Source: Natronomonas halophila (GTDB lineage Archaea > Halobacteriota > Halobacteria > Halobacteriales > Haloarculaceae). From it: a stretch of 64,000 bases of DNA. Shown here in pieces: positions 1 to 64,000 of the stretch (its first letter is position 1; the number at the start of each line of letters is the position of its first letter). Where the stretch lies: assembly GCF_013391085.1 (NCBI RefSeq), contig NZ_CP058334.1, forward strand, positions 2,046,001 to 2,110,000. Reading direction: 5' to 3'. The notes beneath the pieces are model-generated. The model saw only the letters and a program-made list of their open reading frames with translations, did not search any database and had not been told where the DNA came from. The position numbers were made by a program, and so were the translations under genes.

Positions 1-2696
1 ACGAGACCATCGTCGAGACGATTCCGGACGGCGCCTACGTCCTCGACGAGGACCACCGCTTCGTCGCACTCAACGGGACGTTCGCCGAGATGACCGGCTA
101 CGACCGCGAGGAGTTGCTCGGCCGTGACGCCGAGGTGGTAAGCACCGAGCGTGGCCATGAACGCGGCATGGAACTCCGCGAGAAACTCCGGGCGGGCGAC
201 ATCGACGTCGCGGTACTCGAAGAGGAACTCGAACCGTCTGACGGCGAGTCCTTCGACGTGGAACTCCGGTTTACCGACCTGCGGGACGACGACGGCACCT
301 TCAGAGGGACGGCCGGCGCCGTCCGCGACATCACCGAGCGCAAGGAACGCCAGCGAGAACTCGAACTGTTTCGAAACCTGCTCGACCGCTCCTCGGACGC
401 CGTTCTGGTTAGCGACCCCGAGACGGGCCGGATTCTCGACGTCAACGATACGGCCGCCCGTCGACTGAACTACGACCGCGAGGACTTACTCGAGTTGACG
501 ATTCCCGACATCGAGACGGAAATGACCTCGCAGGCGGACTGGCATTCGTTCATCGAGGACCTTCGGGCCGAAGGCCGAACGACGTTCCGTGGCTCTCACG
601 AGCGGCAGGACGGGTCGACGTTCCCCGTCGAGGTGAACGTCTCCTACGTCGAACTGAACCGCGAGTACGTCCTGTCGATGGCGCGAGACGTCACCGAACG
701 GAAGGAATACGAGCGGGAACTCCAGCGGAAGGAACGGCGCTACGAGGCCGTTTTCGAGGACCCGAACATCCTCGTCGGCCTGCTCGACCCCGACGGGACC
801 GTCCTCGATATCAACCGGACGGCGATGGAGTACGTCGACGCCGACCTCGATGCAGTGACCGGGGAACCCTTCTGGGAGACGCCGTGGTGGGGCGACTCCG
901 GCGCCGCCAGCGACGAGGTTCGCGAGTGGGTCGAGCGAGCGGCCGACGGCGAGTACGTCGACTTCGAAGCCGACCTCGCCCGCCCCGACGGCGAGCAGTA
1001 CGCGATTGAGGGGTATTTCAGGCCGGTGACGAACGATGAGGGTGAGGTGGTGTCGATAATCGTCTCCGACCGCGACGTGACCGAGCGGAAGCGTCGAGAG
1101 CGCGCACTCGAGGAAAACGAGCGCCGATATCGCGCGCTCGCGGAACATTTCCCGAACGGCATCGTCACGCTGTTCGACCACGACTACGAGTACACCCTCG
1201 CGGCCGGCCGTGGGTTCGAAACCATCAGTTCCGACCCCGCCGACCTCGAAGGCCGGACCTTCGATGAGGTCTGGGACGGGGCGACTGCCGAGAGGTTGCG
1301 GCCGGCCCTCGAGAGTGCCCTCGACGGCGAGGAGCGGTCGGTCGAACTCGACTACGAGGGTCGGGAGTGGATTCTCCACGCCGCGCCGGTCACCGACGAG
1401 GACGGCGAGGTGTTCGCCGGCATGACGATGGCTCAGGACCTCACCGAACGGCGGGCCTACGAGCGCCGACTCGAGGAATCCGAACAGCGGCTACAGGCGC
1501 TCAACCGGCTTAACGAGGTCGTCCGCGACATCTCCGATGCGGTTATCGAGCAATCGACGCGGGACGAAATCGAGCAAATCGCCTGCGAACGCCTCGCCGA
1601 ATCCGACTCCTATGAGTTCGCCTGGGTCGGCGAGACCGACCCGGCGGCCCAGAGCATCGACCGCCGAGCGATGGCCGGCGTCGACGGATATCTCGACGAC
1701 GTGTCGATTTCCATCGACGCGGACGAGGCCGAAAGCGAAGGCCCCACGGGTCGTGCGCTTCGAACCGGCGAGATTCAGACGCTCCAACACGTCCGCGAAT
1801 CCCCGGAGTACGACCCGTGGCGCGGAATCGCCGAGGAGTACGGCTTCCGGGCGTCGGCGGCGATTCCGATTCGCCACGAGGATACGGTTTTCGGCGTACT
1901 GAACGTCTATACCGACCGGCCGGACGGATTCGAGCAGGAGGAACGGACGGTCATCGACCACCTCGGTGAAATCCTCGGCCACGCCATCGCGTCGGTCCAG
2001 CGAAAACAGGCGCTGATGAGCGACACCGTCGTCGAACTCGAACTCGGCGTCCCCGACGTGGTCGAGGACCTCGGAGTCGACATCGACCGTCTGGAGGTCG
2101 ACCGGACGGTCCCCATCGGGGACGGCGCGTTCCTCGTCTACGGCCGAACCGAGTCCCTCGCGGACGTCGAGGCACTGGTCGAGAGCCTCGATTACTGGGA
2201 GGAGGCCACCGCCGTCGACGAGGAAAGCGACCCCGTCCGGTTTCAGGCCCGCCTCTCGGAGCCGCCGATGTTGTCGGCTATCGCCGGCGTCGGCGGGTCG
2301 ATAGAACGTGCCGTCGTGACAGACGGCGACTACCGGATGACCGTCCACTTGCCGGAAAGCGCCGACGTCCGGACCGTCATCGACACCGTTCAGGACGTCT
2401 ATCCGCAGGCCGACGCCCTCGCGCGGCGGCAGGTGTCGGCCTCCGAGGCATCGGCCCAGCAGATAAGCGACGACTGGATGGAGGAACTCACCGACCGGCA
2501 GTTGACGGCCATCGAAGTCGCGTACTTCTCCGGCTTCTTCGAGTGGCCACGCGGCAGTTCCGGCGAGGAGGTCGCCGAGTCGCTCGGCGTCTCCTCACCG
2601 ACCTTCCACCAGCACGTCCGGAGCGCCGAGCGCAAACTGTTCGACGTGGTGCTGTCGGAGGCCGGCACCGGCCCCGGGACGCGGCGGGCCGAGTAG
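1..2696 (+). CDS. PAS/GAF sensor regulator with Bat and HTH_10 domains (5' truncated)
   Basis: The reading frame is open from base 3, with no stop before the first internal ATG at 90, so the true start lies outside the window. At least four PAS modules are visible, each closed by a typical PAC signature such as DITERKERQ, DVTERKEYE, DVTERKRRE or DLTERRAYE. A GAF domain follows (about residues 470-630 counted from the ATG at 90), then a bacterio-opsin-activator type region, then a C-terminal HTH_10 domain beginning LTDRQLTAIEVAYFSGFFEW. No histidine-kinase core or receiver domain is visible. The likely role is a cytoplasmic one-component regulator that joins small-molecule or redox/light sensing to DNA binding; the ligand is unknown. 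A receiver-bearing paralog lies at 51118-53601. Confidence 0.88.
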   Translation, partial: ETIVETIPDGAYVLDEDHRFVALNGTFAEMTGYDREELLGRDAEVVSTERGHERGMELREKLRAGDIDVAVLEEELEPSDGESFDVELRFTDLRDDDGTFRGTAGAVRDITERKERQRELELFRNLLDRSSDAVLVSDPETGRILDVNDTAARRLNYDREDLLELTIPDIETEMTSQADWHSFIEDLRAEGRTTFRGSHERQDGSTFPVEVNVSYVELNREYVLSMARDVTERKEYERELQRKERRYEAVFEDPNILVGLLDPDGTVLDINRTAMEYVDADLDAVTGEPFWETPWWGDSGAASDEVREWVERAADGEYVDFEADLARPDGEQYAIEGYFRPVTNDEGEVVSIIVSDRDVTERKRRERALEENERRYRALAEHFPNGIVTLFDHDYEYTLAAGRGFETISSDPADLEGRTFDEVWDGATAERLRPALESALDGEERSVELDYEGREWILHAAPVTDEDGEVFAGMTMAQDLTERRAYERRLEESEQRLQALNRLNEVVRDISDAVIEQSTRDEIEQIACERLAESDSYEFAWVGETDPAAQSIDRRAMAGVDGYLDDVSISIDADEAESEGPTGRALRTGEIQTLQHVRESPEYDPWRGIAEEYGFRASAAIPIRHEDTVFGVLNVYTDRPDGFEQEERTVIDHLGEILGHAIASVQRKQALMSDTVVELELGVPDVVEDLGVDIDRLEVDRTVPIGDGAFLVYGRTESLADVEALVESLDYWEEATAVDEESDPVRFQARLSEPPMLSAIAGVGGSIERAVVTDGDYRMTVHLPESADVRTVIDTVQDVYPQADALARRQVSASEASAQQISDDWMEELTDRQLTAIEVAYFSGFFEWPRGSSGEEVAESLGVSSPTFHQHVRSAERKLFDVVLSEAGTGPGTRRAE

Positions 2697-2788
2697 CCGT
2701 GTGGCCGGTCCGGGCAGCGCTGGGGCCGCTTTCCCGTGATTTATCAGAACCGAAAGACTGTGACGCTATACCACGGAAAAACCGACGG

Positions 2789-2796
2789 TTTATCCG
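2789..2796 (+). promoter_or_regulatory. TATA-like element for the eIF1A gene
   Basis: A TTTATC element lies 25-29 bases before the GTG at 2818. This is the spacing expected of a leaderless haloarchaeal transcript and it supports the GTG as the start. Confidence 0.5.
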
Positions 2797-2817
2797 TGTT
2801 CAGCGTCTATTTATATT

Positions 2818-3114
2818 GTGACAGAAGAAGAAACTCAGCGGAAGAACCTCCGGATGCCGGGGGACGACGAGATGTTCGCTATCGTGACCGAGATGCTCGG
2901 AGGCCAGCGCGTTCGCCTTCGCTGCATCGACGGTGAGGAACGCATGGGCCGAATCCCCGGCCGCATGCGCTTCCGAACCTGGATCAACCAGGACGACCTC
3001 GTCCTCATCGAGCCGTGGTCGTGGCAGGACGAGAAAGCGGACATCGAATGGCGATACGACGAGCAGGACGCCGCCCAGCTGCGCCGCGAAGGCCACATCG
3101 AAGCCCTCGCCTGA
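2818..3114 (+). CDS. eif1a: translation initiation factor eIF-1A
   Basis: This 98-residue protein has the archaeal aIF1A S1/OB-fold pattern: [15 protein letters not shown], then [20 protein letters not shown], then [19 protein letters not shown]. It binds the small ribosomal subunit A site and stimulates initiator tRNA binding and start selection. The length is normal for the family. The start is GTG, and a TATA-like element sits about 27 bases upstream with no Shine-Dalgarno motif. It is a single gene, followed closely by the convergent antiporter gene on the other strand. Confidence 0.95.
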
Positions 3115-3180
3115 TTCTTTAGATTTTCCGACGCCCGCGCGAGCGACGCGTCAGCGACCCGATTCATATGTTCTTCTCCC

Positions 3181-4416
3181 CTAATCAGCCGCGGCCGTCG
3201 ACGGCTCCGACTCGACGACAAACCGCTCCAGATACCCCGAATACTGCATCAGCATCGTTCCCAGAATGCTCATCACGAGCACGTAGCCGACCGCAACGGC
3301 GGGCACCACTTCGGTGAGAATCGGCCCCCGCCCCACCGCGCTGGATGCGATGGCAGCGATGATAAGGGAGAACTCCCCTCTGGTGACCATCCCACAGCCG
3401 ACCCGGACGTTCCGGCGGTCGTCGAGGCCGTAGATGCGGCCGCTGAGGAAGCCCGACAGCAGTTTCGACGGCGTCGTCACGACGACGAGGACGGCGATGA
3501 TGCCCGCGACCGCCGGGAAGACGGCGGGGTCGGTGTTGAGGCCAATCCAGAAGAAGAAGACGGCGGCGAAGACGTCCCGCAGCGGGATGAGCCGGTGTTC
3601 GAGGTCGTGGAGGTGGTCGGTGCTCGAAAAGCCCATCCCGATGAAGAAGGCGGCGACGGCCTCGCTGACGCCGATAGCGAGCGCGAAGCCGGCGACGAAG
3701 ACCGTTATCGCGACCGCTCGGAGGACGAACAACTCCTGTGAGTCGACGTCGAGGAACTGCTCGAAATACTCGCCACCCAGATAGACGGCGCCGACCAACA
3801 CGAGCAGGAAGACCATCGCTGTGCCGACGTTGACGGCGATTTCGGCGAATTCGCCGCCACCCAGAAGCACCGCCGAGACGACGGCGAGATAGAAGGCGAT
3901 AAAGAGGTCCTCGTAGACCAGCGTTCCGAGCATCGGCTCTGCTTCGGCGTTGGCGATCCAGCCCAGATCGATGAGTGACTTCGTGATGACGGCCGACGAG
4001 GAGATGTAGACGATACCGCCGAGGACGAACGCCTCCAGAAGGCTCCAGCCCAGCGCGAGGCCGACGACGACGCCCAGCGGGAGGTTCACGAGCAAATCCA
4101 GCGTTCCGGCTTTGCCGATTTTCTCCTTGGAGGCCAGCAGGCGGTCGAGGCTGAACTCCAGTCCAAGGAAAAACAGCAGGAAGACGATACCCAACTCAGC
4201 CAGCAGCGTGATGTGTTCCTCCGCGGCCAGCGCGTAGTCGGCGACGGTGAGGCCGGCAATCGGGCCGATATCGAGCGTCCCGAGGACGTAGGGGCTCATC
4301 AGGATGCCCGCGATGACGTAGAAGGGAATGACCGACTGGCCGACCCGGCGGGCGAGCGTGCCCGCAAGCGCGAGCACGGCGAACATCAGGCCGGCTTCGA
4401 GCAGTACCTGCGCCAT
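3181..4416 (-). CDS. CPA2-family cation/proton antiporter (KefB/KhtU type)
   Basis: The 411-residue protein is almost entirely hydrophobic, with 11-13 predicted membrane helices and CPA2 features including FLLFFLGLEFSLDRL, a serine-rich YISSSAVITKSL segment and GMVTRGEFSLIIAAIA near the C-terminus. It should exchange monovalent cations (K+ or Na+) for protons across the cytoplasmic membrane. There is no fused TrkA-N domain; the regulatory part is instead the gene just upstream (4420-4968), three bases away in the same operon. That two-protein layout matches KhtTU-type systems. Ion selectivity cannot be read from sequence. Confidence 0.88.
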   Translation of the reverse strand: MAQVLLEAGLMFAVLALAGTLARRVGQSVIPFYVIAGILMSPYVLGTLDIGPIAGLTVADYALAAEEHITLLAELGIVFLLFFLGLEFSLDRLLASKEKIGKAGTLDLLVNLPLGVVVGLALGWSLLEAFVLGGIVYISSSAVITKSLIDLGWIANAEAEPMLGTLVYEDLFIAFYLAVVSAVLLGGGEFAEIAVNVGTAMVFLLVLVGAVYLGGEYFEQFLDVDSQELFVLRAVAITVFVAGFALAIGVSEAVAAFFIGMGFSSTDHLHDLEHRLIPLRDVFAAVFFFWIGLNTDPAVFPAVAGIIAVLVVVTTPSKLLSGFLSGRIYGLDDRRNVRVGCGMVTRGEFSLIIAAIASSAVGRGPILTEVVPAVAVGYVLVMSILGTMLMQYSGYLERFVVESEPSTAAAD

Positions 4417-4419
4417 GTC

Positions 4420-4968
4420 TCAGGCGTCGGTGTCGTCGTCGGCCAGTTCGTCGATAACGCCGGATTCGATGGCCGACTCCGGTTCGTCGACCTCGGCGGC
4501 GAGGCCCTCGACTTCCCGGCAGGCCTCACGCGGTCCGAGGATGATGAGCGTGTCACCGGCCTGAATGACCGTCTCGGGGCCGGGATTGGATTCGGTCGTA
4601 TCGTCCCGTTGAATCGAGACGACCGAGGCGCCGGTCTCGTTGCGGAAATCCAGTTCGTCGAGCGTCTTTCCGACGATATCCGACCCCTCAGCTACGTTCA
4701 CCCACTCCAGCAGGGAATCGCCGTCCAGCATCGTCTCGGTCGTATCCGACTTGACTGGCTGGAAGTGCGCCCCCTCCAGAATGGAGCCGACCTGTCGGGC
4801 GAGTCGGTCCGAGAGGTCGAAGAGTTTCTCCGAGTCCGCCTCGCCCACTCGGTGAAACACCTCCCGTTTGCCCGTGTTGTGGATGACGATGACGAGGCGT
4901 TCGTCGTCGCCGATTTCGACTTCGAACTTCTTGCCGACGCCCGGCAAGTCCGATTCGTAGACGGTCAT
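4420..4968 (-). CDS. TrkA-C/KhtT-like antiporter regulatory subunit
   Basis: The 182-residue cytoplasmic protein starts MTVYESDLPGVGKKFEVEIG, the usual opening of KhtT-like proteins, and has a C-terminal RCK_C (TrkA-C) fold with GKTLDELDFRNETGASVVSI and QAGDTLIILGP. It should bind a small ligand and gate the adjacent antiporter. The acidic tail (about 30 residues) is typical of haloarchaea. It is first in a two-gene operon with the KefB-type transporter. The annotation is by family; the ligand is not inferable. Confidence 0.82.
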   Translation of the reverse strand: MTVYESDLPGVGKKFEVEIGDDERLVIVIHNTGKREVFHRVGEADSEKLFDLSDRLARQVGSILEGAHFQPVKSDTTETMLDGDSLLEWVNVAEGSDIVGKTLDELDFRNETGASVVSIQRDDTTESNPGPETVIQAGDTLIILGPREACREVEGLAAEVDEPESAIESGVIDELADDDTDA

Positions 4969-5010
4969 GGCTCGGCGTTCGCACGCCGGAGAATAAAACC
5001 CAAGCCCCCG

Positions 5011-6747
5011 CTACAGGTCCGACAGCGATTCGCCGGCGACCAGTCGCCGAAGCGCCGAGGGCAGTTCATCGAGCGCCACGCGCTCCTGGTCGGTCGAGTC
5101 CCGCTCGCGGACCGTCACGGTGTCGTCTTCCTGCGTTTCGTAGTCGACAGTGACACAGTACGGCGTGCCGACCTCGTCCTGTCGGCGGTAGCGGCGGCCG
5201 ATGTTGCCCGTGTCGTCGTAGCTGACTTCGAACCCGGCCGCACGGAGTTCTCGGGCGACCTCCTGTGCGCGGTCGTCGAGGCCGTCCTTGGTCATCAGCG
5301 GGAAGACGGCGACGGTCGTCGGCGCCATGTCGGCGGGCAGTTCGAGGAACGACCGCTCCTCGTCGTTGACGACATCGCTGCCGTGCGAATGGATGAGGAC
5401 GCTGTAGACGAGTCGGCCGACACCGAAGGAGGGTTCGACGACGTGCGGCGTGATGTGCTCGCCGGATTCGGTCTGTTCCTCGACGGCGAAGCCGGTTTTC
5501 TCGACGGGGACGGTGTGTTCCTCGCCGTCGACCTTGACGGTGACCTCCTCGCCCTCGAAGGCCGAGCGGTCACGACCTGCCAGCGCGTCGAGTGCGTCGG
5601 CGATGTCGCCGGCCTTGCCGCCGAACTCGGGGCCGAGATAGCTCATATCGGGGTCGACCGTCGCGCGCTCGACGGTCTGTTTCTCGTCGTACTGCCGAAA
5701 GAGGGTGAAATCCTCCTCGGAGTACTCGCCGTGCTTTTTGAGGTCGTAATCCGAGCGGTAGGCGAAGCCGGTGACCTCGATCCAGTTGCCGCCGAGTTCG
5801 GTCTCGGCGTCCCAGCAGTCCGCGGCGTAGTGGGCGAGTTCGCCGGGCAGGTGCTGGCGGTAGCGGAACCGCGCCATGTCGATGCCGATGCGCTCGTAGA
5901 ACTCTATCGAGCGGCCGAGATAGTAGGCGACCCACTCGCTTTCGATGACGCCCTCGTCGACGGCCTCACGGACGGTGTAGGTTTCCGTTTCGCCGTCGTC
6001 GGCCTGCTGAGCCGCCGCGGAGTAGAGCGGCACCTCGACGTCAGCCACGCGCTCGATTGGCGGTTCGTCGTGTTCGGGGTCAATGAAGTGCTCCAGTTCG
6101 GCCTGCGTGAACTCACGGACGCGAACGAGCGCGCGACGTGGCGAAATCTCGTTGCGGTACGCGCGGCCGATTTGGGCGACGCCGAACGGCAACTGGTTGC
6201 GCGCGTACTCCTTGAGACGCGGGAACTCCACGAAGATGCCTTGGGCGGTCTCCGGGCGGAGATAGCCCGGTGAGGAGGACCCGGGGCCGATGTTCGTGCC
6301 GAACATGAGGTTGAACTCCTCGACGGGTTCGTCGGCCAGCGCGGCGCCGCAGGACGGACACTCGATGCCGTGGTCGGCGATGAGTTGGCCGACTTCTTGG
6401 GGTTCGTAGGCCTCGGCGTCCTCGACGTCCTCGATTTCGTCCTCGACGAGGTGGTCGGCCCGATGGGTCGCGCCACACTCGGCGCACTCGATAATCATGT
6501 CGTCGAAGCCGTCGAGATGGCCCGACGCCTCGAAGACGGCCTCGGGCATCACCGTCGGCGCCTCCAGTTCCATGTGGCCCTCCTCGCGGACGAAGATGTC
6601 CCGCCAGGTGTCCTCCAGGTTCCGCTTCAGCGCGGCGCCCTCGGGGCCGTAGGTGTAGAAACCGGCTGTACCGCCGTAGGCTTCGTTCGACGCGAAGAAG
6701 AAGCCGCGGCGCTTGGCCAGTTCGGCGAGGTCCGCCAGTTCGGTCAT
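5011..6747 (-). CDS. glyS: glycyl-tRNA synthetase, archaeal/eukaryal dimeric type
   Basis: This 578-residue class II synthetase charges tRNA-Gly. It begins with FFFASNEAYGG..GFYTYGPEG, has a CAECGATH and CPSCGAAL zinc-like cysteine pair region near residues 90-140, class II motif 2 around RNEISPRRALVRVREFTQAE, and motif 3 around VEPSFGVGRLVYSVL. The C-terminal anticodon-binding domain follows (DMAPTTVAVFPLM onward). The length is normal. Its ATG overlaps the stop of the upstream CBS-domain gene by ATGA, so the two are translationally coupled. Confidence 0.96.
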   Translation of the reverse strand: MTELADLAELAKRRGFFFASNEAYGGTAGFYTYGPEGAALKRNLEDTWRDIFVREEGHMELEAPTVMPEAVFEASGHLDGFDDMIIECAECGATHRADHLVEDEIEDVEDAEAYEPQEVGQLIADHGIECPSCGAALADEPVEEFNLMFGTNIGPGSSSPGYLRPETAQGIFVEFPRLKEYARNQLPFGVAQIGRAYRNEISPRRALVRVREFTQAELEHFIDPEHDEPPIERVADVEVPLYSAAAQQADDGETETYTVREAVDEGVIESEWVAYYLGRSIEFYERIGIDMARFRYRQHLPGELAHYAADCWDAETELGGNWIEVTGFAYRSDYDLKKHGEYSEEDFTLFRQYDEKQTVERATVDPDMSYLGPEFGGKAGDIADALDALAGRDRSAFEGEEVTVKVDGEEHTVPVEKTGFAVEEQTESGEHITPHVVEPSFGVGRLVYSVLIHSHGSDVVNDEERSFLELPADMAPTTVAVFPLMTKDGLDDRAQEVARELRAAGFEVSYDDTGNIGRRYRRQDEVGTPYCVTVDYETQEDDTVTVRERDSTDQERVALDELPSALRRLVAGESLSDL

Positions 6748-7595
6748 ACCAGCGCCTCCAGCAGGTCGACGTCCCGGACGATGCCCGTCAGTTCGCCGCC
6801 GGAGACGAGCGGAATCTGCTCGATATCGTGGGAGATCATCGCCTGGGCGGCCTCGCGGGCGGTTTTGCTACCCGTAACCGTCACGAGGTCCGCAGTCATG
6901 AATTCCGCGACCGGTTCCGAGGGAATCTCGACGTTCAGCGTCGGCACCGCGCGACTCCCGACGGCCTTGATGCCCTCCCACATCCACTCGTCGTCCTGAT
7001 TGGCGACGGCATCGCCGGGGTCCGACTCGCCCTGTACCACACGGGCAACCTCGATGATGTCGACTTCCGTCAGCATGCCGGTGTGGTCGCCGTCGTCGTC
7101 CAGCACGATGGCGTAGGGGACGTTCGCGAGGCCGAGTTCGCGCTCGGCGACCGGCAGCGGCGTGCCCTGATAGACCGTGTTGACCTCGTGAGTCGCGAGG
7201 TCGCCGACGGCGGTATCGCCGTCCTCCTCGCCCTCCGCGATGGCGCGAACGATGTCCGTCATGGTGATGATGCCGACCAGTTCCTCGTCGTCGACGACGG
7301 GCACGCGGCGCTCGCCCGAGTCGATAACGAGTTCGGCCACGTCGGTAAGCGACGCCGTCGATTCGACCGACGGGACCTCTCGAATCAGCATCGCCAACTG
7401 GTCTTCGTCCGGCTGTTCGATGAGCGATTCACGCGTCACGAGGCCGCGGAACTCCTCGCCGTCGTCGGTTTCCTTGACGATGGGAACCGACGAAAAGCCC
7501 CGGTCCTGCAGGTATTCGAGGACGTCCTCCCGAGTACCCGGGATTTCGACCGTGACAACCTCGTCCCGCGGCGTCATCGCGTCTGCGACGTTCAT
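6744..7595 (-). CDS. four-CBS-domain protein
   Basis: I take the ATG of MNVADAMTPRDEV as the start, giving 283 residues; the longer open frame to 7649 runs into the upstream repeat. Four CBS motifs follow each other, at about residues 5-65, 70-130, 140-205 and 225-283, each ending in a G(L/I/M)(V/I/L)T or GIVRDVD type strand. Such two-Bateman-module proteins bind adenosyl ligands and usually regulate a partner enzyme or transporter. The stop overlaps the start of glyS, so they form an operon, but a functional link to glycyl-tRNA synthesis is not established. Confidence 0.85.
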   Translation of the reverse strand: MNVADAMTPRDEVVTVEIPGTREDVLEYLQDRGFSSVPIVKETDDGEEFRGLVTRESLIEQPDEDQLAMLIREVPSVESTASLTDVAELVIDSGERRVPVVDDEELVGIITMTDIVRAIAEGEEDGDTAVGDLATHEVNTVYQGTPLPVAERELGLANVPYAIVLDDDGDHTGMLTEVDIIEVARVVQGESDPGDAVANQDDEWMWEGIKAVGSRAVPTLNVEIPSEPVAEFMTADLVTVTGSKTAREAAQAMISHDIEQIPLVSGGELTGIVRDVDLLEALV

Positions 7596-7635
7596 ACCCG
7601 CGAGGTATCCGCGCCTGCGTACTAAGTCCACCGAA

Positions 7636-7842
7636 CGAACTTTTTGCACGGGCGCCTACGGCGCCCGGCAAAAACTTCGATGAAAAAGACACGGCGGCCC
7701 TCCCGATGGTCGGGCCTTGGTCCCGTGCGTGGCGGCCGTAGGCCGCCACGACCATTCGGTTGCGGGCGGAGCACGCAACCCGCACCTCCCTACGGTCGGC
7801 GCGGAGAACCGCTCGGCGCTACGCGCCTCGCGGATGCTCCCC
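7636..7842 (-). repeat. modular hairpin repeat, copy 1
   Basis: On the minus strand this ~207-bp element reads, in order, AGCATCCGCGAGG, GAGCGGTTCTCCGC, GCCGACCGTAGGGAGG, two hairpins (a GTTGCG..CGCAAC stem and a GTGGCGGCC..GGCCGCCAC stem), GGGACCAAGG, GGGCCGCCGTGTCTTTTTCA, TTTTTGCC, a GGGCGCC..GGCGCCC hairpin and GTGCAAAAAGTTCG. The same blocks occur in the same order at 8954-9120 and 37424-37634, with different hairpins between them. It fills the gap between the DCC-protein stop and the CBS-protein start, with its GTGCAAAAAG end pointing at the CBS gene promoter region. Confidence 0.85.
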
Positions 7843-7897
7843 ACGGACTTCTGGCTAAGAGCGTGAAGCAGGTGAAAGGACGAGTCGTTACTTTGTC

Positions 7898-8266
7898 TCA
7901 GCCTTCGACTTCCTCTTTCGAGATGAACTGCCCAAGCGTTCCCCGCCGTTCGGCGACGGCGCTGTAGGCCTCTTCGCGGAGTTCCTCGTAGTCCTCGAAC
8001 TGCCGGAGGAAGGAGACGATATCCCGGGACCCGGGCGGGACGTCCGCCACCGCGAAGGCCTCCTCGATGGCCGCGCCACAGGAGTAGACGGTGTCGTCGG
8101 TCAGGAAATGCGCACACTCCTCGTAGTTTTCGGGGAGGCGGTCGCGCTGGTCGTCGGAGAGGTCCGAGAAGCCGACCGTCCCGATGTCCGAACGCTGTGC
8201 GAAGTAGTTGACCCACCACTTGCAGAACCCGCAATCGTCGTCGTAAACGAGCGTACCCTCTGTCAT
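7898..8266 (-). CDS. DCC-family (DUF393) thiol-disulfide oxidoreductase-like protein
   Basis: The 122-residue protein starts MTEGTLVYDDDCGFCKWWV, which contains the YDDDCGFC signature (DCC plus CxxC) that names this thioredoxin-like family. Members are predicted thiol-disulfide oxidoreductases; the substrate is unknown. I use the ATG at 8266 because the longer frame adds a proline-rich segment that is out of character. It ends 56 bases before the modular repeat copy 1. Confidence 0.85.
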   Translation of the reverse strand: MTEGTLVYDDDCGFCKWWVNYFAQRSDIGTVGFSDLSDDQRDRLPENYEECAHFLTDDTVYSCGAAIEEAFAVADVPPGSRDIVSFLRQFEDYEELREEAYSAVAERRGTLGQFISKEEVEG

Positions 8267-8321
8267 ACCCGAATATACACCCTCCGTCCGTTTAGAAGCC
8301 CCGTTTGCGGCGAGGGTCGTC

Positions 8322-8789
8322 TCAGGAGTATCGGGCGGTTTCGGCGCCGCAGTCCTCACAGACGGTCACCAGCGCGTCGCCCGCTTCGGCCCGCTCGACG
8401 ACGTGGTCGGTGCGTTCCCCGCAGTCCGGACACTCACACAGCAGCGTCAACTCGCCGCCCTCCTGTGGCGCGCCCATCGCCAGCGCCTTGACGCGCTCGT
8501 CGCCGCGGTTCCACCCGCGCTGGAACTCGCCGGCCTCGAAGTGGATGACCTCGTCGGCCCCGACAACGACGTCGCCGTCCTCGGTTTCGAAGGTCACGGT
8601 CCCCTCCAAGATGTAGAACGTTTCCTCTTGCTCCGCGTGGGCGTGATAGCCGAACGCGAAACTGTCGCCGGGCGAGAGCTCGTAGTAGTTTATCGCGAGG
8701 TTCTCCGCGTCGAGCGCCTTTCCGACCGGCCGTTTGATGGTCGCGGGACTCATCCAACTCTCGAGTTCCTCGATGTCGACTTTCTCCAT
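8322..8789 (-). CDS. cupin-domain protein with C-terminal zinc ribbon
   Basis: Of 155 residues, about 20-105 form a small cupin barrel, with YHAHAEQEETFYILEGTVTFE as the first cupin motif (metal-binding His/Glu set) and VIHFEAGEFQRGWNRGDE as the second. The C-terminus carries two CxxC pairs, CPDCGERT and CEDCGAET, which suggest a zinc ribbon. The likely role is metal-dependent binding of a small molecule or nucleotide-linked substrate; the reaction is unknown. It is encoded upstream of the DCC-family gene on the same strand, with about 55 bases between, so possibly co-transcribed. Confidence 0.8.
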   Translation of the reverse strand: MEKVDIEELESWMSPATIKRPVGKALDAENLAINYYELSPGDSFAFGYHAHAEQEETFYILEGTVTFETEDGDVVVGADEVIHFEAGEFQRGWNRGDERVKALAMGAPQEGGELTLLCECPDCGERTDHVVERAEAGDALVTVCEDCGAETARYS

Positions 8790-8953
8790 ACGCGGCTATG
8801 CGACAGCGCCGCGCAAAAAGGAATGGGCCTCGATAGTCACCGAACGTAGGAAATGAACGCAGGGGCGTTTCATGGTCTGCTTATAAAGCGATACTGCGAG
8901 TGGAAAGAGAGATGTTCAAACGGGAGCGGTGCGAGAGCGGAACGGCAGTCGAC
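8790..8953. other. intergenic segment between cupin gene and repeat copy 2
   Basis: I see no convincing gene here. It holds a short inverted stretch (AGGAAATGAACG.. GGGGCGTTTCAT) and a TTATAAAG element at 8881-8887 that could be a promoter for something reading into the repeat at 8954-9120. Confidence 0.4.
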
Positions 8954-9120
8954 GGGTAAGCATCCGCGAGGCGCGCGAAGCGCGCCGAGCGGTTCCCCGC
9001 GCGACCGGAGGGAGCGCGGGACCAAGGGCCGACCGTAGGGAGGCCCGCCGTGTCTTTTTCATGAACGTTTTTGCCCGAACGAGCGGCCCGAAGGGCCGCG
9101 AGTGAGGTGCAAAAAGGTTC
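8954..9120 (+). repeat. modular hairpin repeat, copy 2
   Basis: This ~167-bp copy carries AGCATCCGCGAGG, a GCGCGCGAAGCGCGC hairpin, GAGCGGTTCCCCGC, a short GCGACCGGAGGGAGCGC insert, GGGACCAAGG, GCCGACCGTAGGGAGG, CCGCCGTGTCTTTTTCAT, GTTTTTGCC, a CGGCCC..GGGCCG hairpin and GTGCAAAAAGGTTC. The block order is that of the copies at 7636-7842 and 37424-37634. Unlike those, it points at the 3' end of a gene (the thermosome stop is at 9123), so it may act as part of that gene's terminator region. Confidence 0.85.
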
Positions 9121-9122
9121 TT

Positions 9123-10796
9123 TTACATCATACCGCCCATGCCGCCGCCCATACCGCCCATGCCGCCGGGCGCGCCACCGGGGCCACCTTCGTCGTCGCC
9201 CTTGTCGGTGGAGAGGTCGCCGGCGGAGATGATATCGTCGATTTTCAGGACGAGGTTGGCGGCTTCGGTAGCCGAGGAGAGCGCCTGGGACTTCGCGTGG
9301 GCGGACTCGACGACACCGGCGTCGTAGGTGTCGACGATGTCGCCGGTGAAGACGTTGAGACCGGCGGTCTCGTTGCCTTCGTCGTGGGCCGACCGCAGGT
9401 CGACCAGCGTGTCGATGGAGTCGAGACCGGCGTTCTCCGCGAGGACGCGGGGAACGAGTTCGAGCGCGTCAGCGAAGGCCTCGACGGCCAGCTGTTCGCG
9501 CCCGGAGACGGAGTCGGCGTAGTCGCGGACGCGGCGGGCGACTTCGACTTCGACGGCGCCGCCGCCGGCCAGCACGCGGCCGTCGGAGACGGTCTGGGAG
9601 ACGACGTCGAGGGCGTCACCGATGCCGCGCTCAAGCTCGTCGACGACGTGCTCGGTCGATCCGCGGAGCAGCAGCGTCACGCCGTGGCTGCCTTCGAGGC
9701 CTTCGACGTAGAACAGTTCGTCGTCCTCGTCGAAGGTGACGTCGGCGGTGCCGAGGTCCTCGGCGTCGAGGGTGTCGAACTCGGAGACGATGGTGGCGCC
9801 GGTGACTTCCTTCAGGAAGCCGAGGTCGGTCTTCTTGACGCGGGAGGTCGCGAGGATGCCTTCCTGCGCGAGGAAGTGCTCGGCGAGGTCGTCGATGCCC
9901 TTCTGGCAGAAGACGACGTCGGCGCCGGAGTCGGCGATGGCGTCGACCTTCTCGCGGAGCTCCTCTTCTTCCTTGTCGAGGAACTGCTGGAGCTGGTCGG
10001 GGCTGTCGAGCTGGATGGAGGCGTCGGCCTCGGTTTCCTCGACCTCGATGGGCTCGTCGATGAGGAGGACGTCGGCGTCGTCGACGGCGGTCGGCATGTC
10101 GGCGTGGGCCGGGTCCTTGTCGATGACGGCACCGTTGAGGAGTTCGGACTCGCCGGCCGCGCGGCCGGTCTGGGTCTCGACGTTGACGTATTCGAGGTCG
10201 ACGATGGTCTCGCCGTCCTCGGCTTCGACGGTGACGGCCTGCACGGCGTCGACGACCAGCTGGGCGAGGAGTTCCTTGTCGAGTTCGGCGCCCTTACCGG
10301 TCATCGAGGTCTCGGCGACCTTCCGGATGAGGTCGGTGTCGGAGGGGTCGACGTCACGGGCGACGTTGTCGATTTCCTTCCGGGCCTGGTCGCTGGCCTG
10401 GTGGAAGCCCTTGATGATGGCCGTCGGGTGGATGTCCTGTTCGAGGAGGTCCTCGGCGTTCTTCAGGAGTTCGCCGGCAATCGAGACGGCGGTCGTGGTG
10501 CCGTCGCCAGCCTCGTCTTCCTGTGTCTCGGCGACCTCGACGATCATCGAGGCCGTCGGGTTGTCGATGTCCATCTCCTGCAGGATGGTGACGCCGTCGT
10601 TCGTGACGGTGACGTCGCCCATCGAGGAGACGAGCATCTTGTCCATCCCTTTGGGGCCGAGCGTCGAGCGTACCGACTCGGCAACCGCCTGCGCCGCAGA
10701 GATGTTGTGGCTCTGGGCGTCTTCGTCCTTCATCCGCTGGGAGTCCTCGCCGAGAACGATCATCGGCTGGCCACCCATTCGCTGCTGTTGACTCAT
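9123..10796 (-). CDS. ths: thermosome (group II chaperonin) subunit
   Basis: The 557-residue protein is a full-length CCT/thermosome subunit. It has LGPKGMDKMLV (about 46-56), VTNDGVTIL, the nucleotide-binding GDGTTT at about 97-102, and GGGAVEVEVARRVRDYA in the C-terminal equatorial domain. It ends in a glycine-methionine rich tail (GGMGGMGGGMGGMM) of the kind that projects into the folding chamber. It folds proteins in the cytoplasm as a double ring, usually with paralogous subunits that are not in this window. A strong TATA element precedes the start by about 30 bases. Confidence 0.96.
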   Translation of the reverse strand: MSQQQRMGGQPMIVLGEDSQRMKDEDAQSHNISAAQAVAESVRSTLGPKGMDKMLVSSMGDVTVTNDGVTILQEMDIDNPTASMIVEVAETQEDEAGDGTTTAVSIAGELLKNAEDLLEQDIHPTAIIKGFHQASDQARKEIDNVARDVDPSDTDLIRKVAETSMTGKGAELDKELLAQLVVDAVQAVTVEAEDGETIVDLEYVNVETQTGRAAGESELLNGAVIDKDPAHADMPTAVDDADVLLIDEPIEVEETEADASIQLDSPDQLQQFLDKEEEELREKVDAIADSGADVVFCQKGIDDLAEHFLAQEGILATSRVKKTDLGFLKEVTGATIVSEFDTLDAEDLGTADVTFDEDDELFYVEGLEGSHGVTLLLRGSTEHVVDELERGIGDALDVVSQTVSDGRVLAGGGAVEVEVARRVRDYADSVSGREQLAVEAFADALELVPRVLAENAGLDSIDTLVDLRSAHDEGNETAGLNVFTGDIVDTYDAGVVESAHAKSQALSSATEAANLVLKIDDIISAGDLSTDKGDDEGGPGGAPGGMGGMGGGMGGMM

Positions 10797-10820
10797 AATC
10801 GTCCGAATGATTGTCCGTGG

Positions 10821-10833
10821 TTCTATATAAAAC
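10821..10833 (-). promoter_or_regulatory. TATA element of thermosome gene
   Basis: On the minus strand GGTTTTATATAGAA lies about 27-37 bases before the ATG at 10796, implying a leader of only a few bases. The long perfect TATA fits a strongly expressed or heat-inducible gene. Confidence 0.65.
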
Positions 10834-11025
10834 CTACTGAATAGCGGTGGTCGACCGTTAACCGTCGCTCACGGCGGTCGGCAGCAAAACCGGAAGATAG
10901 CGGCGCTGTGCTAATTGTTGTCCCGGTTGTTTTCCCTCAAATCGATGCTGGCGGATTACTCCCTTCGACCCGGGGTTTATTAGGGAATAGTATCGCTTCC
11001 CGGTTGTCTTCGGACGGGCGGCGTT

Positions 11026-11412
11026 CTATTCGACCGGTTCCTTCCAGTTGACGACGACGTTGCCGACCGCGAAATTGTCCCGGCTACCGTCCTCCCGGGC
11101 GACCCGAATCGTGTTCTCGCCGGGGGTCAACTCCGCGCCGGTCACGGCGTCCATCCAGTACTGCCAGCCGTCGGCCGGCGGGATGTCGAACCCGGTCACC
11201 GGCTCGCCGTTCAGGTAGATTTCGTGGCCGAACGCGCCCACCTCGTAGGCCTGCAGTTCGAGATACGCGTCGCTCGGTTCGGCCGGCACCTCGAAGGTGT
11301 GTTCGGTCGTCTCGTCGCCGGTGTACTCCGCCCACGGCACGTCGAGTGCCGACTCGTTCGGCCCTAACTGTTCGCTGAAATGGACGAGCGCGTAGTTGGC
11401 GCGTCGGCTCAT
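11026..11412 (-). CDS. conserved haloarchaeal hypothetical, predicted beta-sandwich
   Basis: The 128-residue acidic protein has no signal peptide or membrane segment. Its pattern of alternating strands (HTFEVPAEPSDAYLELQAYEVG, then HEIYLNGEPVTGFDIPP, then GENTIRVAREDG and FAVGNVVVNWKEP) resembles a galactose-binding or carbohydrate-binding jelly-roll domain. I do not recognise a named function. It stands alone between the thermosome promoter region and the tnpB segment. Confidence 0.65.
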   Translation of the reverse strand: MSRRANYALVHFSEQLGPNESALDVPWAEYTGDETTEHTFEVPAEPSDAYLELQAYEVGAFGHEIYLNGEPVTGFDIPPADGWQYWMDAVTGAELTPGENTIRVAREDGSRDNFAVGNVVVNWKEPVE

Positions 11413-11506
11413 GGTTTCGCCTGCGGCGCGAGGACATAAATAGCTCAGCGGCGGGGCTGTGGGGGGCAGGAATCGCAGAAGCGCCTCGCGGTTCGCAGTC
11501 TCGTAA

Positions 11507-11521
11507 CGCCAGGACAGGGAT
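11507..11521. repeat. distal copy of tRNA-Ser 3'-end repeat (att-like)
   Basis: This copy of CGCCAGGACAGGGAT is identical to the acceptor/T-arm end of the tRNA-Ser gene at 12831-12845. On the minus strand, the bases just before it contain GGAT and GCCGAACGG, which also occur in the D-arm part of the same tRNA, so it may be a shrunken tRNA remnant. Confidence 0.65.
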
Positions 11522-11538
11522 ATCGACTGCCGTTCGGC

Positions 11539-12750
11539 TTATCCGCGGACTCCACCGTCTCTTGGGGTGAATCCCTCGTCAGGTGTCACGGTCCCGGATT
11601 TCAGAGCGTATCGACTGACGCTCGTCCGCTGTGTCGACTGTTGAACACAGCGGACCGCTCGCTCGCCGATGTTTTTTGCTGCATTATAATCGGCGTTGGA
11701 TCTGGCGTTACACGACTGACAAACGAACTCATCACGGCTCGATCGATTGGCTTCTTCCACATGGCCGCATTCCGCACAGCGCTGGCTCGTGTATTCGGGT
11801 GAAACACGTGTTACACGGATTCCGGCACTCCGTGCTTTGTACGTGGTATACTCGATAAGCCGGCGGAAGGCCCACGAATGGAACACGTCGCCAGCCGGTA
11901 GCCGATTTCGGATGCCGTCGAGTGCCTCGAACGCGATGATATCGCAGCAGTATCGTTCTGCTTCTGCTACGATGCCGTTTGAAACGCGGTGAAGAATCTC
12001 TCGTGCGATACGTCGTTCCTTGTTCTCAATCCCGATGAGTGTGCGTAAGGCACTTCGCGTTCCGGTCTCCTTCAGACGCCGACGTTTTCGGCGAAACTGT
12101 CGACGCCGGTGTTCAAGCTCGCTGCCGGAAAAGAACTGGGCAGTCGAGGTAACCGCGATGTTATCGATACCGAGGTCGACGCCGAGTACCGTCCCGTACT
12201 CCGGCTGCCGACTCGGCTCTGCCGGCTTCTTGAACCCAATATGCAGGAAGAATGCCCCATCACGCTCGTGGAGTGTACTCTGTGTATGCTCCCACGCTTC
12301 GTCGTCGAGGTACTGCTGCTGATAGCCGTCCTTTTTGTCTGGCAGGCGGAGTGTCGCACTGACTCGGCCTTCCGTCGTCGCCAGACTCACGGTTCCATCG
12401 TCTAAAAAGGACATCGAACGTTCATCGTAGACCACGGTAGGACTGGTGAACCGAGGTTTTGGCGCATCCCAGCCACGGTCGTGTTTTTCCGTGATGCTTC
12501 GTAACGTATCGGCGACGCGATGGGTAGCCAAAATCGCATGCTGGCTTTTCAGCGACGTGCCGTCGCGGACCGCATCATAGGCCATCGACTGAACGGACGT
12601 CGCGTCAGTGGTGACTCCCCACGCGCTTTCAGCGGCTATCTGGCAGGCGTTCTGCCATTCCTGCATCGTCTCACGGAGGAGTGATGCCTCTCCCTTTGAA
12701 ACCTCAAGCCGGGTTACGGCCGTGCGCCGAAGGCAATCCTCCGTGGACAC
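11539..12750 (-). CDS. tnpB: TnpB (IS1341-type) RNA-guided nuclease
   Basis: I take the GTG at 12750 as the start (403 residues), because the longer frame would read out of the tRNA gene. The RuvC-like active site is complete: D192 in GVDLGIDN, E275 in IIAFEALDGI and D354 in NADYNAAKNIGERA. The zinc finger is also intact, with CAEC (325-328) and CQSC (344-347). TnpB is a transposon-encoded endonuclease guided by a right-end RNA that overlaps the 3' end of its gene. No tnpA is nearby, so it is a solo, non-autonomous type. It shares its strand with tRNA-Ser, 80 bases downstream of it, and could be partly expressed by read-through. Confidence 0.92.
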   Translation of the reverse strand: MSTEDCLRRTAVTRLEVSKGEASLLRETMQEWQNACQIAAESAWGVTTDATSVQSMAYDAVRDGTSLKSQHAILATHRVADTLRSITEKHDRGWDAPKPRFTSPTVVYDERSMSFLDDGTVSLATTEGRVSATLRLPDKKDGYQQQYLDDEAWEHTQSTLHERDGAFFLHIGFKKPAEPSRQPEYGTVLGVDLGIDNIAVTSTAQFFSGSELEHRRRQFRRKRRRLKETGTRSALRTLIGIENKERRIAREILHRVSNGIVAEAERYCCDIIAFEALDGIRNRLPAGDVFHSWAFRRLIEYTTYKARSAGIRVTRVSPEYTSQRCAECGHVEEANRSSRDEFVCQSCNARSNADYNAAKNIGERAVRCVQQSTQRTSVSRYALKSGTVTPDEGFTPRDGGVRG

Positions 12751-12830
12751 GATACTTACTCTATCCTTCTTGGTTAAAAATACTATGTGGACAAAAAGAA
12801 TACTACGCGTTGTAGCTGAGTTTGAAGAAG

Positions 12831-12912
12831 CGCCAGGACAGGGATTCGAACCCTGAATCCCGTAAGGGAACACGCTTTCCAGGCGTGCGCCTTACCGTTC
12901 GGCCATCCTGGC
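12831..12912 (-). tRNA. tRNA-Ser (anticodon GGA)
   Basis: On the minus strand the 82-base gene folds as a class II tRNA. The acceptor pairs GCCAGGA with TCCTGGC, the D-arm is GCCGAACGGTAAGGC, and the anticodon stem CACGC/GCGTG encloses CTGGAAA with anticodon GGA. The long variable arm is TTCCCTTACGGGATT and the T-arm is CAGGG TTCGAAT CCCTG. The long variable arm and the anticodon agree on serine. CCA is not encoded. Its 3' end is duplicated at 11507-11521. Confidence 0.95.
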
Positions 12913-12968
12913 TCACCCCAATCTACCGTAGTCTGCTGTTTAAAGGCTTCGCGTTGGCTGCCAGTACG

Positions 12969-13196
12969 TTACTCGGTGTCGTTCTTCGGAGGCTGGCGAC
13001 CCAGTGCCGGCCCGACCCACCCCTCAAGATAGTACGCCGAGAGGGTCGTGCCGACGAAGATGACGACCGTAATCGCCGCGATTGGCCCGACGCCGAGGAA
13101 GGCGCCGTCGGCCAGCAGATACGCCTGATGGAGGGCGAGAAAGGCGAAGGCGCCGATGGCGCCCCACAGGAGCGCGGACTTCTGCCGCGGCCTCAT
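12969..13196 (-). CDS. small two-helix membrane protein
   Basis: The 75-residue protein has two hydrophobic helices (about residues 8-27 and 33-57) and a polar tail. The function is unknown. Its ATG overlaps the stop of the upstream RidA gene by four bases (ATGA), so the two are co-transcribed and translationally coupled. The GC-rich sequence and haloarchaeal codon use support a real gene despite its size. Confidence 0.7.
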   Translation of the reverse strand: MRPRQKSALLWGAIGAFAFLALHQAYLLADGAFLGVGPIAAITVVIFVGTTLSAYYLEGWVGPALGRQPPKNDTE

Positions 13197-13573
13197 TTCG
13201 TCGCGACGGCTTCGATCTCGACGGCCATCCCCTTCGGCAGGCCACCGGCCTCGACGGCCGAGCGGGCCGGCGGTTCGTCATCGAAGAAGGAGGCGTAGGT
13301 GTCGTTCATCGCCTCGAAATCCTCGATGTCGTCGAGGAAGACGGTCGTCTTGAGGACGTTGTCGAGGCTGGTGCCCGCCTCTTCGAGGACGGCTTCGAGG
13401 TTCGACAGCGCCTGTTCGGCCTGCACGTCGACCGGTTCGTCCGCGAGGCTCTCGCCGTCGGGCGTCAGCGCAATCTGGCCGGCGGTAAAGACGAGGTCGC
13501 CGTTGGTCGTCGCCTGACTGTATGCGCCGACGGCGGCAGGGGCGTCGTCGGTGTGAATCGTCTCCTTGCTCAT
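13193..13573 (-). CDS. ridA: RidA/YjgF family enamine/imine deaminase
   Basis: The 126-residue protein matches the RidA family along its length: the N-terminal AVGAYSQATTNGDLVFTAGQI, then NLEAVLEEAGTSLDNVLKTTVFLDD, a central DFEAMNDTYASFF, and RSAVEAGGLPKGMAVEIEAVA with the conserved Arg. It hydrolyses reactive enamine/imine intermediates such as those from PLP-dependent dehydratases, in the cytoplasm as a trimer. It leads a two-gene operon with the small membrane protein. Confidence 0.93.
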   Translation of the reverse strand: MSKETIHTDDAPAAVGAYSQATTNGDLVFTAGQIALTPDGESLADEPVDVQAEQALSNLEAVLEEAGTSLDNVLKTTVFLDDIEDFEAMNDTYASFFDDEPPARSAVEAGGLPKGMAVEIEAVATK

Positions 13574-13670
13574 GGCAGATTGTGCGACACGCGAGGATAT
13601 AAAAGCGGGCGCTCGCGGCCGAACTGCCGGCGCCCAAGCCTACTTTCGGGTGGCGGTCCTCTGAGGACGC

Positions 13671-14534
13671 GTGCGACGACGCCTGCTTGCCGCCGTGGCG
13701 ACGTTGCTGGCGCTCGCCGGTCTCGCGTGGAGTCGCCTCGCGGCCCGCGACATGCCCTTCTCGCCGCTGTCGGCCGACGGCCACGTCGGCGGCGACTACG
13801 CCGAACGCCGTGGTATCGCCGGCGATTCGGTCTCCGGCGAAGTCGACGATATGGCCGTCTTCGACCGTCCCGGGTTCGACGCCGACACGCTCCATCCCGA
13901 AATCCGGCGCTTCTACGAGGAGACGACCGACTACGAGATGGTCTGTGCGGTCCGGTGGCACCGCGGCTTCCGTCTCGGTGCCGCCCTCGCGGCTCCGGTC
14001 ACGAGCCACATCGAGCAGTTGAACCTCCCCGGCCCCGGCGGCGACCCCTTCGAATTAGAGAGCCGCATCGTTACGCTGCCCGCGGATACGGACCCACGGG
14101 AGGGCGCCCGTTTGTGGATTCGCACGCGACCGGACCGCCGGGGGCAACACACCGAAAACGCGGCCGTCTTCGTCGCCGCCTACGCACGTCACGAACGCGG
14201 CAACGAGACCTACACCAACATCGCCGTCCCCCTGCCGGGCGGCAACCTCTCGACGGTGCTACGGCCCGAAGTCCTCCCCACGGACGCGGGGACGGGCGTC
14301 GTCTTCACCACCGAAGCACCGGGCGACCCGGGCCTCTATCTCGTGACGCCGCTGGGTTCGTTCCGGTTGCCGATGGGCCAGCGCTTCCGGGTCTATCCCG
14401 CCGACGCGAGCGAGGCCCCCGCCCCACCAGACACGCCGTGGAACCCCGACATCGTCGCCACCCACGAGATGTGGCTCTGCGGGGCGGGGTTCCTGACGAT
14501 AACGTATGCGATTCGATGCTCCGAAAAGGCGTGA
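13671..14534 (+). CDS. hypothetical protein with N-terminal membrane anchor or signal
   Basis: The 287-residue protein begins at GTG with a hydrophobic stretch (RRLLAAVATLLALAGLAWS) that could be a signal anchor. The remainder is soluble and acidic, with a further weakly hydrophobic segment near the C-terminus (MWLCGAGFLTITYAI). I do not recognise a family. It starts divergently from ridA and ends directly against the helicase stop with no gap, so the two converge. Codon use matches the neighbours. Confidence 0.65.
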   Translation: MRRRLLAAVATLLALAGLAWSRLAARDMPFSPLSADGHVGGDYAERRGIAGDSVSGEVDDMAVFDRPGFDADTLHPEIRRFYEETTDYEMVCAVRWHRGFRLGAALAAPVTSHIEQLNLPGPGGDPFELESRIVTLPADTDPREGARLWIRTRPDRRGQHTENAAVFVAAYARHERGNETYTNIAVPLPGGNLSTVLRPEVLPTDAGTGVVFTTEAPGDPGLYLVTPLGSFRLPMGQRFRVYPADASEAPAPPDTPWNPDIVATHEMWLCGAGFLTITYAIRCSEKA

Positions 14535-16913
14535 TTACTCCACGCTGACGGTTCGACTGTCGGTAATCGGCACCAGCGGGAGTTCCGAGAAGGCGACCTC
14601 CACCTCGTAGGTCAACTCCTCGGCGTCGCCGCCGAAGACGCCGACCGGAAGCGTCGTCTCGCCGAGATACCGCGTCTCCTCGGACATCTCGACGCCGTTG
14701 ACGGTGACGCGAACCCCGGCCGGTTCGCCGTCGCCGGCGTTCCTGACCGTCAGTTCGGCCATCGTGTTCTCGCCTTTCGGAATCGAGTCGGGGACGCCGC
14801 TCCACTCGAAGGAGAGGGCGGGCAGCGACTCGGCCTGCTGGATGACCCGTTCGGCGAGGCCCTCCGAGAGGCCGGCCGATACGAGGCCGTCGACGCCTGC
14901 CTCGCGGACGTCCGCGGGCGTTTCCAGTCCTTCGCTGGCGAGTTTCTGGGCGCGGCCCTTGCCGACGCCCTCGATGGCGGTGAGGCCGACGGCGTCGGCG
15001 CTGATGCCGTGTTCGACACGGGCCTCGATGCGCCGGACGAGGTTGGCGTCACGGGGGGAGGCGAAGCGCTCGCAGAAGGCCCGCAACGCTGCCAACATCC
15101 GGAGGGCGTTCTGCCGGATAACCCATGCGTCGCTCTGGAGTTCGCCGGGGGTCGTCCCGTCCATGCCGGCGCGGAGGATGGCGAGCACCTTCCGGTTGCC
15201 AGCATCGAGGTCGTCGCCCTCGTTGCCCAACACGGCGCCGAAGGTTTCGCGTTCGTCGCGCCGGGCGGAGACGCTGTCGAACTCCCCGGCGTCGGCGACG
15301 GTGCGGAGGACGGCCGACTCGTCGAGTTCCGGTGTGTCGTCGTTCGCGGCGCGTTCGCAGAGTCGATAGAACCCCTCGGCGGTATCCAGCCGCAGATAGA
15401 ACTGCGAGGTGAGTTTCCCGAGGCCGGTCGGTTCGATTTCGAGACCGGACTGGTCGACAAAGCCACCCTCGACGAGTCGTTCCAGCGTCGCCGAAACGCG
15501 GTCTCGGAGGGCGTCGGCGGCGTCGTACTTGTCGGGCGCGCTCTGGGCGCGCGTGTAGTAGAAGGTCGTCTCAAGCCAGTCCATCACGTCCTCGATGTCG
15601 TCGACGACGCCAAGCGCGATTTCGGCGTTGAGATGCGAGTCCAGTTCCTCGGCCAGTCGCGACTCGATGGGCTTGCCGTCCCGAAGCAGTTGTCGGTACT
15701 TGTCGGCATCCGAGCCGTCACAGACGACGTAGGCGTAGCCTGCGTCGTCGTAGCCCGGCCGGCCCGCACGCCCGAGCATCTGGAGGATATCGAGGGGGCT
15801 CATGTCCACCTCGCCCTCCAGGGGGTCGTGGAGCTTCGTATCCCGGATGACGACACACCGGGCGGGAAGGTTGACGCCCCACGCGAGCGTCGACGTCGAG
15901 AAGAGCAACTGTATCTTCCCTTCACGGAACCACTGCTCGACGCGGTTCTTGTCCTCCCGGGAGAGGCCGGCGTGATGGAAGCCGACGCCGTCGACGACCG
16001 ACTGCCGGAGCGTGTCGTTGTTCAGTTCTTTGGCGTCGGTGTGGAAATCGTAGTCGCCCCGGGAGCCGATTTCGATATCGCGTTCGGCGATGACGTCCCG
16101 GGCCTTCTCGGCCGCGCGCACGGTGTCCTGCCGGGAGGCGACGAAGACGAGGGCTTGTCCGCCGTCCTCGATGTGGGGTTGGGCCAAATCGAGCGCCCGG
16201 TAGAGGCGCCGGTACTTGTCGGCGAAGGCGTTGTCGCCGTGGGCGTAGGTCTCGACGCCCGCCGAAAGCGGGACGGGGCGGTAGTCGTCGCCGAACTCGA
16301 AGGTCGCTTCGGGCGGGGCGTCCAGCCAGTTCGCGACGTCCTCGACGTTCTGCATCGTCGCCGACAGCGCGACCACGCGGGTGTCACAGAGCCGTCGCAG
16401 GCGGGAGATGGTCACCTCGAGGACAGCCCCGCGACGGTCCGAATCCAGCAGGTGGACCTCGTCGATGACACAGCAGTCCACGTCATTTATAAAGGAATAC
16501 CGCGGCGAGTCGTGTTTCCGCGTCGCCGAATCGGCCTTCTCGGGTGTCATCACGAGGATGTCGGCGCGTTCGGCCTTCCGGGGGTTGAGGTCGCGCTCCC
16601 CGGTGACGACGTAGACCGAATAGCCTAACTCCTCGAAGCGGTCCCACTCGTCTTCCTTCTCGTTTGTCAGCGCGCGTAGCGGGGCGAGAAACAGCGCGGT
16701 GCCGTCGTTGCGGAGCGTCCGGCAGATGGCGAGTTCGGCGAGTGCCGTCTTGCCGCTGGCCGTTGGGGCGCTGACGACGACGTTGTCGTCGGTGTCGAGT
16801 ATCGCCGGCAGCGCCTCCCGCTGCATCCGGTTGAACGACTCGAAGGGGAACGCTTCGGCGAACTCGGGGACGAACTCCTCGACGGCGCCGGCGGAAGTAG
16901 CCACTACCGGCAC
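14535..16913 (-). CDS. Ski2-family DNA/RNA helicase (Hel308/Brr2-like)
   Basis: The 792-residue helicase has motif I APTASGKT (about 49-56), PLRALTNEK, TPEKADS, motif II DEVHLL, motif III SAT, motif V FSTSTLAWGVNLPA and motif VI QMLGRAGRPGYD. After the RecA lobes come a winged helix, a ratchet-like helical region, a helix-hairpin-helix (GVGKGRAQKLA) and a C-terminal beta-sandwich of about 90 residues. This is the Sec63-unit layout seen in Hel308 and Brr2. Hel308 proteins act on stalled replication forks, but whether this paralog prefers DNA or RNA is uncertain. It is a single gene. Confidence 0.88.
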   Translation of the reverse strand: MPVVATSAGAVEEFVPEFAEAFPFESFNRMQREALPAILDTDDNVVVSAPTASGKTALAELAICRTLRNDGTALFLAPLRALTNEKEDEWDRFEELGYSVYVVTGERDLNPRKAERADILVMTPEKADSATRKHDSPRYSFINDVDCCVIDEVHLLDSDRRGAVLEVTISRLRRLCDTRVVALSATMQNVEDVANWLDAPPEATFEFGDDYRPVPLSAGVETYAHGDNAFADKYRRLYRALDLAQPHIEDGGQALVFVASRQDTVRAAEKARDVIAERDIEIGSRGDYDFHTDAKELNNDTLRQSVVDGVGFHHAGLSREDKNRVEQWFREGKIQLLFSTSTLAWGVNLPARCVVIRDTKLHDPLEGEVDMSPLDILQMLGRAGRPGYDDAGYAYVVCDGSDADKYRQLLRDGKPIESRLAEELDSHLNAEIALGVVDDIEDVMDWLETTFYYTRAQSAPDKYDAADALRDRVSATLERLVEGGFVDQSGLEIEPTGLGKLTSQFYLRLDTAEGFYRLCERAANDDTPELDESAVLRTVADAGEFDSVSARRDERETFGAVLGNEGDDLDAGNRKVLAILRAGMDGTTPGELQSDAWVIRQNALRMLAALRAFCERFASPRDANLVRRIEARVEHGISADAVGLTAIEGVGKGRAQKLASEGLETPADVREAGVDGLVSAGLSEGLAERVIQQAESLPALSFEWSGVPDSIPKGENTMAELTVRNAGDGEPAGVRVTVNGVEMSEETRYLGETTLPVGVFGGDAEELTYEVEVAFSELPLVPITDSRTVSVE

Positions 16914-17064
16914 CGGGCGCTCGCGGAGTAAAAACGCATCTATTCCGGAAGCGTCGGGGGACTCGCTCGGTTCTGCTTGCGGGTTCCTCGGCCATCTATA
17001 TTCTGGCGTTGTTTTATAAACCGAGCGTGGCGACTCCTCGACTGCAACCGCCTGCGAAGCCCTC

Positions 17065-17148
17065 AGCCGGGTGGCGGTCGCTAAGCGGGATACGCTCGCT
17101 TCGCTCGCGTAGTGCCCGCTTAGCGACTAAACTGAACGCCACCCGGCT
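17065..17148 (-). repeat. nested hairpin element, copy A
   Basis: An outer stem AGCCGGGTGGCG (17065-17076) pairs perfectly with CGCCACCCGGCT (17137-17148). Inside it, GTCGCTAAGCGGG (17077-17089) pairs perfectly with CCCGCTTAGCGAC (17115-17127). A nine-base spacer lies only on the right side. Read on the minus strand this is the same plan as copy B at 17457-17541. Confidence 0.85.
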
Positions 17149-17456
17149 TCGCCCTTCGATTCCGCCAGGGACCGCACAGCACCCGCAGCCACACGCCTCC
17201 CCAACCGACTCCCTCGCTCCGCTCGGTCGTCCCTCGCGCGCTGGCTGACCCGACCCCGCTCGCTGTCGCTCGCGGCGGTCGGCCAGCGCGCGCCATATTT
17301 AAATGGACAATCGGCCGGGAGCGCGGGCGGCCCCTCGGGCCGCCGCGCGATATGCGCGGCGCTACGCGCCGCGATGTAGGTCCGCGGGCCGTCGGCCCGC
17401 GCAACCCGGGGAAGGGCAGGTGCAGTGCTGTCCTGGAGGACTGAAAGGGCGAGGCT
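17149..17456. other. gene-free hairpin-rich block between the nested hairpin copies
   Basis: I see no coding gene in 16914-17614. This central part holds a 15-base stem, GCGCGCTGGCTGACC at 17236 with GGTCGGCCAGCGCGC at 17277 (one G-T pair), a TATA-like CATATTTAAATGG at 17294-17306, and three tight GC hairpins at about 17327-17345, 17354-17372 and 17384-17400. After these comes the unpaired segment CTGGAGGACTGAAAGGGCGA. The TATA plus hairpins could be a small non-coding RNA gene, but I recognise no known RNA family (not RNase P, SRP or tRNA). Confidence 0.5.
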
Positions 17457-17541
17457 CCGGAGGCGTTTATATAGTCGCTAATCAGGCTCTATCCGAGCGA
17501 GCGAAGCGAGTGAGGATATCCTGATTAGCGACCGCCTCCGG
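17457..17541 (+). repeat. nested hairpin element, copy B
   Basis: CCGGAGGCG (17457-17465) pairs with CGCCTCCGG (17533-17541). Inside, after a TTTATATA spacer found only on the left, GTCGCTAATCAGG (17474-17486) pairs with CCTGATTAGCGAC (17520-17532). The inner arms share GTCGCTAA with copy A and the spacer is on the opposite side, so A and B are inverted relatives. The loop holds GAGCGAGCGAAGCGAG. The element ends about 75 bases before the pheT stop and could also serve as its terminator. Confidence 0.85.
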
Positions 17542-17614
17542 GCCGAGGGCTTTCCGGCTGTTTGCGGTCAGGCAGTCGCAATGCTCTACTTAAAAAGAAA
17601 GACCAGAATGCAGC

Positions 17615-19477
17615 CTACCGAAGTGCGTCGAGTTCGAACTCGAAGCCGGACACCGGCACTTCGAGGTCGTGTTCGACCAGCACCTTCGGATGCACCTCGC
17701 CGATAACACCGACCGACTCCCCGTCGAGAACCACTTCGGCGGTCCGGCCCGAGATGAAACTCGGATGGTCGGTCGGCGGCGTTTCGAGGTCCTTGTCGAA
17801 GGCACGCGCGATGGCTTGCAGGCGCGCCTTGGCGTCCTCGTAGGAGGCGTCGGTTCGCGCGACGACGCCGGCAACCGTGCGGTGTTCGGCGACGTTGGTC
17901 GCTTCGTCGGTGTCGACGTGGGCCGCAAGCCCGATTTCCGCGAGGTCCTGCGGGTACGCGCGGTGGGTGTTGTTTTCGAGGACCATCAGCAGCGAGGGCA
18001 GCGCCCAGGTCCGGATGACGGTGTAATCCTCGCTGTAGGGTTCGGTGATGGTCGCCGGGTCTTCGGCCCCCAGCGCGTCGTCGTCGGCGTCGAGGCCCAT
18101 CCGGTCGAACAACTCTTCCTCGTTCGTCATGTGGAAGTTCAGCAGGTCCTCGAAGCCAAGCCCCACGAGCGCATCGCGGGCGGCATCCTCTAGTCGGGAG
18201 CGGTCGTGGCGGCCGCCGACCGTCGAGACGTCCGGATACTTCGGTTCGAGGTCGTTGAAGCCGTAGGAGCGGCCGATGTCGTCGACGATGTCCAGCGGGT
18301 GGAGCACGTCGACGCGGTAGGGCGGAATCTCGACCTCGTAGAGGAGTTCGTCTGCGTCTTCGTCGGGGCCGCTCGATTCATCGTCCTCGATGCCGGCCAC
18401 CGATTCGGCTTCGAGCTCCCGTGTCGGGACGGTCTCGATTTCGGTCGTCTCATCGACGCCGCCGGTGTTGGCGGTGTCGGGCGTACGGGCGTCGGAACCA
18501 CCGATTTCGTCGTCGTTCGTTTCGGCGTCGAGGCCGGCACGTTCCAGCAGGTCGATGACGTCCGTGCCGGCGATGTCGATACCGAGGAGGCTCTCGATGC
18601 GGTCGTGGGAGACCGTCTTGGTGTCGGTGCTGAGGTCGGGTCGGACGACCGTCTCGTCGGCGTATTCGACCTCGACATCCTCTATTTTCCCGCCGCGCGC
18701 CTCCAGCGCGTAGCAGACGATGTTGAGCATCTTGTCGATAGTCCACTGGTCGGTGCCCGTCATCTCGATGAAGAGGTCGCGGGACCCGGCTTCGACCTCG
18801 GTCCGCTGGCCGTTGATGACTGGCGGGAACGAGAAGAGGCCGATGGCGTCGTAGATGGCCGGATAGCGGTCCAAATCCTCGACCAGCGGCGCGTAGTCGT
18901 CGCCGATGGGGTGTTCTGCGAGCACCTCGGCGGGCGTCCGCTCCGAATCGTCGTCCAGCGGGACGAACTTGTCCTCGTCTGGCTCGACGCCGCGGTAGAC
19001 GATGCGCTTGTTCTCGTCGCCCTCGCCGAGCGGTTTCAGCATCGTCAGGTCGTGGACGCCGATGGCGCCCTTCGCGCGCTTGCGGCCCATCGTCGCGTGG
19101 AGTTTCTCCTGCAGTTGGATGAGCGACTCCAGTTCCTCCTCGTCGAGTTCGGCACCGCGGACGATGGCGCCCGTCACGTAGGGCCGTTCCTCGGGCACGG
19201 ACTCTTCAACTTCGATGGTCCACTGGGCGTCGTTCGTGCTCGGGACGTAGACGCCCCGGTCGTCGCCGTAGTGGTAGCGGAGCGACCGGGCGATGCCTTC
19301 GACTGAGAGGCGGTCGAGGCGGTCGGGCGCGAATTCCAGTTCGAATTCGCCGTCTTCGGTTTCGCCCTCGAATTCGAGGCCGAGACCGAAGAGGTCGTCT
19401 TTGAGTTCCTCGTCGCTCTTGTCTTCCTTGCCGGTCAACTCGCGGAGTTCGTCGGGGTCGACGTCGACGACGGGCAT
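17615..19477 (-). CDS. pheT: phenylalanyl-tRNA synthetase beta subunit
   Basis: The 620-residue subunit has the archaeal/eukaryal PheT plan: an N-terminal B1-like domain (MPVVDVDPDELRELTG), the B3/B4 domain with GAIVRG and RAKGAIGVHDL, then PPVINGQRTEVEAGSRDLFIEMTGTD, the B5 domain and the catalytic-like C-terminal domain (PPYRVDVLHPLDIVDDIGRSYGF). It pairs with PheS as a heterotetramer to charge tRNA-Phe. Around residues 315-375 there is an extra acidic, low-complexity segment before PPYRVDV. Its ATG overlaps the pheS stop (TAATG), so the two are coupled. Confidence 0.95.
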   Translation of the reverse strand: MPVVDVDPDELRELTGKEDKSDEELKDDLFGLGLEFEGETEDGEFELEFAPDRLDRLSVEGIARSLRYHYGDDRGVYVPSTNDAQWTIEVEESVPEERPYVTGAIVRGAELDEEELESLIQLQEKLHATMGRKRAKGAIGVHDLTMLKPLGEGDENKRIVYRGVEPDEDKFVPLDDDSERTPAEVLAEHPIGDDYAPLVEDLDRYPAIYDAIGLFSFPPVINGQRTEVEAGSRDLFIEMTGTDQWTIDKMLNIVCYALEARGGKIEDVEVEYADETVVRPDLSTDTKTVSHDRIESLLGIDIAGTDVIDLLERAGLDAETNDDEIGGSDARTPDTANTGGVDETTEIETVPTRELEAESVAGIEDDESSGPDEDADELLYEVEIPPYRVDVLHPLDIVDDIGRSYGFNDLEPKYPDVSTVGGRHDRSRLEDAARDALVGLGFEDLLNFHMTNEEELFDRMGLDADDDALGAEDPATITEPYSEDYTVIRTWALPSLLMVLENNTHRAYPQDLAEIGLAAHVDTDEATNVAEHRTVAGVVARTDASYEDAKARLQAIARAFDKDLETPPTDHPSFISGRTAEVVLDGESVGVIGEVHPKVLVEHDLEVPVSGFEFELDALR

Positions 19478-20988
19478 TACTGCACCACCTCCACGTTCCG
19501 CAGCAGTTCAAGGTCACACAACGTCCCGTGGACGTCGCGGATGTCCTCGAAGCCGTACATCAGCATGAGCAGGCGCTCCAGGGCGAGGCCCCACGCCATC
19601 ACGTCACACTCGACGCCCAGCGGCGTCACGACCTCCTCACGGAAGATGCCGGAGTTGCCGATTTCGATGAGTTCGCCCGTCTCCGGGTGTTTGCCGAACA
19701 GTTCGAAACTCGGCTCCGTGTAGGGGTTGTAGTGGGGCTTGAACTCGATGTCAGTGATACCGAACTGCTCGTAGAACTCGGTGAAGGTGCCCATCAGGTC
19801 ACGCACCGAGAGGTCTTCGGCCATGACCCACCCCTCAATCTGGAAGAACTCCAGCAGGTGCGTCGGGTCGAGCGTGTCGTTGCGGTAGACCTTCTCGACG
19901 CTGAAGTACCGCTGGGGCGGTTCGAGGTCGCCCTGCGCGAACCCGGACAGGTACCGCATCGACAGCGAGGTGGTGTGGCCCCGCAGGTCGACCTGCTTTG
20001 CGACCTCGGGCGTCCACGGCGAGTGGTAGCCGTCGCCGTCCTCGCCGACGCCGTTGCGGTGGGCGTCCTCGACGCGTTCCAGCAGGTCCTCCGGGATGGA
20101 CTCCATCGCCGGGACGTCCAGCGCGAACTGGTCCCAGTGGGTCCGGGCGGGGTGGTCCTGCGGCATGAACAGGCAGTCGTTGATCCAGAACTCCGCGTCG
20201 GCGTGGGGGCCTTCCATCTCCTGGAAGCCCATCCCGACCAGCACGTCCTTGACGCGGTTTGCGGTCTGTCGAAGGATGTGCTCCTTACCGCCGTGGACCG
20301 TCTCGGCGTCGGCCTCGACGTTGTACTCGGTGAACTCGACGTCCTCCCATTCGCCGGAGGTCAGCAGTTCGGGTGTGACCGCGCCGACGGTTTCGGCGAC
20401 CTCGACGCCCTCCATCATCGCGGTGACGCCCTCGTCGGTCAGCGTCACCGAGCGGACGGTCGTCTCCTCGCGTTCGATGAGGCCGCGGGATTCCAGTCGG
20501 TCGAGAATACCGGCGTCGATGTAGCCGGCGTTGCCCCCGGAGATGGCTTCGAGCGCCTCGGCTTCGCGGTTCTTCTCGGCGGCCTCAGCGTCGGGTTCGG
20601 CGACGACCTCGCCGCTGTCTATCTTCCCGAGGCCCTTCCGGGCGAAGTTCGACAGCGCGATGTCGACTTCCGGGCCTTCGAGGCCCGACGCGCCGATGAG
20701 TTGGCCCATCGGGACGGCTTCCTCGTCCGCGCCGGCGTCCATGGCCGCCTCGTAGAGGCGGAGTTCCGGCAGGCCGTCTTCGAGATAGGTCTCGCCCTCA
20801 TCGGTGAGGCTGACCTCCTCGGCGACGTGTTCCTCGACCGCCACCAGCCCGTCGTCTTCGAGTTCGAAGGCGGCGCGGGTGACGGCGGCGGGGTCCTCGC
20901 CGAGCTCCTCGGCGAGCTGTGCGACCGTTTTCGTCTCGGTCGCGCTGGCGGCTTCCAGCAGCGCGACCTGCGTTTCGGGGAGTCTCAT
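19477..20988 (-). CDS. pheS: phenylalanyl-tRNA synthetase alpha subunit
   Basis: The 503-residue class II catalytic subunit has N-terminal winged-helix-like DNA/tRNA-binding modules (MRLPETQVALLEAAS..VAQLAEELGEDPAAVTRAAFELEDDG), typical of archaeal PheS. Then come the catalytic motifs: GFQEMEGPHADAEFWINDCLF, motif 2 around YFSVEKVYRNDTLDPTHLLEFFQIEGW and motif 3 around GVECDVMAWGLALERLLM. It activates phenylalanine and transfers it to tRNA-Phe. It is the first gene of the pheST operon. Confidence 0.96.
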   Translation of the reverse strand: MRLPETQVALLEAASATETKTVAQLAEELGEDPAAVTRAAFELEDDGLVAVEEHVAEEVSLTDEGETYLEDGLPELRLYEAAMDAGADEEAVPMGQLIGASGLEGPEVDIALSNFARKGLGKIDSGEVVAEPDAEAAEKNREAEALEAISGGNAGYIDAGILDRLESRGLIEREETTVRSVTLTDEGVTAMMEGVEVAETVGAVTPELLTSGEWEDVEFTEYNVEADAETVHGGKEHILRQTANRVKDVLVGMGFQEMEGPHADAEFWINDCLFMPQDHPARTHWDQFALDVPAMESIPEDLLERVEDAHRNGVGEDGDGYHSPWTPEVAKQVDLRGHTTSLSMRYLSGFAQGDLEPPQRYFSVEKVYRNDTLDPTHLLEFFQIEGWVMAEDLSVRDLMGTFTEFYEQFGITDIEFKPHYNPYTEPSFELFGKHPETGELIEIGNSGIFREEVVTPLGVECDVMAWGLALERLLMLMYGFEDIRDVHGTLCDLELLRNVEVVQ

Positions 20989-21227
20989 TGATGCGGTATG
21001 CGTGGGTCTCTCTGTTAGCGGTTCCGACTCGAAGACGGGGTTTCACCGGGGGCCACGCGTGGCCGCCCGGCTCCCCCCGCGTCTACGCCGCGAAGAAAAA
21101 GCCGAACCCGAAGCTTACGGAGCGGTCGGAAACGGTGCCGACGGCAGCGGGTTCGGATGCCATACGCGGCGGCAAGAGGGCTGTCGGGAAAAACGTTGTC
21201 CTCGGCGCAATCGGCTGTTGGCCGCTA

Positions 21228-21422
21228 CTATCGGGTATCGCGCAACTCGACGAACCAGCCTTCGTCGGCGGCGATCCAGCGGTCGGGACTTCCGTCGCTG
21301 ACGGGGCCGCCCCGGTCGAAGATGATACACCGCTCGTTCCCGTCGGGCGTCTCCTCGATGCGGGCATCGACCAGCGGACTGGGCGCCTGTTCGTCGTCGA
21401 TGTCGGGATAGGGTGCGGGCAT
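21228..21422 (-). CDS. small conserved haloarchaeal protein
   Basis: The protein is 64 residues if it starts at MPAPYPDIDD (ATG at 21422), or 74 from 21452. The C-terminal half (NERCIIFDRGGP..PDRWIAADEGWFVELRDTR) looks like the small one-domain haloarchaeal proteins that end in a WI(A/R)AD..V motif. The function is unknown. The acidic composition and codon use support coding. It is monocistronic, between pheS and ahcY. Confidence 0.6.
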   Translation of the reverse strand: MPAPYPDIDDEQAPSPLVDARIEETPDGNERCIIFDRGGPVSDGSPDRWIAADEGWFVELRDTR

Positions 21423-21529
21423 CGTTCGCTTCAGCCTATCCCGAGACGACACTTCAACGGGGGAAAACGTTCAATCGAAACGGCGAATTTCGGGCGATAC
21501 AAACAGTCTAAACGGTATAAACGGAGGCG

Positions 21530-22810
21530 CTATGTCCCGTGCTGCCAGCTTTCCATGTACTGAATCTGCTCGTCGGTCGGCTCGTCGATGTCGATGCCCT
21601 CGGCGGCGAGTTTGATTTCGGCGACCTCCTTGTCGAGGTCGTCGGGCACGTCGTGGACGCCGGGGCCGTAGTCGTCGCTGTTCTCCACCATCTCGCGCAC
21701 GCAGACGGCCTGCACGCCGAAGCTCTGGTCCATCACTTCGGCGGGGTGGCCCATCGCGACAGGGGAGGCGAGGTTGACGAGGCGGCCGTCGGCCAGCACG
21801 TTGATGCGGCGGCCGTCGGGCAGGCGGAACTCCTCGATGCCGTCCCGTACTTCCTGCCGGGAGTCGGCCAGCGAATCGAGGTCTTCGAGGTTGATTTCGA
21901 CGTTGAAGTGCCCGGAGTTCGCCAGCACGACGCCGTCCTTCATCTTCTCGAAGTGCTCTTCGGTGATGACGTCCCGGTTGCCCGTCGTCGTCACGAAGAT
22001 GTCGCCCTTTGCGGCGGCTTCGTCCATCGAGCAGACCTCGTAGCCCTCCATGTGGGCCTCGAGCGCGCGACGGGGCTCGATTTCGGTGATGATGACGTTG
22101 GCGTTCTGTCCGACGGCCTTCTTGGCGACGCCGCGGCCGCAGTAGCCGTAGCCGGCGACGACGATGTTCTTGCTCGCAAAGGAGAGGTTCGTCGTCATGG
22201 CGATGTTCGACAGCGTGGCCTCGCCGGTGCCGTGGACGTTGTCGAAGAGCCGTTTCATCGGCGTGTCGTTGACGGCGAACATCGGGTACTTCAACTCGCC
22301 GTCCTCGTCCATCGAGCGCAGGCGGTGGACGCCCGTGGTCGTCTCCTCACAGCCGCCGACGATGGAGTCGATGAGTTCGGGGTAGTCCTCGTGGATGGCC
22401 ATCACGAGGTCGCCGCCGTCGTCGACCGTAATCGTCGGGTCGTGGCCGATAGTCGCCTCGATGGCGCTGTAATACTCCTCGTCGTCGACGTCGTGTTTCG
22501 CGTAGGAGGTGATGTTGTCGTGTTCGTCGAGCGCGGCGCTGACGTCGTCGTGGGTCGACAGCGGGTTACAGCCGGTGATGGCGACTTCCGCGCCGCCCTC
22601 CGCGAGGACTTCGGTCAGGACTGCGGTCTTGGCTTCGACGTGCATCGCCATCGCAACCGTCTCGCCTGCGAGGGGTTGCTCGGCGGCGAACTCCTCGGCC
22701 AGCGAGGTCATGATGGGCATATGCTGGCGGGCCCATTCGATCTTCTTTCGGCCCGACGCCCGGGATTCTTCCGGGTCGTCGAGTTGTTCGGTAATCGTCG
22801 GGTGGCTCAT
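21530..22810 (-). CDS. ahcY: adenosylhomocysteinase (S-adenosylhomocysteine hydrolase)
   Basis: The 426-residue enzyme (from the ATG of MSHPTITEQ; two upstream start codons at 22816 and 22819 are alternatives) has GRKKIEWARQHMP, AMHVEAKTAVL, SYAKHDVDDEEYY, the NAD-binding VVAGYGYCGRGVAKK and the C-terminal HPAEVMDQSFGVQ. It reversibly hydrolyses SAH to adenosine and homocysteine, clearing the product of methyltransferases. An MTA/SAH deaminase gene lies two genes away (24075-25373) and serves a related route. Confidence 0.96.
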   Translation of the reverse strand: MSHPTITEQLDDPEESRASGRKKIEWARQHMPIMTSLAEEFAAEQPLAGETVAMAMHVEAKTAVLTEVLAEGGAEVAITGCNPLSTHDDVSAALDEHDNITSYAKHDVDDEEYYSAIEATIGHDPTITVDDGGDLVMAIHEDYPELIDSIVGGCEETTTGVHRLRSMDEDGELKYPMFAVNDTPMKRLFDNVHGTGEATLSNIAMTTNLSFASKNIVVAGYGYCGRGVAKKAVGQNANVIITEIEPRRALEAHMEGYEVCSMDEAAAKGDIFVTTTGNRDVITEEHFEKMKDGVVLANSGHFNVEINLEDLDSLADSRQEVRDGIEEFRLPDGRRINVLADGRLVNLASPVAMGHPAEVMDQSFGVQAVCVREMVENSDDYGPGVHDVPDDLDKEVAEIKLAAEGIDIDEPTDEQIQYMESWQHGT

Positions 22811-22935
22811 ACCCATCACGACGGGTGTGGCCGGGAAAACGCTACCGAACGATGCCTGCTGGTGCTATCGGACGAGACCTGCGAAAAAGAAAACCGCGCG
22901 AAAAGAGGGGGAGCGTGGGGAACGACTACGGTGCG

Positions 22936-23940
22936 TTAGTTGTTAGGGCCGTTGCCGTTACCGTTGCCGGGACCGCCGTCAGTATCGTCTTCTTCCTCGG
23001 TTTCTTCGGTTTCCTCGTCTTCGGCGTCAGGTCCGGCATCGGCGGGCGGGCCCTGCGTCTTGTTGTCGGCTGGGCCACGTTCGCCGTCAGGTCCGACGTC
23101 TTCGGGCGGACCTTGGGTCTTGTTTTCGGGCGGGCCCTGCGTCTTGTTGTCGGACGGACCGGCGTGTTCCGGCGGGCCGGCGCTTTCCGGCGCGTTACCC
23201 GGGTTGTGCTCGCGGACGAACTCCGAGACCTGCTGGCCGATGTTCGTCGTGTTGTTGCCCTTCACGAGCTGCTGGACGAAGGATGAAACCTGCTGCCCGA
23301 ACGGCACGACGTTGTTCTCGGAGCCCGTCAGCGTAATCGTCGTCGTTGCTGACTCGTTGCCGTCCTCGGCGGTGATGGTCAGGCGGACGCCCTGTTCGGG
23401 GGCCGGGAGCGTTACTGTCCCGTCCGAGCCGGTCGTGTACGCGCCCGTACCACTGTAGGTGTAGTCCTCGTCTTCGGTTTCGTTGTCGGAGTCGGATTCC
23501 TCTTCAGTTTCTGCATCCTCCGTTTCGGTCTCGTTGTCCATCTGGAGGTTCGCGTCCTCCGTCGAGGTTTCCGTGTCCGTGTACGTCTCGTTGTCGCCGT
23601 CCGAGGTATTGTTCTCGTCGTCCGAGGTGGCGGTCTCGGTGGTATTCGTGTCCTCGGACGTCGTGTTCGTGTCGTCCTCGGTTTCGTTTTCGTCGGTGTC
23701 GTCTTCTTCCTCGTCGTCATCAGCGACGGCGTCGCCCTGCGTCACCGTCACGTCCGCGCCCTCGACGGGCCCGTCTTCGTCCGTGACGGTCACGACGACG
23801 TTCTCGCCGTCCTGTGTCACGTCGACGCTCAGATTCCCTGAGCTGTCCTGTGTCTGCGCCATTGCGACGCCGGGTCCGACGACCGAAAGGACCAGCAGCG
23901 CCGACAGCGCCATTGCCGCGAGTTTTGTATTCGAACTCAT
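22936..23940 (-). CDS. secreted, heavily N-glycosylatable acidic protein
   Basis: The 334-residue protein has a clear signal peptide (LAAMALSALLVLSVVGPGVAMAQ). A mature N-terminal beta domain (LSVDVTQDGENVVVTVTDEDGPVEGADVTV) follows, resembling an Ig-like or CarboxypepD-regulatory fold. A linker of about 100 residues consists almost only of D, E, N, T and S, with many N-x-S/T sequons, then a second small beta domain (VTLPAPEQGVRLTITAED). The C-terminal segment repeats NKTQGPP three times before an acidic GN-rich tail. No membrane anchor or PGF-CTERM is seen, so it is probably released or cell-wall bound. The function is unknown. Confidence 0.8.
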   Translation of the reverse strand: MSSNTKLAAMALSALLVLSVVGPGVAMAQTQDSSGNLSVDVTQDGENVVVTVTDEDGPVEGADVTVTQGDAVADDDEEEDDTDENETEDDTNTTSEDTNTTETATSDDENNTSDGDNETYTDTETSTEDANLQMDNETETEDAETEEESDSDNETEDEDYTYSGTGAYTTGSDGTVTLPAPEQGVRLTITAEDGNESATTTITLTGSENNVVPFGQQVSSFVQQLVKGNNTTNIGQQVSEFVREHNPGNAPESAGPPEHAGPSDNKTQGPPENKTQGPPEDVGPDGERGPADNKTQGPPADAGPDAEDEETEETEEEDDTDGGPGNGNGNGPNN

Positions 23941-24074
23941 CTCACTCGGGTGGACGACCGAGATACGGATAAAGGGGGTCTCTCGTTCAGTCGGTTCAGC
24001 ACCGTCTGCAACTGGTAAGTAAGTGGCTCAAAAATCGTTAGAACGTTTAGAAACGATGCTCGTCGTTTAATACG

Positions 24075-25373
24075 CTACTCGGATGCCCGGCCGATAGCCT
24101 CGTTCGCGTGCCGCGAGGCCTCCCGGCGGACGGGGTCGACCTCCAGCGTCCGGACCTCGCGGTCCTCCATGAGCACCTCGCCGCCGACGACGGTGTGACG
24201 GACGTCGCTGCCGCGGACGGCGTACGCGAGGTGGGAAACGAGGTCGTTTTCGGGCGTCAGATGCGGCGCGTCGAGGTCGATAACCGCGAAATCCGCCAGC
24301 GCGCCTTCCTCGATGCGTCCGGCATCGAAGCCCAGTATCTCGGCACCTCTTTCGGTTGCCGCGTTGACGACGTCGGGTGCGGCGACGGCACTGGCGTCCT
24401 CTGCTTCGAGTTTGCCGACCATCGCGGCGTCCCGGACCTCGTCGAAGACGTCGAGGTCGTTGTTCGAGGCGGGACCGTCAGTGCCGATACCGACGGTGAC
24501 GCCGGCATCGAGCATCTTCTGGACGGGTGCGATGCCGCTGGCGAGTTTCATGTTCGAGGCCGGACAGTGGGCGACGCCCACCTCGCGGTCGGCCAGCAAC
24601 TCGATTTCGGTCCCGTCGGTGTGGACGCCGTGGGCGATGAAATCGACCGACTCCAGCATGCCGAGGTCGTCGGCGAACTCCAGGGGCCGGACGCCGCGTT
24701 CCTGAACGATGGGCGCGACTTCGTCTTCGGTCTCGTTTGCGTGGTAGTGCAGGGGAATCCCCTCATCACGCGCGCGGTCGACGTACGTCTCCAGCAACTC
24801 GTGGTCGACCGTCGTCAGCGAGTGAGGCATCAGCGCCGTCCGGATGCGGCCGTCGGCGGTGCCGTCGAGTTCGCGGGCGACGGCCAGTCCCTCCTCGAAG
24901 TCGGCGCGAGCGTCGGCCTCGTCCTTGCCGACGGTGACGATGCCGTGGCCGACGCGGGCCCGGAGGCCGACCTCCTCGAAGGCCGCGACGACTTCGGGGA
25001 CGTGGAAGTACATGTCGCCGACGCTGGTGACTCCGTTGCGAATCATCTCGACGGAGCCGAGCCGGGCGCCCGCCCGAACGTCCTCGGGGTCGAAGGCACC
25101 TTCGACGGGCCAGATGTCCTCCTGGAGCCACGCGTCAAGCGGCTTGTCGTCGGCGTAGCCCCGCAACAGCGTCATCGCGGCGTGACAGTGGGTGTTGACC
25201 AGTCCCGGCACGACGAGACTGCCGTCGGCGTCCAGCGTTTCGTCGGCTTCTCCCCCGAGTCCGTCGCCAACGTCGGCGATGCGGCCGGTGTCGCGGTCGG
25301 CGAGCACGTCCGCCTCGCGAATCGAGAGGTCGGGCAGCAGGACGCGGCCGCCGGTGATTCCCAGCGTACTCAT
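24075..25373 (-). CDS. mtaD: 5'-methylthioadenosine/S-adenosylhomocysteine deaminase family amidohydrolase
   Basis: I use the ATG of MSTLGITGGRVLL (432 residues); the longer frame to 25970 is a GC-bias extension over hisG. The metal-binding amidohydrolase motifs are present: NTHCHAAMTLLRG (HxH), HYHANETEDE, FIAHGVHTD, VAHCPASNMKLASG and GIGTDGPASNNDLDVFDE. Members deaminate MTA, SAH or related adenosine compounds in the cytoplasm. Proximity to ahcY supports SAH/MTA turnover. The exact substrate preference cannot be told from sequence. Confidence 0.9.
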   Translation of the reverse strand: MSTLGITGGRVLLPDLSIREADVLADRDTGRIADVGDGLGGEADETLDADGSLVVPGLVNTHCHAAMTLLRGYADDKPLDAWLQEDIWPVEGAFDPEDVRAGARLGSVEMIRNGVTSVGDMYFHVPEVVAAFEEVGLRARVGHGIVTVGKDEADARADFEEGLAVARELDGTADGRIRTALMPHSLTTVDHELLETYVDRARDEGIPLHYHANETEDEVAPIVQERGVRPLEFADDLGMLESVDFIAHGVHTDGTEIELLADREVGVAHCPASNMKLASGIAPVQKMLDAGVTVGIGTDGPASNNDLDVFDEVRDAAMVGKLEAEDASAVAAPDVVNAATERGAEILGFDAGRIEEGALADFAVIDLDAPHLTPENDLVSHLAYAVRGSDVRHTVVGGEVLMEDREVRTLEVDPVRREASRHANEAIGRASE

Positions 25374-25481
25374 GGGCGGCCGTAAGCCCAGGGATGGGTT
25401 GAAACTGCCGACACGCCGGCGCCTTTTCACGCTCGTTAAACCGAGTTCGGGGTTTTTGAGCAGTCGACGGGAAGTGCCGAT

Positions 25482-25865
25482 ATGAGCCCGCTCTTCCTCC
25501 TGCTGGCGCTTGCCCTCTCGGGGCTCGCCGGGGTCTTCTTCCTCGGTAGTTACCTCTGGTATCGACACGCCCCGCGGCTGTACGCCGAGTCGGTGTTCCC
25601 GGACGATGCGGCCGGGGTGCGACTGCTCCGGTACGGAATCGCCGCCGGCTTTGCCTCCTTCGGCGGCTTCCTGTTCGTGTTCGTCTTCCACCTGCTGGTG
25701 TTGGGCGCGGCCGGCACCGACTCCGGGTTGACCGCCCTGCTGGCGTCGCTGCCCCTCGAAGAGACGGCGGTCGGCCTCTTCCTGCTGGCGCTTGCGACCT
25801 TCTGTGTCGCGGGGGCCGGCTACGCGGCCGACGCCCTCCGCGGCGGGTCCGAGGGCGTCCGATAG
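25482..25865 (+). CDS. three-helix membrane protein, unknown
   Basis: The 127-residue protein has three hydrophobic segments (about 3-27, 50-74 and 95-116) and no recognised motif. It lies just upstream of hisG on the same strand, with 30 bases between, so co-transcription is likely. Nothing in the sequence connects it to histidine synthesis. Confidence 0.7.
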   Translation: MSPLFLLLALALSGLAGVFFLGSYLWYRHAPRLYAESVFPDDAAGVRLLRYGIAAGFASFGGFLFVFVFHLLVLGAAGTDSGLTALLASLPLEETAVGLFLLALATFCVAGAGYAADALRGGSEGVR

Positions 25866-25895
25866 GGCAAAGGCCTGCCCGCCACAAGCGGGGGT

Positions 25896-26753
25896 ATGCG
25901 CATCGCCGTGCCCAACAAGGGGCGCCTTCACGAGCCAGCACTCGATTTGCTCGAACGCGCCGGCCTGCACGTTCAGGACGGCGCCGACCGGAAACTCTAC
26001 GCCGACACCGTCGACCCCGACGTGTCACTGCTTTTCGCCCGCGCTGCGGACATCCCCGAATACGTCGCCGACGGCGCCGCCGCCCTCGGCGTGACCGGCC
26101 TCGACCAGGCCAAGGAATCCGACGTCGACCTCGTTGACCTGCTCGACCTGAAGTTCGGGAGTTGTCGCCTCGTCCTCGCCTCGCCCGAGGAGGGCGGCGT
26201 CGAGAGCCCACAGGAACTCACCGGCGGCACCGTCGCCACCGAGTTCCCGTCGATTACGGAGGCCTACTTCGAGGACCTTGGTTTCCAGCCCGATATCGTC
26301 GAGGTGTCGGGGGCGACCGAACTGACCCCGCACGTTGACATCGCCGACGCCATCGTCGATATCACCTCGACGGGGACGACCCTCCGGATGAACCGGCTCG
26401 AAGTCATCGACGAGGTGCTGGAGTCGTCGGTGCGTCTCTTCGCCCACCCCGACGTCGCCGACGACCCGAAGGTCGAGCAGGTCCGAACCGCCTTCCAGTC
26501 GGTGCTGGACGCCGAGGGCAAACGCTACCTGATGATGAACGTCCCGACCGACGCCCTCGATGACGTCCGGGAGGTCATCCCGGGGATGGGCGGGCCGACG
26601 GTCATGGACGTCGCTGGCGACGATGACGGCGAGGAAACCGTCGCGGTCCACGTCGTCGTCGACGAGCGGAAGGTCTTCGAGGTGGTGCCGGAACTGAAGC
26701 AGGCCGGCGCCAGCGACATTCTCGTTACCGAAATCGAACGACTGGTTCCCTGA
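25896..26753 (+). CDS. hisG: ATP phosphoribosyltransferase, long form
   Basis: The 285-residue enzyme catalyses the first step of histidine biosynthesis, joining ATP and PRPP. It starts [11 protein letters not shown], has [20 protein letters not shown] and the PRPP-binding-like [24 protein letters not shown], and ends with a HisG_C regulatory domain ([26 protein letters not shown]) that confers histidine feedback in the hexameric long form. No other his genes are nearby, as is usual in haloarchaea. Confidence 0.96.
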
Positions 26754-26836
26754 GACCCGCCCCTACGCGTTTTTCGGTGGACGTTTCGAGCGTCGCACAC
26801 CGGCGGCTATCGGTTCGAAGCCCGTCGAAAACGGAT

Positions 26837-26875
26837 GGGGTGGGGGGATGGGGGGTGGGGGGAGATAGGTGGGGG
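26837..26875 (+). repeat. G-tract with G-quadruplex potential
   Basis: Four runs of 4, 6, 6 and 6 guanines (26837-26840, 26842-26847, 26850-26855 and 26857-26862) are separated by one or two bases, and a fifth run lies at 26871-26875. It sits in the 261-bp gap between the convergent ends of hisG and the gene at 27015. No gene is seen in this gap. Confidence 0.75.
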
Positions 26876-27014
26876 ATACCCGACACGCTGGCGGACCGTC
26901 GCCGCGGTGCGGCATGGGGGACGCATGTCAATGGGTGTGGACGGCCTCCACCAGCATCCAATCGTTTCGGTTCTCCTACAAAAGGGATGGTGGCTAAAAT
27001 GTTAGGTGCCTGTC

Positions 27015-27365
27015 TCAGGCCGAAAGCAGGTTCCGGAGCGCGAGGCCGAGAATCACCGCGATGGCGAAGTGAAACGTCGTCAACAGGGCCGCGCCCTTCG
27101 TCGTCAGTTTGTAGACGTAGCGGACGGCCACGAGCGTGGCCCCGAACGCCAACACCGCGACGACGACCGGGCCGGCGGCTTCGAAGAACATCGAGATGGC
27201 TGCCGGAACTGGTGAGACGGCGACGGCGCGCTGGTGGGGTTCGTCGCCGAGCACCCACAGCGCCGCGAGATGAAGGGTGACCGCATAGAAAAGCGCCGCC
27301 AGCACGAACGTGACGACGAGCGCGAGCGGACCGCCGCCGACGAGGTCGGCCTGCAACGGGAGCAT
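27015..27365 (-). CDS. four-helix membrane protein, unknown
   Basis: The 116-residue protein has about four hydrophobic segments (LALVVTFVLAALFYAVTLHL, AAISMFFEAAGPVVVAVLAFG, and two near the C-terminus). No family that I can name. It is 36 bases downstream of tbp on the same strand, so read-through from tbp is possible. Confidence 0.7.
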   Translation of the reverse strand: MLPLQADLVGGGPLALVVTFVLAALFYAVTLHLAALWVLGDEPHQRAVAVSPVPAAISMFFEAAGPVVVAVLAFGATLVAVRYVYKLTTKGAALLTTFHFAIAVILGLALRNLLSA

Positions 27366-27401
27366 ACCTCGATTACGGGGCGGCGACGGGAGTAGGTGTC
27401 G

Positions 27402-27965
27402 TTATCCGTCCAGCAGACCGAGTTCTTCCAGCCGCGAGACGATCTTGTCGACGGCTTCCTTCGCGTCGTCCGGCTTCTTGCCGCCCGTGATGACGAGTTT
27501 GCCGGAGCCGAAGAGGAGCGCGACGACGTCGGGGTCGTCGAGACGGTAGACGAGGCCGGGGAACTGCTCGGGTTCGTACTCGATGTTCTCGAGACCGAGA
27601 CCGATAGCGATAGCGTTGAGGTTGAGATTGCGGCCGAGGTCCGCGCTCGTGACGATGTTCTGGACGACGATTTCGGGGTCCTCGTCGACCTGAATGTCGA
27701 GGTCACGGAGTTTGTCGAAGACGATACGGAGCGATTCGTGGACGTCGTCGGTGGATTTCGCGCCGGTACAGACGATTTTCCCGGAGCGGAAGATAAGTGC
27801 CGCCGACTTCGGTTCCTGGGTCCGATAGACGAGGCCCGGGAACTGCTCGGGGTCGTAGTCCGCACCCTCGAGGTCCATCGCGACGCTCTGGAGGTCGAGC
27901 TCCTGGCCGATCCCCGTCGACGCGACGACGTTCTCGATATTGATAGTCTCCTTGGGGTCCTGCAT
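27402..27965 (-). CDS. tbp: TATA-box-binding protein
   Basis: The 187-residue protein has the two direct TBP repeats: NIENVVAST to FPGLVYRTQEPKSAALIF to SGKIVCTGAKS, and VQNIVTSAD to FPGLVYRLDDPDVVALLF to SGKLVITGGKK. It recognises promoter TATA boxes and recruits TFB and RNA polymerase. The acidic surface residues are typical of salt-adapted TBPs. Haloarchaea often have several tbp genes; the chromosomal position and housekeeping context suggest the main copy. Confidence 0.96.
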   Translation of the reverse strand: MQDPKETINIENVVASTGIGQELDLQSVAMDLEGADYDPEQFPGLVYRTQEPKSAALIFRSGKIVCTGAKSTDDVHESLRIVFDKLRDLDIQVDEDPEIVVQNIVTSADLGRNLNLNAIAIGLGLENIEYEPEQFPGLVYRLDDPDVVALLFGSGKLVITGGKKPDDAKEAVDKIVSRLEELGLLDG

Positions 27966-27982
27966 GATTCGACTTAAAGCAC

Positions 27983-28002
27983 GTATTTAAGGTTTATAAA
28001 TG
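27983..28002 (-). promoter_or_regulatory. promoter of tbp
   Basis: On the minus strand CATTTATAAACC followed by TTAAATAC lies about 20-37 bases before the tbp ATG at 27965. TTTATAAA is a near-ideal archaeal TATA box at the right spacing. Confidence 0.6.
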
Positions 28003-28050
28003 TAGGTGGTCGTTTCTGACAGGTCGCACAAGCGAGTGATGACCGCGCCG

Positions 28051-28056
28051 TTTATC
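28051..28056 (+). promoter_or_regulatory. TATA-like element deciding the trmG10 start
   Basis: TTTATC at 28051-28056 is 25-30 bases before the GTG at 28081 and supports that start for a leaderless mRNA. Confidence 0.5.
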
Positions 28057-28080
28057 TGCGGGCGACGGCCATTTTCGGCC

Positions 28081-29091
28081 GTGTATCTGCTGGAGTTGGC
28101 CGGCGACGACGACGCCTTCGCGCTTCGTGAGGCCGAAAGCCGCGCCTCCGACGTCGAGTTGCTGGCGCCCGGCCTCGCGACCGCTCGCGGCGTCCGCCGA
28201 GCGGAGACGCTGGCGTATACCCGTCGCGTCTGTCGGCTCGTCGGCACTTGCAAGCCCGAGGTCGACGCCGCCGTTGCCGTGCTAAAGGCCGCTACCATCG
28301 ACCGGCAAGGAACCGTCGCCGTCCGCGCCCGCGACGTCCGCGGCCGTACGGATATCGACACACAGGCCGTCGAACGCCGACTCGGAAGCGTGCTCGTCGA
28401 CCGGGGCTTCGACGTCGACCTCGATGACCCCGACCACACGCTCGTCGCCCTCTTTTCCGATAGCGCCGCGCTCGGCTGGCTCGACACCGAGACGATGCGG
28501 GATTTCGGCGACCGCCAACCCACCGAAAAACCCTTCTTCCAGCCCGGCAGCATGGACCCGATGGACGCCCGCGCGCTGGCGAACATCGCCGGTGCCGGCC
28601 CCGAAACCCGCCTGCTGGACCCCATGTGCGGGACCGGCGGCATCCTCGTGGAGGCCGGCCTCGCGGGCAGCGACGTCGTCGGCGTCGACGCCCAAGAGAA
28701 AATGGCTCGCGGCGCCAGAAAGAACCTCGACCACTATTTAGACGACGGCGAGGTCGTCCGCGCGGACGCGACGCGGCTGCCGTTCGCCGACGACAGTTTC
28801 GACGGTCGCGAATCGTCGGACGATTCGCGAGCCCGAAAGGACGCAAAGCGTCCTTTCGACGGCGTCGTCTTCGATGCGCCCTACGGCCGGCAGTCGAAAA
28901 TCGAGAGCGTCTCGCTGGACGCACTGGTCGGCGATGCCCTCGCCGAAGTCCGGCGGGTGGCCCCCAAGGCCGTCCTCGTCGCCGACCGGCCGTGGAACGA
29001 CGCGGCCGAAGACGCGGGGTGGACCGTCGAATCACGCTTCGACCGGCGCGTCCACCGCTCGCTTGTCAGGTACGTCCACGTGCTGGTGTAG
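28081..29091 (+). CDS. trmG10: tRNA (guanine(10)-N2)-dimethyltransferase
   Basis: I choose the GTG at 28081 (336 residues, VYLLELAGDDDAF), because a TTTATC element at 28051-28056 gives leaderless spacing and the earlier ATGs encode an unlikely N-terminus. A THUMP-like N-terminal half is followed by a SAM methyltransferase domain with [24 protein letters not shown] and the catalytic FDAPYG (the N/D-PPY equivalent). It methylates G10 of tRNAs. Between DDSFDG and VVFDAPYG lies a 19-residue extra segment encoded by a double hairpin (see 28797-28862). Confidence 0.9.
   Translation: MYLLELAGDDDAFALREAESRASDVELLAPGLATARGVRRAETLAYTRRVCRLVGTCKPEVDAAVAVLKAATIDRQGTVAVRARDVRGRTDIDTQAVERRLGSVLVDRGFDVDLDDPDHTLVALFSDSAALGWLDTETMRDFGDRQPTEKPFFQPGSMDPMDARALANIAGAGPETRLLDPMCGTGGILVEAGLAGSDVVGVDAQEKMARGARKNLDHYLDDGEVVRADATRLPFADDSFDGRESSDDSRARKDAKRPFDGVVFDAPYGRQSKIESVSLDALVGDALAEVRRVAPKAVLVADRPWNDAAEDAGWTVESRFDRRVHRSLVRYVHVLV
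28797..28862 (+). repeat. 57-bp in-frame double-hairpin insertion in trmG10
   Basis: The 9-mer TTTCGACGG at 28797-28805 is repeated at 28854-28862, exactly 57 bases (19 codons) apart. Between them lie two perfect hairpins: TCGCGAATCGTC with GACGATTCGCGA (one-base loop), and GAAAGGACGC with GCGTCCTTTC (AAA loop). Removing one 9-mer plus the insert restores DDSFDGVVFDAPYG, the usual family sequence. Confidence 0.88.
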
Positions 29092-29106
29092 TTCGGATAG
29101 AAAAGA

Positions 29107-29601
29107 CTACTCCTCGTCGTCCTCGTCTTCGGTCGTCAACAGGTCCTGCAACCGCTCGTCCGATAGGTCGGGTAGCGTCTTCCGTGGCGCCCGCCCGGCG
29201 GCTTCGACGACGTCGAGGGCTTCCATCGGCCCGTAGCCGTGATAGCGGGTCAGCCACGCAGCGGCGACCAGGCCCGTCCGGCCGAGGCCGTCGTCGCAAT
29301 GAATCGCCACTCGCTTGCCTGCGTAGTTTCCCATCCGAATCGCCTCGACGGCAGCATCGAGGGCCTCGTCGTCCGGAATCCCCTCGGCCGGCAGCGGCGT
29401 GTGTCGCGTCTCGAAGCGGTCGGCATAGGCCTCGGGGACGCCGTACTCCGCGGCTTCGGCTTCCGAGAGAACACAGACCACGCGACCGATGCCCGCCTCG
29501 TCGAGGGCATCGAGCCACGAATCGAGGTCACCGTCGCTGAAGCGGGCCCGACAGACGCCGAAAACGGGCGCGTCGGGGGCGACGGGTGCGAGGTTCGTCA
29601 T
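29107..29601 (-). CDS. dual-specificity/tyrosine-type protein phosphatase
   Basis: The 164-residue protein has the cysteine phosphatase signature HCDDGLGRTG, with C102 and R108, and an upstream Asp-containing loop (DDEALDAAVEAI). It resembles small archaeal dual-specificity phosphatases. The substrate is unknown. It follows the RFC-like ATPase gene on the same strand with no spacer (TAG then ATG), so the two are surely co-transcribed. Confidence 0.85.
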   Translation of the reverse strand: MTNLAPVAPDAPVFGVCRARFSDGDLDSWLDALDEAGIGRVVCVLSEAEAAEYGVPEAYADRFETRHTPLPAEGIPDDEALDAAVEAIRMGNYAGKRVAIHCDDGLGRTGLVAAAWLTRYHGYGPMEALDVVEAAGRAPRKTLPDLSDERLQDLLTTEDEDDEE

Positions 29602-30600
29602 CTATCGGCCGAGTTCCGCGAGCAGGCGACCGAGATGGACCCGGTCGGTGTTGCCCTCGGACATTTCGAGGTCGATTTCGCCAGCGAGTCGGTGCACCTC
29701 GGCGAGTTCGCGGCCGTCGTAGCGGCTTCGGGCCGCCGCGAGCAGTTCCCGCAGAATCTCGTTTCCGGCGAAGCCCTCGTCGTAGAGCAGGTCGTCGAGA
29801 CTGCTGCGAGCGTCCTCGAACTCGCCGGATTCGGCGTCCGCGAGGATGGATTCCAGTTCGTCGCGCATGCCCACGTCGCCCAGCGCGTCGTAGGCGGCCT
29901 GCATCGTCACCTCGCCGGCTTCCTCGTGGGCCGTCTGGGCGCCGAGGATGGCCTTCCGGAGGTCGCCGTCGCCGTAGCCGGCGACGTATTCGAGGCCGTC
30001 GGCGTCGTAGTCGACGCCCTCCGCCTCGACGATGGACTCCAGCACCTCGACGGTCTCCTCGTGGGTCGGCGCCCGCATCGGCACCGGGAAACACCGGGAT
30101 TCGATGGGCGGGATGAGTTTCGAGGGCTGGCGGGTCGCGATGACGAACTGCGTCGCCTCGTAGTGCTGTTCCATCACCCGCCGGAGGGACTGCTGGAAGT
30201 CCTCGCGGATGGCTTCGGCGTTGTCCAGCAGCACTGTCCGGAAATCCCCCGAGACGGGCTGGTAGGAGGCCTGTTCCTTGAGGATGTGGCTTATCATGTC
30301 CCGTTTGGAGAGTTGCGAGCGGCCCTCCAGGAAGTGCGAAAAGCGGGGGTCGTTCTTGATTTCCTTCTTCGTGCGGCCGAAGAAGTCGGCGACGTTGATG
30401 ACGACGAAGTCGTTGTCGGGGTCCTCGTGGGTCGCCTCCGCGAGCGCGCCGACGGCGGCGGTCTTGCCGGCGCCGCGGGGGCCGAAGACGACGAGGTTCA
30501 TCGGCTCCTCGACGGCCCGGCGGAGGTGGTCGCGGGCCTCCGCCTGCGGCAGGTCGGCAATATCGGGCGCGTGTTCCTCCGTCCACAGCGGCGCTTCCAT
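29602..30600 (-). CDS. rfcC: RFC small-subunit-like AAA+ ATPase with altered Walker B
   Basis: The 332-residue protein is colinear with archaeal RFC small subunits. It has EEHAPDIADLP in place of EKYRP, Walker A GPRGAGKT, and PPIESRCFPVP in place of the usual SRC motif, followed by the lid domain and C-terminal collar helices. Walker B reads LLDNAE rather than DEAD/DEAE, so the glutamate that activates water is replaced by Asn. It probably serves as a structural or regulatory subunit of a clamp loader alongside rfcA (35254-36231). It is paired with a protein phosphatase gene. Confidence 0.82.
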   Translation of the reverse strand: MEAPLWTEEHAPDIADLPQAEARDHLRRAVEEPMNLVVFGPRGAGKTAAVGALAEATHEDPDNDFVVINVADFFGRTKKEIKNDPRFSHFLEGRSQLSKRDMISHILKEQASYQPVSGDFRTVLLDNAEAIREDFQQSLRRVMEQHYEATQFVIATRQPSKLIPPIESRCFPVPMRAPTHEETVEVLESIVEAEGVDYDADGLEYVAGYGDGDLRKAILGAQTAHEEAGEVTMQAAYDALGDVGMRDELESILADAESGEFEDARSSLDDLLYDEGFAGNEILRELLAAARSRYDGRELAEVHRLAGEIDLEMSEGNTDRVHLGRLLAELGR

Positions 30601-30760
30601 TGCCGTACCGTATCGCCCCGGCGTTCAAAAGCGTCCCCCTTCCCGCTGCGGTGGTCTCCGAATAGGCTGATGACGCACCTGTGTCGGTGAATAAACTGAT
30701 AGAATGAGCGTGCGTATCCACCGAGTAAAGAGACAAACACTCGTTTGACTCAAGTCCATC

Positions 30761-30771
30761 CTTTTATTTTA
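30761..30771 (+). promoter_or_regulatory. TATA-like element for the Tat-signal protein gene
   Basis: CTTTTATTTTAC lies about 20-29 bases before the ATG at 30790, supporting that start (MNRRSM) over the earlier in-frame codon at 30745. Confidence 0.5.
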
Positions 30772-30789
30772 CTGGCCCGATGGATGGGT

Positions 30790-31281
30790 ATGAATCGTCG
30801 CTCGATGCTCGTCGCCGTTGGCGCGGCGGTCGTTGGTGGCACCACCACATTCGGCGAAGGCCCTGCTGGAATCGCCGTCAACGAACGGGAGAATGGGAGC
30901 GAGGGCGGGAGTCACGTCGCCACGGAGATCGTCGATTGGACGTTCTCGAAAGATGGACCATTCGTCCGTGACGAAGGTGCTGACCCGCAAGTAGAGTTCA
31001 ACGATGAGAACGAGCGGGTGGTCGTTACCGGTGTTCTCCGCGTCGGATCGAGTTCCTGTTACGAGGCAGCCGTTGACTTCGTTAAATACGATGATGGCGA
31101 GCTCCAAACTCGACTTATCAGTACCTCTCAACAGGACCACACCACGTCCGTACCGTGCACGGACGACATCCAGCGAGTCTACTATCGACTCGTCGTTACG
31201 TTCGACGGGGGCCTTCCTGAACGAGTTATCGTTGATGAACAAGACGGCGGGATTGCAGAGCGTACGCCGAACGAACCGTAG
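30790..31281 (+). CDS. exported hypothetical with Tat-type signal
   Basis: The 163-residue protein begins MNRRSMLVAVGAAVVGGTTT, a twin-arginine then short hydrophobic stretch, as in haloarchaeal Tat substrates. The mature part is beta-rich (VVVTGVLRVGSSSCYEAAVDFVKYDDGELQTRLIS), with two cysteines that could form a disulfide (about 95 and 131), and has no membrane anchor. No family is recognised. It is less GC-rich than its neighbours, which may point to acquisition. Confidence 0.65.
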   Translation: MNRRSMLVAVGAAVVGGTTTFGEGPAGIAVNERENGSEGGSHVATEIVDWTFSKDGPFVRDEGADPQVEFNDENERVVVTGVLRVGSSSCYEAAVDFVKYDDGELQTRLISTSQQDHTTSVPCTDDIQRVYYRLVVTFDGGLPERVIVDEQDGGIAERTPNEP

Positions 31282-31394
31282 TACCGAGAACTGGTAGTTG
31301 TCCCACCTACGTCGACCGATCCGTGAACAGCCCTCGCTGAACACCATCTGTCGGAGGGGCCGGTCTTTTTACTCGCCCCTGCCGATTCGCCTGC

Positions 31395-32771
31395 ATGGAC
31401 ATCGAGTTCGGAACCGACGGCTGGCGGACGACCCGCGAGGAGTTCACCGACCCGCGCATCCGTGCGGTCGGCCAGGCCGTCGCCGACTACCTCCGTGCGA
31501 GCGACCACTCGGACCCGGTCGCGGTCGGCTACGACCCCCGCGAGGGCTCCCGCAATGCCGCTGAGGAACTCTGCCGCGTTCTCTGTGCCAACGGCTTCGA
31601 CGCCCTGCTTCCGGACCGCGACACGCCGACGCCCGTCGTCGCGTGGACGGTCCGGGACCGCGACCTCGCCGGCGCCCTGCAGGTGACCGCGAGCCACAAT
31701 CCCGCCTCCTACAACGGCATCAAGTTCATCCCTGAGGGCGGCGCACCAGCCCTGCCGGACGTCACCGACCGATTGGCCGAGAACCTCCGCGAACCGGACC
31801 CCCTGCCCGAAGCCGAGTGGGGCAGTGTCACCGAGACGGATTTCCTCGACGCGTATCTCGACCACGCGCTCGATTTCGTCGAGGCGGACCTCTCGGGACT
31901 CACTCTCGCCCACGACGCCATGCACGGCAGCGGCCGCGGCGTCACCGACGAACTCCTCGCACGCGCGGGCGCCGACGTGATACGCCTCCGTTCGGAGCGG
32001 GACCCCGAGTTCGGTGGCGGGTCGCCCGAGCCTTCGGCCGCCCGCCTGCGGGACCTCGAATCCCGCGTGCAGGACGGCGAGGCCGAACTCGGCGTGGCCA
32101 ACGACGGCGACTCGGACCGCATCGCCGTCGTCACGCCCGAGCGCGGCGTCGTCGACGCGAACTGGCTGTTCGTCGCGTTGTACGACAGCCTGCTGGAAGA
32201 GGACATTCTCGAAGGTGACGCCGTCCGCACCGTCTCGACGACGTACCTCGTCGACCGGGTCGCGTCGGCCCACGGCCACGACGTCCACGAGACCCCCGTC
32301 GGCTTCAAGTGGGTTGCCGAGGCGATGGCCGACCACGACGCCCTCATCGGCGGCGAGGAGTCCGGCGGCTTCGGCGTTCGCGGTCATCTCCGGAACAAGG
32401 ACGGCGTTCTCGTCGCGCTGCTGGTCGCGGCCGCCCACAGCGAAGAACCGCTGGACGACCGCCTCGACCGACTCCGGGACGCCTACGGTGACATCGCACA
32501 GGACCGCATCAGCGTCGACTGTCCCGACGACCGGAAGGCGGCCGTCATCGACAGCCTCGACGGGAGTCTCCCGGACCGGGTTGCGGGCGTCGAAATCGAA
32601 TCGGTGAACGACACGGACGGCTTCAAACTGGTGCTGGAGGATGGGTCGTGGCTGCTCGTCCGACCGAGCGGCACGGAGCCGAAACTGCGGGTCTACGCCG
32701 AAGCCGAGAGCCGCGAACGTGTCGAAGAATTGCTAGAGGCCGGCCGCGAACTCGTTCGACCCCTGATCTAA
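31395..32771 (+). CDS. phosphoglucomutase/phosphomannomutase family phosphohexomutase
   Basis: The 458-residue alpha-D-phosphohexomutase has all four family signatures: the phosphoserine loop TASHNPASYNG (S100), the metal loop NDGDSDR, the sugar-binding GGEESGGF, and the phosphate-binding RPSGTEPKLRVY at the C-terminus. It interconverts sugar 1- and 6-phosphates for glycan or nucleotide-sugar synthesis. Glucose, mannose or glucosamine specificity cannot be assigned. It appears monocistronic. Confidence 0.93.
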   Translation: MDIEFGTDGWRTTREEFTDPRIRAVGQAVADYLRASDHSDPVAVGYDPREGSRNAAEELCRVLCANGFDALLPDRDTPTPVVAWTVRDRDLAGALQVTASHNPASYNGIKFIPEGGAPALPDVTDRLAENLREPDPLPEAEWGSVTETDFLDAYLDHALDFVEADLSGLTLAHDAMHGSGRGVTDELLARAGADVIRLRSERDPEFGGGSPEPSAARLRDLESRVQDGEAELGVANDGDSDRIAVVTPERGVVDANWLFVALYDSLLEEDILEGDAVRTVSTTYLVDRVASAHGHDVHETPVGFKWVAEAMADHDALIGGEESGGFGVRGHLRNKDGVLVALLVAAAHSEEPLDDRLDRLRDAYGDIAQDRISVDCPDDRKAAVIDSLDGSLPDRVAGVEIESVNDTDGFKLVLEDGSWLLVRPSGTEPKLRVYAEAESRERVEELLEAGRELVRPLI

Positions 32772-32929
32772 CGGCGGGTACTGTCGTCCGTTTATCGTCC
32801 GAGCGTGGGCCACTGCAAGGACTTATTTATACACTTCCTTACATATGGAAAATTGCTCATTCGGGCCGTCATTCTCATAATCTGGGACTCAGAGGTATCA
32901 TTATCACTCTACTGAGGCTATATTATCGT

Positions 32930-33499
32930 ATGAGTACCACAACTGACGCTCAGTCCCGCTATAACGAACTCCGGTCGACTATCGGTGGCTTCACCGTCGA
33001 AGGACGTGCCCACTCGCTCAGCGCGTGGTTCGTCCTCGCACTTCGCCTTGTCATCGGGTTCGCGTTCCTGTATTCTGGCGTCGAGAAGATCCTTGGCGGC
33101 TTCTCCGCGCAGGGATATCTCGGAAACGTCGCTGCGACCAACGGGAACCCACTAGAGGGGATGTTCCTCTGGATGAGCCAGACGCCGTGGTTCGTCGAGT
33201 TCGTGAACGTCGCCGTCCCGTTCGGCGAAGTAGCCATCGGCCTCGGCCTCATCGTCGGGCTGTTGACCCGCCTCGCGGCGTTCTTCGGCGCGTTCATGAT
33301 GCTCATGTTCTACTTCGGTAACTGGGACATGGCCCACGGCCCCATCAACAGCGACTTCATGTACATGCTGGTGTTCCTGTCGGTGGCCGCCTTCGGGGCC
33401 GGACGCATCCTCGGGCTCGACGCCTACGTCGAACAGTACGAAATCGATGGCCAACCCATCGTCGAGAAATACCCCGTGCTTGACTACCTCTTGGGCTGA
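32930..33499 (+). CDS. DoxX-family membrane protein
   Basis: The 189-residue protein (from the ATG of MSTTTDAQSRY) has a soluble N-terminus and four membrane helices: FVLALRLVIGFAFLYSGVEKIL, FVNVAVPFGEVAIGLGLIVGL, FFGAFMMLMFYFGNW and YMLVFLSVAAFGAGRILGLDAYV. The helix-1 GVEKI and GRILGLD motifs are typical of DoxX/DoxD-like proteins. Members are associated with quinone-linked thiosulfate oxidation or oxidative-stress complexes, but the activity here is unknown. The AT-rich leader (32820-32929) suggests its own promoter. Confidence 0.85.
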   Translation: MSTTTDAQSRYNELRSTIGGFTVEGRAHSLSAWFVLALRLVIGFAFLYSGVEKILGGFSAQGYLGNVAATNGNPLEGMFLWMSQTPWFVEFVNVAVPFGEVAIGLGLIVGLLTRLAAFFGAFMMLMFYFGNWDMAHGPINSDFMYMLVFLSVAAFGAGRILGLDAYVEQYEIDGQPIVEKYPVLDYLLG

Positions 33500-33541
33500 C
33501 GGCATACTGGCCGATTCACCGGGGATGTTTTCAGTCTCTCT

Positions 33542-33898
33542 TTATCGAAGAACCCCACGACACCGCCCGTCCTCACACTCTACCTCGAAACCAAGCGCCT
33601 CATAGAAGGGCCGCACGCCGGAGTCGAAGCCAGCGGTCAGTTCACCGCGTCGCTCGGCGGCGGCCTCGACGAGCGCCGCACCGATTCCCTGCCCGCGACG
33701 CCCCGGCCGAACCGCCACGGCCTCGATTTCCTCGCCGTCGAGCACTAGCGCGCCGAGGATACGGTCGCCCTCGACAGCGACCAGAACGGTCCCCTCACGA
33801 ACTGCCGCCTCGGGCACCTCCAGCATCGCGGCGTTGCAGATGCTCCGAACGGTCGATTCCTCGTCGTCCCTCGCGATGCGGACCTCGGTGTCGGTCAT
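33542..33898 (-). CDS. GNAT-family N-acetyltransferase
   Basis: The 118-residue protein is a minimal GNAT domain, with EAVAVRPGRRGQGIGAALVEAAAER as the acetyl-CoA pyrophosphate-binding loop (RGQGIG) and RPFYEALGFEVE at the C-terminus. The acceptor is unknown. Its ATG overlaps the stop of samp2 by four bases (ATGA), so its translation is coupled to the ubiquitin-like modifier, hinting at action on lysines or on SAMP-related proteins. Confidence 0.88.
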   Translation of the reverse strand: MTDTEVRIARDDEESTVRSICNAAMLEVPEAAVREGTVLVAVEGDRILGALVLDGEEIEAVAVRPGRRGQGIGAALVEAAAERRGELTAGFDSGVRPFYEALGFEVECEDGRCRGVLR

Positions 33899-34095
33899 CC
33901 GCCCTTGATAAGTCGGAGGACGCGGACCGACTCGGCGTCGACCGTCCGGTCTTCGGGGACGGGGCTGCCGTCGACCAGCACCGAGGCCTCGTGGCTGGAG
34001 AGGCCGACTGCATCGAGGAGGTCGCCGTAGGTCGCCTCGGCGTCCAACTCGAGGTCGTGGGTCTCCTCGCCGACGACCTCACAGGTGACGTGCAT
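33895..34095 (-). CDS. samp2: ubiquitin-like small archaeal modifier protein SAMP2
   Basis: The 66-residue beta-grasp protein starts MHVTCEVVGEETHDLEL, contains VLVDGSPVPEDRTVD and ends in the diglycine tail VLRLIKGG. This is the size and sequence of haloarchaeal SAMP2, which is joined to lysines of target proteins by the E1-like UbaA and also delivers sulfur for tRNA thiolation. The tail is intact. It lies upstream of a GNAT acetyltransferase in a two-gene operon. Confidence 0.93.
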   Translation of the reverse strand: MHVTCEVVGEETHDLELDAEATYGDLLDAVGLSSHEASVLVDGSPVPEDRTVDAESVRVLRLIKGG

Positions 34096-34138
34096 ACGCG
34101 AGGAAAGCGGCCGGAGGAATTTCAGCGTGCCGTTCCGG

Positions 34139-35173
34139 CTACAGGTGACTCAGCGGGCGGGGGTTCCGAGCGATGAGGTCGTAGCCCGAACGGAGGCCGA
34201 GCGCGACGATACCCGCGCCGAGCAGATAGACGAGTGTGGCGAGAACCGGCCCGACGTAGGGGACCAGCCCCAGCAGGGTCACGCCGACGACGCCGACCAC
34301 CAGTGCGAGATAGCGGCTCTCGACGTCGGCCCGCCCCAGCACGGCCGCTGCGACGGTATACTGGCCGTACACGCGGGCGAACCAGCCCGAGACGAGGGCG
34401 AGCATCAGCAGCGCCACCGCGAACGGCAGGCCGATAATCGTTATCGTCAGGACGACGACCGCGAGGCCGACGCCGAGGACGGCGGCCAGTCCGATGCCGA
34501 GGGTATACAGGGGCTCGGTGGCGACGGTATCGGTCGCGGCGTCGGCGAAGCCGGGAGCGATTCGGAGGAGTACAGCGCCCAACAGCAGGTCAGCGAGCAG
34601 CATGAAGCCGATAAAGCCGACGGTTAGCACCTCGGTTGGCGGTCCCAACGCGAGGTCGTCGGCGTTCTGGATGCCTCCCTCGACGGTTCCGCCCCGGTCC
34701 TGAAGCGTGCCGTAGTAGTTCAGGCTCCCGCCGACGGTCGCCGAATCGGCAAGCGTGATGCTGCCGGCGACGACGTTCGCGTCAGCGCCGACGTTTCCGG
34801 CGATGGTGACGCCCGACCCGACGGCGCCGAACGAGCGGTCGACGGTCCCGCTCTCGCCGAGGGTCGCGTTCCCCGCGTAGACGAGCGCGTTCCCCTGTAC
34901 GGTCCCGTCGATTCGCACGTTGGCGCCGTAGGCTCGAACGATGCCGGTCACTTCCCCGCCCTCGGCGATGTGGACGTCACCGCCGTAGGCACGAAGGTCA
35001 CCGTCGACGGTCCCGCGGACGACGATTTCGCCGCCGGTCGCCGTCACGCCGCTGACCGTCTCCCCGTCCTCGATGACGACGGTACCGCCTACCATCGTTT
35101 CGGCGGCCGCAACGCCGGCGAACAGCGAGAGGGCGACCGACAGCACACATACAACCAACGTGACACGTCGCAT
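34139..35173 (-). CDS. bactofilin-like polymer-forming domain membrane protein
   Basis: The 344-residue protein has a signal peptide ([20 protein letters not shown]). A series of short beta-helix turns of the bactofilin type follows ([27 protein letters not shown] and similar, about residues 30-165), then four or five membrane helices (about 180-330). The beta-helix should face outside and the C-terminus sits in the membrane. Comparable proteins are called polymer-forming cytoskeletal, but here the domain is exported, so an envelope scaffold role is more likely. Confidence 0.8.
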
Positions 35174-35221
35174 ATCTTGTGCCTCACAACGCCGGCAAAA
35201 ATACGTTGGGGGCTCTCGGGA

Positions 35222-35229
35222 GGTTTATG
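35222..35229 (+). promoter_or_regulatory. TATA-like element deciding the rfcA start
   Basis: GGTTTATGG lies 25-32 bases before the ATG at 35254 and supports that start over the upstream in-frame ATG at 35179. Confidence 0.5.
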
Positions 35230-35253
35230 GCCGGCGACCCACTCCTTCCGGGC

Positions 35254-36231
35254 ATGAGTGAGGCTGCCGCCGAAACCGACCGCGGGCGGGAAATCTGGAT
35301 CGAAAAGTACCGCCCACAGACGCTCGACGAGGTCGTCGGCCACGAGGCCATTACCCAGCGCCTCAAGGAGTACATCCGACAGGAAGACCTGCCGCACCTG
35401 CTGTTTGCGGGGCCGGCCGGCACCGGCAAGACCACCTCCGCGACGGCTATCGCCAAGGAAGTCTACGGCGACGACTGGCGGGAGAACTTCCTCGAGTTGA
35501 ACGCCTCCGACCAGCGTGGTATCGACGTCGTCCGGGACCGCATCAAGAGCTTCGCCCGCGCCTCCTTTGGCGGCTACGACCACCGCATCATCTTCCTCGA
35601 CGAGGCCGACGCCCTCACGTCGGACGCCCAGTCGGCCCTCCGGCGGACGATGGAGCAGTTCTCCGATAACACTCGCTTCATCCTCTCGTGTAACTACTCC
35701 AGTCAGATTATCGACCCCATCCAGTCCCGGTGTGCCGTCTTCCGCTTCTCGCCGCTCGGCGACGACGCCGTCGAGGAGCAGATTCGCATCATCGCCGACG
35801 AGGAGGGCATCGAGATGACCGACGACGCCGTCGATGCGCTCGTCTACGCCGCCGACGGCGACATGCGGAAGGCCATCAACGGCCTGCAGGCCGCCGCCGT
35901 CATGGGCGGGGTCGTCGACGAGGAGGCCGTCTACACCATCACCTCTACCGCGCGCCCCGAGGAAATCGAGGAGATGGTCTCGAAGGCCATGCACGGTGAT
36001 TTCACCGCCGCTCGCTCCCAACTCGATACGCTCCTCCGCGATGTGGGTATCGCTGGCGGCGACATCATCGACCAGATGCACCGCTCGGTGTGGGAGTTCG
36101 GACTCGAAGAACGCGAGGCCGTTCGCCTGATGGAACGGGTCGGTGAGGCCGACTACCGGATTACGGCCGGCGCGAACGAGCAGGTGCAACTGGAAGCGTT
36201 GCTGGCGTCGCTGGCGTTGGACGAGGAGTAG
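35254..36231 (+). CDS. rfcA: replication factor C small subunit
   Basis: The 325-residue clamp-loader ATPase begins [20 protein letters not shown], the RFC box. It has Walker A GPAGTGKT, Walker [11 protein letters not shown] and the SRC motif in [12 protein letters not shown], followed by lid and collar domains. It opens PCNA (50178-50921) and loads it on primed DNA. All catalytic motifs are intact, in contrast with the paralog at 29602-30600. It is monocistronic, divergent from the bactofilin-like gene. Confidence 0.95.
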
Positions 36232-36314
36232 CGACAACTGTTCGGACCCCTCGTTCCGGTCAATACAGGGGACTCAGGTGTCGTTCAGTACAGCATCTCG
36301 GATTCTTGGGGCAA

Positions 36315-36437
36315 ATGTTGAACCAGTTCGGTGAGTCAGCCGAGGGTTACAGCGGAACCCAAGGAGACCAGCAAGGCAACGGAAACGGCAATGGCGATGG
36401 CAAAGGAAGTGACAAGGTCAAAACTCATAATAGGTGA
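36315..36437 (+). CDS. possible 40-residue Gly/Asn-rich peptide
   Basis: An ATG at 36315 opens a frame encoding MLNQFGESAEGYSGTQ, then a stretch of alternating Gly/Asn/Asp/Lys residues, ending in KTHNR. It lies in the 313-bp gap between rfcA and the membrane gene at 36545, in an AT-richer patch. No TATA element is obvious. It may be a real small peptide, a fragment or chance. Confidence 0.25.
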   Translation: MLNQFGESAEGYSGTQGDQQGNGNGNGDGKGSDKVKTHNR

Positions 36438-36544
36438 ATCCATTGTTGGCACAAACGCCCCGGGCTGAAGCAGAGACCCGGGTCGACCAGATTCAACTGG
36501 CGATCGTGGGTGAGGTCTAACTCACGTCTCTCAATTCATCACCT

Positions 36545-37024
36545 ATGGAATTTGTATTGGCATCGAAACGAATCCGGGATTCACGCACAGCAACCCTCAG
36601 TGCGATGCTGGTCGTGATACTCGCCCAGATCCCCATTTACGCAGTCTTCGCGGATATCCCAGTGGTCGGTGATTCATTCCTGGGTGCCGCCATACTGTGG
36701 GTCATCGGCGCACTCGTTTGGAGCGGGTACACAGCAATTCTGCTACTGGCTCCACTGGCCGATATCCGAAATCATCCGGATCGTGATTCCTGGGGGCCGT
36801 TTGAGACGCTGAACGTGTACTCCTACGTGTCCGTTCGTCAGATATGGATCCGACTGCTGCACGGAGTCTTAGGGTGTATCTTCGCGATTATCGGCACGGT
36901 ACTCTTTGTGGCGACACCGCCGCTATTGGTACTCCCAACGGTGGTAATGATGACTTCGGTCATTATGATGGGAGCGCACATTGGTGTAAAAGATCCATCA
37001 GAAGAGACGAAACGGCATCTCTGA
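36545..37024 (+). CDS. four-helix membrane protein, orphan
   Basis: The 159-residue protein has four hydrophobic stretches (about 19-38, 43-70, 108-132 and 133-150) separated by a polar loop with PDRDSWGPFETLNVYSYVS. No family is recognised. Codons and base composition are clearly less GC-biased than in neighbouring genes, which suggests a transferred gene. The flanks (36232-36544 and 37025-37423) are equally AT-rich and carry no clear gene. Confidence 0.6.
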   Translation: MEFVLASKRIRDSRTATLSAMLVVILAQIPIYAVFADIPVVGDSFLGAAILWVIGALVWSGYTAILLLAPLADIRNHPDRDSWGPFETLNVYSYVSVRQIWIRLLHGVLGCIFAIIGTVLFVATPPLLVLPTVVMMTSVIMMGAHIGVKDPSEETKRHL

Positions 37025-37423
37025 TCATCGACAATCAGAGGTCGGTACCACGTCCCACTTCACTACAAGATCCACAGCAGCCACGGCAGGTCCATCTAAT
37101 ATGCGTTCCCCATCCGGCGACTCTGTTGAAATCTCATACAAGAGATGTGAGCCAGGCCTACATCAAGATCGGACGACGCCATTGCGACGAGTTCATGATA
37201 GGCCAACTTCCTGTTCTGGCCCAGTCTCGGAAGTTGTCAGTAACCGCGTGCGAGATACAGAGTATGTAGTCAGCACGGCGGACATGTTTGTTTCATAAAG
37301 AAGGTACTGAACTAACCGCTTAGTGTGCACACTCTATTGACCAGTCGATTTGTTTATTGTATGCTGAACACAAGTCTTGGGAAGAGTTCTATGACGCCCT
37401 CACGTTTGCTGGCCCTGAACGGC
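37025..37423. other. AT-richer gene-free segment
   Basis: Only short frames without recognisable protein features occur here. The composition matches the preceding orphan membrane gene rather than the surrounding chromosome. It ends at the boundary of repeat copy 3 (GGGTAGCAT at 37424). Confidence 0.45.
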
Positions 37424-37634
37424 GGGTAGCATACGCCGACCGTAGGGAGGCGTTTCACCGCGCGAGCGAAGCGAGCGCGGGACCAAGGCCTGACCGTCGG
37501 GAAGGCCGCCGTGTCTTTTTCATCGAAGTGGTTCGAGAGTCGCCGGAGGCGACTCTCGTCATCCAGCAAATCGCCGGAGGCGATTCGCATGGATTTTTGC
37601 CGGGCGGCCGCAGGCCGCCCGTGCAAAAAGTTCG
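37424..37634 (+). repeat. modular hairpin repeat, copy 3
   Basis: The ~211-bp copy reads GGGTAGCAT, GCCGACCGTAGGGAGG, a CGCGCGAGCGAAGCGAGCGCG hairpin region, GGGACCAAGG, GGCCGCCGTGTCTTTTTCAT, CGAAGT, then an insert of two hairpins not found in the other copies (GAGAGTCGCC with GGCGACTCTC, and AATCGCC with GGCGATT), TTTTTGCC, a GGGCGGCC..GGCCGCCC hairpin and GTGCAAAAAGTTCG. Its end lies 40 bases before the alaS start and points at it, like copy 1 at the CBS gene. Confidence 0.85.
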
Positions 37635-37674
37635 CTCGAAAACCCTTTAGCCGCCCACGGGCCAAGGAAGGGTA

Positions 37675-40470
37675 ATGAGTGACCTCGACGAGGAATATCA
37701 ACTAGAGTATTTCCACGACGAGGGGTTCGTACGGAAGGAGTGTCCGTCGTGTGGGGCGCACTTCTGGACCCGCGATGAGGACCGGGAACTGTGTGGGGAA
37801 CCGCCGTGTGCCGACTACGAGTTCATCGGCGAGCCGGGTTTCGACGAGGAGTTCTCGCTGGAGGAGATGCGCGAGGCGTTCCTCTCCTTCTTCGAGGAGC
37901 ACGGCCACGAGCGTATCGACCCCTATCCCGTGGCGGCCAACCGCTGGCGCGACGACGTCCTGCTGACGCAGGCGTCGATTTACGACTTCCAGCCGCTGGT
38001 CACGTCGGGACAGACCCCGCCGCCGGCGAACCCCCTGACCGTGAGCCAGCCCTGCATCCGGATGCAGGACATCGACAACGTGGGCAAGACGGGCCGGCAC
38101 ACGATGGCCTTCGAGATGATGGCCCACCACGCCTTCAACGCCCGCGAGGACCTCGAAGACCCCGACCAGTACGCCTACGAGGGCGAGGTCTACTGGAAGG
38201 ACGAAACGGTCGAATACTGCGACACGCTGCTCGACGAACTGGGGGCGGACATCGAGGACGTCACCTACATCGAGGACCCGTGGGTCGGCGGCGGCAACGC
38301 CGGGCCCGCAATCGAAGTCATCTACCGCGGCCTCGAACTCGCCACCCTCGTCTTCATGTGCATGGAGCAGGACCCCGAGGGCGACTACGAACTGAAGGAC
38401 GGCAACACCTACTCCTTCATGGACACGTACATCGTCGACACCGGCTACGGGCTGGAGCGGTGGACGTGGATGTCCCAGGGGACGCCGACCGTCTACGAGG
38501 CGGTCTACCCCGAGATGATCGACTTTTTGAAGGACAACGCCGGCCTCGAATACACCGAGGACGAACTCGCGCTGGTCAACCGTGCGGCGCGGCTTTCGGG
38601 CCAACTCGATATCGACGACGTCGACGACGTGGAGGCCGCCCGCGACAACATCGCCGAGAAACTCGACGTCTCGACGAGTCGACTCCGCGAGTTGGTCGAA
38701 CCGCTCGAAGACATCTACGCGATTGCGGACCACAGTCGGACGCTGGCCTACATGTTCGGCGACGGCATCGTCCCCTCGAACGTCGGGACGGGCTATCTCG
38801 CACGGATGGTGCTCCGGCGGACCAAACGGCTCTGTGACAACGTCGGCGTTGACGCGCCGCTGGACGAACTCGTCGACATGCAGGCCGACCGCCTCGACTA
38901 TCAGAACCGCGATACCATCCGCGACATCGTCCGCACCGAGGTCGAGAAGTACCGCGAGACGCTCGAACGTGGCGGCCGACAGGTCGAACGCCTCGCCAGC
39001 GAGTACGCCGAGAAGGGCGAACCCATCCCGCTTGAGGAAGTACTGGAACTCTACGACTCGCAGGGTATCCAGCCCGATATGGTCGAGGAAATCGCCGACG
39101 ACCACGGCGCTGACGTCGAGATTCCGGACGACTTCTACTCGCTGGTGGCGGCCCGCCACGGCGGCGAGGAGGCTTTCGAGGAAGAGGAGGCCGTCGCCGA
39201 ACAGGAAGACCGCATCGCGGAACTCCCCGACACGGAGAAACTGTTCTACGAGGACCCCGAGCGCACCGAGTTCGAGGCCGTCGTCCTCGACGTCGTGGAG
39301 TGTGAGGACGGCGAGGGCTACGACGTCGTCCTCGACCAGACGATGTTCTACCCCGAAGGTGGTGGCCAACCGGCCGACGTCGGCACGCTGTCGTCGGACG
39401 ACGTGACTGTCGAGGTCACCGACGTACAGGAAATCGATGGCGTCGTCCTCCACCGCACCGACGGCGACCCCGGCAAGGGAGAGTTCGTCCGCGGGCAAAT
39501 CGACGGCACCCGGCGCAAGCGCCTGATGCAGCACCACACCGCGACCCACATCATCGGGCATGCGGCCCGCGAGGTACTCGGCGACCACGTCCGGCAGGCC
39601 GGCGCCCAGAAGGGCACCGACTCCTCCCGGTTCGACATCCGCCACTACGAGCGCATCTCCCGCGAGGAGGTCAAACGCATCGAGCGCGTGGCGAACGAAA
39701 TCGTCACCGACAACCTCGCGGTCAAACAGGAGTGGCCCCACCGACAGGAGGCCGAGGAGGAACACGGCTTCGACCTCTATCAGGGCGGCATCCCGCCGGG
39801 CGAACAACTGCGTCTCATCCACGTCGCCGAGGACGTTCAGGCCTGTGCGGGTACCCACGTCACCCGGACGGGCGACATCGGCACCATCAAAATCCTCTCG
39901 ACGGAGCGCGTGCAGGACGGCGTCGAACGGCTGGTCTTCGCGGCGGGCGACGCCGCCATCGAGGCCACCCAGCGCACCGAGGACGCCCTCTACGATGCGG
40001 CCGATACCCTCGACGTCTCGCCCCAGGAGGTCCCCGACACCGCCGAGCGGTTCTTCACCGAGTGGAAGGAACGCGGCAAGCAGATCGAGGACCTCAAGGA
40101 GCAACTCGCCGAGGTGCGCGCCCAGGGCGGCGGCAGCGAGGGCGAGGAGGTCGACCTCGGCGATGCGACGGCGGTCATCCAGCGCGTCGACGCCGACATG
40201 GACGAACTCCGGGCGACGGCCAACGCCCTCGTCGAGGAGGGCAAGGTCGCGGTCCTCGGTAGCGGACGGGACGGCGCGACCTTCGTCGTCGCCGTGCCCG
40301 ACGACGTCGACCTCAACGCGGGCGCGGTCGTCAGCGAACTCGCAGCCAAGGTCGGCGGCGGCGGTGGCGGCCCGCCGGACTTCGCACAGGGCGGCGGCCC
40401 CGAGACCGACAAGCTTGACGACGCGCTGGAGGAGGCCCCCGACGTGCTGCGGCAGCTCCGCGAAGCCTGA
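37675..40470 (+). CDS. alaS: alanyl-tRNA synthetase
   Basis: The 931-residue archaeal AlaRS starts with a zinc-like module ([23 protein letters not shown]) typical of archaeal forms. The class II catalytic domain comes next ([21 protein letters not shown], then [24 protein letters not shown]), then the editing domain with [17 protein letters not shown] and CAGTHV zinc ligands, and a C-terminal DHHA1/C-Ala part with a [15 protein letters not shown] loop. It charges tRNA-Ala and hydrolyses mischarged Ser and Gly. The short leader between repeat copy 3 and the ATG contains CCCTTTAG as a possible weak promoter element. Confidence 0.96.
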
Positions 40471-40612
40471 AGGAGCCCGGTTTCGACGGGGCTCTCCCGA
40501 ACATGTTCCGTTTCGGATTTAGAAAGCTAATAAAACGCCAGCGATAGACGGGTTAAGGTCCCCGCGTATACGCGGCAGACGCCCTTTTGTGGTTCGGTCG
40601 GAGAAACGGACG

Positions 40613-41620
40613 ATGCCGAAGCCGACGTGTGCGTCGTTAGGAGTCGTGGTCGCGGTCGCGCTGGCCACCAGTATCGTGATTCTCACGGGGGCGGCGGCGC
40701 CCGCGGCAGCCAACCACGGCGACCTCGGGAACCTCACCATCACGCTCCCCGAGGCGTCCGACCACCAACCGGGCGACCGGAACCCCGAGGGGGCGACGGT
40801 CCGGTACTTCTTCCAGGGAACCGACGCCTTCGCGGAGGCCGGCGCACCCAACGGGGCGACTCTCGATGCAATCGTCGTCGAAAGCGAGGGCGTTGACTTT
40901 TCGGCCTGCGGCGTCGGCAATATCGCCGCCTTCGGCCTCGACCGCGGGGGCAACAACTCCGGCACCCAGAGCGACAAGGACCTCGTCCAGCACATGAAGA
41001 CCAACGACTTCCGCGAAAGCGGGCTCTACCTCCGGTTCTATCAGGAGAGCGACTTCGGCGGTGACCCCGTCTTCGTCAACCCCGAGGACGCGATTCGGGC
41101 CCAGCAGGGCGCCGGCTCGTCGGACGGCCCCTGCTACACGATGCCCGAAGCGCCCGGCTGGTACCAGATGACCGGCTACCTCAACGGGACGAACCCCGAG
41201 GGCGAGTACGTCGAGGAGGACACCACCTCGCATTACTTCTACGTCTGTGATTGTGAGAGCGAGGCCGACGCCCGCGAACAACTCGGCCCGCCGCCGTCGG
41301 CGGAGGGGGCCTCGACTCAAACGAGCACGCCGATACCCGAGACGCCGACCGCCACGGCGACCGCGACCGCAGCGACGACCGACGCACCGTCGACACCGAC
41401 CGCTGCGAGGACCGAAACGGCGGTGCCGACCGCGACGCTCGCGGCCCAACCCACCGCGACGGCGACGCCGGCCACGACCGACACGGAGAGCGGCGGCCAA
41501 CCGTCGGATGGCGACGGCGGCCTTCGTGAGACACCGACACCCGGCAGCGGCGCCGGGTTCGGTCTCGGCGTGACCGCACTGGCGCTGGCCGCAATCGCCC
41601 TTCTGGCGGGGCGGTCCTGA
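40613..41620 (+). CDS. exported protein with Thr/Pro-rich stalk and PGF-CTERM-like anchor
   Basis: The 335-residue protein (ATG of MPKPTCASLG) has a signal peptide ending near AAAPAAANHG. A folded extracellular domain with several cysteines spans about residues 35-225. A stalk of threonine, alanine and proline repeats comes next, with many potential O-glycosylation sites, and the end is TPGSGAGFGLG followed by a hydrophobic helix and R-S. That ending resembles the archaeosortase-processed PGF-CTERM tripartite signal, though the PGF triplet reads PGS. The domain function is unknown; it should be a surface protein. Confidence 0.78.
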   Translation: MPKPTCASLGVVVAVALATSIVILTGAAAPAAANHGDLGNLTITLPEASDHQPGDRNPEGATVRYFFQGTDAFAEAGAPNGATLDAIVVESEGVDFSACGVGNIAAFGLDRGGNNSGTQSDKDLVQHMKTNDFRESGLYLRFYQESDFGGDPVFVNPEDAIRAQQGAGSSDGPCYTMPEAPGWYQMTGYLNGTNPEGEYVEEDTTSHYFYVCDCESEADAREQLGPPPSAEGASTQTSTPIPETPTATATATAATTDAPSTPTAARTETAVPTATLAAQPTATATPATTDTESGGQPSDGDGGLRETPTPGSGAGFGLGVTALALAAIALLAGRS

Positions 41621-41681
41621 CGTGTCGGCGTAGCGTCCGGTGGCCACAGGGTATAGGGGACTGCCGCGCGAGCTAGCCACT

Positions 41682-42035
41682 ATGGCAATCCCGTTTGTCG
41701 GCTCGATAGTCGCGTTCCTCGTCGCATTGCTCGTCGGCGGTCTGGCGATTTATATCAGCGCCAGGGTCATCGCCGACGTCGACGACTACAGCCACGCGGT
41801 TATCACCGCCCTGCTTGGGGCCATCGCGTGGGCGCTGACGTCGTGGATTCCCCTCATCGGCCTTATAATCGCCCTCATCGCATGGGTCTGGGTCATCAAA
41901 TGGCGCTACCCGGGCGGCTGGGTCGACGCGGCGATTATCGGTGCCGTCGCGTGGGTGTCGGCACTGGTCATCCTCTATGTTCTCAACACGGTGCTGGACC
42001 TCGGCGTCGGCGCCTTCGGCGTGCCCGGCGTGTAG
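41682..42035 (+). CDS. small membrane protein, 3-4 helices
   Basis: The 117-residue protein from the ATG of MAIPFVGSIVAF has three or four helices (about 4-27, 37-70 and 80-105). The function is unknown. It is 61 bases downstream of the surface-protein gene on the same strand. Confidence 0.65.
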   Translation: MAIPFVGSIVAFLVALLVGGLAIYISARVIADVDDYSHAVITALLGAIAWALTSWIPLIGLIIALIAWVWVIKWRYPGGWVDAAIIGAVAWVSALVILYVLNTVLDLGVGAFGVPGV

Positions 42036-42069
42036 GCCAGCGGCTCCGGGTTAGGGCGGAACGTCGGCG

Positions 42070-42753
42070 TTATTCTTCGGTTTCGCTCTCTTCGGCCTCG
42101 CTTCCGCTTCCGAGGCCAAGCTCGTCCATGCGGTCTTCGAGCTGGTCGAAGCGGTCGGCCTGCTCTTCGAACTGCTCGGAGAGTTCGTCGAGTTGGTCCT
42201 CGAAGCGGTCGGCGAGTTCATCGGCCTGTTCTTCGAGTTGCTCTCGGGCCTCCTCGGTCTGTTCGTCGAGTTCCTCCTGGAGGTCCTCGAACTGCTCGGT
42301 GACCTCTTCGAGGGAGTCGACCAGTTGGTCTTCGAGGCCTTCGTTGAGGTCCACGAGCAGGTCGATTTGCTCCGAGAGGTTCTCGAGGGTGTCCTCGCTG
42401 AACTCGTCGTAGGTCTCGCCGAGGGCGTCGTACTCCTCGTCGACGGTGTCGAAGGCCTGTTCCTGCTGTTCTTCGAGGGTATCGAACGTCTCGTCGACGG
42501 ACTCCCGAAGGTCATCGAGCGTCGCGGATTCCCCGGAGATGGCTTCAGCGGCGTCCAGCGACGTGTGGACCGACTCGCGGGTGAGGTTGAGGGCCCGCCC
42601 CTGGAGTTCCTGCTGTGTTTCGGCGCCCGCATGGAGGCTGTCGCCGACTTCCCGGGGAACCGAAAGCGCGCTTTCGAGGGCGTCCTCGGTCTGTCTGATG
42701 GTGTTCCGCTGCAACTCGAAGAGCGTACTAAGTGGTGAGTTGTCGTCGCTCAT
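42070..42753 (-). CDS. long acidic coiled-coil protein
   Basis: The 227-residue protein (ATG of MSDDNSPLSTLFELQ) is nearly all heptad-rich helix with a strong Glu/Asp/Gln/Leu bias from about residue 75 to 215, ending in a Glu/Ser tail. There are no membrane segments or catalytic motifs. The N-terminal LFELQRNTIRQTEDALESAL segment recalls amphipathic helices that coat storage granules (phasin-like), but this is only a suggestion. It is monocistronic and convergent with the membrane protein gene at 41682. Confidence 0.72.
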   Translation of the reverse strand: MSDDNSPLSTLFELQRNTIRQTEDALESALSVPREVGDSLHAGAETQQELQGRALNLTRESVHTSLDAAEAISGESATLDDLRESVDETFDTLEEQQEQAFDTVDEEYDALGETYDEFSEDTLENLSEQIDLLVDLNEGLEDQLVDSLEEVTEQFEDLQEELDEQTEEAREQLEEQADELADRFEDQLDELSEQFEEQADRFDQLEDRMDELGLGSGSEAEESETEE

Positions 42754-43060
42754 GGCTGCCTGACGGTTCGGCGGCAAGAACTTTAACCTTTGCCGTAAAT
42801 AACCTTTTAATGTCTCTCAATGTCTTTAGTTGGTGATGCTGGTTTTCGGGTCGGCGGCGTCCGCGAAAGGGGCTGGCGGCCGTCGACGGGCGAAATCGGT
42901 CCGTGTGGCCCCGCAGCACGCTTGAAAGGCTTAAAGTTACGTACCCGAGATACCGAACTGTGAGAGCGAGCGTGGTGCCGGGTTCCGGCCACAGTCGGCG
43001 GCTTTCGCGGCAAGCCACGCCCGCGTCGGTTCAGTCGGACGAGTTCCCGGGAGACGACAC
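42754..43060. other. intergenic region, divergent promoters
   Basis: This 307-bp gap lies between two divergent genes (coiled-coil protein on minus, DUF445 protein on plus). It contains AT-rich TAACCTTTTAATG at 42801-42813, which may serve the minus-strand gene, and GGCTTAAAGTTACG at about 42929-42942. No gene is seen. Confidence 0.4.
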
Positions 43061-44359
43061 ATGAACGGACTGCTCCCCGCGTTGCCCTACGGCCTGCAAT
43101 GGCGCCTGATACTCATCCCACTCATCACGGGCGTCATCGGCTACGGCACCAACTGGGTCGCCATCCGCCTGCTGTTCTACCCGACGGAGTTCGTCGGGAT
43201 TCGGATGCCCGGCCTCAAGCAGGTGGCCCCCGCGCTGCCGCGCAAACTCAAGCAGATTCCCGGCATCATCGAGGGGCGTCTCGGCTGGCAGGGCATCATC
43301 CCCTCGCGGTCCGCCCGGATGGGCACCATCGCCGCCGAGAAGGGCATCGCCAAAATCGCGACCGAACGGGAGTTCTACGAGACGTTCGACCCCGAGCGCA
43401 TCGCCCGCCACATCGTGACCAACTCCGAGGACGAGATTCGCGAACTCACCGAGGAGGTCCTCGAAGAGGAACACCCCGAACTGTGGCACAACACCCCCCG
43501 GGCCGTCCGGGAGGTGATTCACGCCCGCGTGCAGTCGAAACTCCCGGCTATCGCCGAGAAAATCACCGAGCGCATCGGCGACAACATCGACGAACTGCTG
43601 GATATCAACCAGATGATTACGAACCACCTCGACGAGAACCCCGAACTACTCAACCGCCTGTTCATCGAGGTGGGTGAACACGAACTCAAGTTCATCATCA
43701 ACTCCGGCTTCCTGCTGGGGACGGTGCTCGGCTGTTTCTCGATACCGTTCTTCCTCTATATCGACGCGTGGTGGGTCCTGCCCGTCTGTGGGGTCGCCGT
43801 CGGCTATCTGACGAACTGGATCGCGCTCAAGATAATCTTCCTGCCCATCGAAGAGCGGAAACTCGGCCCCTTCAGCCTGCAGGGACTGTTCATCAAACGG
43901 CAGGGCGAAGTCGCCGAGGAGTACGCCGATATCGTCTCTCAGGAAGTGGTTACCATCGGCAACGTCGCGAAGAACCTCATGCACGGCACCCAGTCGGACC
44001 GCACCCGGAAGATGGTTCGCGATGCCATCCGCCCGGAGGTCGACCACGCGGTCGGCGTGGCCGGACCGTTTATCCGTATCACGACCGGTAGCGAAGGATA
44101 CGAACGCATCCGGGAGTCCTTCGCCTCCGAGAGCGTCGAACGAACCATCGAACCGCTACAGGACCCCGAATTCAACGAGGAACGAAGCGAGGCCATCAAG
44201 GAACTCATGACCGACCGAATCCGCAACCTCTCCTCGCGGGACTTCGTCGGCCTGCTCCGGCCGGCCTTCGTCGAGGACGAATGGATGCTCATTCTGCTCG
44301 GGGCCATCCTCGGCTTCATCGCCGGGTGGCTTCAGTTACTGGTGGTGACCGCGGTATGA
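43061..44359 (+). CDS. DUF445-family membrane protein
   Basis: The 432-residue protein has N-terminal helices (LILIPLITGVIGYGTNWVAIRLLFYP), a central hydrophobic pair (FLLGTVLGCFSIPFFLYIDAWWVLPVCGVAVGYLTNWIALKIIF) and a C-terminal anchor (MLILLGAILGFIAGWLQLLVV). The duplicated motif G(Y)xTNW(I/V)A(I/L)(R/K)..F(Y/L)P is the DUF445 signature, occurring twice. The function is unknown. Its stop overlaps the start of the next gene by ATGA. Confidence 0.88.
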   Translation: MNGLLPALPYGLQWRLILIPLITGVIGYGTNWVAIRLLFYPTEFVGIRMPGLKQVAPALPRKLKQIPGIIEGRLGWQGIIPSRSARMGTIAAEKGIAKIATEREFYETFDPERIARHIVTNSEDEIRELTEEVLEEEHPELWHNTPRAVREVIHARVQSKLPAIAEKITERIGDNIDELLDINQMITNHLDENPELLNRLFIEVGEHELKFIINSGFLLGTVLGCFSIPFFLYIDAWWVLPVCGVAVGYLTNWIALKIIFLPIEERKLGPFSLQGLFIKRQGEVAEEYADIVSQEVVTIGNVAKNLMHGTQSDRTRKMVRDAIRPEVDHAVGVAGPFIRITTGSEGYERIRESFASESVERTIEPLQDPEFNEERSEAIKELMTDRIRNLSSRDFVGLLRPAFVEDEWMLILLGAILGFIAGWLQLLVVTAV

Positions 44360-45768
44360 GCGACGACCGAGGCGAGGACCGTGAGGACGGTGGCGACGCT
44401 TCCGAGACCTCCGACGAGGCCCTCGATGACACCGACCGCAGCGAGGAACCGCCCGGATACGCCGCCGAGGATGCACCGACCGACGTCCCCGAGGACGAAA
44501 CCGGCGACCTCCCGCCGGCCGAAATCGACCGGGCCTTCGAACTCCTCGAGGAAGCCATCAACGAGGAGGAAATCGAGTACCGGCAGTTCGACCGCCTGCT
44601 GTCGATACTGGAGTCGGCCGTCGCCGTTCCCGCACGGACGGACCCGGAAGCCGTCGCCGAGTTGCTGTCGCTGCTGGAGGCCGGCCTCGTCGAACCCGAC
44701 GACCTCGACGAAACCGACGTCGAGGGGCTGTTGGCCGTGCTTGAGGGGGCCATCGCCAGCACCACGACCGCCTCCGAGGAGACGCTGGCGGACCTCTTCG
44801 ACGTCGTCGGGGCGGGCATCACCGACCCGAGCAGTATCGACGCTGCCGACGTCGAACGGTTCCGTACGGGTCTGGAGGACGCCATCGTCGAGATTACCGA
44901 CCCGGGCGGCAGCGGCATCGACCGCCTCTTCCCCATCCCGGGCCTGACCGGCGTCACACAGGAGGACATAGACGACGAGGGTGCGGTCGACCTGTTCCGG
45001 ATGGCCCGCGTCGGCGCCGCGATGACCCAGCGGGCGACCGGCTACTCGGTCGACTCGGGTATCCGGACGGGCACCCGGATGGCGTATGCCGCCTCTACCT
45101 CGGAGTCGCCGGCCCAACTGCTCACCGAGATGCGCGCCATCGCCCTAGACGAACTCCAGCGTGCGGGCATCGACGTCGGCGAGGAACGCGCCGACTGGCT
45201 GGAGGCCCACGAGGACGAAACCACCTCCAGACGGCCGATGACCCGCGAGGCGCTGCAAAAGCGGGGTACCGAACTCCTCTCGCAATCGGCCGAAATCGGC
45301 CGCGACGAAACGCTCCATCCCGCCTTCCCGTCGATTCTCGACCAACTGGCGGCCGACGAGGCGCGCATCCTTCGCCTGCTCGGTACCGAGGGCCGACAGG
45401 CCTCGATGGACGTCCACGACAAGGGGTATATCCCGTTCAAATCGACGGTCATCGCCGAGAACCTCACTCGCATCGGCAGCGACGCGGGCTGTCGGCATGC
45501 CGACCGGACGCCCATCTACCTCCAGAACCTCGAACGGCTGGGTCTCATCGTCTTCTCGGACCAGCCCGTCGAGAACCTCAAGGAGTATCAGGTGCTCGAA
45601 GCCCAGCCGCACATCGAGGAGGCCCGCGAGAAGGCCAAACGCGCCAAGACCGTCTACGGGAGCATCCACCTCACCGACTTCGGCGTCGACTTCTGCAAGG
45701 CGTGTCTCCCCTTCGAGGTGGCCGTCGACTACCGGGAGACGCGGCTACGGAAGGACGTGGAGAACTGA
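44356..45768 (+). CDS. Abi-alpha (DUF4393)-like protein
   Basis: The 470-residue protein has an acidic, disordered N-terminus of about 55 residues and a helical middle. Its C-terminus reads HPAFPSILDQLAADEARILRLL, then IYLQNLERLGLIVF and IHLTDFGVDFCKACLP, which fits DUF4393/Abi-alpha proteins (LxxxEAxIL, NLxRLGLI and T..G..FCxAC). No membrane segment is clear. Translation is coupled to the DUF445 gene. Abi-alpha family proteins have been linked to phage-resistance settings, but a defence role here is only an inference. Confidence 0.65.
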   Translation: MSDDRGEDREDGGDASETSDEALDDTDRSEEPPGYAAEDAPTDVPEDETGDLPPAEIDRAFELLEEAINEEEIEYRQFDRLLSILESAVAVPARTDPEAVAELLSLLEAGLVEPDDLDETDVEGLLAVLEGAIASTTTASEETLADLFDVVGAGITDPSSIDAADVERFRTGLEDAIVEITDPGGSGIDRLFPIPGLTGVTQEDIDDEGAVDLFRMARVGAAMTQRATGYSVDSGIRTGTRMAYAASTSESPAQLLTEMRAIALDELQRAGIDVGEERADWLEAHEDETTSRRPMTREALQKRGTELLSQSAEIGRDETLHPAFPSILDQLAADEARILRLLGTEGRQASMDVHDKGYIPFKSTVIAENLTRIGSDAGCRHADRTPIYLQNLERLGLIVFSDQPVENLKEYQVLEAQPHIEEAREKAKRAKTVYGSIHLTDFGVDFCKACLPFEVAVDYRETRLRKDVEN

Positions 45769-45933
45769 ACGTCCGGGTGCCATAGAACGATTCACGCGGT
45801 GTCGGTTTTATTTCTGACACGATGCGGCAGCCGTTCGGACGTGCGTGCAGATGTATCGGATTCCGCGTAGCAAGATGGTAACTTCTCCATTATACACCAA
45901 GCCCCAGCCTTACGGGTAGAGGCGGCCTATAAT

Positions 45934-45941
45934 TTAAATAT
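45934..45941 (+). promoter_or_regulatory. TATA element upstream of the winged-helix gene
   Basis: TATAATTTAAATATGG at about 45929-45944 contains TTTAAATA, 23-30 bases before an ATG at 45964. That ATG is out of frame with the main gene, which starts at TTG 45989. Confidence 0.55.
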
Positions 45942-45988
45942 GGATAGTATGGTCCGAATAGAATGAGCGGGAGCGGGGGACCCTCACG

Positions 45989-46579
45989 TTGAACGGGGGG
46001 ACTAAACAGGAGTACTCGCCGTCCGATGTGGGGGGCGCGTCGGCCTCGACCGCCTCCGACACCGAACGGGATAGCGATGAGGAACGAGCCGTCGATCTGG
46101 GGTTAGACACCGTATTCGATGCGCTCAGAAACGCTCGTCGCCGTCGAGTCCTCCAATACCTGAACGAACAGAACGGCCGCGTGACGTTGAGCGACCTCGC
46201 TGAACACATCGCAGCCATCGAGAATGACACGACGCCCGAAGCGCTCGACTCCCAGCAGCGGAAACGCGTCTACGTCGGCCTCTATCAGTCGCACCTCCCC
46301 AAACTCGACAGTATGGGTGTACTAACGTTCGACCGGCAACGTGGGCACATCGAGCGGACACCAGCCGCCTCGCAACTCGACGAGTACCTCTACGACGATG
46401 AGGCCGATACCCGTTCATCGAAGCGGCACTACGTGGAGTTTCTCGGCGTTAGTGCACTGGTACTCCTGCTCGGCGTCGTGACGGGCATCGTCGGCGGTAT
46501 CGGGGCCGCCTTCTCGTTTGTCGGCCTCTCTCTGGGCGTCGCCGGCCTTGCAGCGTTTCACGCGTACGAACAGGGATAG
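45989..46579 (+). CDS. winged-helix (DUF7344-like) membrane-anchored regulator
   Basis: The protein is 196 residues from the TTG. A winged-helix domain (about 30-110: TVFDALRNARRRRVLQYLNEQ, VTLSDLAEHIAAIE, RKRVYVGLYQSHLPKLDSMG, VLTFDRQRGHIERT) of the type common in haloarchaeal regulators is followed by two C-terminal membrane helices (about 147-187). It should sense or act at the membrane. The best promoter points to an ATG at 45964 in another frame, joined to this gene only if the G-run at 45974-45978 had one more base, so the start is uncertain. Confidence 0.75.
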   Translation: MNGGTKQEYSPSDVGGASASTASDTERDSDEERAVDLGLDTVFDALRNARRRRVLQYLNEQNGRVTLSDLAEHIAAIENDTTPEALDSQQRKRVYVGLYQSHLPKLDSMGVLTFDRQRGHIERTPAASQLDEYLYDDEADTRSSKRHYVEFLGVSALVLLLGVVTGIVGGIGAAFSFVGLSLGVAGLAAFHAYEQG

Positions 46580-46603
46580 AACCCCATCGAAACCACTACA
46601 AAA

Positions 46604-46834
46604 ATGTCAACAATAACATCAAAACTCGAGTCGATACTCACCCGGTCACACACCAGCGATTCCACCGGAAACGAAGAGGACGCCGAAAGAAACGCGGAAG
46701 ACGAGGTAGCGGACCGCTCGACGACGAACCTGCTGCATGAGTGTCCCGAGTGCGGCACCGTCTATTTAAGTGAAGAGGCACGTTCCTGTTCGGCGTGTAA
46801 CTCGATGACCGCGCCCATCGAGACTACGGACTGA
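46604..46834 (+). CDS. small zinc-ribbon protein
   Basis: The 76-residue protein has a polar acidic N-terminus and a C-terminal zinc ribbon: CPECGTVYLSEEARSCSACNS, with two CxxC pairs. It lies 24 bases after the membrane-anchored winged-helix gene on the same strand, so it may be co-expressed. Small zinc-ribbon proteins are common haloarchaeal regulators or adaptors; the role is unknown. Confidence 0.72.
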   Translation: MSTITSKLESILTRSHTSDSTGNEEDAERNAEDEVADRSTTNLLHECPECGTVYLSEEARSCSACNSMTAPIETTD

Positions 46835-47010
46835 ACATCCGCTGTCCGGATGGACTCCTAACCGGCCGAACCAGCAATGATTCCAGCGCGACGAACTGAC
46901 ACTACCGAAAGGCCGCCCCTACTACCCGGCTGACGTTTGTTAGAGCCGAGAGAAGGGTTACCGCGTTTCGGCACGAGGTACGCATATGAGTAAACGAGGG
47001 GTATCGAAAT

Positions 47011-47217
47011 GTGATCGCGGTCATCGCTCTTCTACTCAGTAGGCTGACGGTCGGAGAAATCGCGCAGGTGGTCGGGTTATATACCGCCTTCTGTCTCGCG
47101 TGGGTTGTCAGCGGACTGGCCGTCGAACGAGCGGTCCGGATGTGTTATTCACGAATCGCTGGTCGACCTGCGGTGAGGGCAAAGGCGGTACGAGACCCGT
47201 CGTGTGACTCGTTTTGA
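47011..47217 (+). CDS. small membrane protein, uncertain start
   Basis: The frame from GTG 47011 encodes 68 residues with two hydrophobic helices (VIAVIALLLSRLTV and IAQVVGLYTAFCLAWVVSGL) and a basic C-terminus. An ATG at 46986 (MSKRG) precedes it one base out of frame, across a GGGG run at 46997-47000. The coding call rests only on hydrophobicity and length. It could also be a frameshifted gene. Confidence 0.4.
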   Translation: MIAVIALLLSRLTVGEIAQVVGLYTAFCLAWVVSGLAVERAVRMCYSRIAGRPAVRAKAVRDPSCDSF

Positions 47218-47292
47218 TTTACTACTCGGTCGCCCACACGAGCATTCGCCGAGCGAGGTGTCCGATAGTCGCGGCGTAGCCACGCGTCGTGG

Positions 47293-47607
47293 CTAGAAGG
47301 AAACCTGATCCCGGCCGTTCTCGCCGATGGAGGGCGCATCGCGGTCCGAGTAGTTCTGCCGGCCGATGGCGTCACTGGAGACGGCCGAGTAGGCGCCGAG
47401 TCGGGCCTCCTCGGCGTCGGCGAAGGTGGTCTCGCCGAGGCGTTCGAGGGCGTCGCCGAACGTTTCGGTACCGTTGGGCGTTTCGAGTTCGAGGTCGCCG
47501 TACTCGGCGACCAGTTCCGCGGCGGTGGCGGGATACGAGTGGGCGTCGATGGCGTCTTCCACGTTGGCGAGTAGTTGCATGTCTCGGTTCAGCCGATAGT
47601 CCTTCAT
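47293..47607 (-). CDS. haloarchaeal DUF5789-like protein
   Basis: The 104-residue protein has YPATAAELVAEYGDLELETPNGTETFGDALERLG, the pattern of a small haloarchaeal family (DUF5789-type), followed by an Ala/Ser-rich tail. There are no catalytic motifs or membrane segments. The function is unknown. Confidence 0.68.
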   Translation of the reverse strand: MKDYRLNRDMQLLANVEDAIDAHSYPATAAELVAEYGDLELETPNGTETFGDALERLGETTFADAEEARLGAYSAVSSDAIGRQNYSDRDAPSIGENGRDQVSF

Positions 47608-47714
47608 GAATGTTTGCTATAAACGGCCTACTCCAATAATGAGACGTCTAGGCTCCTTATACTTCGGCGGCCACGAAGCGTCGGGGCTTTGACGGTGCGG
47701 CGGCGACTGGGGGT

Positions 47715-48485
47715 ATGGTCGTTGCGGACCTCCATGTCCACACCACGAACTCCGACGGCGAACTCACGCTGTCGACGCTGCCCGAGGCCGCCCAGCGGGC
47801 CGGCGTCTCGGCGGTCGCGGTCACCGACCACGACCGCATCCACCCCGAGTTACCGACGCCGGTCGCGACCCTCGACGGCGTGACCGTCATCCACGGCATC
47901 GAACTGCGGGTCGAAACCGAGGCCGAGCGGGTCGATTTGCTCGGCTACGGCGTCACGCCGACCGCCGAACTCGAAGCCCTCGTTTCGGACCTCCAGCAGA
48001 ACCGTATCGAGCGCGGCCGGGAAATCATCGAGAACGTCGAGGCACGCCTCGGCGTCGAGTTGCCCGTCGAACCCCGCGAGGGCCTCGGTCGGCCCCACAT
48101 CGCGCGGGCCATCGACGAGGCCACCGACTACAGTTACACCGAGGCCTTCGACGAACTCATCGGCGACGACGGCCCCTGTTTCGTCGCCCGCGACATCCCC
48201 ACCTTCGAGGCGGGCGTCTCCGTGCTCCACGACGCCTGCGGCCTCGTTTCGCTGGCCCATCCCTTCCGATATGAAGACCCCGAGGCCGCCCTCGACCTGT
48301 GTGCGGACCTCGATGCCGTCGAGGGCCACTACGCCTACGGCCGGGAGGTCGACAGCAGGCCCATCGAACGGGCCATCGAGGAATACGACCTGCTGGTGAC
48401 CGGCGGCAGCGACGCCCACGACGAGGAGTTGGGCAAGGCCGGTCTGGACCGCGAGGAGTACCGCCGGTTCCGGGCCGCCTTATAG
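47715..48485 (+). CDS. PHP-domain metal-dependent phosphoesterase
   Basis: The 256-residue protein has the PHP motifs: DLHVHTTNSDGELT (HxH), AVTDHD, the GIELRVETE metal-ligand region, ALAHPFRYE and a C-terminal GGSDAHDEE. Family members hydrolyse phosphoesters such as 3',5'-nucleoside bisphosphates or oligonucleotides. The substrate is not inferable. The start (MVVADLHVH) fits the family. Confidence 0.9.
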   Translation: MVVADLHVHTTNSDGELTLSTLPEAAQRAGVSAVAVTDHDRIHPELPTPVATLDGVTVIHGIELRVETEAERVDLLGYGVTPTAELEALVSDLQQNRIERGREIIENVEARLGVELPVEPREGLGRPHIARAIDEATDYSYTEAFDELIGDDGPCFVARDIPTFEAGVSVLHDACGLVSLAHPFRYEDPEAALDLCADLDAVEGHYAYGREVDSRPIERAIEEYDLLVTGGSDAHDEELGKAGLDREEYRRFRAAL

Positions 48486-48529
48486 CCGCGAACGCTGGGT
48501 TGAAACCCGTCGATACCGTATCCCCGTGC

Positions 48530-48694
48530 ATGCAGTGTCACTACTGCGACGACGAGGCCGCCGTCGCCGTCGAGAAGAACCATCTCAAGGTCGGCCTCTG
48601 TGAGGAGCACCTCCGCGAGCGGATGGAGGAACTCTCCGATTCCGAGGTCCTCGAGGACTTCGAGTCGCAAATCGACGACGCGCTCGGCGAATAA
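48530..48694 (+). CDS. 54-residue zinc-binding protein
   Basis: The tiny protein starts MQCHYCDDEAAVAVEKNHLK with CxxC, and has a further CEEHL, so a CxxC..CxxH zinc site is likely. The rest is an acidic helix. This is a conserved type of very small haloarchaeal zinc-finger protein with no assigned role. It lies just after the PHP gene on the same strand. Confidence 0.72.
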   Translation: MQCHYCDDEAAVAVEKNHLKVGLCEEHLRERMEELSDSEVLEDFESQIDDALGE

Positions 48695-48776
48695 CGCCTC
48701 CTCCCCCTTCTCCCGTCGCCCGCACCGCCAGCGGCGCCGCCGGAAGCCACTTTTCGCCCGCCCGCTATCTCCCGCC

Positions 48777-49265
48777 ATGCGCGTGTCCGTCATCGGCGGC
48801 TCCAGCATCGACGACGAAACCTACGCTCGCGCCCGCGAGGTCGGCCGCCTGCTCGGGACCCGCGGCCACACCGTCGTCTGTGGCGGATTGGGCGGGACGA
48901 TGGAAGCCGTCTGTAAGGGCGCCCACGAGGCCGGGGGCCCGGCCTCGGGTGGAGCGAGCAGCGAGGCGGACGCCGAAACCATCGGCATCCTCCCCACCGA
49001 GCGCCCCGGCGACGCCAACGAGTGGGTGACCACACCCATCGCGACGGGGATGGGCAACGCCCGCAACGTCATGGTCGTCCTCAACGGCGACGCCGCAATC
49101 GCTATCGACGGCGCCGCCGGCACGCTCTCGGAGTTGGGTCACGCGCTGGACTTCGGCCGTCCGATTGCGGGGCTGGACACCCACGATATCGACTTAAAGG
49201 GGTTCGAGGCCGTCGAGACGCCGAAAGACGCCGTCGAGTACGTCGAAGCCGCGGTTTCGGAGTAA
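48777..49265 (+). CDS. TIGR00725/LOG-like Rossmann protein
   Basis: The 162-residue protein from MRVSVIGGSS has a Rossmann opening, then GHTVVCGGLGGTMEAVCKGAHEAGG, IGILPTER, GMGNARNVMVVLNGDAAIAIDGAAGTLSELGHAL and a C-terminal helix. This is the lysine-decarboxylase-like / LOG fold (the PGGxGTxxE motif reads DGAAGTLSE), closest in style to the TIGR00725 group. LOG enzymes release nucleobases from nucleotides, but this subgroup is uncharacterised. Confidence 0.82.
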   Translation: MRVSVIGGSSIDDETYARAREVGRLLGTRGHTVVCGGLGGTMEAVCKGAHEAGGPASGGASSEADAETIGILPTERPGDANEWVTTPIATGMGNARNVMVVLNGDAAIAIDGAAGTLSELGHALDFGRPIAGLDTHDIDLKGFEAVETPKDAVEYVEAAVSE

Positions 49266-50054
49266 TCAGGCGCCGACCTGTACCAGCCCGTCGGGCGCGG
49301 ACGCGTCGTCGACGACGCGGAACCGCCAGCCGTCCTCGTCGCGTTCGGCCGCGCGGATGGCGGGCGTCCCCTCGGGGTTCCGCCGGAAGTATTCGACCGC
49401 GAAGGGCAGCGTCGGCAGGGCCTCGCCGTCGGCGAGTTCGTAGCCGTCGACGGCCACCTGCCAGGCGTCGTCCTCGCGGCGGTATTCGTAGCCCTCGATG
49501 AGCGTGAGCCGCGTAAAACGGTCCAGCGTTCCGGAAATCGGGTCCAGCGCCGCAGCGGGCTCCGACAGCCGCTCGCTCGCGGCCCGCAGCACCGTCGCCT
49601 GCTCGTCGGCCGACAGCGTCGCCAGTTCCTGGGCCATACACTCCAGCAGGAGGAGACAGAGGCGGTCGCGGTCCTCGACCCGCTCGGCGGCCTCGAGGTA
49701 GGTGTCGATGACGGCGTTTTCGATGTCGGCGTAGCCGCGGGTCGAGAGCGTCTCGAAGACGGCGCCCGCGACCTCGTGGCAGAAATCCACGAGGTCGGCG
49801 GACGGCGAGAGATAGGGGTCCTCGCAGACGACGAAATCCCGCGGCGGCAAGAGCTCGTCCCATCGGCGCAGTTCCGCCCGATAGGCCGCGGCTGCGTCAG
49901 CGGCTTCGGCGGCCGTCTTCCGCGTGGCAAAGCGGAGGCCGTCGGCCGGGAACGGCCGCTCGCCGGTCCGCGCACAGACGAGGTAATACCGCCCCTTCGG
50001 GTCCGAGAGGGATTCGAGGTGCCGTCGAATGTCCGCGAGCGTGCTCCCGCTCAT
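49266..50054 (-). CDS. conserved haloarchaeal hypothetical
   Basis: The 262-residue soluble protein has an N-terminal part (RYYLVCARTGERPFPADGLRFATRKTAAEAADAAAAYRA), then mostly alpha-helical sequence, and a short beta-rich C-terminus (GWRFRVVDDA). I recognise no enzyme motif. Its end abuts the convergent LOG-like gene with no gap. Codon use matches the region. Confidence 0.7.
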   Translation of the reverse strand: MSGSTLADIRRHLESLSDPKGRYYLVCARTGERPFPADGLRFATRKTAAEAADAAAAYRAELRRWDELLPPRDFVVCEDPYLSPSADLVDFCHEVAGAVFETLSTRGYADIENAVIDTYLEAAERVEDRDRLCLLLLECMAQELATLSADEQATVLRAASERLSEPAAALDPISGTLDRFTRLTLIEGYEYRREDDAWQVAVDGYELADGEALPTLPFAVEYFRRNPEGTPAIRAAERDEDGWRFRVVDDASAPDGLVQVGA

Positions 50055-50177
50055 ATGGTTTAGGCCAGCCTAAAAGATAATAGTGGCTTCGGTTCCGAGC
50101 GGGGGTATCGGCCGGGGAATGGACGGCCGAGCGGCTGTCGGCGGTAGCGAGAGGGAGAAAAACGGGGAGAGTGGTCG

Positions 50178-50921
50178 TCAGTCGCTCTGGATGCGCGGTG
50201 CGAGCATGAAGGTGACGTGGCCGTCGCCCTCGGCGAAGTCGAAGTGCATCTTGACGGGGAACTCCTCGCCGAGTTCCATCGTCACTTCGGCGTCCTTCGG
50301 AATCGCCTTGTTCATGTCCTTGAGGTAGTCCAGCGAGAACAGCGAGCGGGCATCGCCGGCGGTGAGGTCGATGAGGTCCTCACGGCCCAGTTCGAGGTGG
50401 ACGTCGTCGGTGTCGCCCTCGGCCTCGACGTAGAACTCCTCGTCGTCGGGGTTGACGCCCAGCGCGATGTGGTCCGAGACCATGTCGGCGGCGGTGACCG
50501 CGCGGTCGATGTCCTTGCCCTCGATGACGATTTCCGACGAGAGGTCGAGGTCCGGCAGGTCGGGTTCCTGGCGGATGGAGTCGGGGTCGATGAGCGCCAG
50601 CGTGTATTCGAGGCCGTCGATCTGGATGTGGAGTTTGCGGGTCTCCTCGTCCAGTTCGAGATGGACCAGCTGGTCGGAGTCGGCCATCCCGACGATGTCT
50701 TCGAGTCGGTCGAGGTTGACGCCGATGACGCCGCCGTCGGTTTCGTAGGATTCGAACGCCGCTTCGGAGAGTTCGAGGTCGACCATGCCCACGTTGGCGG
50801 GGTCGACCGCGCGAATCGTGAGGCCCTCCTCGTCGAGGCGGATTTTACACTCGTCTACGAGCACGCTCACGGAGTCCAGCGCCGCCCCGAGCGTGTCCGC
50901 GCTCACGATAGCCTTGAACAT
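50178..50921 (-). CDS. pcn: DNA polymerase sliding clamp PCNA
   Basis: The 247-residue clamp begins [29 protein letters not shown] and contains [14 protein letters not shown], the inter-domain connector region, and a second domain with [23 protein letters not shown]. It forms a trimeric ring on DNA that tethers polymerases, ligase and nucleases, loaded by RFC (rfcA at 35254). A TTTTTTAAG element lies 25-33 bases before the start. Confidence 0.96.
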
Positions 50922-50945
50922 ATACGACCATCTTCTGCGCGCCCC

Positions 50946-50954
50946 CTTAAAAAA
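50946..50954 (-). promoter_or_regulatory. TATA-like element of pcn
   Basis: On the minus strand TTTTTTAAG lies 25-33 bases before the pcn ATG at 50921, the spacing of a leaderless promoter. Confidence 0.5.
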
Positions 50955-51117
50955 CGTGCGTGATTCGCGCGCGCGGGAGATGCTCCTTAAGAGGACTGCT
51001 CTTTGAGAGGATTCGACCGGATACTGCCGGTGAACAACCTACGGACGGCCAAAGCACCTATATAAACACGATGATTCGTTGACATCGTCTCTCGTAACTC
51101 GTGTAGACGCCCCCCGA

Positions 51118-53601
51118 ATGACCTCAAATCCCGTCCTGCGGCAGGACCCGATAATCGTTCTGCACGTCGACGACGACCCACAGATGCGGACCCTCGTGAA
51201 ATACAGCCTCGAACGCGTAAACTGCGCGTTCACCGTCCGAACAGCCGACGGTCCTGACGCTGCACTCGAGGAACTCGACGACGACGTCGAGTGTGTCATC
51301 TCGGATTACGAGATGCCGGGGATGAACGGGCTCGAACTCCTCGATGAAGTACGGGCCGAGCGGCCGGATATCCCCTTTATCCTCCTGACCGGGAAGGGCT
51401 CGGAGGACGTCGCAGGCGAGGCGGTGACGGCCGGCCTGACGGATTACTTCCAGAAGTCGGATATCGCCAAGCAGTTCCCGGTGTTGGCCCAGCGTATCGA
51501 AACCGCAGTCGAAGGCGAGCGCGCGGAAGTGAGCTACCGGGAACTGTTCGAGAAGGCCGTCGACGGCCTCGCGCTGAACGACCCCGAAACCGGTTCCTTC
51601 GTCGATGCCAACCCCGCTTTCAGGGACATCCTCGGGCTGAATCAGGCGGAACTGATGGCGATGAGTATCTCGGATATTCGGAGCGTCCCGCCACAGGACG
51701 AGCAGGACCCGACGCTGGTCGAGTACCTGCGACGGGCGACGGCGGAGGGGACGACAAGCACCGAAGAGTGCTGTCGGCGCCCCGACGGCGAGCGCTTCTG
51801 GGTCGAACTCCAGTTCAAACCCATCGAGGTGAAGGGCCACTCGCTGGTCCTGACGCAGGCGCGGGAAATCACCGAACGCAAGCGGTACGAACAGACGCTA
51901 TCGGCGCTGCACTCGGCGGTGACCGACATCGTCGGCGCCGAACAGTCCCGGCAGGTCACCGGCAGCGTCCTCTCGGCAGTCGAGGACCTGCTCGCGGCCG
52001 ACCGGGCGGCGGTGTTCCGCCACGCGCCGGCCGAAAACTGGCTGGAAGTCGTCGACGCCACGTCGCTACCAAGTGTTATCGACGAACTCCCGCTTGACCC
52101 CTCTCAGCCGCCCGCTCGCGCCTTCATCGACGGGACGACTATCACCGTCGATGGGGCCTCGGTGTTCGAACACGCTTCGGACGATGCTGACGATGGCCGG
52201 ACGCTGTTCGTACCCATCGGCTCGGCCGGCGTGCTCGCGGCCGGCTACGACGAGGCGACGTCCTTCGACGGCGACGACCGGGAGTTCGCGGAGATACTCG
52301 CAAACGCCGCGGCGGCGGCCTTCGAGCGCATCGAAAAGGAACGGGAAATCGATTCGAGTCGGGAGGAACTCCGCGAGCAGACCGCGGAACTCCAGCGGCT
52401 CGAACGCATCAACGCCGCGTTCCGCGAACTCAACGACACCCTGTTGAGCGCCGAGACGCGCGAGGAGGTCTTCGAGGTGGTCTGCGAGCAGTTGAGCGGC
52501 ATCGAGGGCGTCAAACTCGCCTGGATCGGCGCGCGGACCGACTCGGACGCCCTCGAACCGCAGGTATGGGCCGGCGATATCCCCCAGTATCTCGACAGCG
52601 CCGATTTCGAACCCGGGTCGAGCGACGAACCGGCGGCCGTCGCGGCCCGGACCGGCGACGCGGTTCGCGTCGCGAACACGGCGACGGACCTCCAGCGGAA
52701 ACCCTGGAAGCGGACGGCCCTCTCTCACGGCGTCGAGTCGGCGATGGCGCTTCCCATCGAGGCCGAGGGCGTTACCTTCGGCGTGCTCTCCGTCCTTGCG
52801 GGGGATAGAGCGGCGTTCAGCGGCCAGTTCGCGGACCTGCTGTCGGCGGTCGCGTCCTCGGTCGGTGAAACGGTCCACGCCATCGAGCAACGGCAGGGCA
52901 TCCGGGCGTCCGATACCGTCGAACTCACCTTCGAAATCACGGCCGACGACCACCCCCTCAAACGCCTCGCGGCCGACGCCGGCTGTGAACTGGAGGTCAC
53001 CGGCGTCATCTCCGAGCCGGACGATACCTGTCGGCTGTTCGTTACCGTCCACGGTGAGTCGCCGAGCCATCTCCAGACTGTCGCCGAGGAAATGAACGCT
53101 GTCCGTCGCGTGACGATTGCGACCGAGGACGACGATGGCGGCGCCGTGGAACTGCACCTCGAAGTGCCGCTGTTAGGCGTGGAACTGAACCAGTATGCGG
53201 TTCGCATCACGCGCTTGCTCGCGACCGCGGACTCCGTCCGGGCGACGCTGGAACTCGCCCACCCGCAGGACGTTCGGGACGTCGCCGCCGCCATCCGGGA
53301 GCGGTATCCGTCGGCGTCGCTGCGCACGAAACGCACCAACACCGAGGAACGCAGCGACTACGACCGCCTGCTCGCGTTCCGTGACTCGCTCACGCCGCGC
53401 CAGCGGGAAGTCGTCCACATGGCGTATCTCAACGGCTACTTCGAATCGCCGCGCCGCTGTACGGGCGAGGAACTCGGCGAGAAACTCGGTATCTCCGCAC
53501 AGGCCGTCTACCAGCACATCCGGAGCGCCGAACGCCGCCTGTTCGACGAGGCGTTCCGCCAGATTCTGACGGTATCGACGCCCGACGACCCGCCCGCATG
53601 A
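51118..53601 (+). CDS. receiver/PAS/GAF/Bat response regulator with HTH_10
   Basis: The 827-residue protein (ATG of MTSNPVLRQD) begins with a receiver domain: the acidic VDDDP pocket at 18-20, phosphoacceptor D63 in ISDYEMPGMNG, and LLTGKG. Then follow one PAS domain (about 140-260), two GAF domains (about 270-410 and 430-590), a Bat-type region and a C-terminal HTH_10 domain (LTPRQREVVHMAYLNGYFESPRR). It should be phosphorylated by a partner histidine kinase not in this window and bind DNA. A TATATAAAC element is at 51058-51066. Confidence 0.9.
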   Translation: MTSNPVLRQDPIIVLHVDDDPQMRTLVKYSLERVNCAFTVRTADGPDAALEELDDDVECVISDYEMPGMNGLELLDEVRAERPDIPFILLTGKGSEDVAGEAVTAGLTDYFQKSDIAKQFPVLAQRIETAVEGERAEVSYRELFEKAVDGLALNDPETGSFVDANPAFRDILGLNQAELMAMSISDIRSVPPQDEQDPTLVEYLRRATAEGTTSTEECCRRPDGERFWVELQFKPIEVKGHSLVLTQAREITERKRYEQTLSALHSAVTDIVGAEQSRQVTGSVLSAVEDLLAADRAAVFRHAPAENWLEVVDATSLPSVIDELPLDPSQPPARAFIDGTTITVDGASVFEHASDDADDGRTLFVPIGSAGVLAAGYDEATSFDGDDREFAEILANAAAAAFERIEKEREIDSSREELREQTAELQRLERINAAFRELNDTLLSAETREEVFEVVCEQLSGIEGVKLAWIGARTDSDALEPQVWAGDIPQYLDSADFEPGSSDEPAAVAARTGDAVRVANTATDLQRKPWKRTALSHGVESAMALPIEAEGVTFGVLSVLAGDRAAFSGQFADLLSAVASSVGETVHAIEQRQGIRASDTVELTFEITADDHPLKRLAADAGCELEVTGVISEPDDTCRLFVTVHGESPSHLQTVAEEMNAVRRVTIATEDDDGGAVELHLEVPLLGVELNQYAVRITRLLATADSVRATLELAHPQDVRDVAAAIRERYPSASLRTKRTNTEERSDYDRLLAFRDSLTPRQREVVHMAYLNGYFESPRRCTGEELGEKLGISAQAVYQHIRSAERRLFDEAFRQILTVSTPDDPPA

Positions 53602-53722
53602 GGTTTCGACGCGCCGGTTTCCCGCCGAATCGCGGCGGGGGTTTACTATTCAAGCTGTACCCGACTCACCCCTTTGAACGTCAATAGTGCTACACGTCCG
53701 TGAAGAGGTGGTACGGAGTAGT

Positions 53723-54244
53723 ATGCAACGCAGAACTGTGATTGCCAGCATGGGAGCGATACTCGGAACCAGCGTCGGCGCAGCAGCCTACACCAACGCT
53801 AACGTGACTCGTGACGCGACCTTTACCGTCTCGACCGACGCGTCCTCGGCGCTCATCGGGCTCAACGCCGGCTCGACGACTGGTGTCACCGAGAGTGGCG
53901 ACGCGCTCTCGGTCTCGGTTCAGGACCTCAACACCAACGGCACGTTCACCTACGGCGACGGCACGAACATCGGTTCGTCCTACGCGTTCTCGATTACCAA
54001 CAACGACGGCGGCCAGCGCTCGTTCACACTGGGCTACGGCACCGCCGGCGTCACGTTCGAACTGTTCCAGCAGGGGACCGACTGGACGGACGCGACCTCC
54101 CTAGGCGTCGTCGACAGTGCGACGGACGTTACCTGGACCGCGGCCGCTGCCGAGGAGATTCGCGCGGTCATGACCGTCGACACCAGCGGCGTCGCCTCGG
54201 GTGCGACCGACCTGGACGGGACGCTGACCATCTCGGCGAACTAA
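53723..54244 (+). CDS. exported TasA/camelysin-like beta protein
   Basis: The 173-residue protein (ATG of MQRRTVIASMGAILG) has a signal peptide with RR and a short hydrophobic run ending in AAAYTNANVTRDATFTVSTD. The mature part is Ser/Thr-rich and beta-sheet rich, with LIGLNAGS, NNDGGQRSFTLGYGTAGVTFELFQQG and a final LTISAN. The length, signal and strand pattern resemble DUF1102 or TasA/camelysin-type fibre subunits. It is followed at 17 bases by a dedicated-looking signal peptidase, so it is a likely substrate of it. Confidence 0.72.
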   Translation: MQRRTVIASMGAILGTSVGAAAYTNANVTRDATFTVSTDASSALIGLNAGSTTGVTESGDALSVSVQDLNTNGTFTYGDGTNIGSSYAFSITNNDGGQRSFTLGYGTAGVTFELFQQGTDWTDATSLGVVDSATDVTWTAAAAEEIRAVMTVDTSGVASGATDLDGTLTISAN

Positions 54245-54260
54245 CCTCGCCGCTTCTTTC

Positions 54261-55241
54261 ATGATTCGACGAGCGCTGGCACTCGTAGCGGTTGGTGGCT
54301 TCCTGCTGTTGGTACTGCCAGGGACGCCGCTCCAGCTCTCGTACGTCTACAGCGACAGTATGGAACCCACCATCGGACAGGGTGACGGCTATATCGTCGG
54401 GCCGGCCGGTGACATAACGGCGGGCGACATCATCACGTTCGATTCGGAGTCCCGCGGCGAGTACGTCACACACCGCGTCGTCGCGGTTACTGACGACGGC
54501 TACATCACACAAGGTGACAACAACCCATCCACCGACCAGGCCGTCGGCCACCCCGTCGTGACTGACGAGAGCGTCGTCGGGACCGTTCTCGCCGTCCGCG
54601 GCCAACCCATCGTCATCCCGGGGCTTGCCGGCATCGCGTCCGCCCTTTCGACGTACTGGCCGCTCGGCGTGCTCGCCGTCCTGCTCGGCGGTGGCCTCAT
54701 CGAACGCAATCCCCGCGCTCGGGACCTCGTTCGCGTGAACGACCTGATGACGCCGCTCGTGTTCACCGCGGTCGTCGGGACCGCCCTCGCGCTGGCGTAC
54801 GCGGTGCCGACCTACACGATGGCCTTTACCGCCGTCGTCACCGACGACGGTGGCGGCCGCATCATCGCCGTCGGCGAGTCCGCGACCCGGTCGTTCGAGG
54901 TCGCTGCCGGCCCTCGATTTACCTACCAGTTCGTCGAGGGAAGCGGCGTCACGGTCCTCGACGTGGTCGCGAACGGCGACACCGCCGACGTCGAAATCGA
55001 GGTTCCCGCACAGTCGACCGGCGGGCTCTACGAGGCCACGGTGACGACCCATTATTACCCCGCGGTTCTCCCCTACCGTCTCGTCAGCGGCCTGCACGCG
55101 ATTCATCCCGTGGCGGCGTCGTTCGCCTCCATCGGCACCATCGTCGCGCCGCTGTATGCGGTTCACCGGCTCGTCGTCGACGGCCGGGCGCCAATCGTAA
55201 GCAAGTCGCGGTCACGCGGCGCGTGGTGGAAGCCCCGATGA
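54261..55241 (+). CDS. SipW-type signal peptidase I with C-terminal extension
   Basis: The 326-residue protein has an N-terminal helix and then the S26B catalytic motifs: S33 in YVYSDSMEPT, H71 in YVTHRVVAV and D86 in YITQGDNN. The catalytic base is His, as in archaeal/ER-type and Bacillus SipW enzymes, not Lys. After residue 120 come extra helices and an external beta-rich domain of about 100 residues that ordinary signal peptidases lack, then a last helix near 285-305. It should cleave exported proteins at the outer membrane face. Its end overlaps the next gene (ATGA). Confidence 0.88.
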   Translation: MIRRALALVAVGGFLLLVLPGTPLQLSYVYSDSMEPTIGQGDGYIVGPAGDITAGDIITFDSESRGEYVTHRVVAVTDDGYITQGDNNPSTDQAVGHPVVTDESVVGTVLAVRGQPIVIPGLAGIASALSTYWPLGVLAVLLGGGLIERNPRARDLVRVNDLMTPLVFTAVVGTALALAYAVPTYTMAFTAVVTDDGGGRIIAVGESATRSFEVAAGPRFTYQFVEGSGVTVLDVVANGDTADVEIEVPAQSTGGLYEATVTTHYYPAVLPYRLVSGLHAIHPVAASFASIGTIVAPLYAVHRLVVDGRAPIVSKSRSRGAWWKPR

Positions 55242-55735
55242 GTCGTGGCCGTTCCCGGGCGCGAACCGTCCGGATTCTTCCCCTCGCCGTCCTGCTGGTC
55301 GCCGTTTTGCTCGTCGGGGCGACGGTTCTGCCGGCGGCATCCTACTCGACCGGCGACGTCGGCCGCGGGGCTTCCCTCGGCGTGGCCGACGACCCACAGG
55401 CGATTCTCGGGCTCGATACCGCCTCGGGCGTCAGAATCGACCATACCGACCAACTCGTCGTCGTCACCAACAACCTCGACAGCGCCGCGACGGTGACGGT
55501 CACGCTGGACGGCGACTCGGCGACGAAAGCCGACCTCGTCGTCGACGGCGTCAACGTGGGCAACGAGTACACCACCGACCTGAACCGCTCCGAAAGCAGC
55601 ACAATCGACGTCTACGTGGGTAACGACACGTCCTACGTCGGTGAGAGCATCGTCTTCGACGCGTCCGCGGACGGCACCGATATCGACGCCGTCGCCACGA
55701 ACCGGAGCGCAGCCATCGAGGACAGTACCACATGA
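55238..55735 (+). CDS. second exported beta-rich protein of the signal-peptidase operon
   Basis: The 165-residue protein starts MSRGRSRARTVRILPLAVLLVAVLLVGATVLPAASY, a basic and hydrophobic signal. The mature part is beta-rich (LVVVTNNLDSAATVTVTLDGD and VYVGNDTSYVGESIVF) and has several N-x-S/T sequons (NRS, NDT, NRS). It is similar in size and style to the operon's first protein. Overlaps of ATGA with both neighbours mean tight translational coupling. Confidence 0.72.
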   Translation: MSRGRSRARTVRILPLAVLLVAVLLVGATVLPAASYSTGDVGRGASLGVADDPQAILGLDTASGVRIDHTDQLVVVTNNLDSAATVTVTLDGDSATKADLVVDGVNVGNEYTTDLNRSESSTIDVYVGNDTSYVGESIVFDASADGTDIDAVATNRSAAIEDSTT

Positions 55736-56826
55736 TGCCGACTGCCTCCGCGAAAATCCGGTATCTCGTCGCGACGAGCGGCCGAACGATTCGACAACTC
55801 GGCGCGCTCCTCCTCTTGGTTGGGGTCGTGGGCGTCGCGCTGACGATGCTGTTCCCGCCGACGATGGCCGTGGCGGAGGTCACCGACCGGTCGGTCGTCG
55901 AAACCGAGACGACCACCACGGCGACCGTCGAGGGCGACCACGCGATGTACACCGCCGGCGAGAACCTGACCGACGAACCGGTATACGTCCGGAGCGTCGC
56001 GCCGAACGTCACGGTGACCGCAACGACGCGCGCACCGCCGGACGGCGTCGCGGTCGACCAGCGGGTCTCCATCGTCTACGAAGCGTCCTCGAGGGAAGAC
56101 GGCGTCTTCCGCGAGCAGAAACAGGCCGTGACGGCAACGTCCGGTACCATCGAACGCGATGGCGAGACCGTCGAAAGCGTCGTGTCGCTTCGGGTCGCCG
56201 ATATCGCGGCGACGCTGGAGGCGATGCGCGAGGAAATCGGGGACGCCGGTCTCGTGAACGCGTACCTCAACATCGAAACGGTATACGCGAGCGACGGCTA
56301 CGAGGGTACCCTCGAAGACCAGACCCAACTCGCCGTGAGCGACGACTCCTACCGCATCCCGGCGCTCGAACTCCGAGAGGAACACCGAACGACGACGTCG
56401 AAGGTAGAACCGGTCGCGACCGAGGTGTTCCAGCCGACGGTTCCGACCCTCGGTCCCGTCGTCGTTCCGCATCTGACGCCGGTGTTCGGCTTCCTCGCGT
56501 TGTTCGGTGTCGTGCTTCTCGGCACGGTCCGGTACGGCCGCACCGAGTTCGATGCCGACCGCGAGCGCGTCACGCTTCACCGCCTCCGCTACGGCGAATG
56601 GATCTCGGGCGGTGAACTCCCCCCGGCGCTGGCCGACCACCCGCTTGTCGTGCCCGTGGAGTCGCTCGAAGCGCTCGTCGACGTCGCCATCGACTCGGAT
56701 ACGCGCGTGATTTACGACGCCGACCAGGAGTGTTACGCCGTCATGACGAGCGTGGCCGTCTTCGTCTTCTATCCCGACACCGTCGGTGGCTTCGTGTTCA
56801 ATAACGGCAACCGGCCGGAGTCGTAG
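55732..56826 (+). CDS. DUF5305-like membrane protein
   Basis: The 364-residue protein has an N-terminal helix (LGALLLLVGVVGVALTMLFPP), an extracellular beta-rich domain (about 40-220) that includes NLTDEPVYVRSVAPNVTVTATTRAPP, a second helix (VVVPHLTPVFGFLALFGVVLLGT) and a cytoplasmic domain ending FVFYPDTVGGFVFNNG. This two-helix layout and context match haloarchaeal DUF5305 proteins found beside SipW-type signal peptidases. It is the last gene of the four-gene operon. Confidence 0.75.
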   Translation: MMPTASAKIRYLVATSGRTIRQLGALLLLVGVVGVALTMLFPPTMAVAEVTDRSVVETETTTTATVEGDHAMYTAGENLTDEPVYVRSVAPNVTVTATTRAPPDGVAVDQRVSIVYEASSREDGVFREQKQAVTATSGTIERDGETVESVVSLRVADIAATLEAMREEIGDAGLVNAYLNIETVYASDGYEGTLEDQTQLAVSDDSYRIPALELREEHRTTTSKVEPVATEVFQPTVPTLGPVVVPHLTPVFGFLALFGVVLLGTVRYGRTEFDADRERVTLHRLRYGEWISGGELPPALADHPLVVPVESLEALVDVAIDSDTRVIYDADQECYAVMTSVAVFVFYPDTVGGFVFNNGNRPES

Positions 56827-57051
56827 CGATTCGGACTGTTATTTGATGCGGATAGATATCCGGCGCCATGCAGCGGGTATTTACCGCTCGAAGCACTAAC
56901 CATTAGCAACCGAAATACGCGCCGTCCCCCTGGGAGATGGTCGCTTTGGGTTCGCCGCTCACGATTCGTGCCGCGGCGACCCAACGTCCGCTGTTCTCTC
57001 CTGATTTCTCGGCTTTGTCGGGATTCGGGCTGCTATGATCGGATCCAAATA

Positions 57052-58392
57052 ATGGAAATTGAAATCGCAACTATCGGCGGCTACGAAGAGGTCGGCCGGC
57101 AGATGACTGCCGTCCGCGCGGGTGAGGACATCGTTATCTTCGACATGGGGCTGAACCTGTCGAAGGTGCTCATCCACGACAACGTTCGAACCGAAAGCAT
57201 GCACAGTCTCGACCTGATCGACATGGGCGCCATCCCCGACGACCGAGTGATGAGCGACCTCGACGGCGAGGTACAGGCTATCGTGCCCACGCACGGCCAC
57301 CTCGACCACATCGGCGCCATCTCGAAGCTCGCACACCGCTACGACGCCCCCGTCGTCGGGACGCCCTTTACCATCGAACTGGTCCGCGAGGAGATTCGCG
57401 ACGACGACAAGTACGATGGCCAAAACGACCTCGTGAAGATGGACCCCGGCGGCACGATGGACATCGGCGACGACTGCGAACTCGAGTTCGTCAACGTCAC
57501 CCACTCCATCATCGACGCCATCAACCCGGTCCTCCACACGCCCGAGGGCGCCGTCGTCTACGGCCTCGACAAGCGGATGGACCACACGCCGGTCATCGGC
57601 GACCCCATCGACATGGACCGGTTCCGCGAAATCGGACAGGAGGGCGTGCTCTGCTACATCGAGGACTGCACGAACGCGAACAAGAAGGGCCGAACGCCTT
57701 CCGAATCCGTCGCCCGCGAACAACTGAAAGACGTGATGCACTCGCTTGAGGACTACGACGGCGGTATCGTCGCCACCACGTTCGCCAGCCACATCGCCCG
57801 CGTGAGTTCGCTCATCGAGTTCGCCGAGGATATCGGCCGCCAGCCGATTCTGCTGGGCCGCTCGATGGAACAGTACAGCGGCACCGCCGAGCAACTGGGT
57901 ATCACCGACTACCCCGATGACCTCGAAATGTACGGTCGCCGCCGCGCTATCGACAACGCCTTCGAGCGCATCATGGAGGAGGGCAAGGAGAAGTACCTCC
58001 CCGTCGTCACCGGCCACCAGGGCGAGCCGCGGGCGATGCTCACCCGCATGGGTCGCGGCGAAACGTCGTACGAACTGGACAAGGGCGACAAGGTCATCTT
58101 CAGCGCCCGTGTCATCCCCGAACCGACCAACGTCGGCCAGCGCTACCAGGCCGAGAAACTCCTCGGCATGCAGGGCGCCCGCATCTACGACGACATCCAC
58201 GTCTCCGGCCACCTCCGTCAGGAAGGCCACTACGAGATGCTGGAGACCCTCCAGCCGGAGCATCTCATCCCAGCCCACCAGAACCTGAAGGGTCTCTCCG
58301 GCTACGTCGAGCTAGCGAGAGGCGAGGGCTACAAAATCGGTCAGGACCTCCACCCGACGGGCAACGGCAACACGATTCAGCTCGTCGAGTAA
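57052..58392 (+). CDS. rnj: ribonuclease J
   Basis: The 446-residue metallo-beta-lactamase/beta-CASP nuclease starts [21 protein letters not shown], a typical RNase J opening. The zinc motif is [12 protein letters not shown] (HxHxDH), then [18 protein letters not shown], the beta-[21 protein letters not shown], and HVSGHL and IPAHQN at the C-terminus. It degrades RNA 5'-3' exonucleolytically in the cytoplasm. An AT-rich stretch precedes the ATG. Confidence 0.95.
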
Positions 58393-58484
58393 GTCCTACT
58401 CTCGGTTCGCGGGCTCGGCCGGCCGATTCAGGTCTTCTGAACGAAACCACGTATAAAAAGCGACACCGCCCGCGGTCCCGAACG

Positions 58485-60032
58485 CTACTCCAGCAACAGC
58501 AGTTCGGGGTTCTCCAGATACTCCTTGACGGTGTTGACGAACCGAGCGGCGTCGGCGCCGTCGATGACGCGGTGGTCAATGGACAGCGATAGCGTCATGA
58601 CCTTCCGCGGGACGACCTCACCATCCACGACACGCGGTTTGTCCTTGATGGCACCCAACCCGAGAATCGCGGATTCGGGGTAGTTGATGATGGGGGTGGC
58701 GTACTCGCCGCCGATGGCGCCGAAGTTGGTGATGGTGAAGGTGCCGTCCTGCATCTCCTCGCGAGAGATATCGCGGTTCCGGGCCTTCTCGATGAGGTCG
58801 CGCATCTCGTCGGCGATATCGAGCATGCCCTTCCGGTCGGCGCCCTTGACGACGGGGACCATCAGGCCGGCGTCGGTCGCCGTCGCGACGCCGATGTTGT
58901 AATCGCCCCTGACCACGATTTCCTCGTTTTCCTCGTCGAGTTGGGCGTTGAGGATGGGGTGTTCCTTCAGCGCCGCGACGATGGCCTTCACGACGAAGGG
59001 CATGTAGGTGAGTTTCGTATCGCGGGCCTCGGCCTTCTCCTTGAGGCGCCCGCGGGTCTCCACGAGTCGCGTCACGTCCACGTCGTCGTGGTGGGTGACG
59101 TGTGGCGCGGTGAATTTCGATTTCTCCATCTGCTTGCCGATGGTGCGCCGGACGCCACGGTAGGGGATGCGCTCGTCTTCGCCGGTTGCTTCGATTTCGG
59201 GGCCAGCGCCGCCCTCCGCGCCCGAAACGGCTTCGGCGTCGGCCGCCTGCGCCTGCTGTTGGGCCTCGGCGTACTCGCGGACCTGCTCGTCGGTGACGAA
59301 GGGTTCGCCGTCCTTCGTCCGCTCGGTGGGGACGGCATCGAGGTCGACACCCTTCTCTTCGGCGAGTTTGCGGGTCGACGGCGCCGCAAGCGTCCGCTCG
59401 CGGTCGGCGCTTTCGACGGATGCCGCACCGCTACCGCCGCTCGTGGCGGCTTCCGTGCCGTCGGTGTCCGTCGACAGTTCAGCCTCGCCCTCGTCGGCGG
59501 TAATCTTCCGCGTCGCGGATTTGACCTCGGATTCGGCTTCGCTGGCCGCCTCCTCGGTGGCTTCCTCGCCGGCGGAGGCTTCGGCGGCCTCGCGGACGTC
59601 CGCTTCAGTCACACGGCCGCCGGGACCGGAGCCCTCGACGGCCCCGATGCTAACACCCAGTTCGCGGGCCAGCCGTCGGGCCGAGGGCGCGGCGAAGACG
59701 CGGCCGCTGGTCTCCTCGATTTCGGCCTCCGGTTCGCCGGGTTCGCTGGCGGGCGCTTCTTCGGGTTCGGTCGGTTCCGGCTCCGGTTCCTCGCCTTCCA
59801 CGTCGAAGGTGATGATGACGGTGCCGACGGGCACCATCTCGCCTTCCTCGGCGAGAATCTCGCGAACGGTGCCGTTGACGGGCGCGGGCACTTCGACGAC
59901 CGCCTTGTCCGTCTCGACTTCGGCGACCGGTTGGTCCTCCGTGACCGTGTCGCCGGGTTCGACGAGCCAGTTGACGATTTCCGCCTCGGTGAGTCCTTCG
60001 CCGACGTCGGGGAGTTTGAATTCGCGTACCAT
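58485..60032 (-). CDS. pdhC: 2-oxoacid dehydrogenase E2, dihydrolipoamide acyltransferase
   Basis: The 515-residue protein has one lipoyl domain (lipoyl lysine K43 in VETDKAVVEVP). Two peripheral subunit-binding domains follow (about 111-150, VFAAPSARRLARELGV; about 213-255, TLAAPSTRKLAEEKGV), joined by acidic Ala/Glu linkers, then the acyltransferase core ending SLSIDHRVIDGADAARF, the active-site HRxxDG. It transfers acyl groups to CoA in a pyruvate or branched-chain complex. It ends the E1alpha-E1beta-E2 operon, and no E3 gene follows: the next gene is convergent rnj. Confidence 0.94.
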   Translation of the reverse strand: MVREFKLPDVGEGLTEAEIVNWLVEPGDTVTEDQPVAEVETDKAVVEVPAPVNGTVREILAEEGEMVPVGTVIITFDVEGEEPEPEPTEPEEAPASEPGEPEAEIEETSGRVFAAPSARRLARELGVSIGAVEGSGPGGRVTEADVREAAEASAGEEATEEAASEAESEVKSATRKITADEGEAELSTDTDGTEAATSGGSGAASVESADRERTLAAPSTRKLAEEKGVDLDAVPTERTKDGEPFVTDEQVREYAEAQQQAQAADAEAVSGAEGGAGPEIEATGEDERIPYRGVRRTIGKQMEKSKFTAPHVTHHDDVDVTRLVETRGRLKEKAEARDTKLTYMPFVVKAIVAALKEHPILNAQLDEENEEIVVRGDYNIGVATATDAGLMVPVVKGADRKGMLDIADEMRDLIEKARNRDISREEMQDGTFTITNFGAIGGEYATPIINYPESAILGLGAIKDKPRVVDGEVVPRKVMTLSLSIDHRVIDGADAARFVNTVKEYLENPELLLLE

Positions 60033-60033
60033 G

Positions 60034-61017
60034 TTAGGCGTCGTAGGTGTCTCGAATCGCGTCTTCGATGCGCGTCTCCTCCGGCATGTAGTAGTCCTCC
60101 AGCGCGTACAGCGGGTAAGGCACGTCGAAGCCCGTCACGCGCTGTATCGGTGCTTCCTGGTAGTAGAGGGCGTCCTCCTGAATCGTCGCGGTGAGTTCGC
60201 CCGCGAGGCCGCCCGTCTTGGGCGCCTCGTGGACGACGACTGCACGCCCCGTCTTCTTGAAGGATTCGAGGACCGTCTCCTCGTCGAGCGGCGAGAGGGT
60301 CCGGAGGTCGACCACCTCGACGTCGATGCCGTCCTCCGCAACCGATTCGGCGGCCGCGATGGACGGTCGGGTCATCGCACCCCACGTAAACAGCGAGACA
60401 TCCGAGCCTTCGCGACGCACTGCGGCCTCGCCCAACTCGACCGTGTAGGGGTCGTCGGGCACCTCCTCGCGGAAGGCCCGGTAGATGAGTTTGGGCTCGA
60501 GGAAGACCACGGGGTCCGGCGACCGAATCGCCGCCGCGAGCATCCCTTTCGCGTCGTAGGGCGTCGAGGGGATGGCGACTTTCAGGCCGGCCTCGTGGGC
60601 GTAGAAGGCCTCCTTGGATTCGGAGTGGTGTTCCGGCGCACGGATGCCGCCGCCGTAGGGCGCGCGGATGACCATCGGCAGCGAGAAGCGCCCCCGCGAG
60701 CGGTTCCGGAAGCGGGCGGCGTGGCTGACGATCTGGTCGAAGCCGGGGTACATGAATCCGGAGAACTGGATTTCGGGGACCGGCTTCATGCCGTAGGCGG
60801 CCATGCCGACGGCGGTGCCGATGATGCCTGATTCCGCAAGCGGCGTGTCGATGACGCGCTGCTCGCCGAACTCGTCGTAGAGGCCTTCGGTCGCGCGGAA
60901 GACGCCGCCGTTCTTGCCGACGTCCTCGCCCATCACGACGACGTCGTCGTCCCGTTGCATCTCGCCTTTCATGCCGTCCCGTACCGCCTGGACGAGCGTG
61001 AGGTTCTGCGAACTCAT
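60034..61017 (-). CDS. pdhB: 2-oxoacid dehydrogenase E1 beta subunit
   Basis: The 327-residue thiamine-diphosphate enzyme subunit has [35 protein letters not shown], then [44 protein letters not shown] and the C-terminal transketolase-like [16 protein letters not shown]. It pairs with E1 alpha to decarboxylate 2-oxoacids. Its start overlaps the E1 alpha stop (ATGA), and one base separates it from E2. Confidence 0.95.
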
Positions 61018-62141
61018 TCTAACAGCTCCTCGTCGCCGTGTCGTTCACGCAGTTGTTCGAGATACTCGAGCTGTTCTTCGAGCCGTTCGGGCATCTCCTC
61101 GTAGACGTGTTCGAACATCTCCGAGGGCTCGGGCCGCTCGGTGCTTTCGGCCTCGTCGATGGCCTCGGCCACCTCGTCTTCGACCTGCTGGCCGATGGTC
61201 TCGACGCGCTCGTCGTCGAGGATGCCCTCGTTCCGGAGGTAGGCTTCCAGCCGCGGAATCGGGTCCTTGGCCTTCCAGCGTTCGACCTCCTCGTCGTCCC
61301 GGTAGACCGAGGGGTCGTCGGCAGTGGTGTGGGCGCCGAAACGGTACTGGACTGCTTCGATCATCGTCGGCCGCGTCGCGTGGCCGGGGGCGTCGTCGCC
61401 CGCTTCCTCGGGGTTTTTGGCCTTCTCGAGGGCCTCCTTCGTCACCTTATAAACGGCGAGGGGGTCCATCCCGTCGACCTGCACGCCCTCGAAACCGTAG
61501 GCGTGGGCCTTCTGGGCCAGCGTCGCCGAGGCGGACTGCCGTTCGCGGGGTACCGAAATCGCCCACTGGTTGTTGTTACAGAAGAAGACCGTCGGCGTAT
61601 CGAAGACGCCCGCGAAGTTGAGTCCCTCGTGGAAATCGCCCTCGCTGGTGGCGCCGTCGCCGAAATAACAGAGAAAGGCCTCGTCGCCGTCGCCCTTCAT
61701 CTTCGAGGCCCACGCCGCGCCGGTGGCGTGGGGAATCTGTGAGGCGATCGGGACGGCGACGGGGAAGATGTTGAGGTCCGCCAGTTTGTTGCCGCGCTCG
61801 TCGCCCATCCAGTAGCGGAGCGTCTCGTGGAGTTCCAACCCGCGCACGTAGGCGGCGCCGTGTTCGCGGTAACTCGGTACTATCCAGTCCTGTGGGTCCA
61901 GTGCGGCCGCACTGCCGACCTGCGCGCCCTCCTGCCCGGACAGCGGCGGATACGTTCCCATCCGCCCCTGTCGTTGCAGGCTGACCGCCCGCTGGTCGAA
62001 GTGACGCGCCAGCCGCATCTGCCGATACATCTCGATGAGGCTGTCGTCATCGAGGTCCGGTACCTCGGCGCCGTCGACGACACGACCGTCCTCGTCGAGT
62101 ATCTGCACGCGGTCCCGCGGGTCTCGCTGCAGTATACTCAT
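61014..62141 (-). CDS. pdhA: 2-oxoacid dehydrogenase E1 alpha subunit
   Basis: I use the ATG of [13 protein letters not shown] (375 residues); the longer frame to 62723 would read through upstream intergenic DNA. The thiamine diphosphate motif [19 protein letters not shown] ends in NNNQWAIS, and [15 protein letters not shown] is the phosphorylation-loop region of the family. It binds thiamine diphosphate and decarboxylates the 2-oxoacid. It is first in the operon. The preferred substrate (pyruvate or branched-chain) is not certain. Confidence 0.94.
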
Positions 62142-62342
62142 AGGTCCCTCCGTCGCATAGGGTGATTGTCCAAGGCCGACGGCATAGTGTTTACGTAAAT
62201 TTTGCCACGTTTGAAAGGACACGCGAATAGTGGATGGATGGCCGATAACGACGGCAGTTATAGTCAAAACGTTATAATACAGTGGTTTAAAAATGTCCAA
62301 ACCGAACAGGTGGGTATTCGCCCCGTTTCGTAACGGTTCGAT

Positions 62343-62537
62343 ATGACGGTGATTCCGAAAACGATGGGACGATACTGTGACGCCTGTGGGACGCGAATCC
62401 ACAGCCCGGAGAGTCAGAAGGTCTGCATGGAACCCCACGACCGAACCGAGACCTACGAATCCGTGGTGGTCCACATCGCCTGTCCCTGCCCAGACCACGG
62501 CTGGGATGGTGACTTCGCGTATCCGGGCCAGGAGTGA
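62343..62537 (+). CDS. small zinc-finger-like protein
   Basis: The 64-residue protein has [17 protein letters not shown] and a later [11 protein letters not shown], giving several Cys/His that could bind zinc. It is transcribed on the plus strand between E1 alpha and lipA, which are both on minus. A TTTAAAAATG element at 62286-62295 is too far upstream to be certain. The function is unknown. Confidence 0.6.
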
Positions 62538-62595
62538 GCGACTCCGTATACCGGCCGAAGCGGTCGGGGTCGTGTAGTCCGATGCCTCCGTGACC

Positions 62596-63537
62596 TCAAT
62601 CAGCGGCTTCGCGTTGCTCGGCCATGCTACGTGCCTCTTCGACGCTTTTCCCATCCCGAAGCAGCGCCTCCACGAAGAACTCGCCGGCCTTGAACGACGA
62701 CCGGACCATCGGCCCGGAGGCACAGTAGAGGAAGCCGAACTCCTCTTCGGCGACCCGCTTCCAGACGTCGAAGGCGTCAGGATGGACGTACTCGAAGACC
62801 TCCAGATGCGACCGCGAGGGCTGGAGGTACTGGCCGAAGGTGACGATGTCGACGTCGTTTTCCCGCAAATCCGACAGCGTCTGATAGATTTCGTGGTCGT
62901 ACTCGCCGACGCCGAGCATGAGGCTCGTCTTGGTGTAGATGTCCGACTCCTCGCTGACCTGCTTCAGCACCGACAGCGACTGCTCGTAGTCGGCCCGGCG
63001 GTCCCGGATCGGCCACTGGAGGCGCTCGACGGTCTCGACGTTGTGGGCGATGACGTCCGGCCCGGCGTCGATAATCTTCCGGACGTCCTCGGGGTCGCCC
63101 TGGAAGTCCGGAATCAGCGTCTCGACGAGAATCGAGGAATCGAGCCGTTTGATTTCCCGGATGGTTTCGGCGAAGTGGGCCGCGCCGCCGTCCTCGAGGT
63201 CGTCGCGGTCGACCGACGTGAGGACGACGTAATCGAGGCCGATTTCGGCGACGGCCTCGGCGACGTTCCGGGGTTCGTCGGGGTCCAGCGGCTCCATCCC
63301 GCCGGTTTCGACGTCACAGAAGTTACAGCCACGGGAACAGCGGTCGCCCATCAGCATGAACGTCGCCGTCCCGGGGCCGTTACGGCCGCTCCAACAGTCC
63401 CCGAGGTTCGGACAGTTGGCCTCCTCACAGACCGTATGGAGGTTCCGGTCCCGGAGCGTCTCCTTGATTTCGGCGAACCGCTCGCCGCTCGGGGGCCGGG
63501 TCTTGAGCCACTCTGGCTTGCGGCGCCGACTGCTCAT
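62596..63537 (-). CDS. lipA: lipoyl synthase
   Basis: The 313-residue radical SAM enzyme has the auxiliary cluster cysteines in [17 protein letters not shown], the radical SAM motif [14 protein letters not shown] (CxxxCxxC), and [15 protein letters not shown] further on. It inserts two sulfurs into octanoyl groups on lipoyl domains, such as that of the E2 encoded at 58485-60032, which fits its position next to the dehydrogenase operon. It has its own start and is separated by a small plus-strand gene. Confidence 0.95.
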
Positions 63538-63621
63538 ACCCTACCGTTCGACTCCGCCGCCAAAAGCATACGGTGTCTCCCGGACCCACGCGCCGCCCCG
63601 CCGAGTGCTGTCACCACCACC

Positions 63622-63631
63622 GATTTATATT
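63622..63631 (+). promoter_or_regulatory. TATA element of thiD
   Basis: GATTTATATTC lies about 21-30 bases before the ATG at 63652, a good leaderless promoter spacing. Confidence 0.6.
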
Positions 63632-63651
63632 CAACTGTTATAGGTCCCCGT

Positions 63652-64000
63652 ATGACGAACACGCGCAGACCGGCCCCGACCGAGAAGCCGGTCGTGCTCA
63701 CCATCGCGGGCAGCGATTCGGGCGGTGGCGCCGGGATTCAGGCCGACCTCAAGACCATCGAGGCGACCGGCGGCTTCGGCACCTCGGCGGTCACCGCCGT
63801 AACCGCCCAGAACACGACGGGCGTCGAATCGAGCCATGTCCTCCCCATCGCGGAACTGGAGGCTCAACTCGACGCCGTGTTGTCGGATTTCGACGTTCGG
63901 GCGGCCAAGACCGGCATGCTCGCGACCGCCGAGGTAGTCGAGACGGTGGCCGACTACGCCGCCGACTTCGACTTTCCGCTGGTGGTCGACCCCGTGATGG
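63652..64000 (+). CDS. thiD: hydroxymethylpyrimidine/phosphomethylpyrimidine kinase (3' truncated)
   Basis: The visible 116 residues show the ThiD signature [23 protein letters not shown], followed by [33 protein letters not shown] and the start of the VVDPVM motif at the window edge. It phosphorylates HMP and HMP-P for thiamine synthesis. In many archaea it is fused to a ThiN domain, which would lie outside the window. Thiamine diphosphate is the cofactor of the nearby E1 genes, a loose link only. Confidence 0.93.

Follow-up and report, generated by a model that had tools for sequence, protein, structure and literature searches.

The closest described systems are found in both bacteria and archaea. 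In Bacillus, TasA is a donor-strand fibre protein with an aromatic residue at P2′ (PMC9674648, PMC10151520, PMC10269814). Once released, its N-terminal strand inserts into the following subunit (PMC9674648). The aromatic P2′ makes TasA a poor substrate of LepB from E. coli but is tolerated by SipW (PMC10269814). In Clostridium, a dedicated two-component system regulates the sipW-bsaA operon (PMC7395162). Among archaea, the thread subunit of Sulfolobus is exported through a signal of the signal-peptidase-I type, and its gene cluster contains no assembly factor that can be definitively assigned (PMC9715654). Further archaeal systems are represented by the Taf families (NCBIfam NF052520-NF052523) and by the solved pilin of PDB entry 9p0a; a search for Taf, 9p0a or DUF5305 found no paper in the part of the literature covered. 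The operon presented here bears on the assembly of archaeal fibres without known chaperones or ushers.

The window, i.e., the whole stretch of 64,000 nucleotides that was analysed, corresponds to positions 2046001-2110000 of a haloarchaeal genome of 3.21 Mb in a single contig. The operon consists of four genes on the same strand (Table 1), every one chosen by codon-position scoring. Genes 1 and 2 are separated by 16 nt, and genes 2 and 3, as well as genes 3 and 4, overlap by 4 nt (ATGA), which, together with the coordinates, bears out the tight coupling described in the initial annotation. The gene found 3′ of the operon is unrelated. In our reading, the four genes probably form a self-sufficient archaeal fibre (fimbria) system, processed by a SipW-like peptidase and assembled by donor-strand exchange. 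The Bat-type regulator encoded upstream is a possible regulator of the operon, its membership of the unit being unproven. A sensor kinase, a PAS sensor, or a Bat-type regulator lies within ~4 kb in 9 of the 14 compact operons inspected, but this is a lead only, because genes of this kind abound in haloarchaea and several loci are close relatives of each other.

Table 1. Features of the operon and of its upstream neighbour (positions within the window)
Feature	Position	Strand	Remarks
Bat-type regulator	51118-53601	+	receiver, PAS, GAF, BAT, and HTH_10 domains; 121 nt upstream of the operon
Gene 1, beta protein 1	53723-54244	+	173 aa; exported; DUF1102/Taf-like superfamily
Signal peptide of beta protein 1 (residues 1-21)	53723-53785	+	twin Arg at 3-4; predicted cut A21|A22
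Mature N-terminus of beta protein 1, AYTNANVTRD	53786-53815	+	candidate donor strand with an aromatic P2′ residue; no structure in the AF2 model of the monomer
Gene 2, SipW-like S26 signal peptidase	54261-55241	+	326 aa; C-terminal membrane/ectodomain extension
Catalytic Ser33, His71, Asp86 of gene 2	54357-54359, 54471-54473, 54516-54518	+	invariant alignment columns
C-terminal extension of the peptidase	54795-55121	+	predicted outside beta domain; precedes the last membrane span
Gene 3, beta protein 2	55238-55735	+	165 aa; exported; TafC-like superfamily
Mature N-terminus of beta protein 2, SYSTGDVGRGASLGVADD	55340-55393	+	second candidate donor strand; motif anchored at S35/Y36/R43
Gene 4, DUF5305 protein	55732-56826	+	364 aa; two membrane spans

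Genes of this type co-occur. A genome-wide scan with the peptidase alignment gave 80 loci in Halobacteria, Thermococcus, and Archaeoglobi and, using profiles of the four products, DUF5305 was found at ≤3.5 kb from the peptidase in 67 of them and a relative of the beta proteins in 64. The full order (beta protein 1, peptidase, beta protein 2, and DUF5305 on one strand) is present in at least 12 loci ranging from Halobacteria to Thermococcus, 12 of the 80 being counted under strict rules. Four Thermococcus loci, included in this count, keep the order of the operon, with beta protein 1 represented by two tandem genes. Because other genera, and also Thermococcus, show the same arrangement, the four-gene unit is not a product of chance. 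The 80 loci were seeded by the peptidase and hence are not independent; the reverse count, seeded by DUF5305, places 116 of the 126 DUF5305 hits in 146 related genomes at ≤8 kb from such a peptidase, when ~0.7 would be expected at random.

The phylogenetic tree of 36 peptidases, limited to the sequences with the SxSM motif, groups gene 2 with ten orthologues from compact operons (support 100/100). This clade is separate from the halobacterial type associated with multi-pilin loci and from the peptidases of Thermococcus and Archaeoglobi. The compact-type peptidase has a patchy distribution (10 of the 146 genomes at a cut of 280 bits). Within the genus, one genome of 20 has the compact operon, yet the operon is spread over five families, a pattern suggestive of transfer or repeated loss.

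The genome contains a second fibre locus at 2385.4-2395.3 kb (L033, L125-L136), where TafC-like proteins are encoded on the other strand. Since this locus has its own SipW-like peptidase, its own DUF5305, and at least five pilin relatives (TafA/TafE-like subunits), the operon might supply no more than minor subunits (starter, tip, or anchor) for the main fibre made there. We regard such an accessory role as unlikely: the operon owns a peptidase and a DUF5305 protein, the two peptidase types fall in separate clades, and three genomes (G029, G118, and G088) hold relatives of the pilins of this operon and no others. In these three genomes, the pilin family is represented by the compact operon alone, and G029, which is 99% complete, has a single copy each of the peptidase and of DUF5305. 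Hence, the four genes probably make up a complete unit, and there appear to be archaea that possess no other fibre system of this kind.

The product of gene 2 matches Peptidase_S26 of Pfam (24.9 bits, cut-off 22.9) and TIGR02228 (65.5, cut-off 51.85), and it stays below the model of the Bacillus SipW, NF046067 (41.9 bits for a cut-off of 190). The catalytic residues had been placed correctly in the initial annotation, and all three are unchanged across eight orthologues of gene 2. The His base was also considered as a mark of SipW, and this we reject. The genome has three S26 peptidases: gene 2, the enzyme encoded in the second fibre locus, and one at ~1645 kb. The last, probably the housekeeping peptidase, carries the same Ser/His/Asp motifs as gene 2. 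The His base is ordinary among archaea and therefore is not evidence for SipW. The assignment of gene 2 to the SipW type rests instead on linkage and on substrate features: peptidases of this type are genetically linked to genes of fibre proteins bearing a SipW-type cleavage region, so that the idea of a SipW-like peptidase encoded beside its likely substrates stands. The protein is much longer than the SipW model, which has 189 positions, and includes extra membrane spans and a beta-rich stretch. The predicted topology of the C-terminal extension draws in part on the membrane spans of the orthologues. A match of the outside domain in this extension to any known family was looked for, and none was found.

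Both beta proteins carry a cleavage region of the SipW type. In beta protein 1, the predicted cut was placed by alignment to a conserved A-[F/Y]-x6-R motif, whose A and R are invariant in 51 sequences of the family and whose start aligns with AF, the start of mature TasA (PDB 8aur). An aromatic residue occupies P2′, as in TasA, in 90 of the 112 relatives of the beta proteins. Export signals at the N-terminus of the products of genes 1 and 3, together with all-beta predictions for both, agree with their earlier description as exported beta proteins.

The kinship of the beta proteins with pilins runs through their relatives, because the proteins of the window match almost nothing by themselves: against NCBIfam no model was matched, DUF1102 appeared only below threshold, and both score under the cut-off of every Taf model. 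Even the closest orthologues of the operon reach E values of only 0.04 to 0.008 with the Taf models. Their relatives do give matches. The profile of the relatives of beta protein 1 (A2, 51 rows), which includes Taf-type members, finds the chain of 9p0a annotated as Pilin with E = 2.2e-34, and the profile of the relatives of beta protein 2 (A3, 31 rows) finds it with E = 1.6e-10. Among the 51 relatives of beta protein 1, DUF1102 matches 25, and TafE, TafA, and TafC of NCBIfam match 29, 28, and 11, respectively; TafC also matches 22 of the 31 relatives of beta protein 2. The alignments of the two beta proteins match each other (hhalign 98.8%, 5e-17), and by sequence they belong to one family. 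Because signal peptides can be misleading, the comparison was repeated on the globular domain, after removal of the signal and of the first 24 mature residues. The type of this operon then matches the Taf type (hhalign 98.0%, 3e-13) and the DUF1102 type of Thermococcus and Archaeoglobus (91.6%, 8e-7). A likeness confined to the signal peptide and the N-terminal motif is thus rejected, since it persists in the absence of both. The homology to the solved pilin and to the Taf families lends support to the earlier proposal of an extracellular fibre.

The AF2 models of both proteins are beta sandwiches with free N-termini, of which the first 10 to 19 residues are unstructured. The model of beta protein 1 is all beta with a pLDDT of 87 (58 in the N-terminal block), and that of beta protein 2 is all beta with a pLDDT of 89.6 (50-59 in the unstructured residues ~1-19). 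In Foldseek, beta protein 1 is matched best by monomeric forms of the donor-strand pilin FimA (E = 1e-4). TM-scores are low (≤0.39 in the top three), and the Sulfolobus thread subunit appears at rank 34. The folds closest to beta protein 2 are Ig-like domains of a generic kind, among them those of complement C3 and of pilus chaperones. The beta protein 2 of G118 (L044:4629-6578, minus strand) is 650 aa long. Behind its pilin-like domain it carries two malectin domains and one CBM35 domain and, from this domain composition, is likely a sugar-binding fibre tip.

The generic Ig-like folds of beta protein 2, and the malectin and CBM35 domains in one of its relatives, would also suit secreted monomeric proteins of the surface or associated with the S-layer, or adhesins, released by a dedicated peptidase and forming no polymer. 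This we find quite improbable, because both beta families match a solved pilin by profile and have conserved free N-termini, which are typical of donor strands. A true TasA/camelysin matrix fibre, orthologous to that of Bacillus, seems to us very improbable: although the same gene types adjoin each other, the cleavage region is alike (PMC10269814), and a relationship of AbpA from Pyrobaculum to TasA has been reported (Wang 2022, cited in PMC10151520), the profile aligned with a single TasA sequence over the signal peptide only, the family profile found no TasA chain in PDB (8aur, 5of1), TasA is outside the top 50 folds of each of the two beta proteins, and Peptidase_M73 is absent from the Pfam matches of the relatives of beta protein 1. 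The likeness to tapA-sipW-tasA drawn in the initial annotation thus remains a good description of how the operon may work, but kinship with TasA itself is not supported by these searches. The suggested structural comparison with TasA and camelysin returned all-beta sandwiches for both proteins, without TasA among the best 50 Foldseek matches.

The product of gene 4, described earlier as a DUF5305-like protein with two helices, is a genuine DUF5305 (PF17231; 105.3 bits for a cut-off of 29, E = 4.1e-30). In an alignment of 27 sequences, the family shows two membrane spans ~220 residues apart, an outside domain of ~200 residues, and a conserved inner tail. This tail (56585-56770) carries the conserved pattern EWIS-G...SLEDLVD-AIDxDxRVI-D...Y, which is recognisable in Thermococcus too (alignment A4). 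One DUF5305 open frame (L034:2313-6104, minus strand) has 1264 aa, ~900 residues above the usual length, and is either a fusion or a gene-calling artefact. The linkage of DUF5305 with the peptidase suggests an anchor or an assembly factor, and this is the least certain step of our reading. A profile link among the extra domain of the peptidase, the outside domain of DUF5305, and the subunits was looked for and none was found, which leaves self-capping by a pilin-like domain unsupported. We put forward tentatively, as a possibility to which we give rather low weight, that DUF5305 and the C-terminal outside domain of the peptidase might act together as a platform for assembly at the membrane, functionally the archaeal equivalent of a chaperone and an usher. 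Such a platform would hold freshly cut subunits and hand them to the growing fibre, thereby coupling cleavage and donor-strand exchange in a single complex kept from Thermococci to Halobacteria.

For the self-sufficient fibre that we favour, the following mechanism can be proposed. The two beta proteins would leave the cell as precursors, and the SipW-like peptidase, with its catalytic domain outward, would cut immediately before the conserved A-[F/Y], freeing an unstructured and conserved N-terminal segment. By analogy with the strand logic of TasA, we infer that this segment may act as the donor strand and fill the groove in the beta sandwich of the next subunit, and the subunits would polymerise at the cell surface without ATP. 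The sugar-binding domains in the beta protein 2 of G118 suggest that beta protein 1 is the likely shaft subunit and beta protein 2 a probable accessory, likely tip, adhesive, or starter. DUF5305 would be the likely anchor or assembly partner, perhaps together with the outside domain of the peptidase. The operon would then be close to the smallest conceivable set, comprising a pair of subunits, a peptidase, and a membrane partner. Part of these results may already be in print; the firm tie between DUF5305 and the peptidase seems to be new, and with DUF5305 tied to fibre peptidases at so large a majority of its sites, its role is now testable. The value of the analysis lies in this link and in the minimal gene set.

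The chaperone-usher pilin FimA, the best fold match of beta protein 1, would have the donor-strand logic in common with the operon, which lacks a chaperone, an usher, and a sequence link to FimA. The tapA-sipW-tasA operon of Bacillus and sipW-bsaA of Clostridium have, as here, a dedicated Ser-His peptidase beside exported fibre proteins, and the clostridial two-component system is comparable to the sensor and Bat genes near the archaeal operon. In contrast with these bacterial systems, homology of the subunits is not demonstrable, the archaeal peptidase carries an additional domain on the outside, and DUF5305 has no counterpart. AbpA of Pyrobaculum and the Sulfolobus thread Saci_0406 are archaeal donor-strand fibres, as the product of the operon would be. 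The thread subunit is a distant fold match of beta protein 1; the profiles of the operon gave no sequence match to the chains of AbpA or Saci_0406, nor did the Thermococcus/Archaeoglobus profile find AbpA in PDB. The closest relatives are the Taf families and 9p0a, whose subunits are homologous to those of the operon over the globular domain, and the Taf-like locus of the same genome also includes SipW and DUF5305. Compared with Taf, the operon is compact, with two subunits in four genes, and its peptidase belongs to a separate clade. In conclusion, we regard the operon as a compact version of archaeal fimbriae that were already known.
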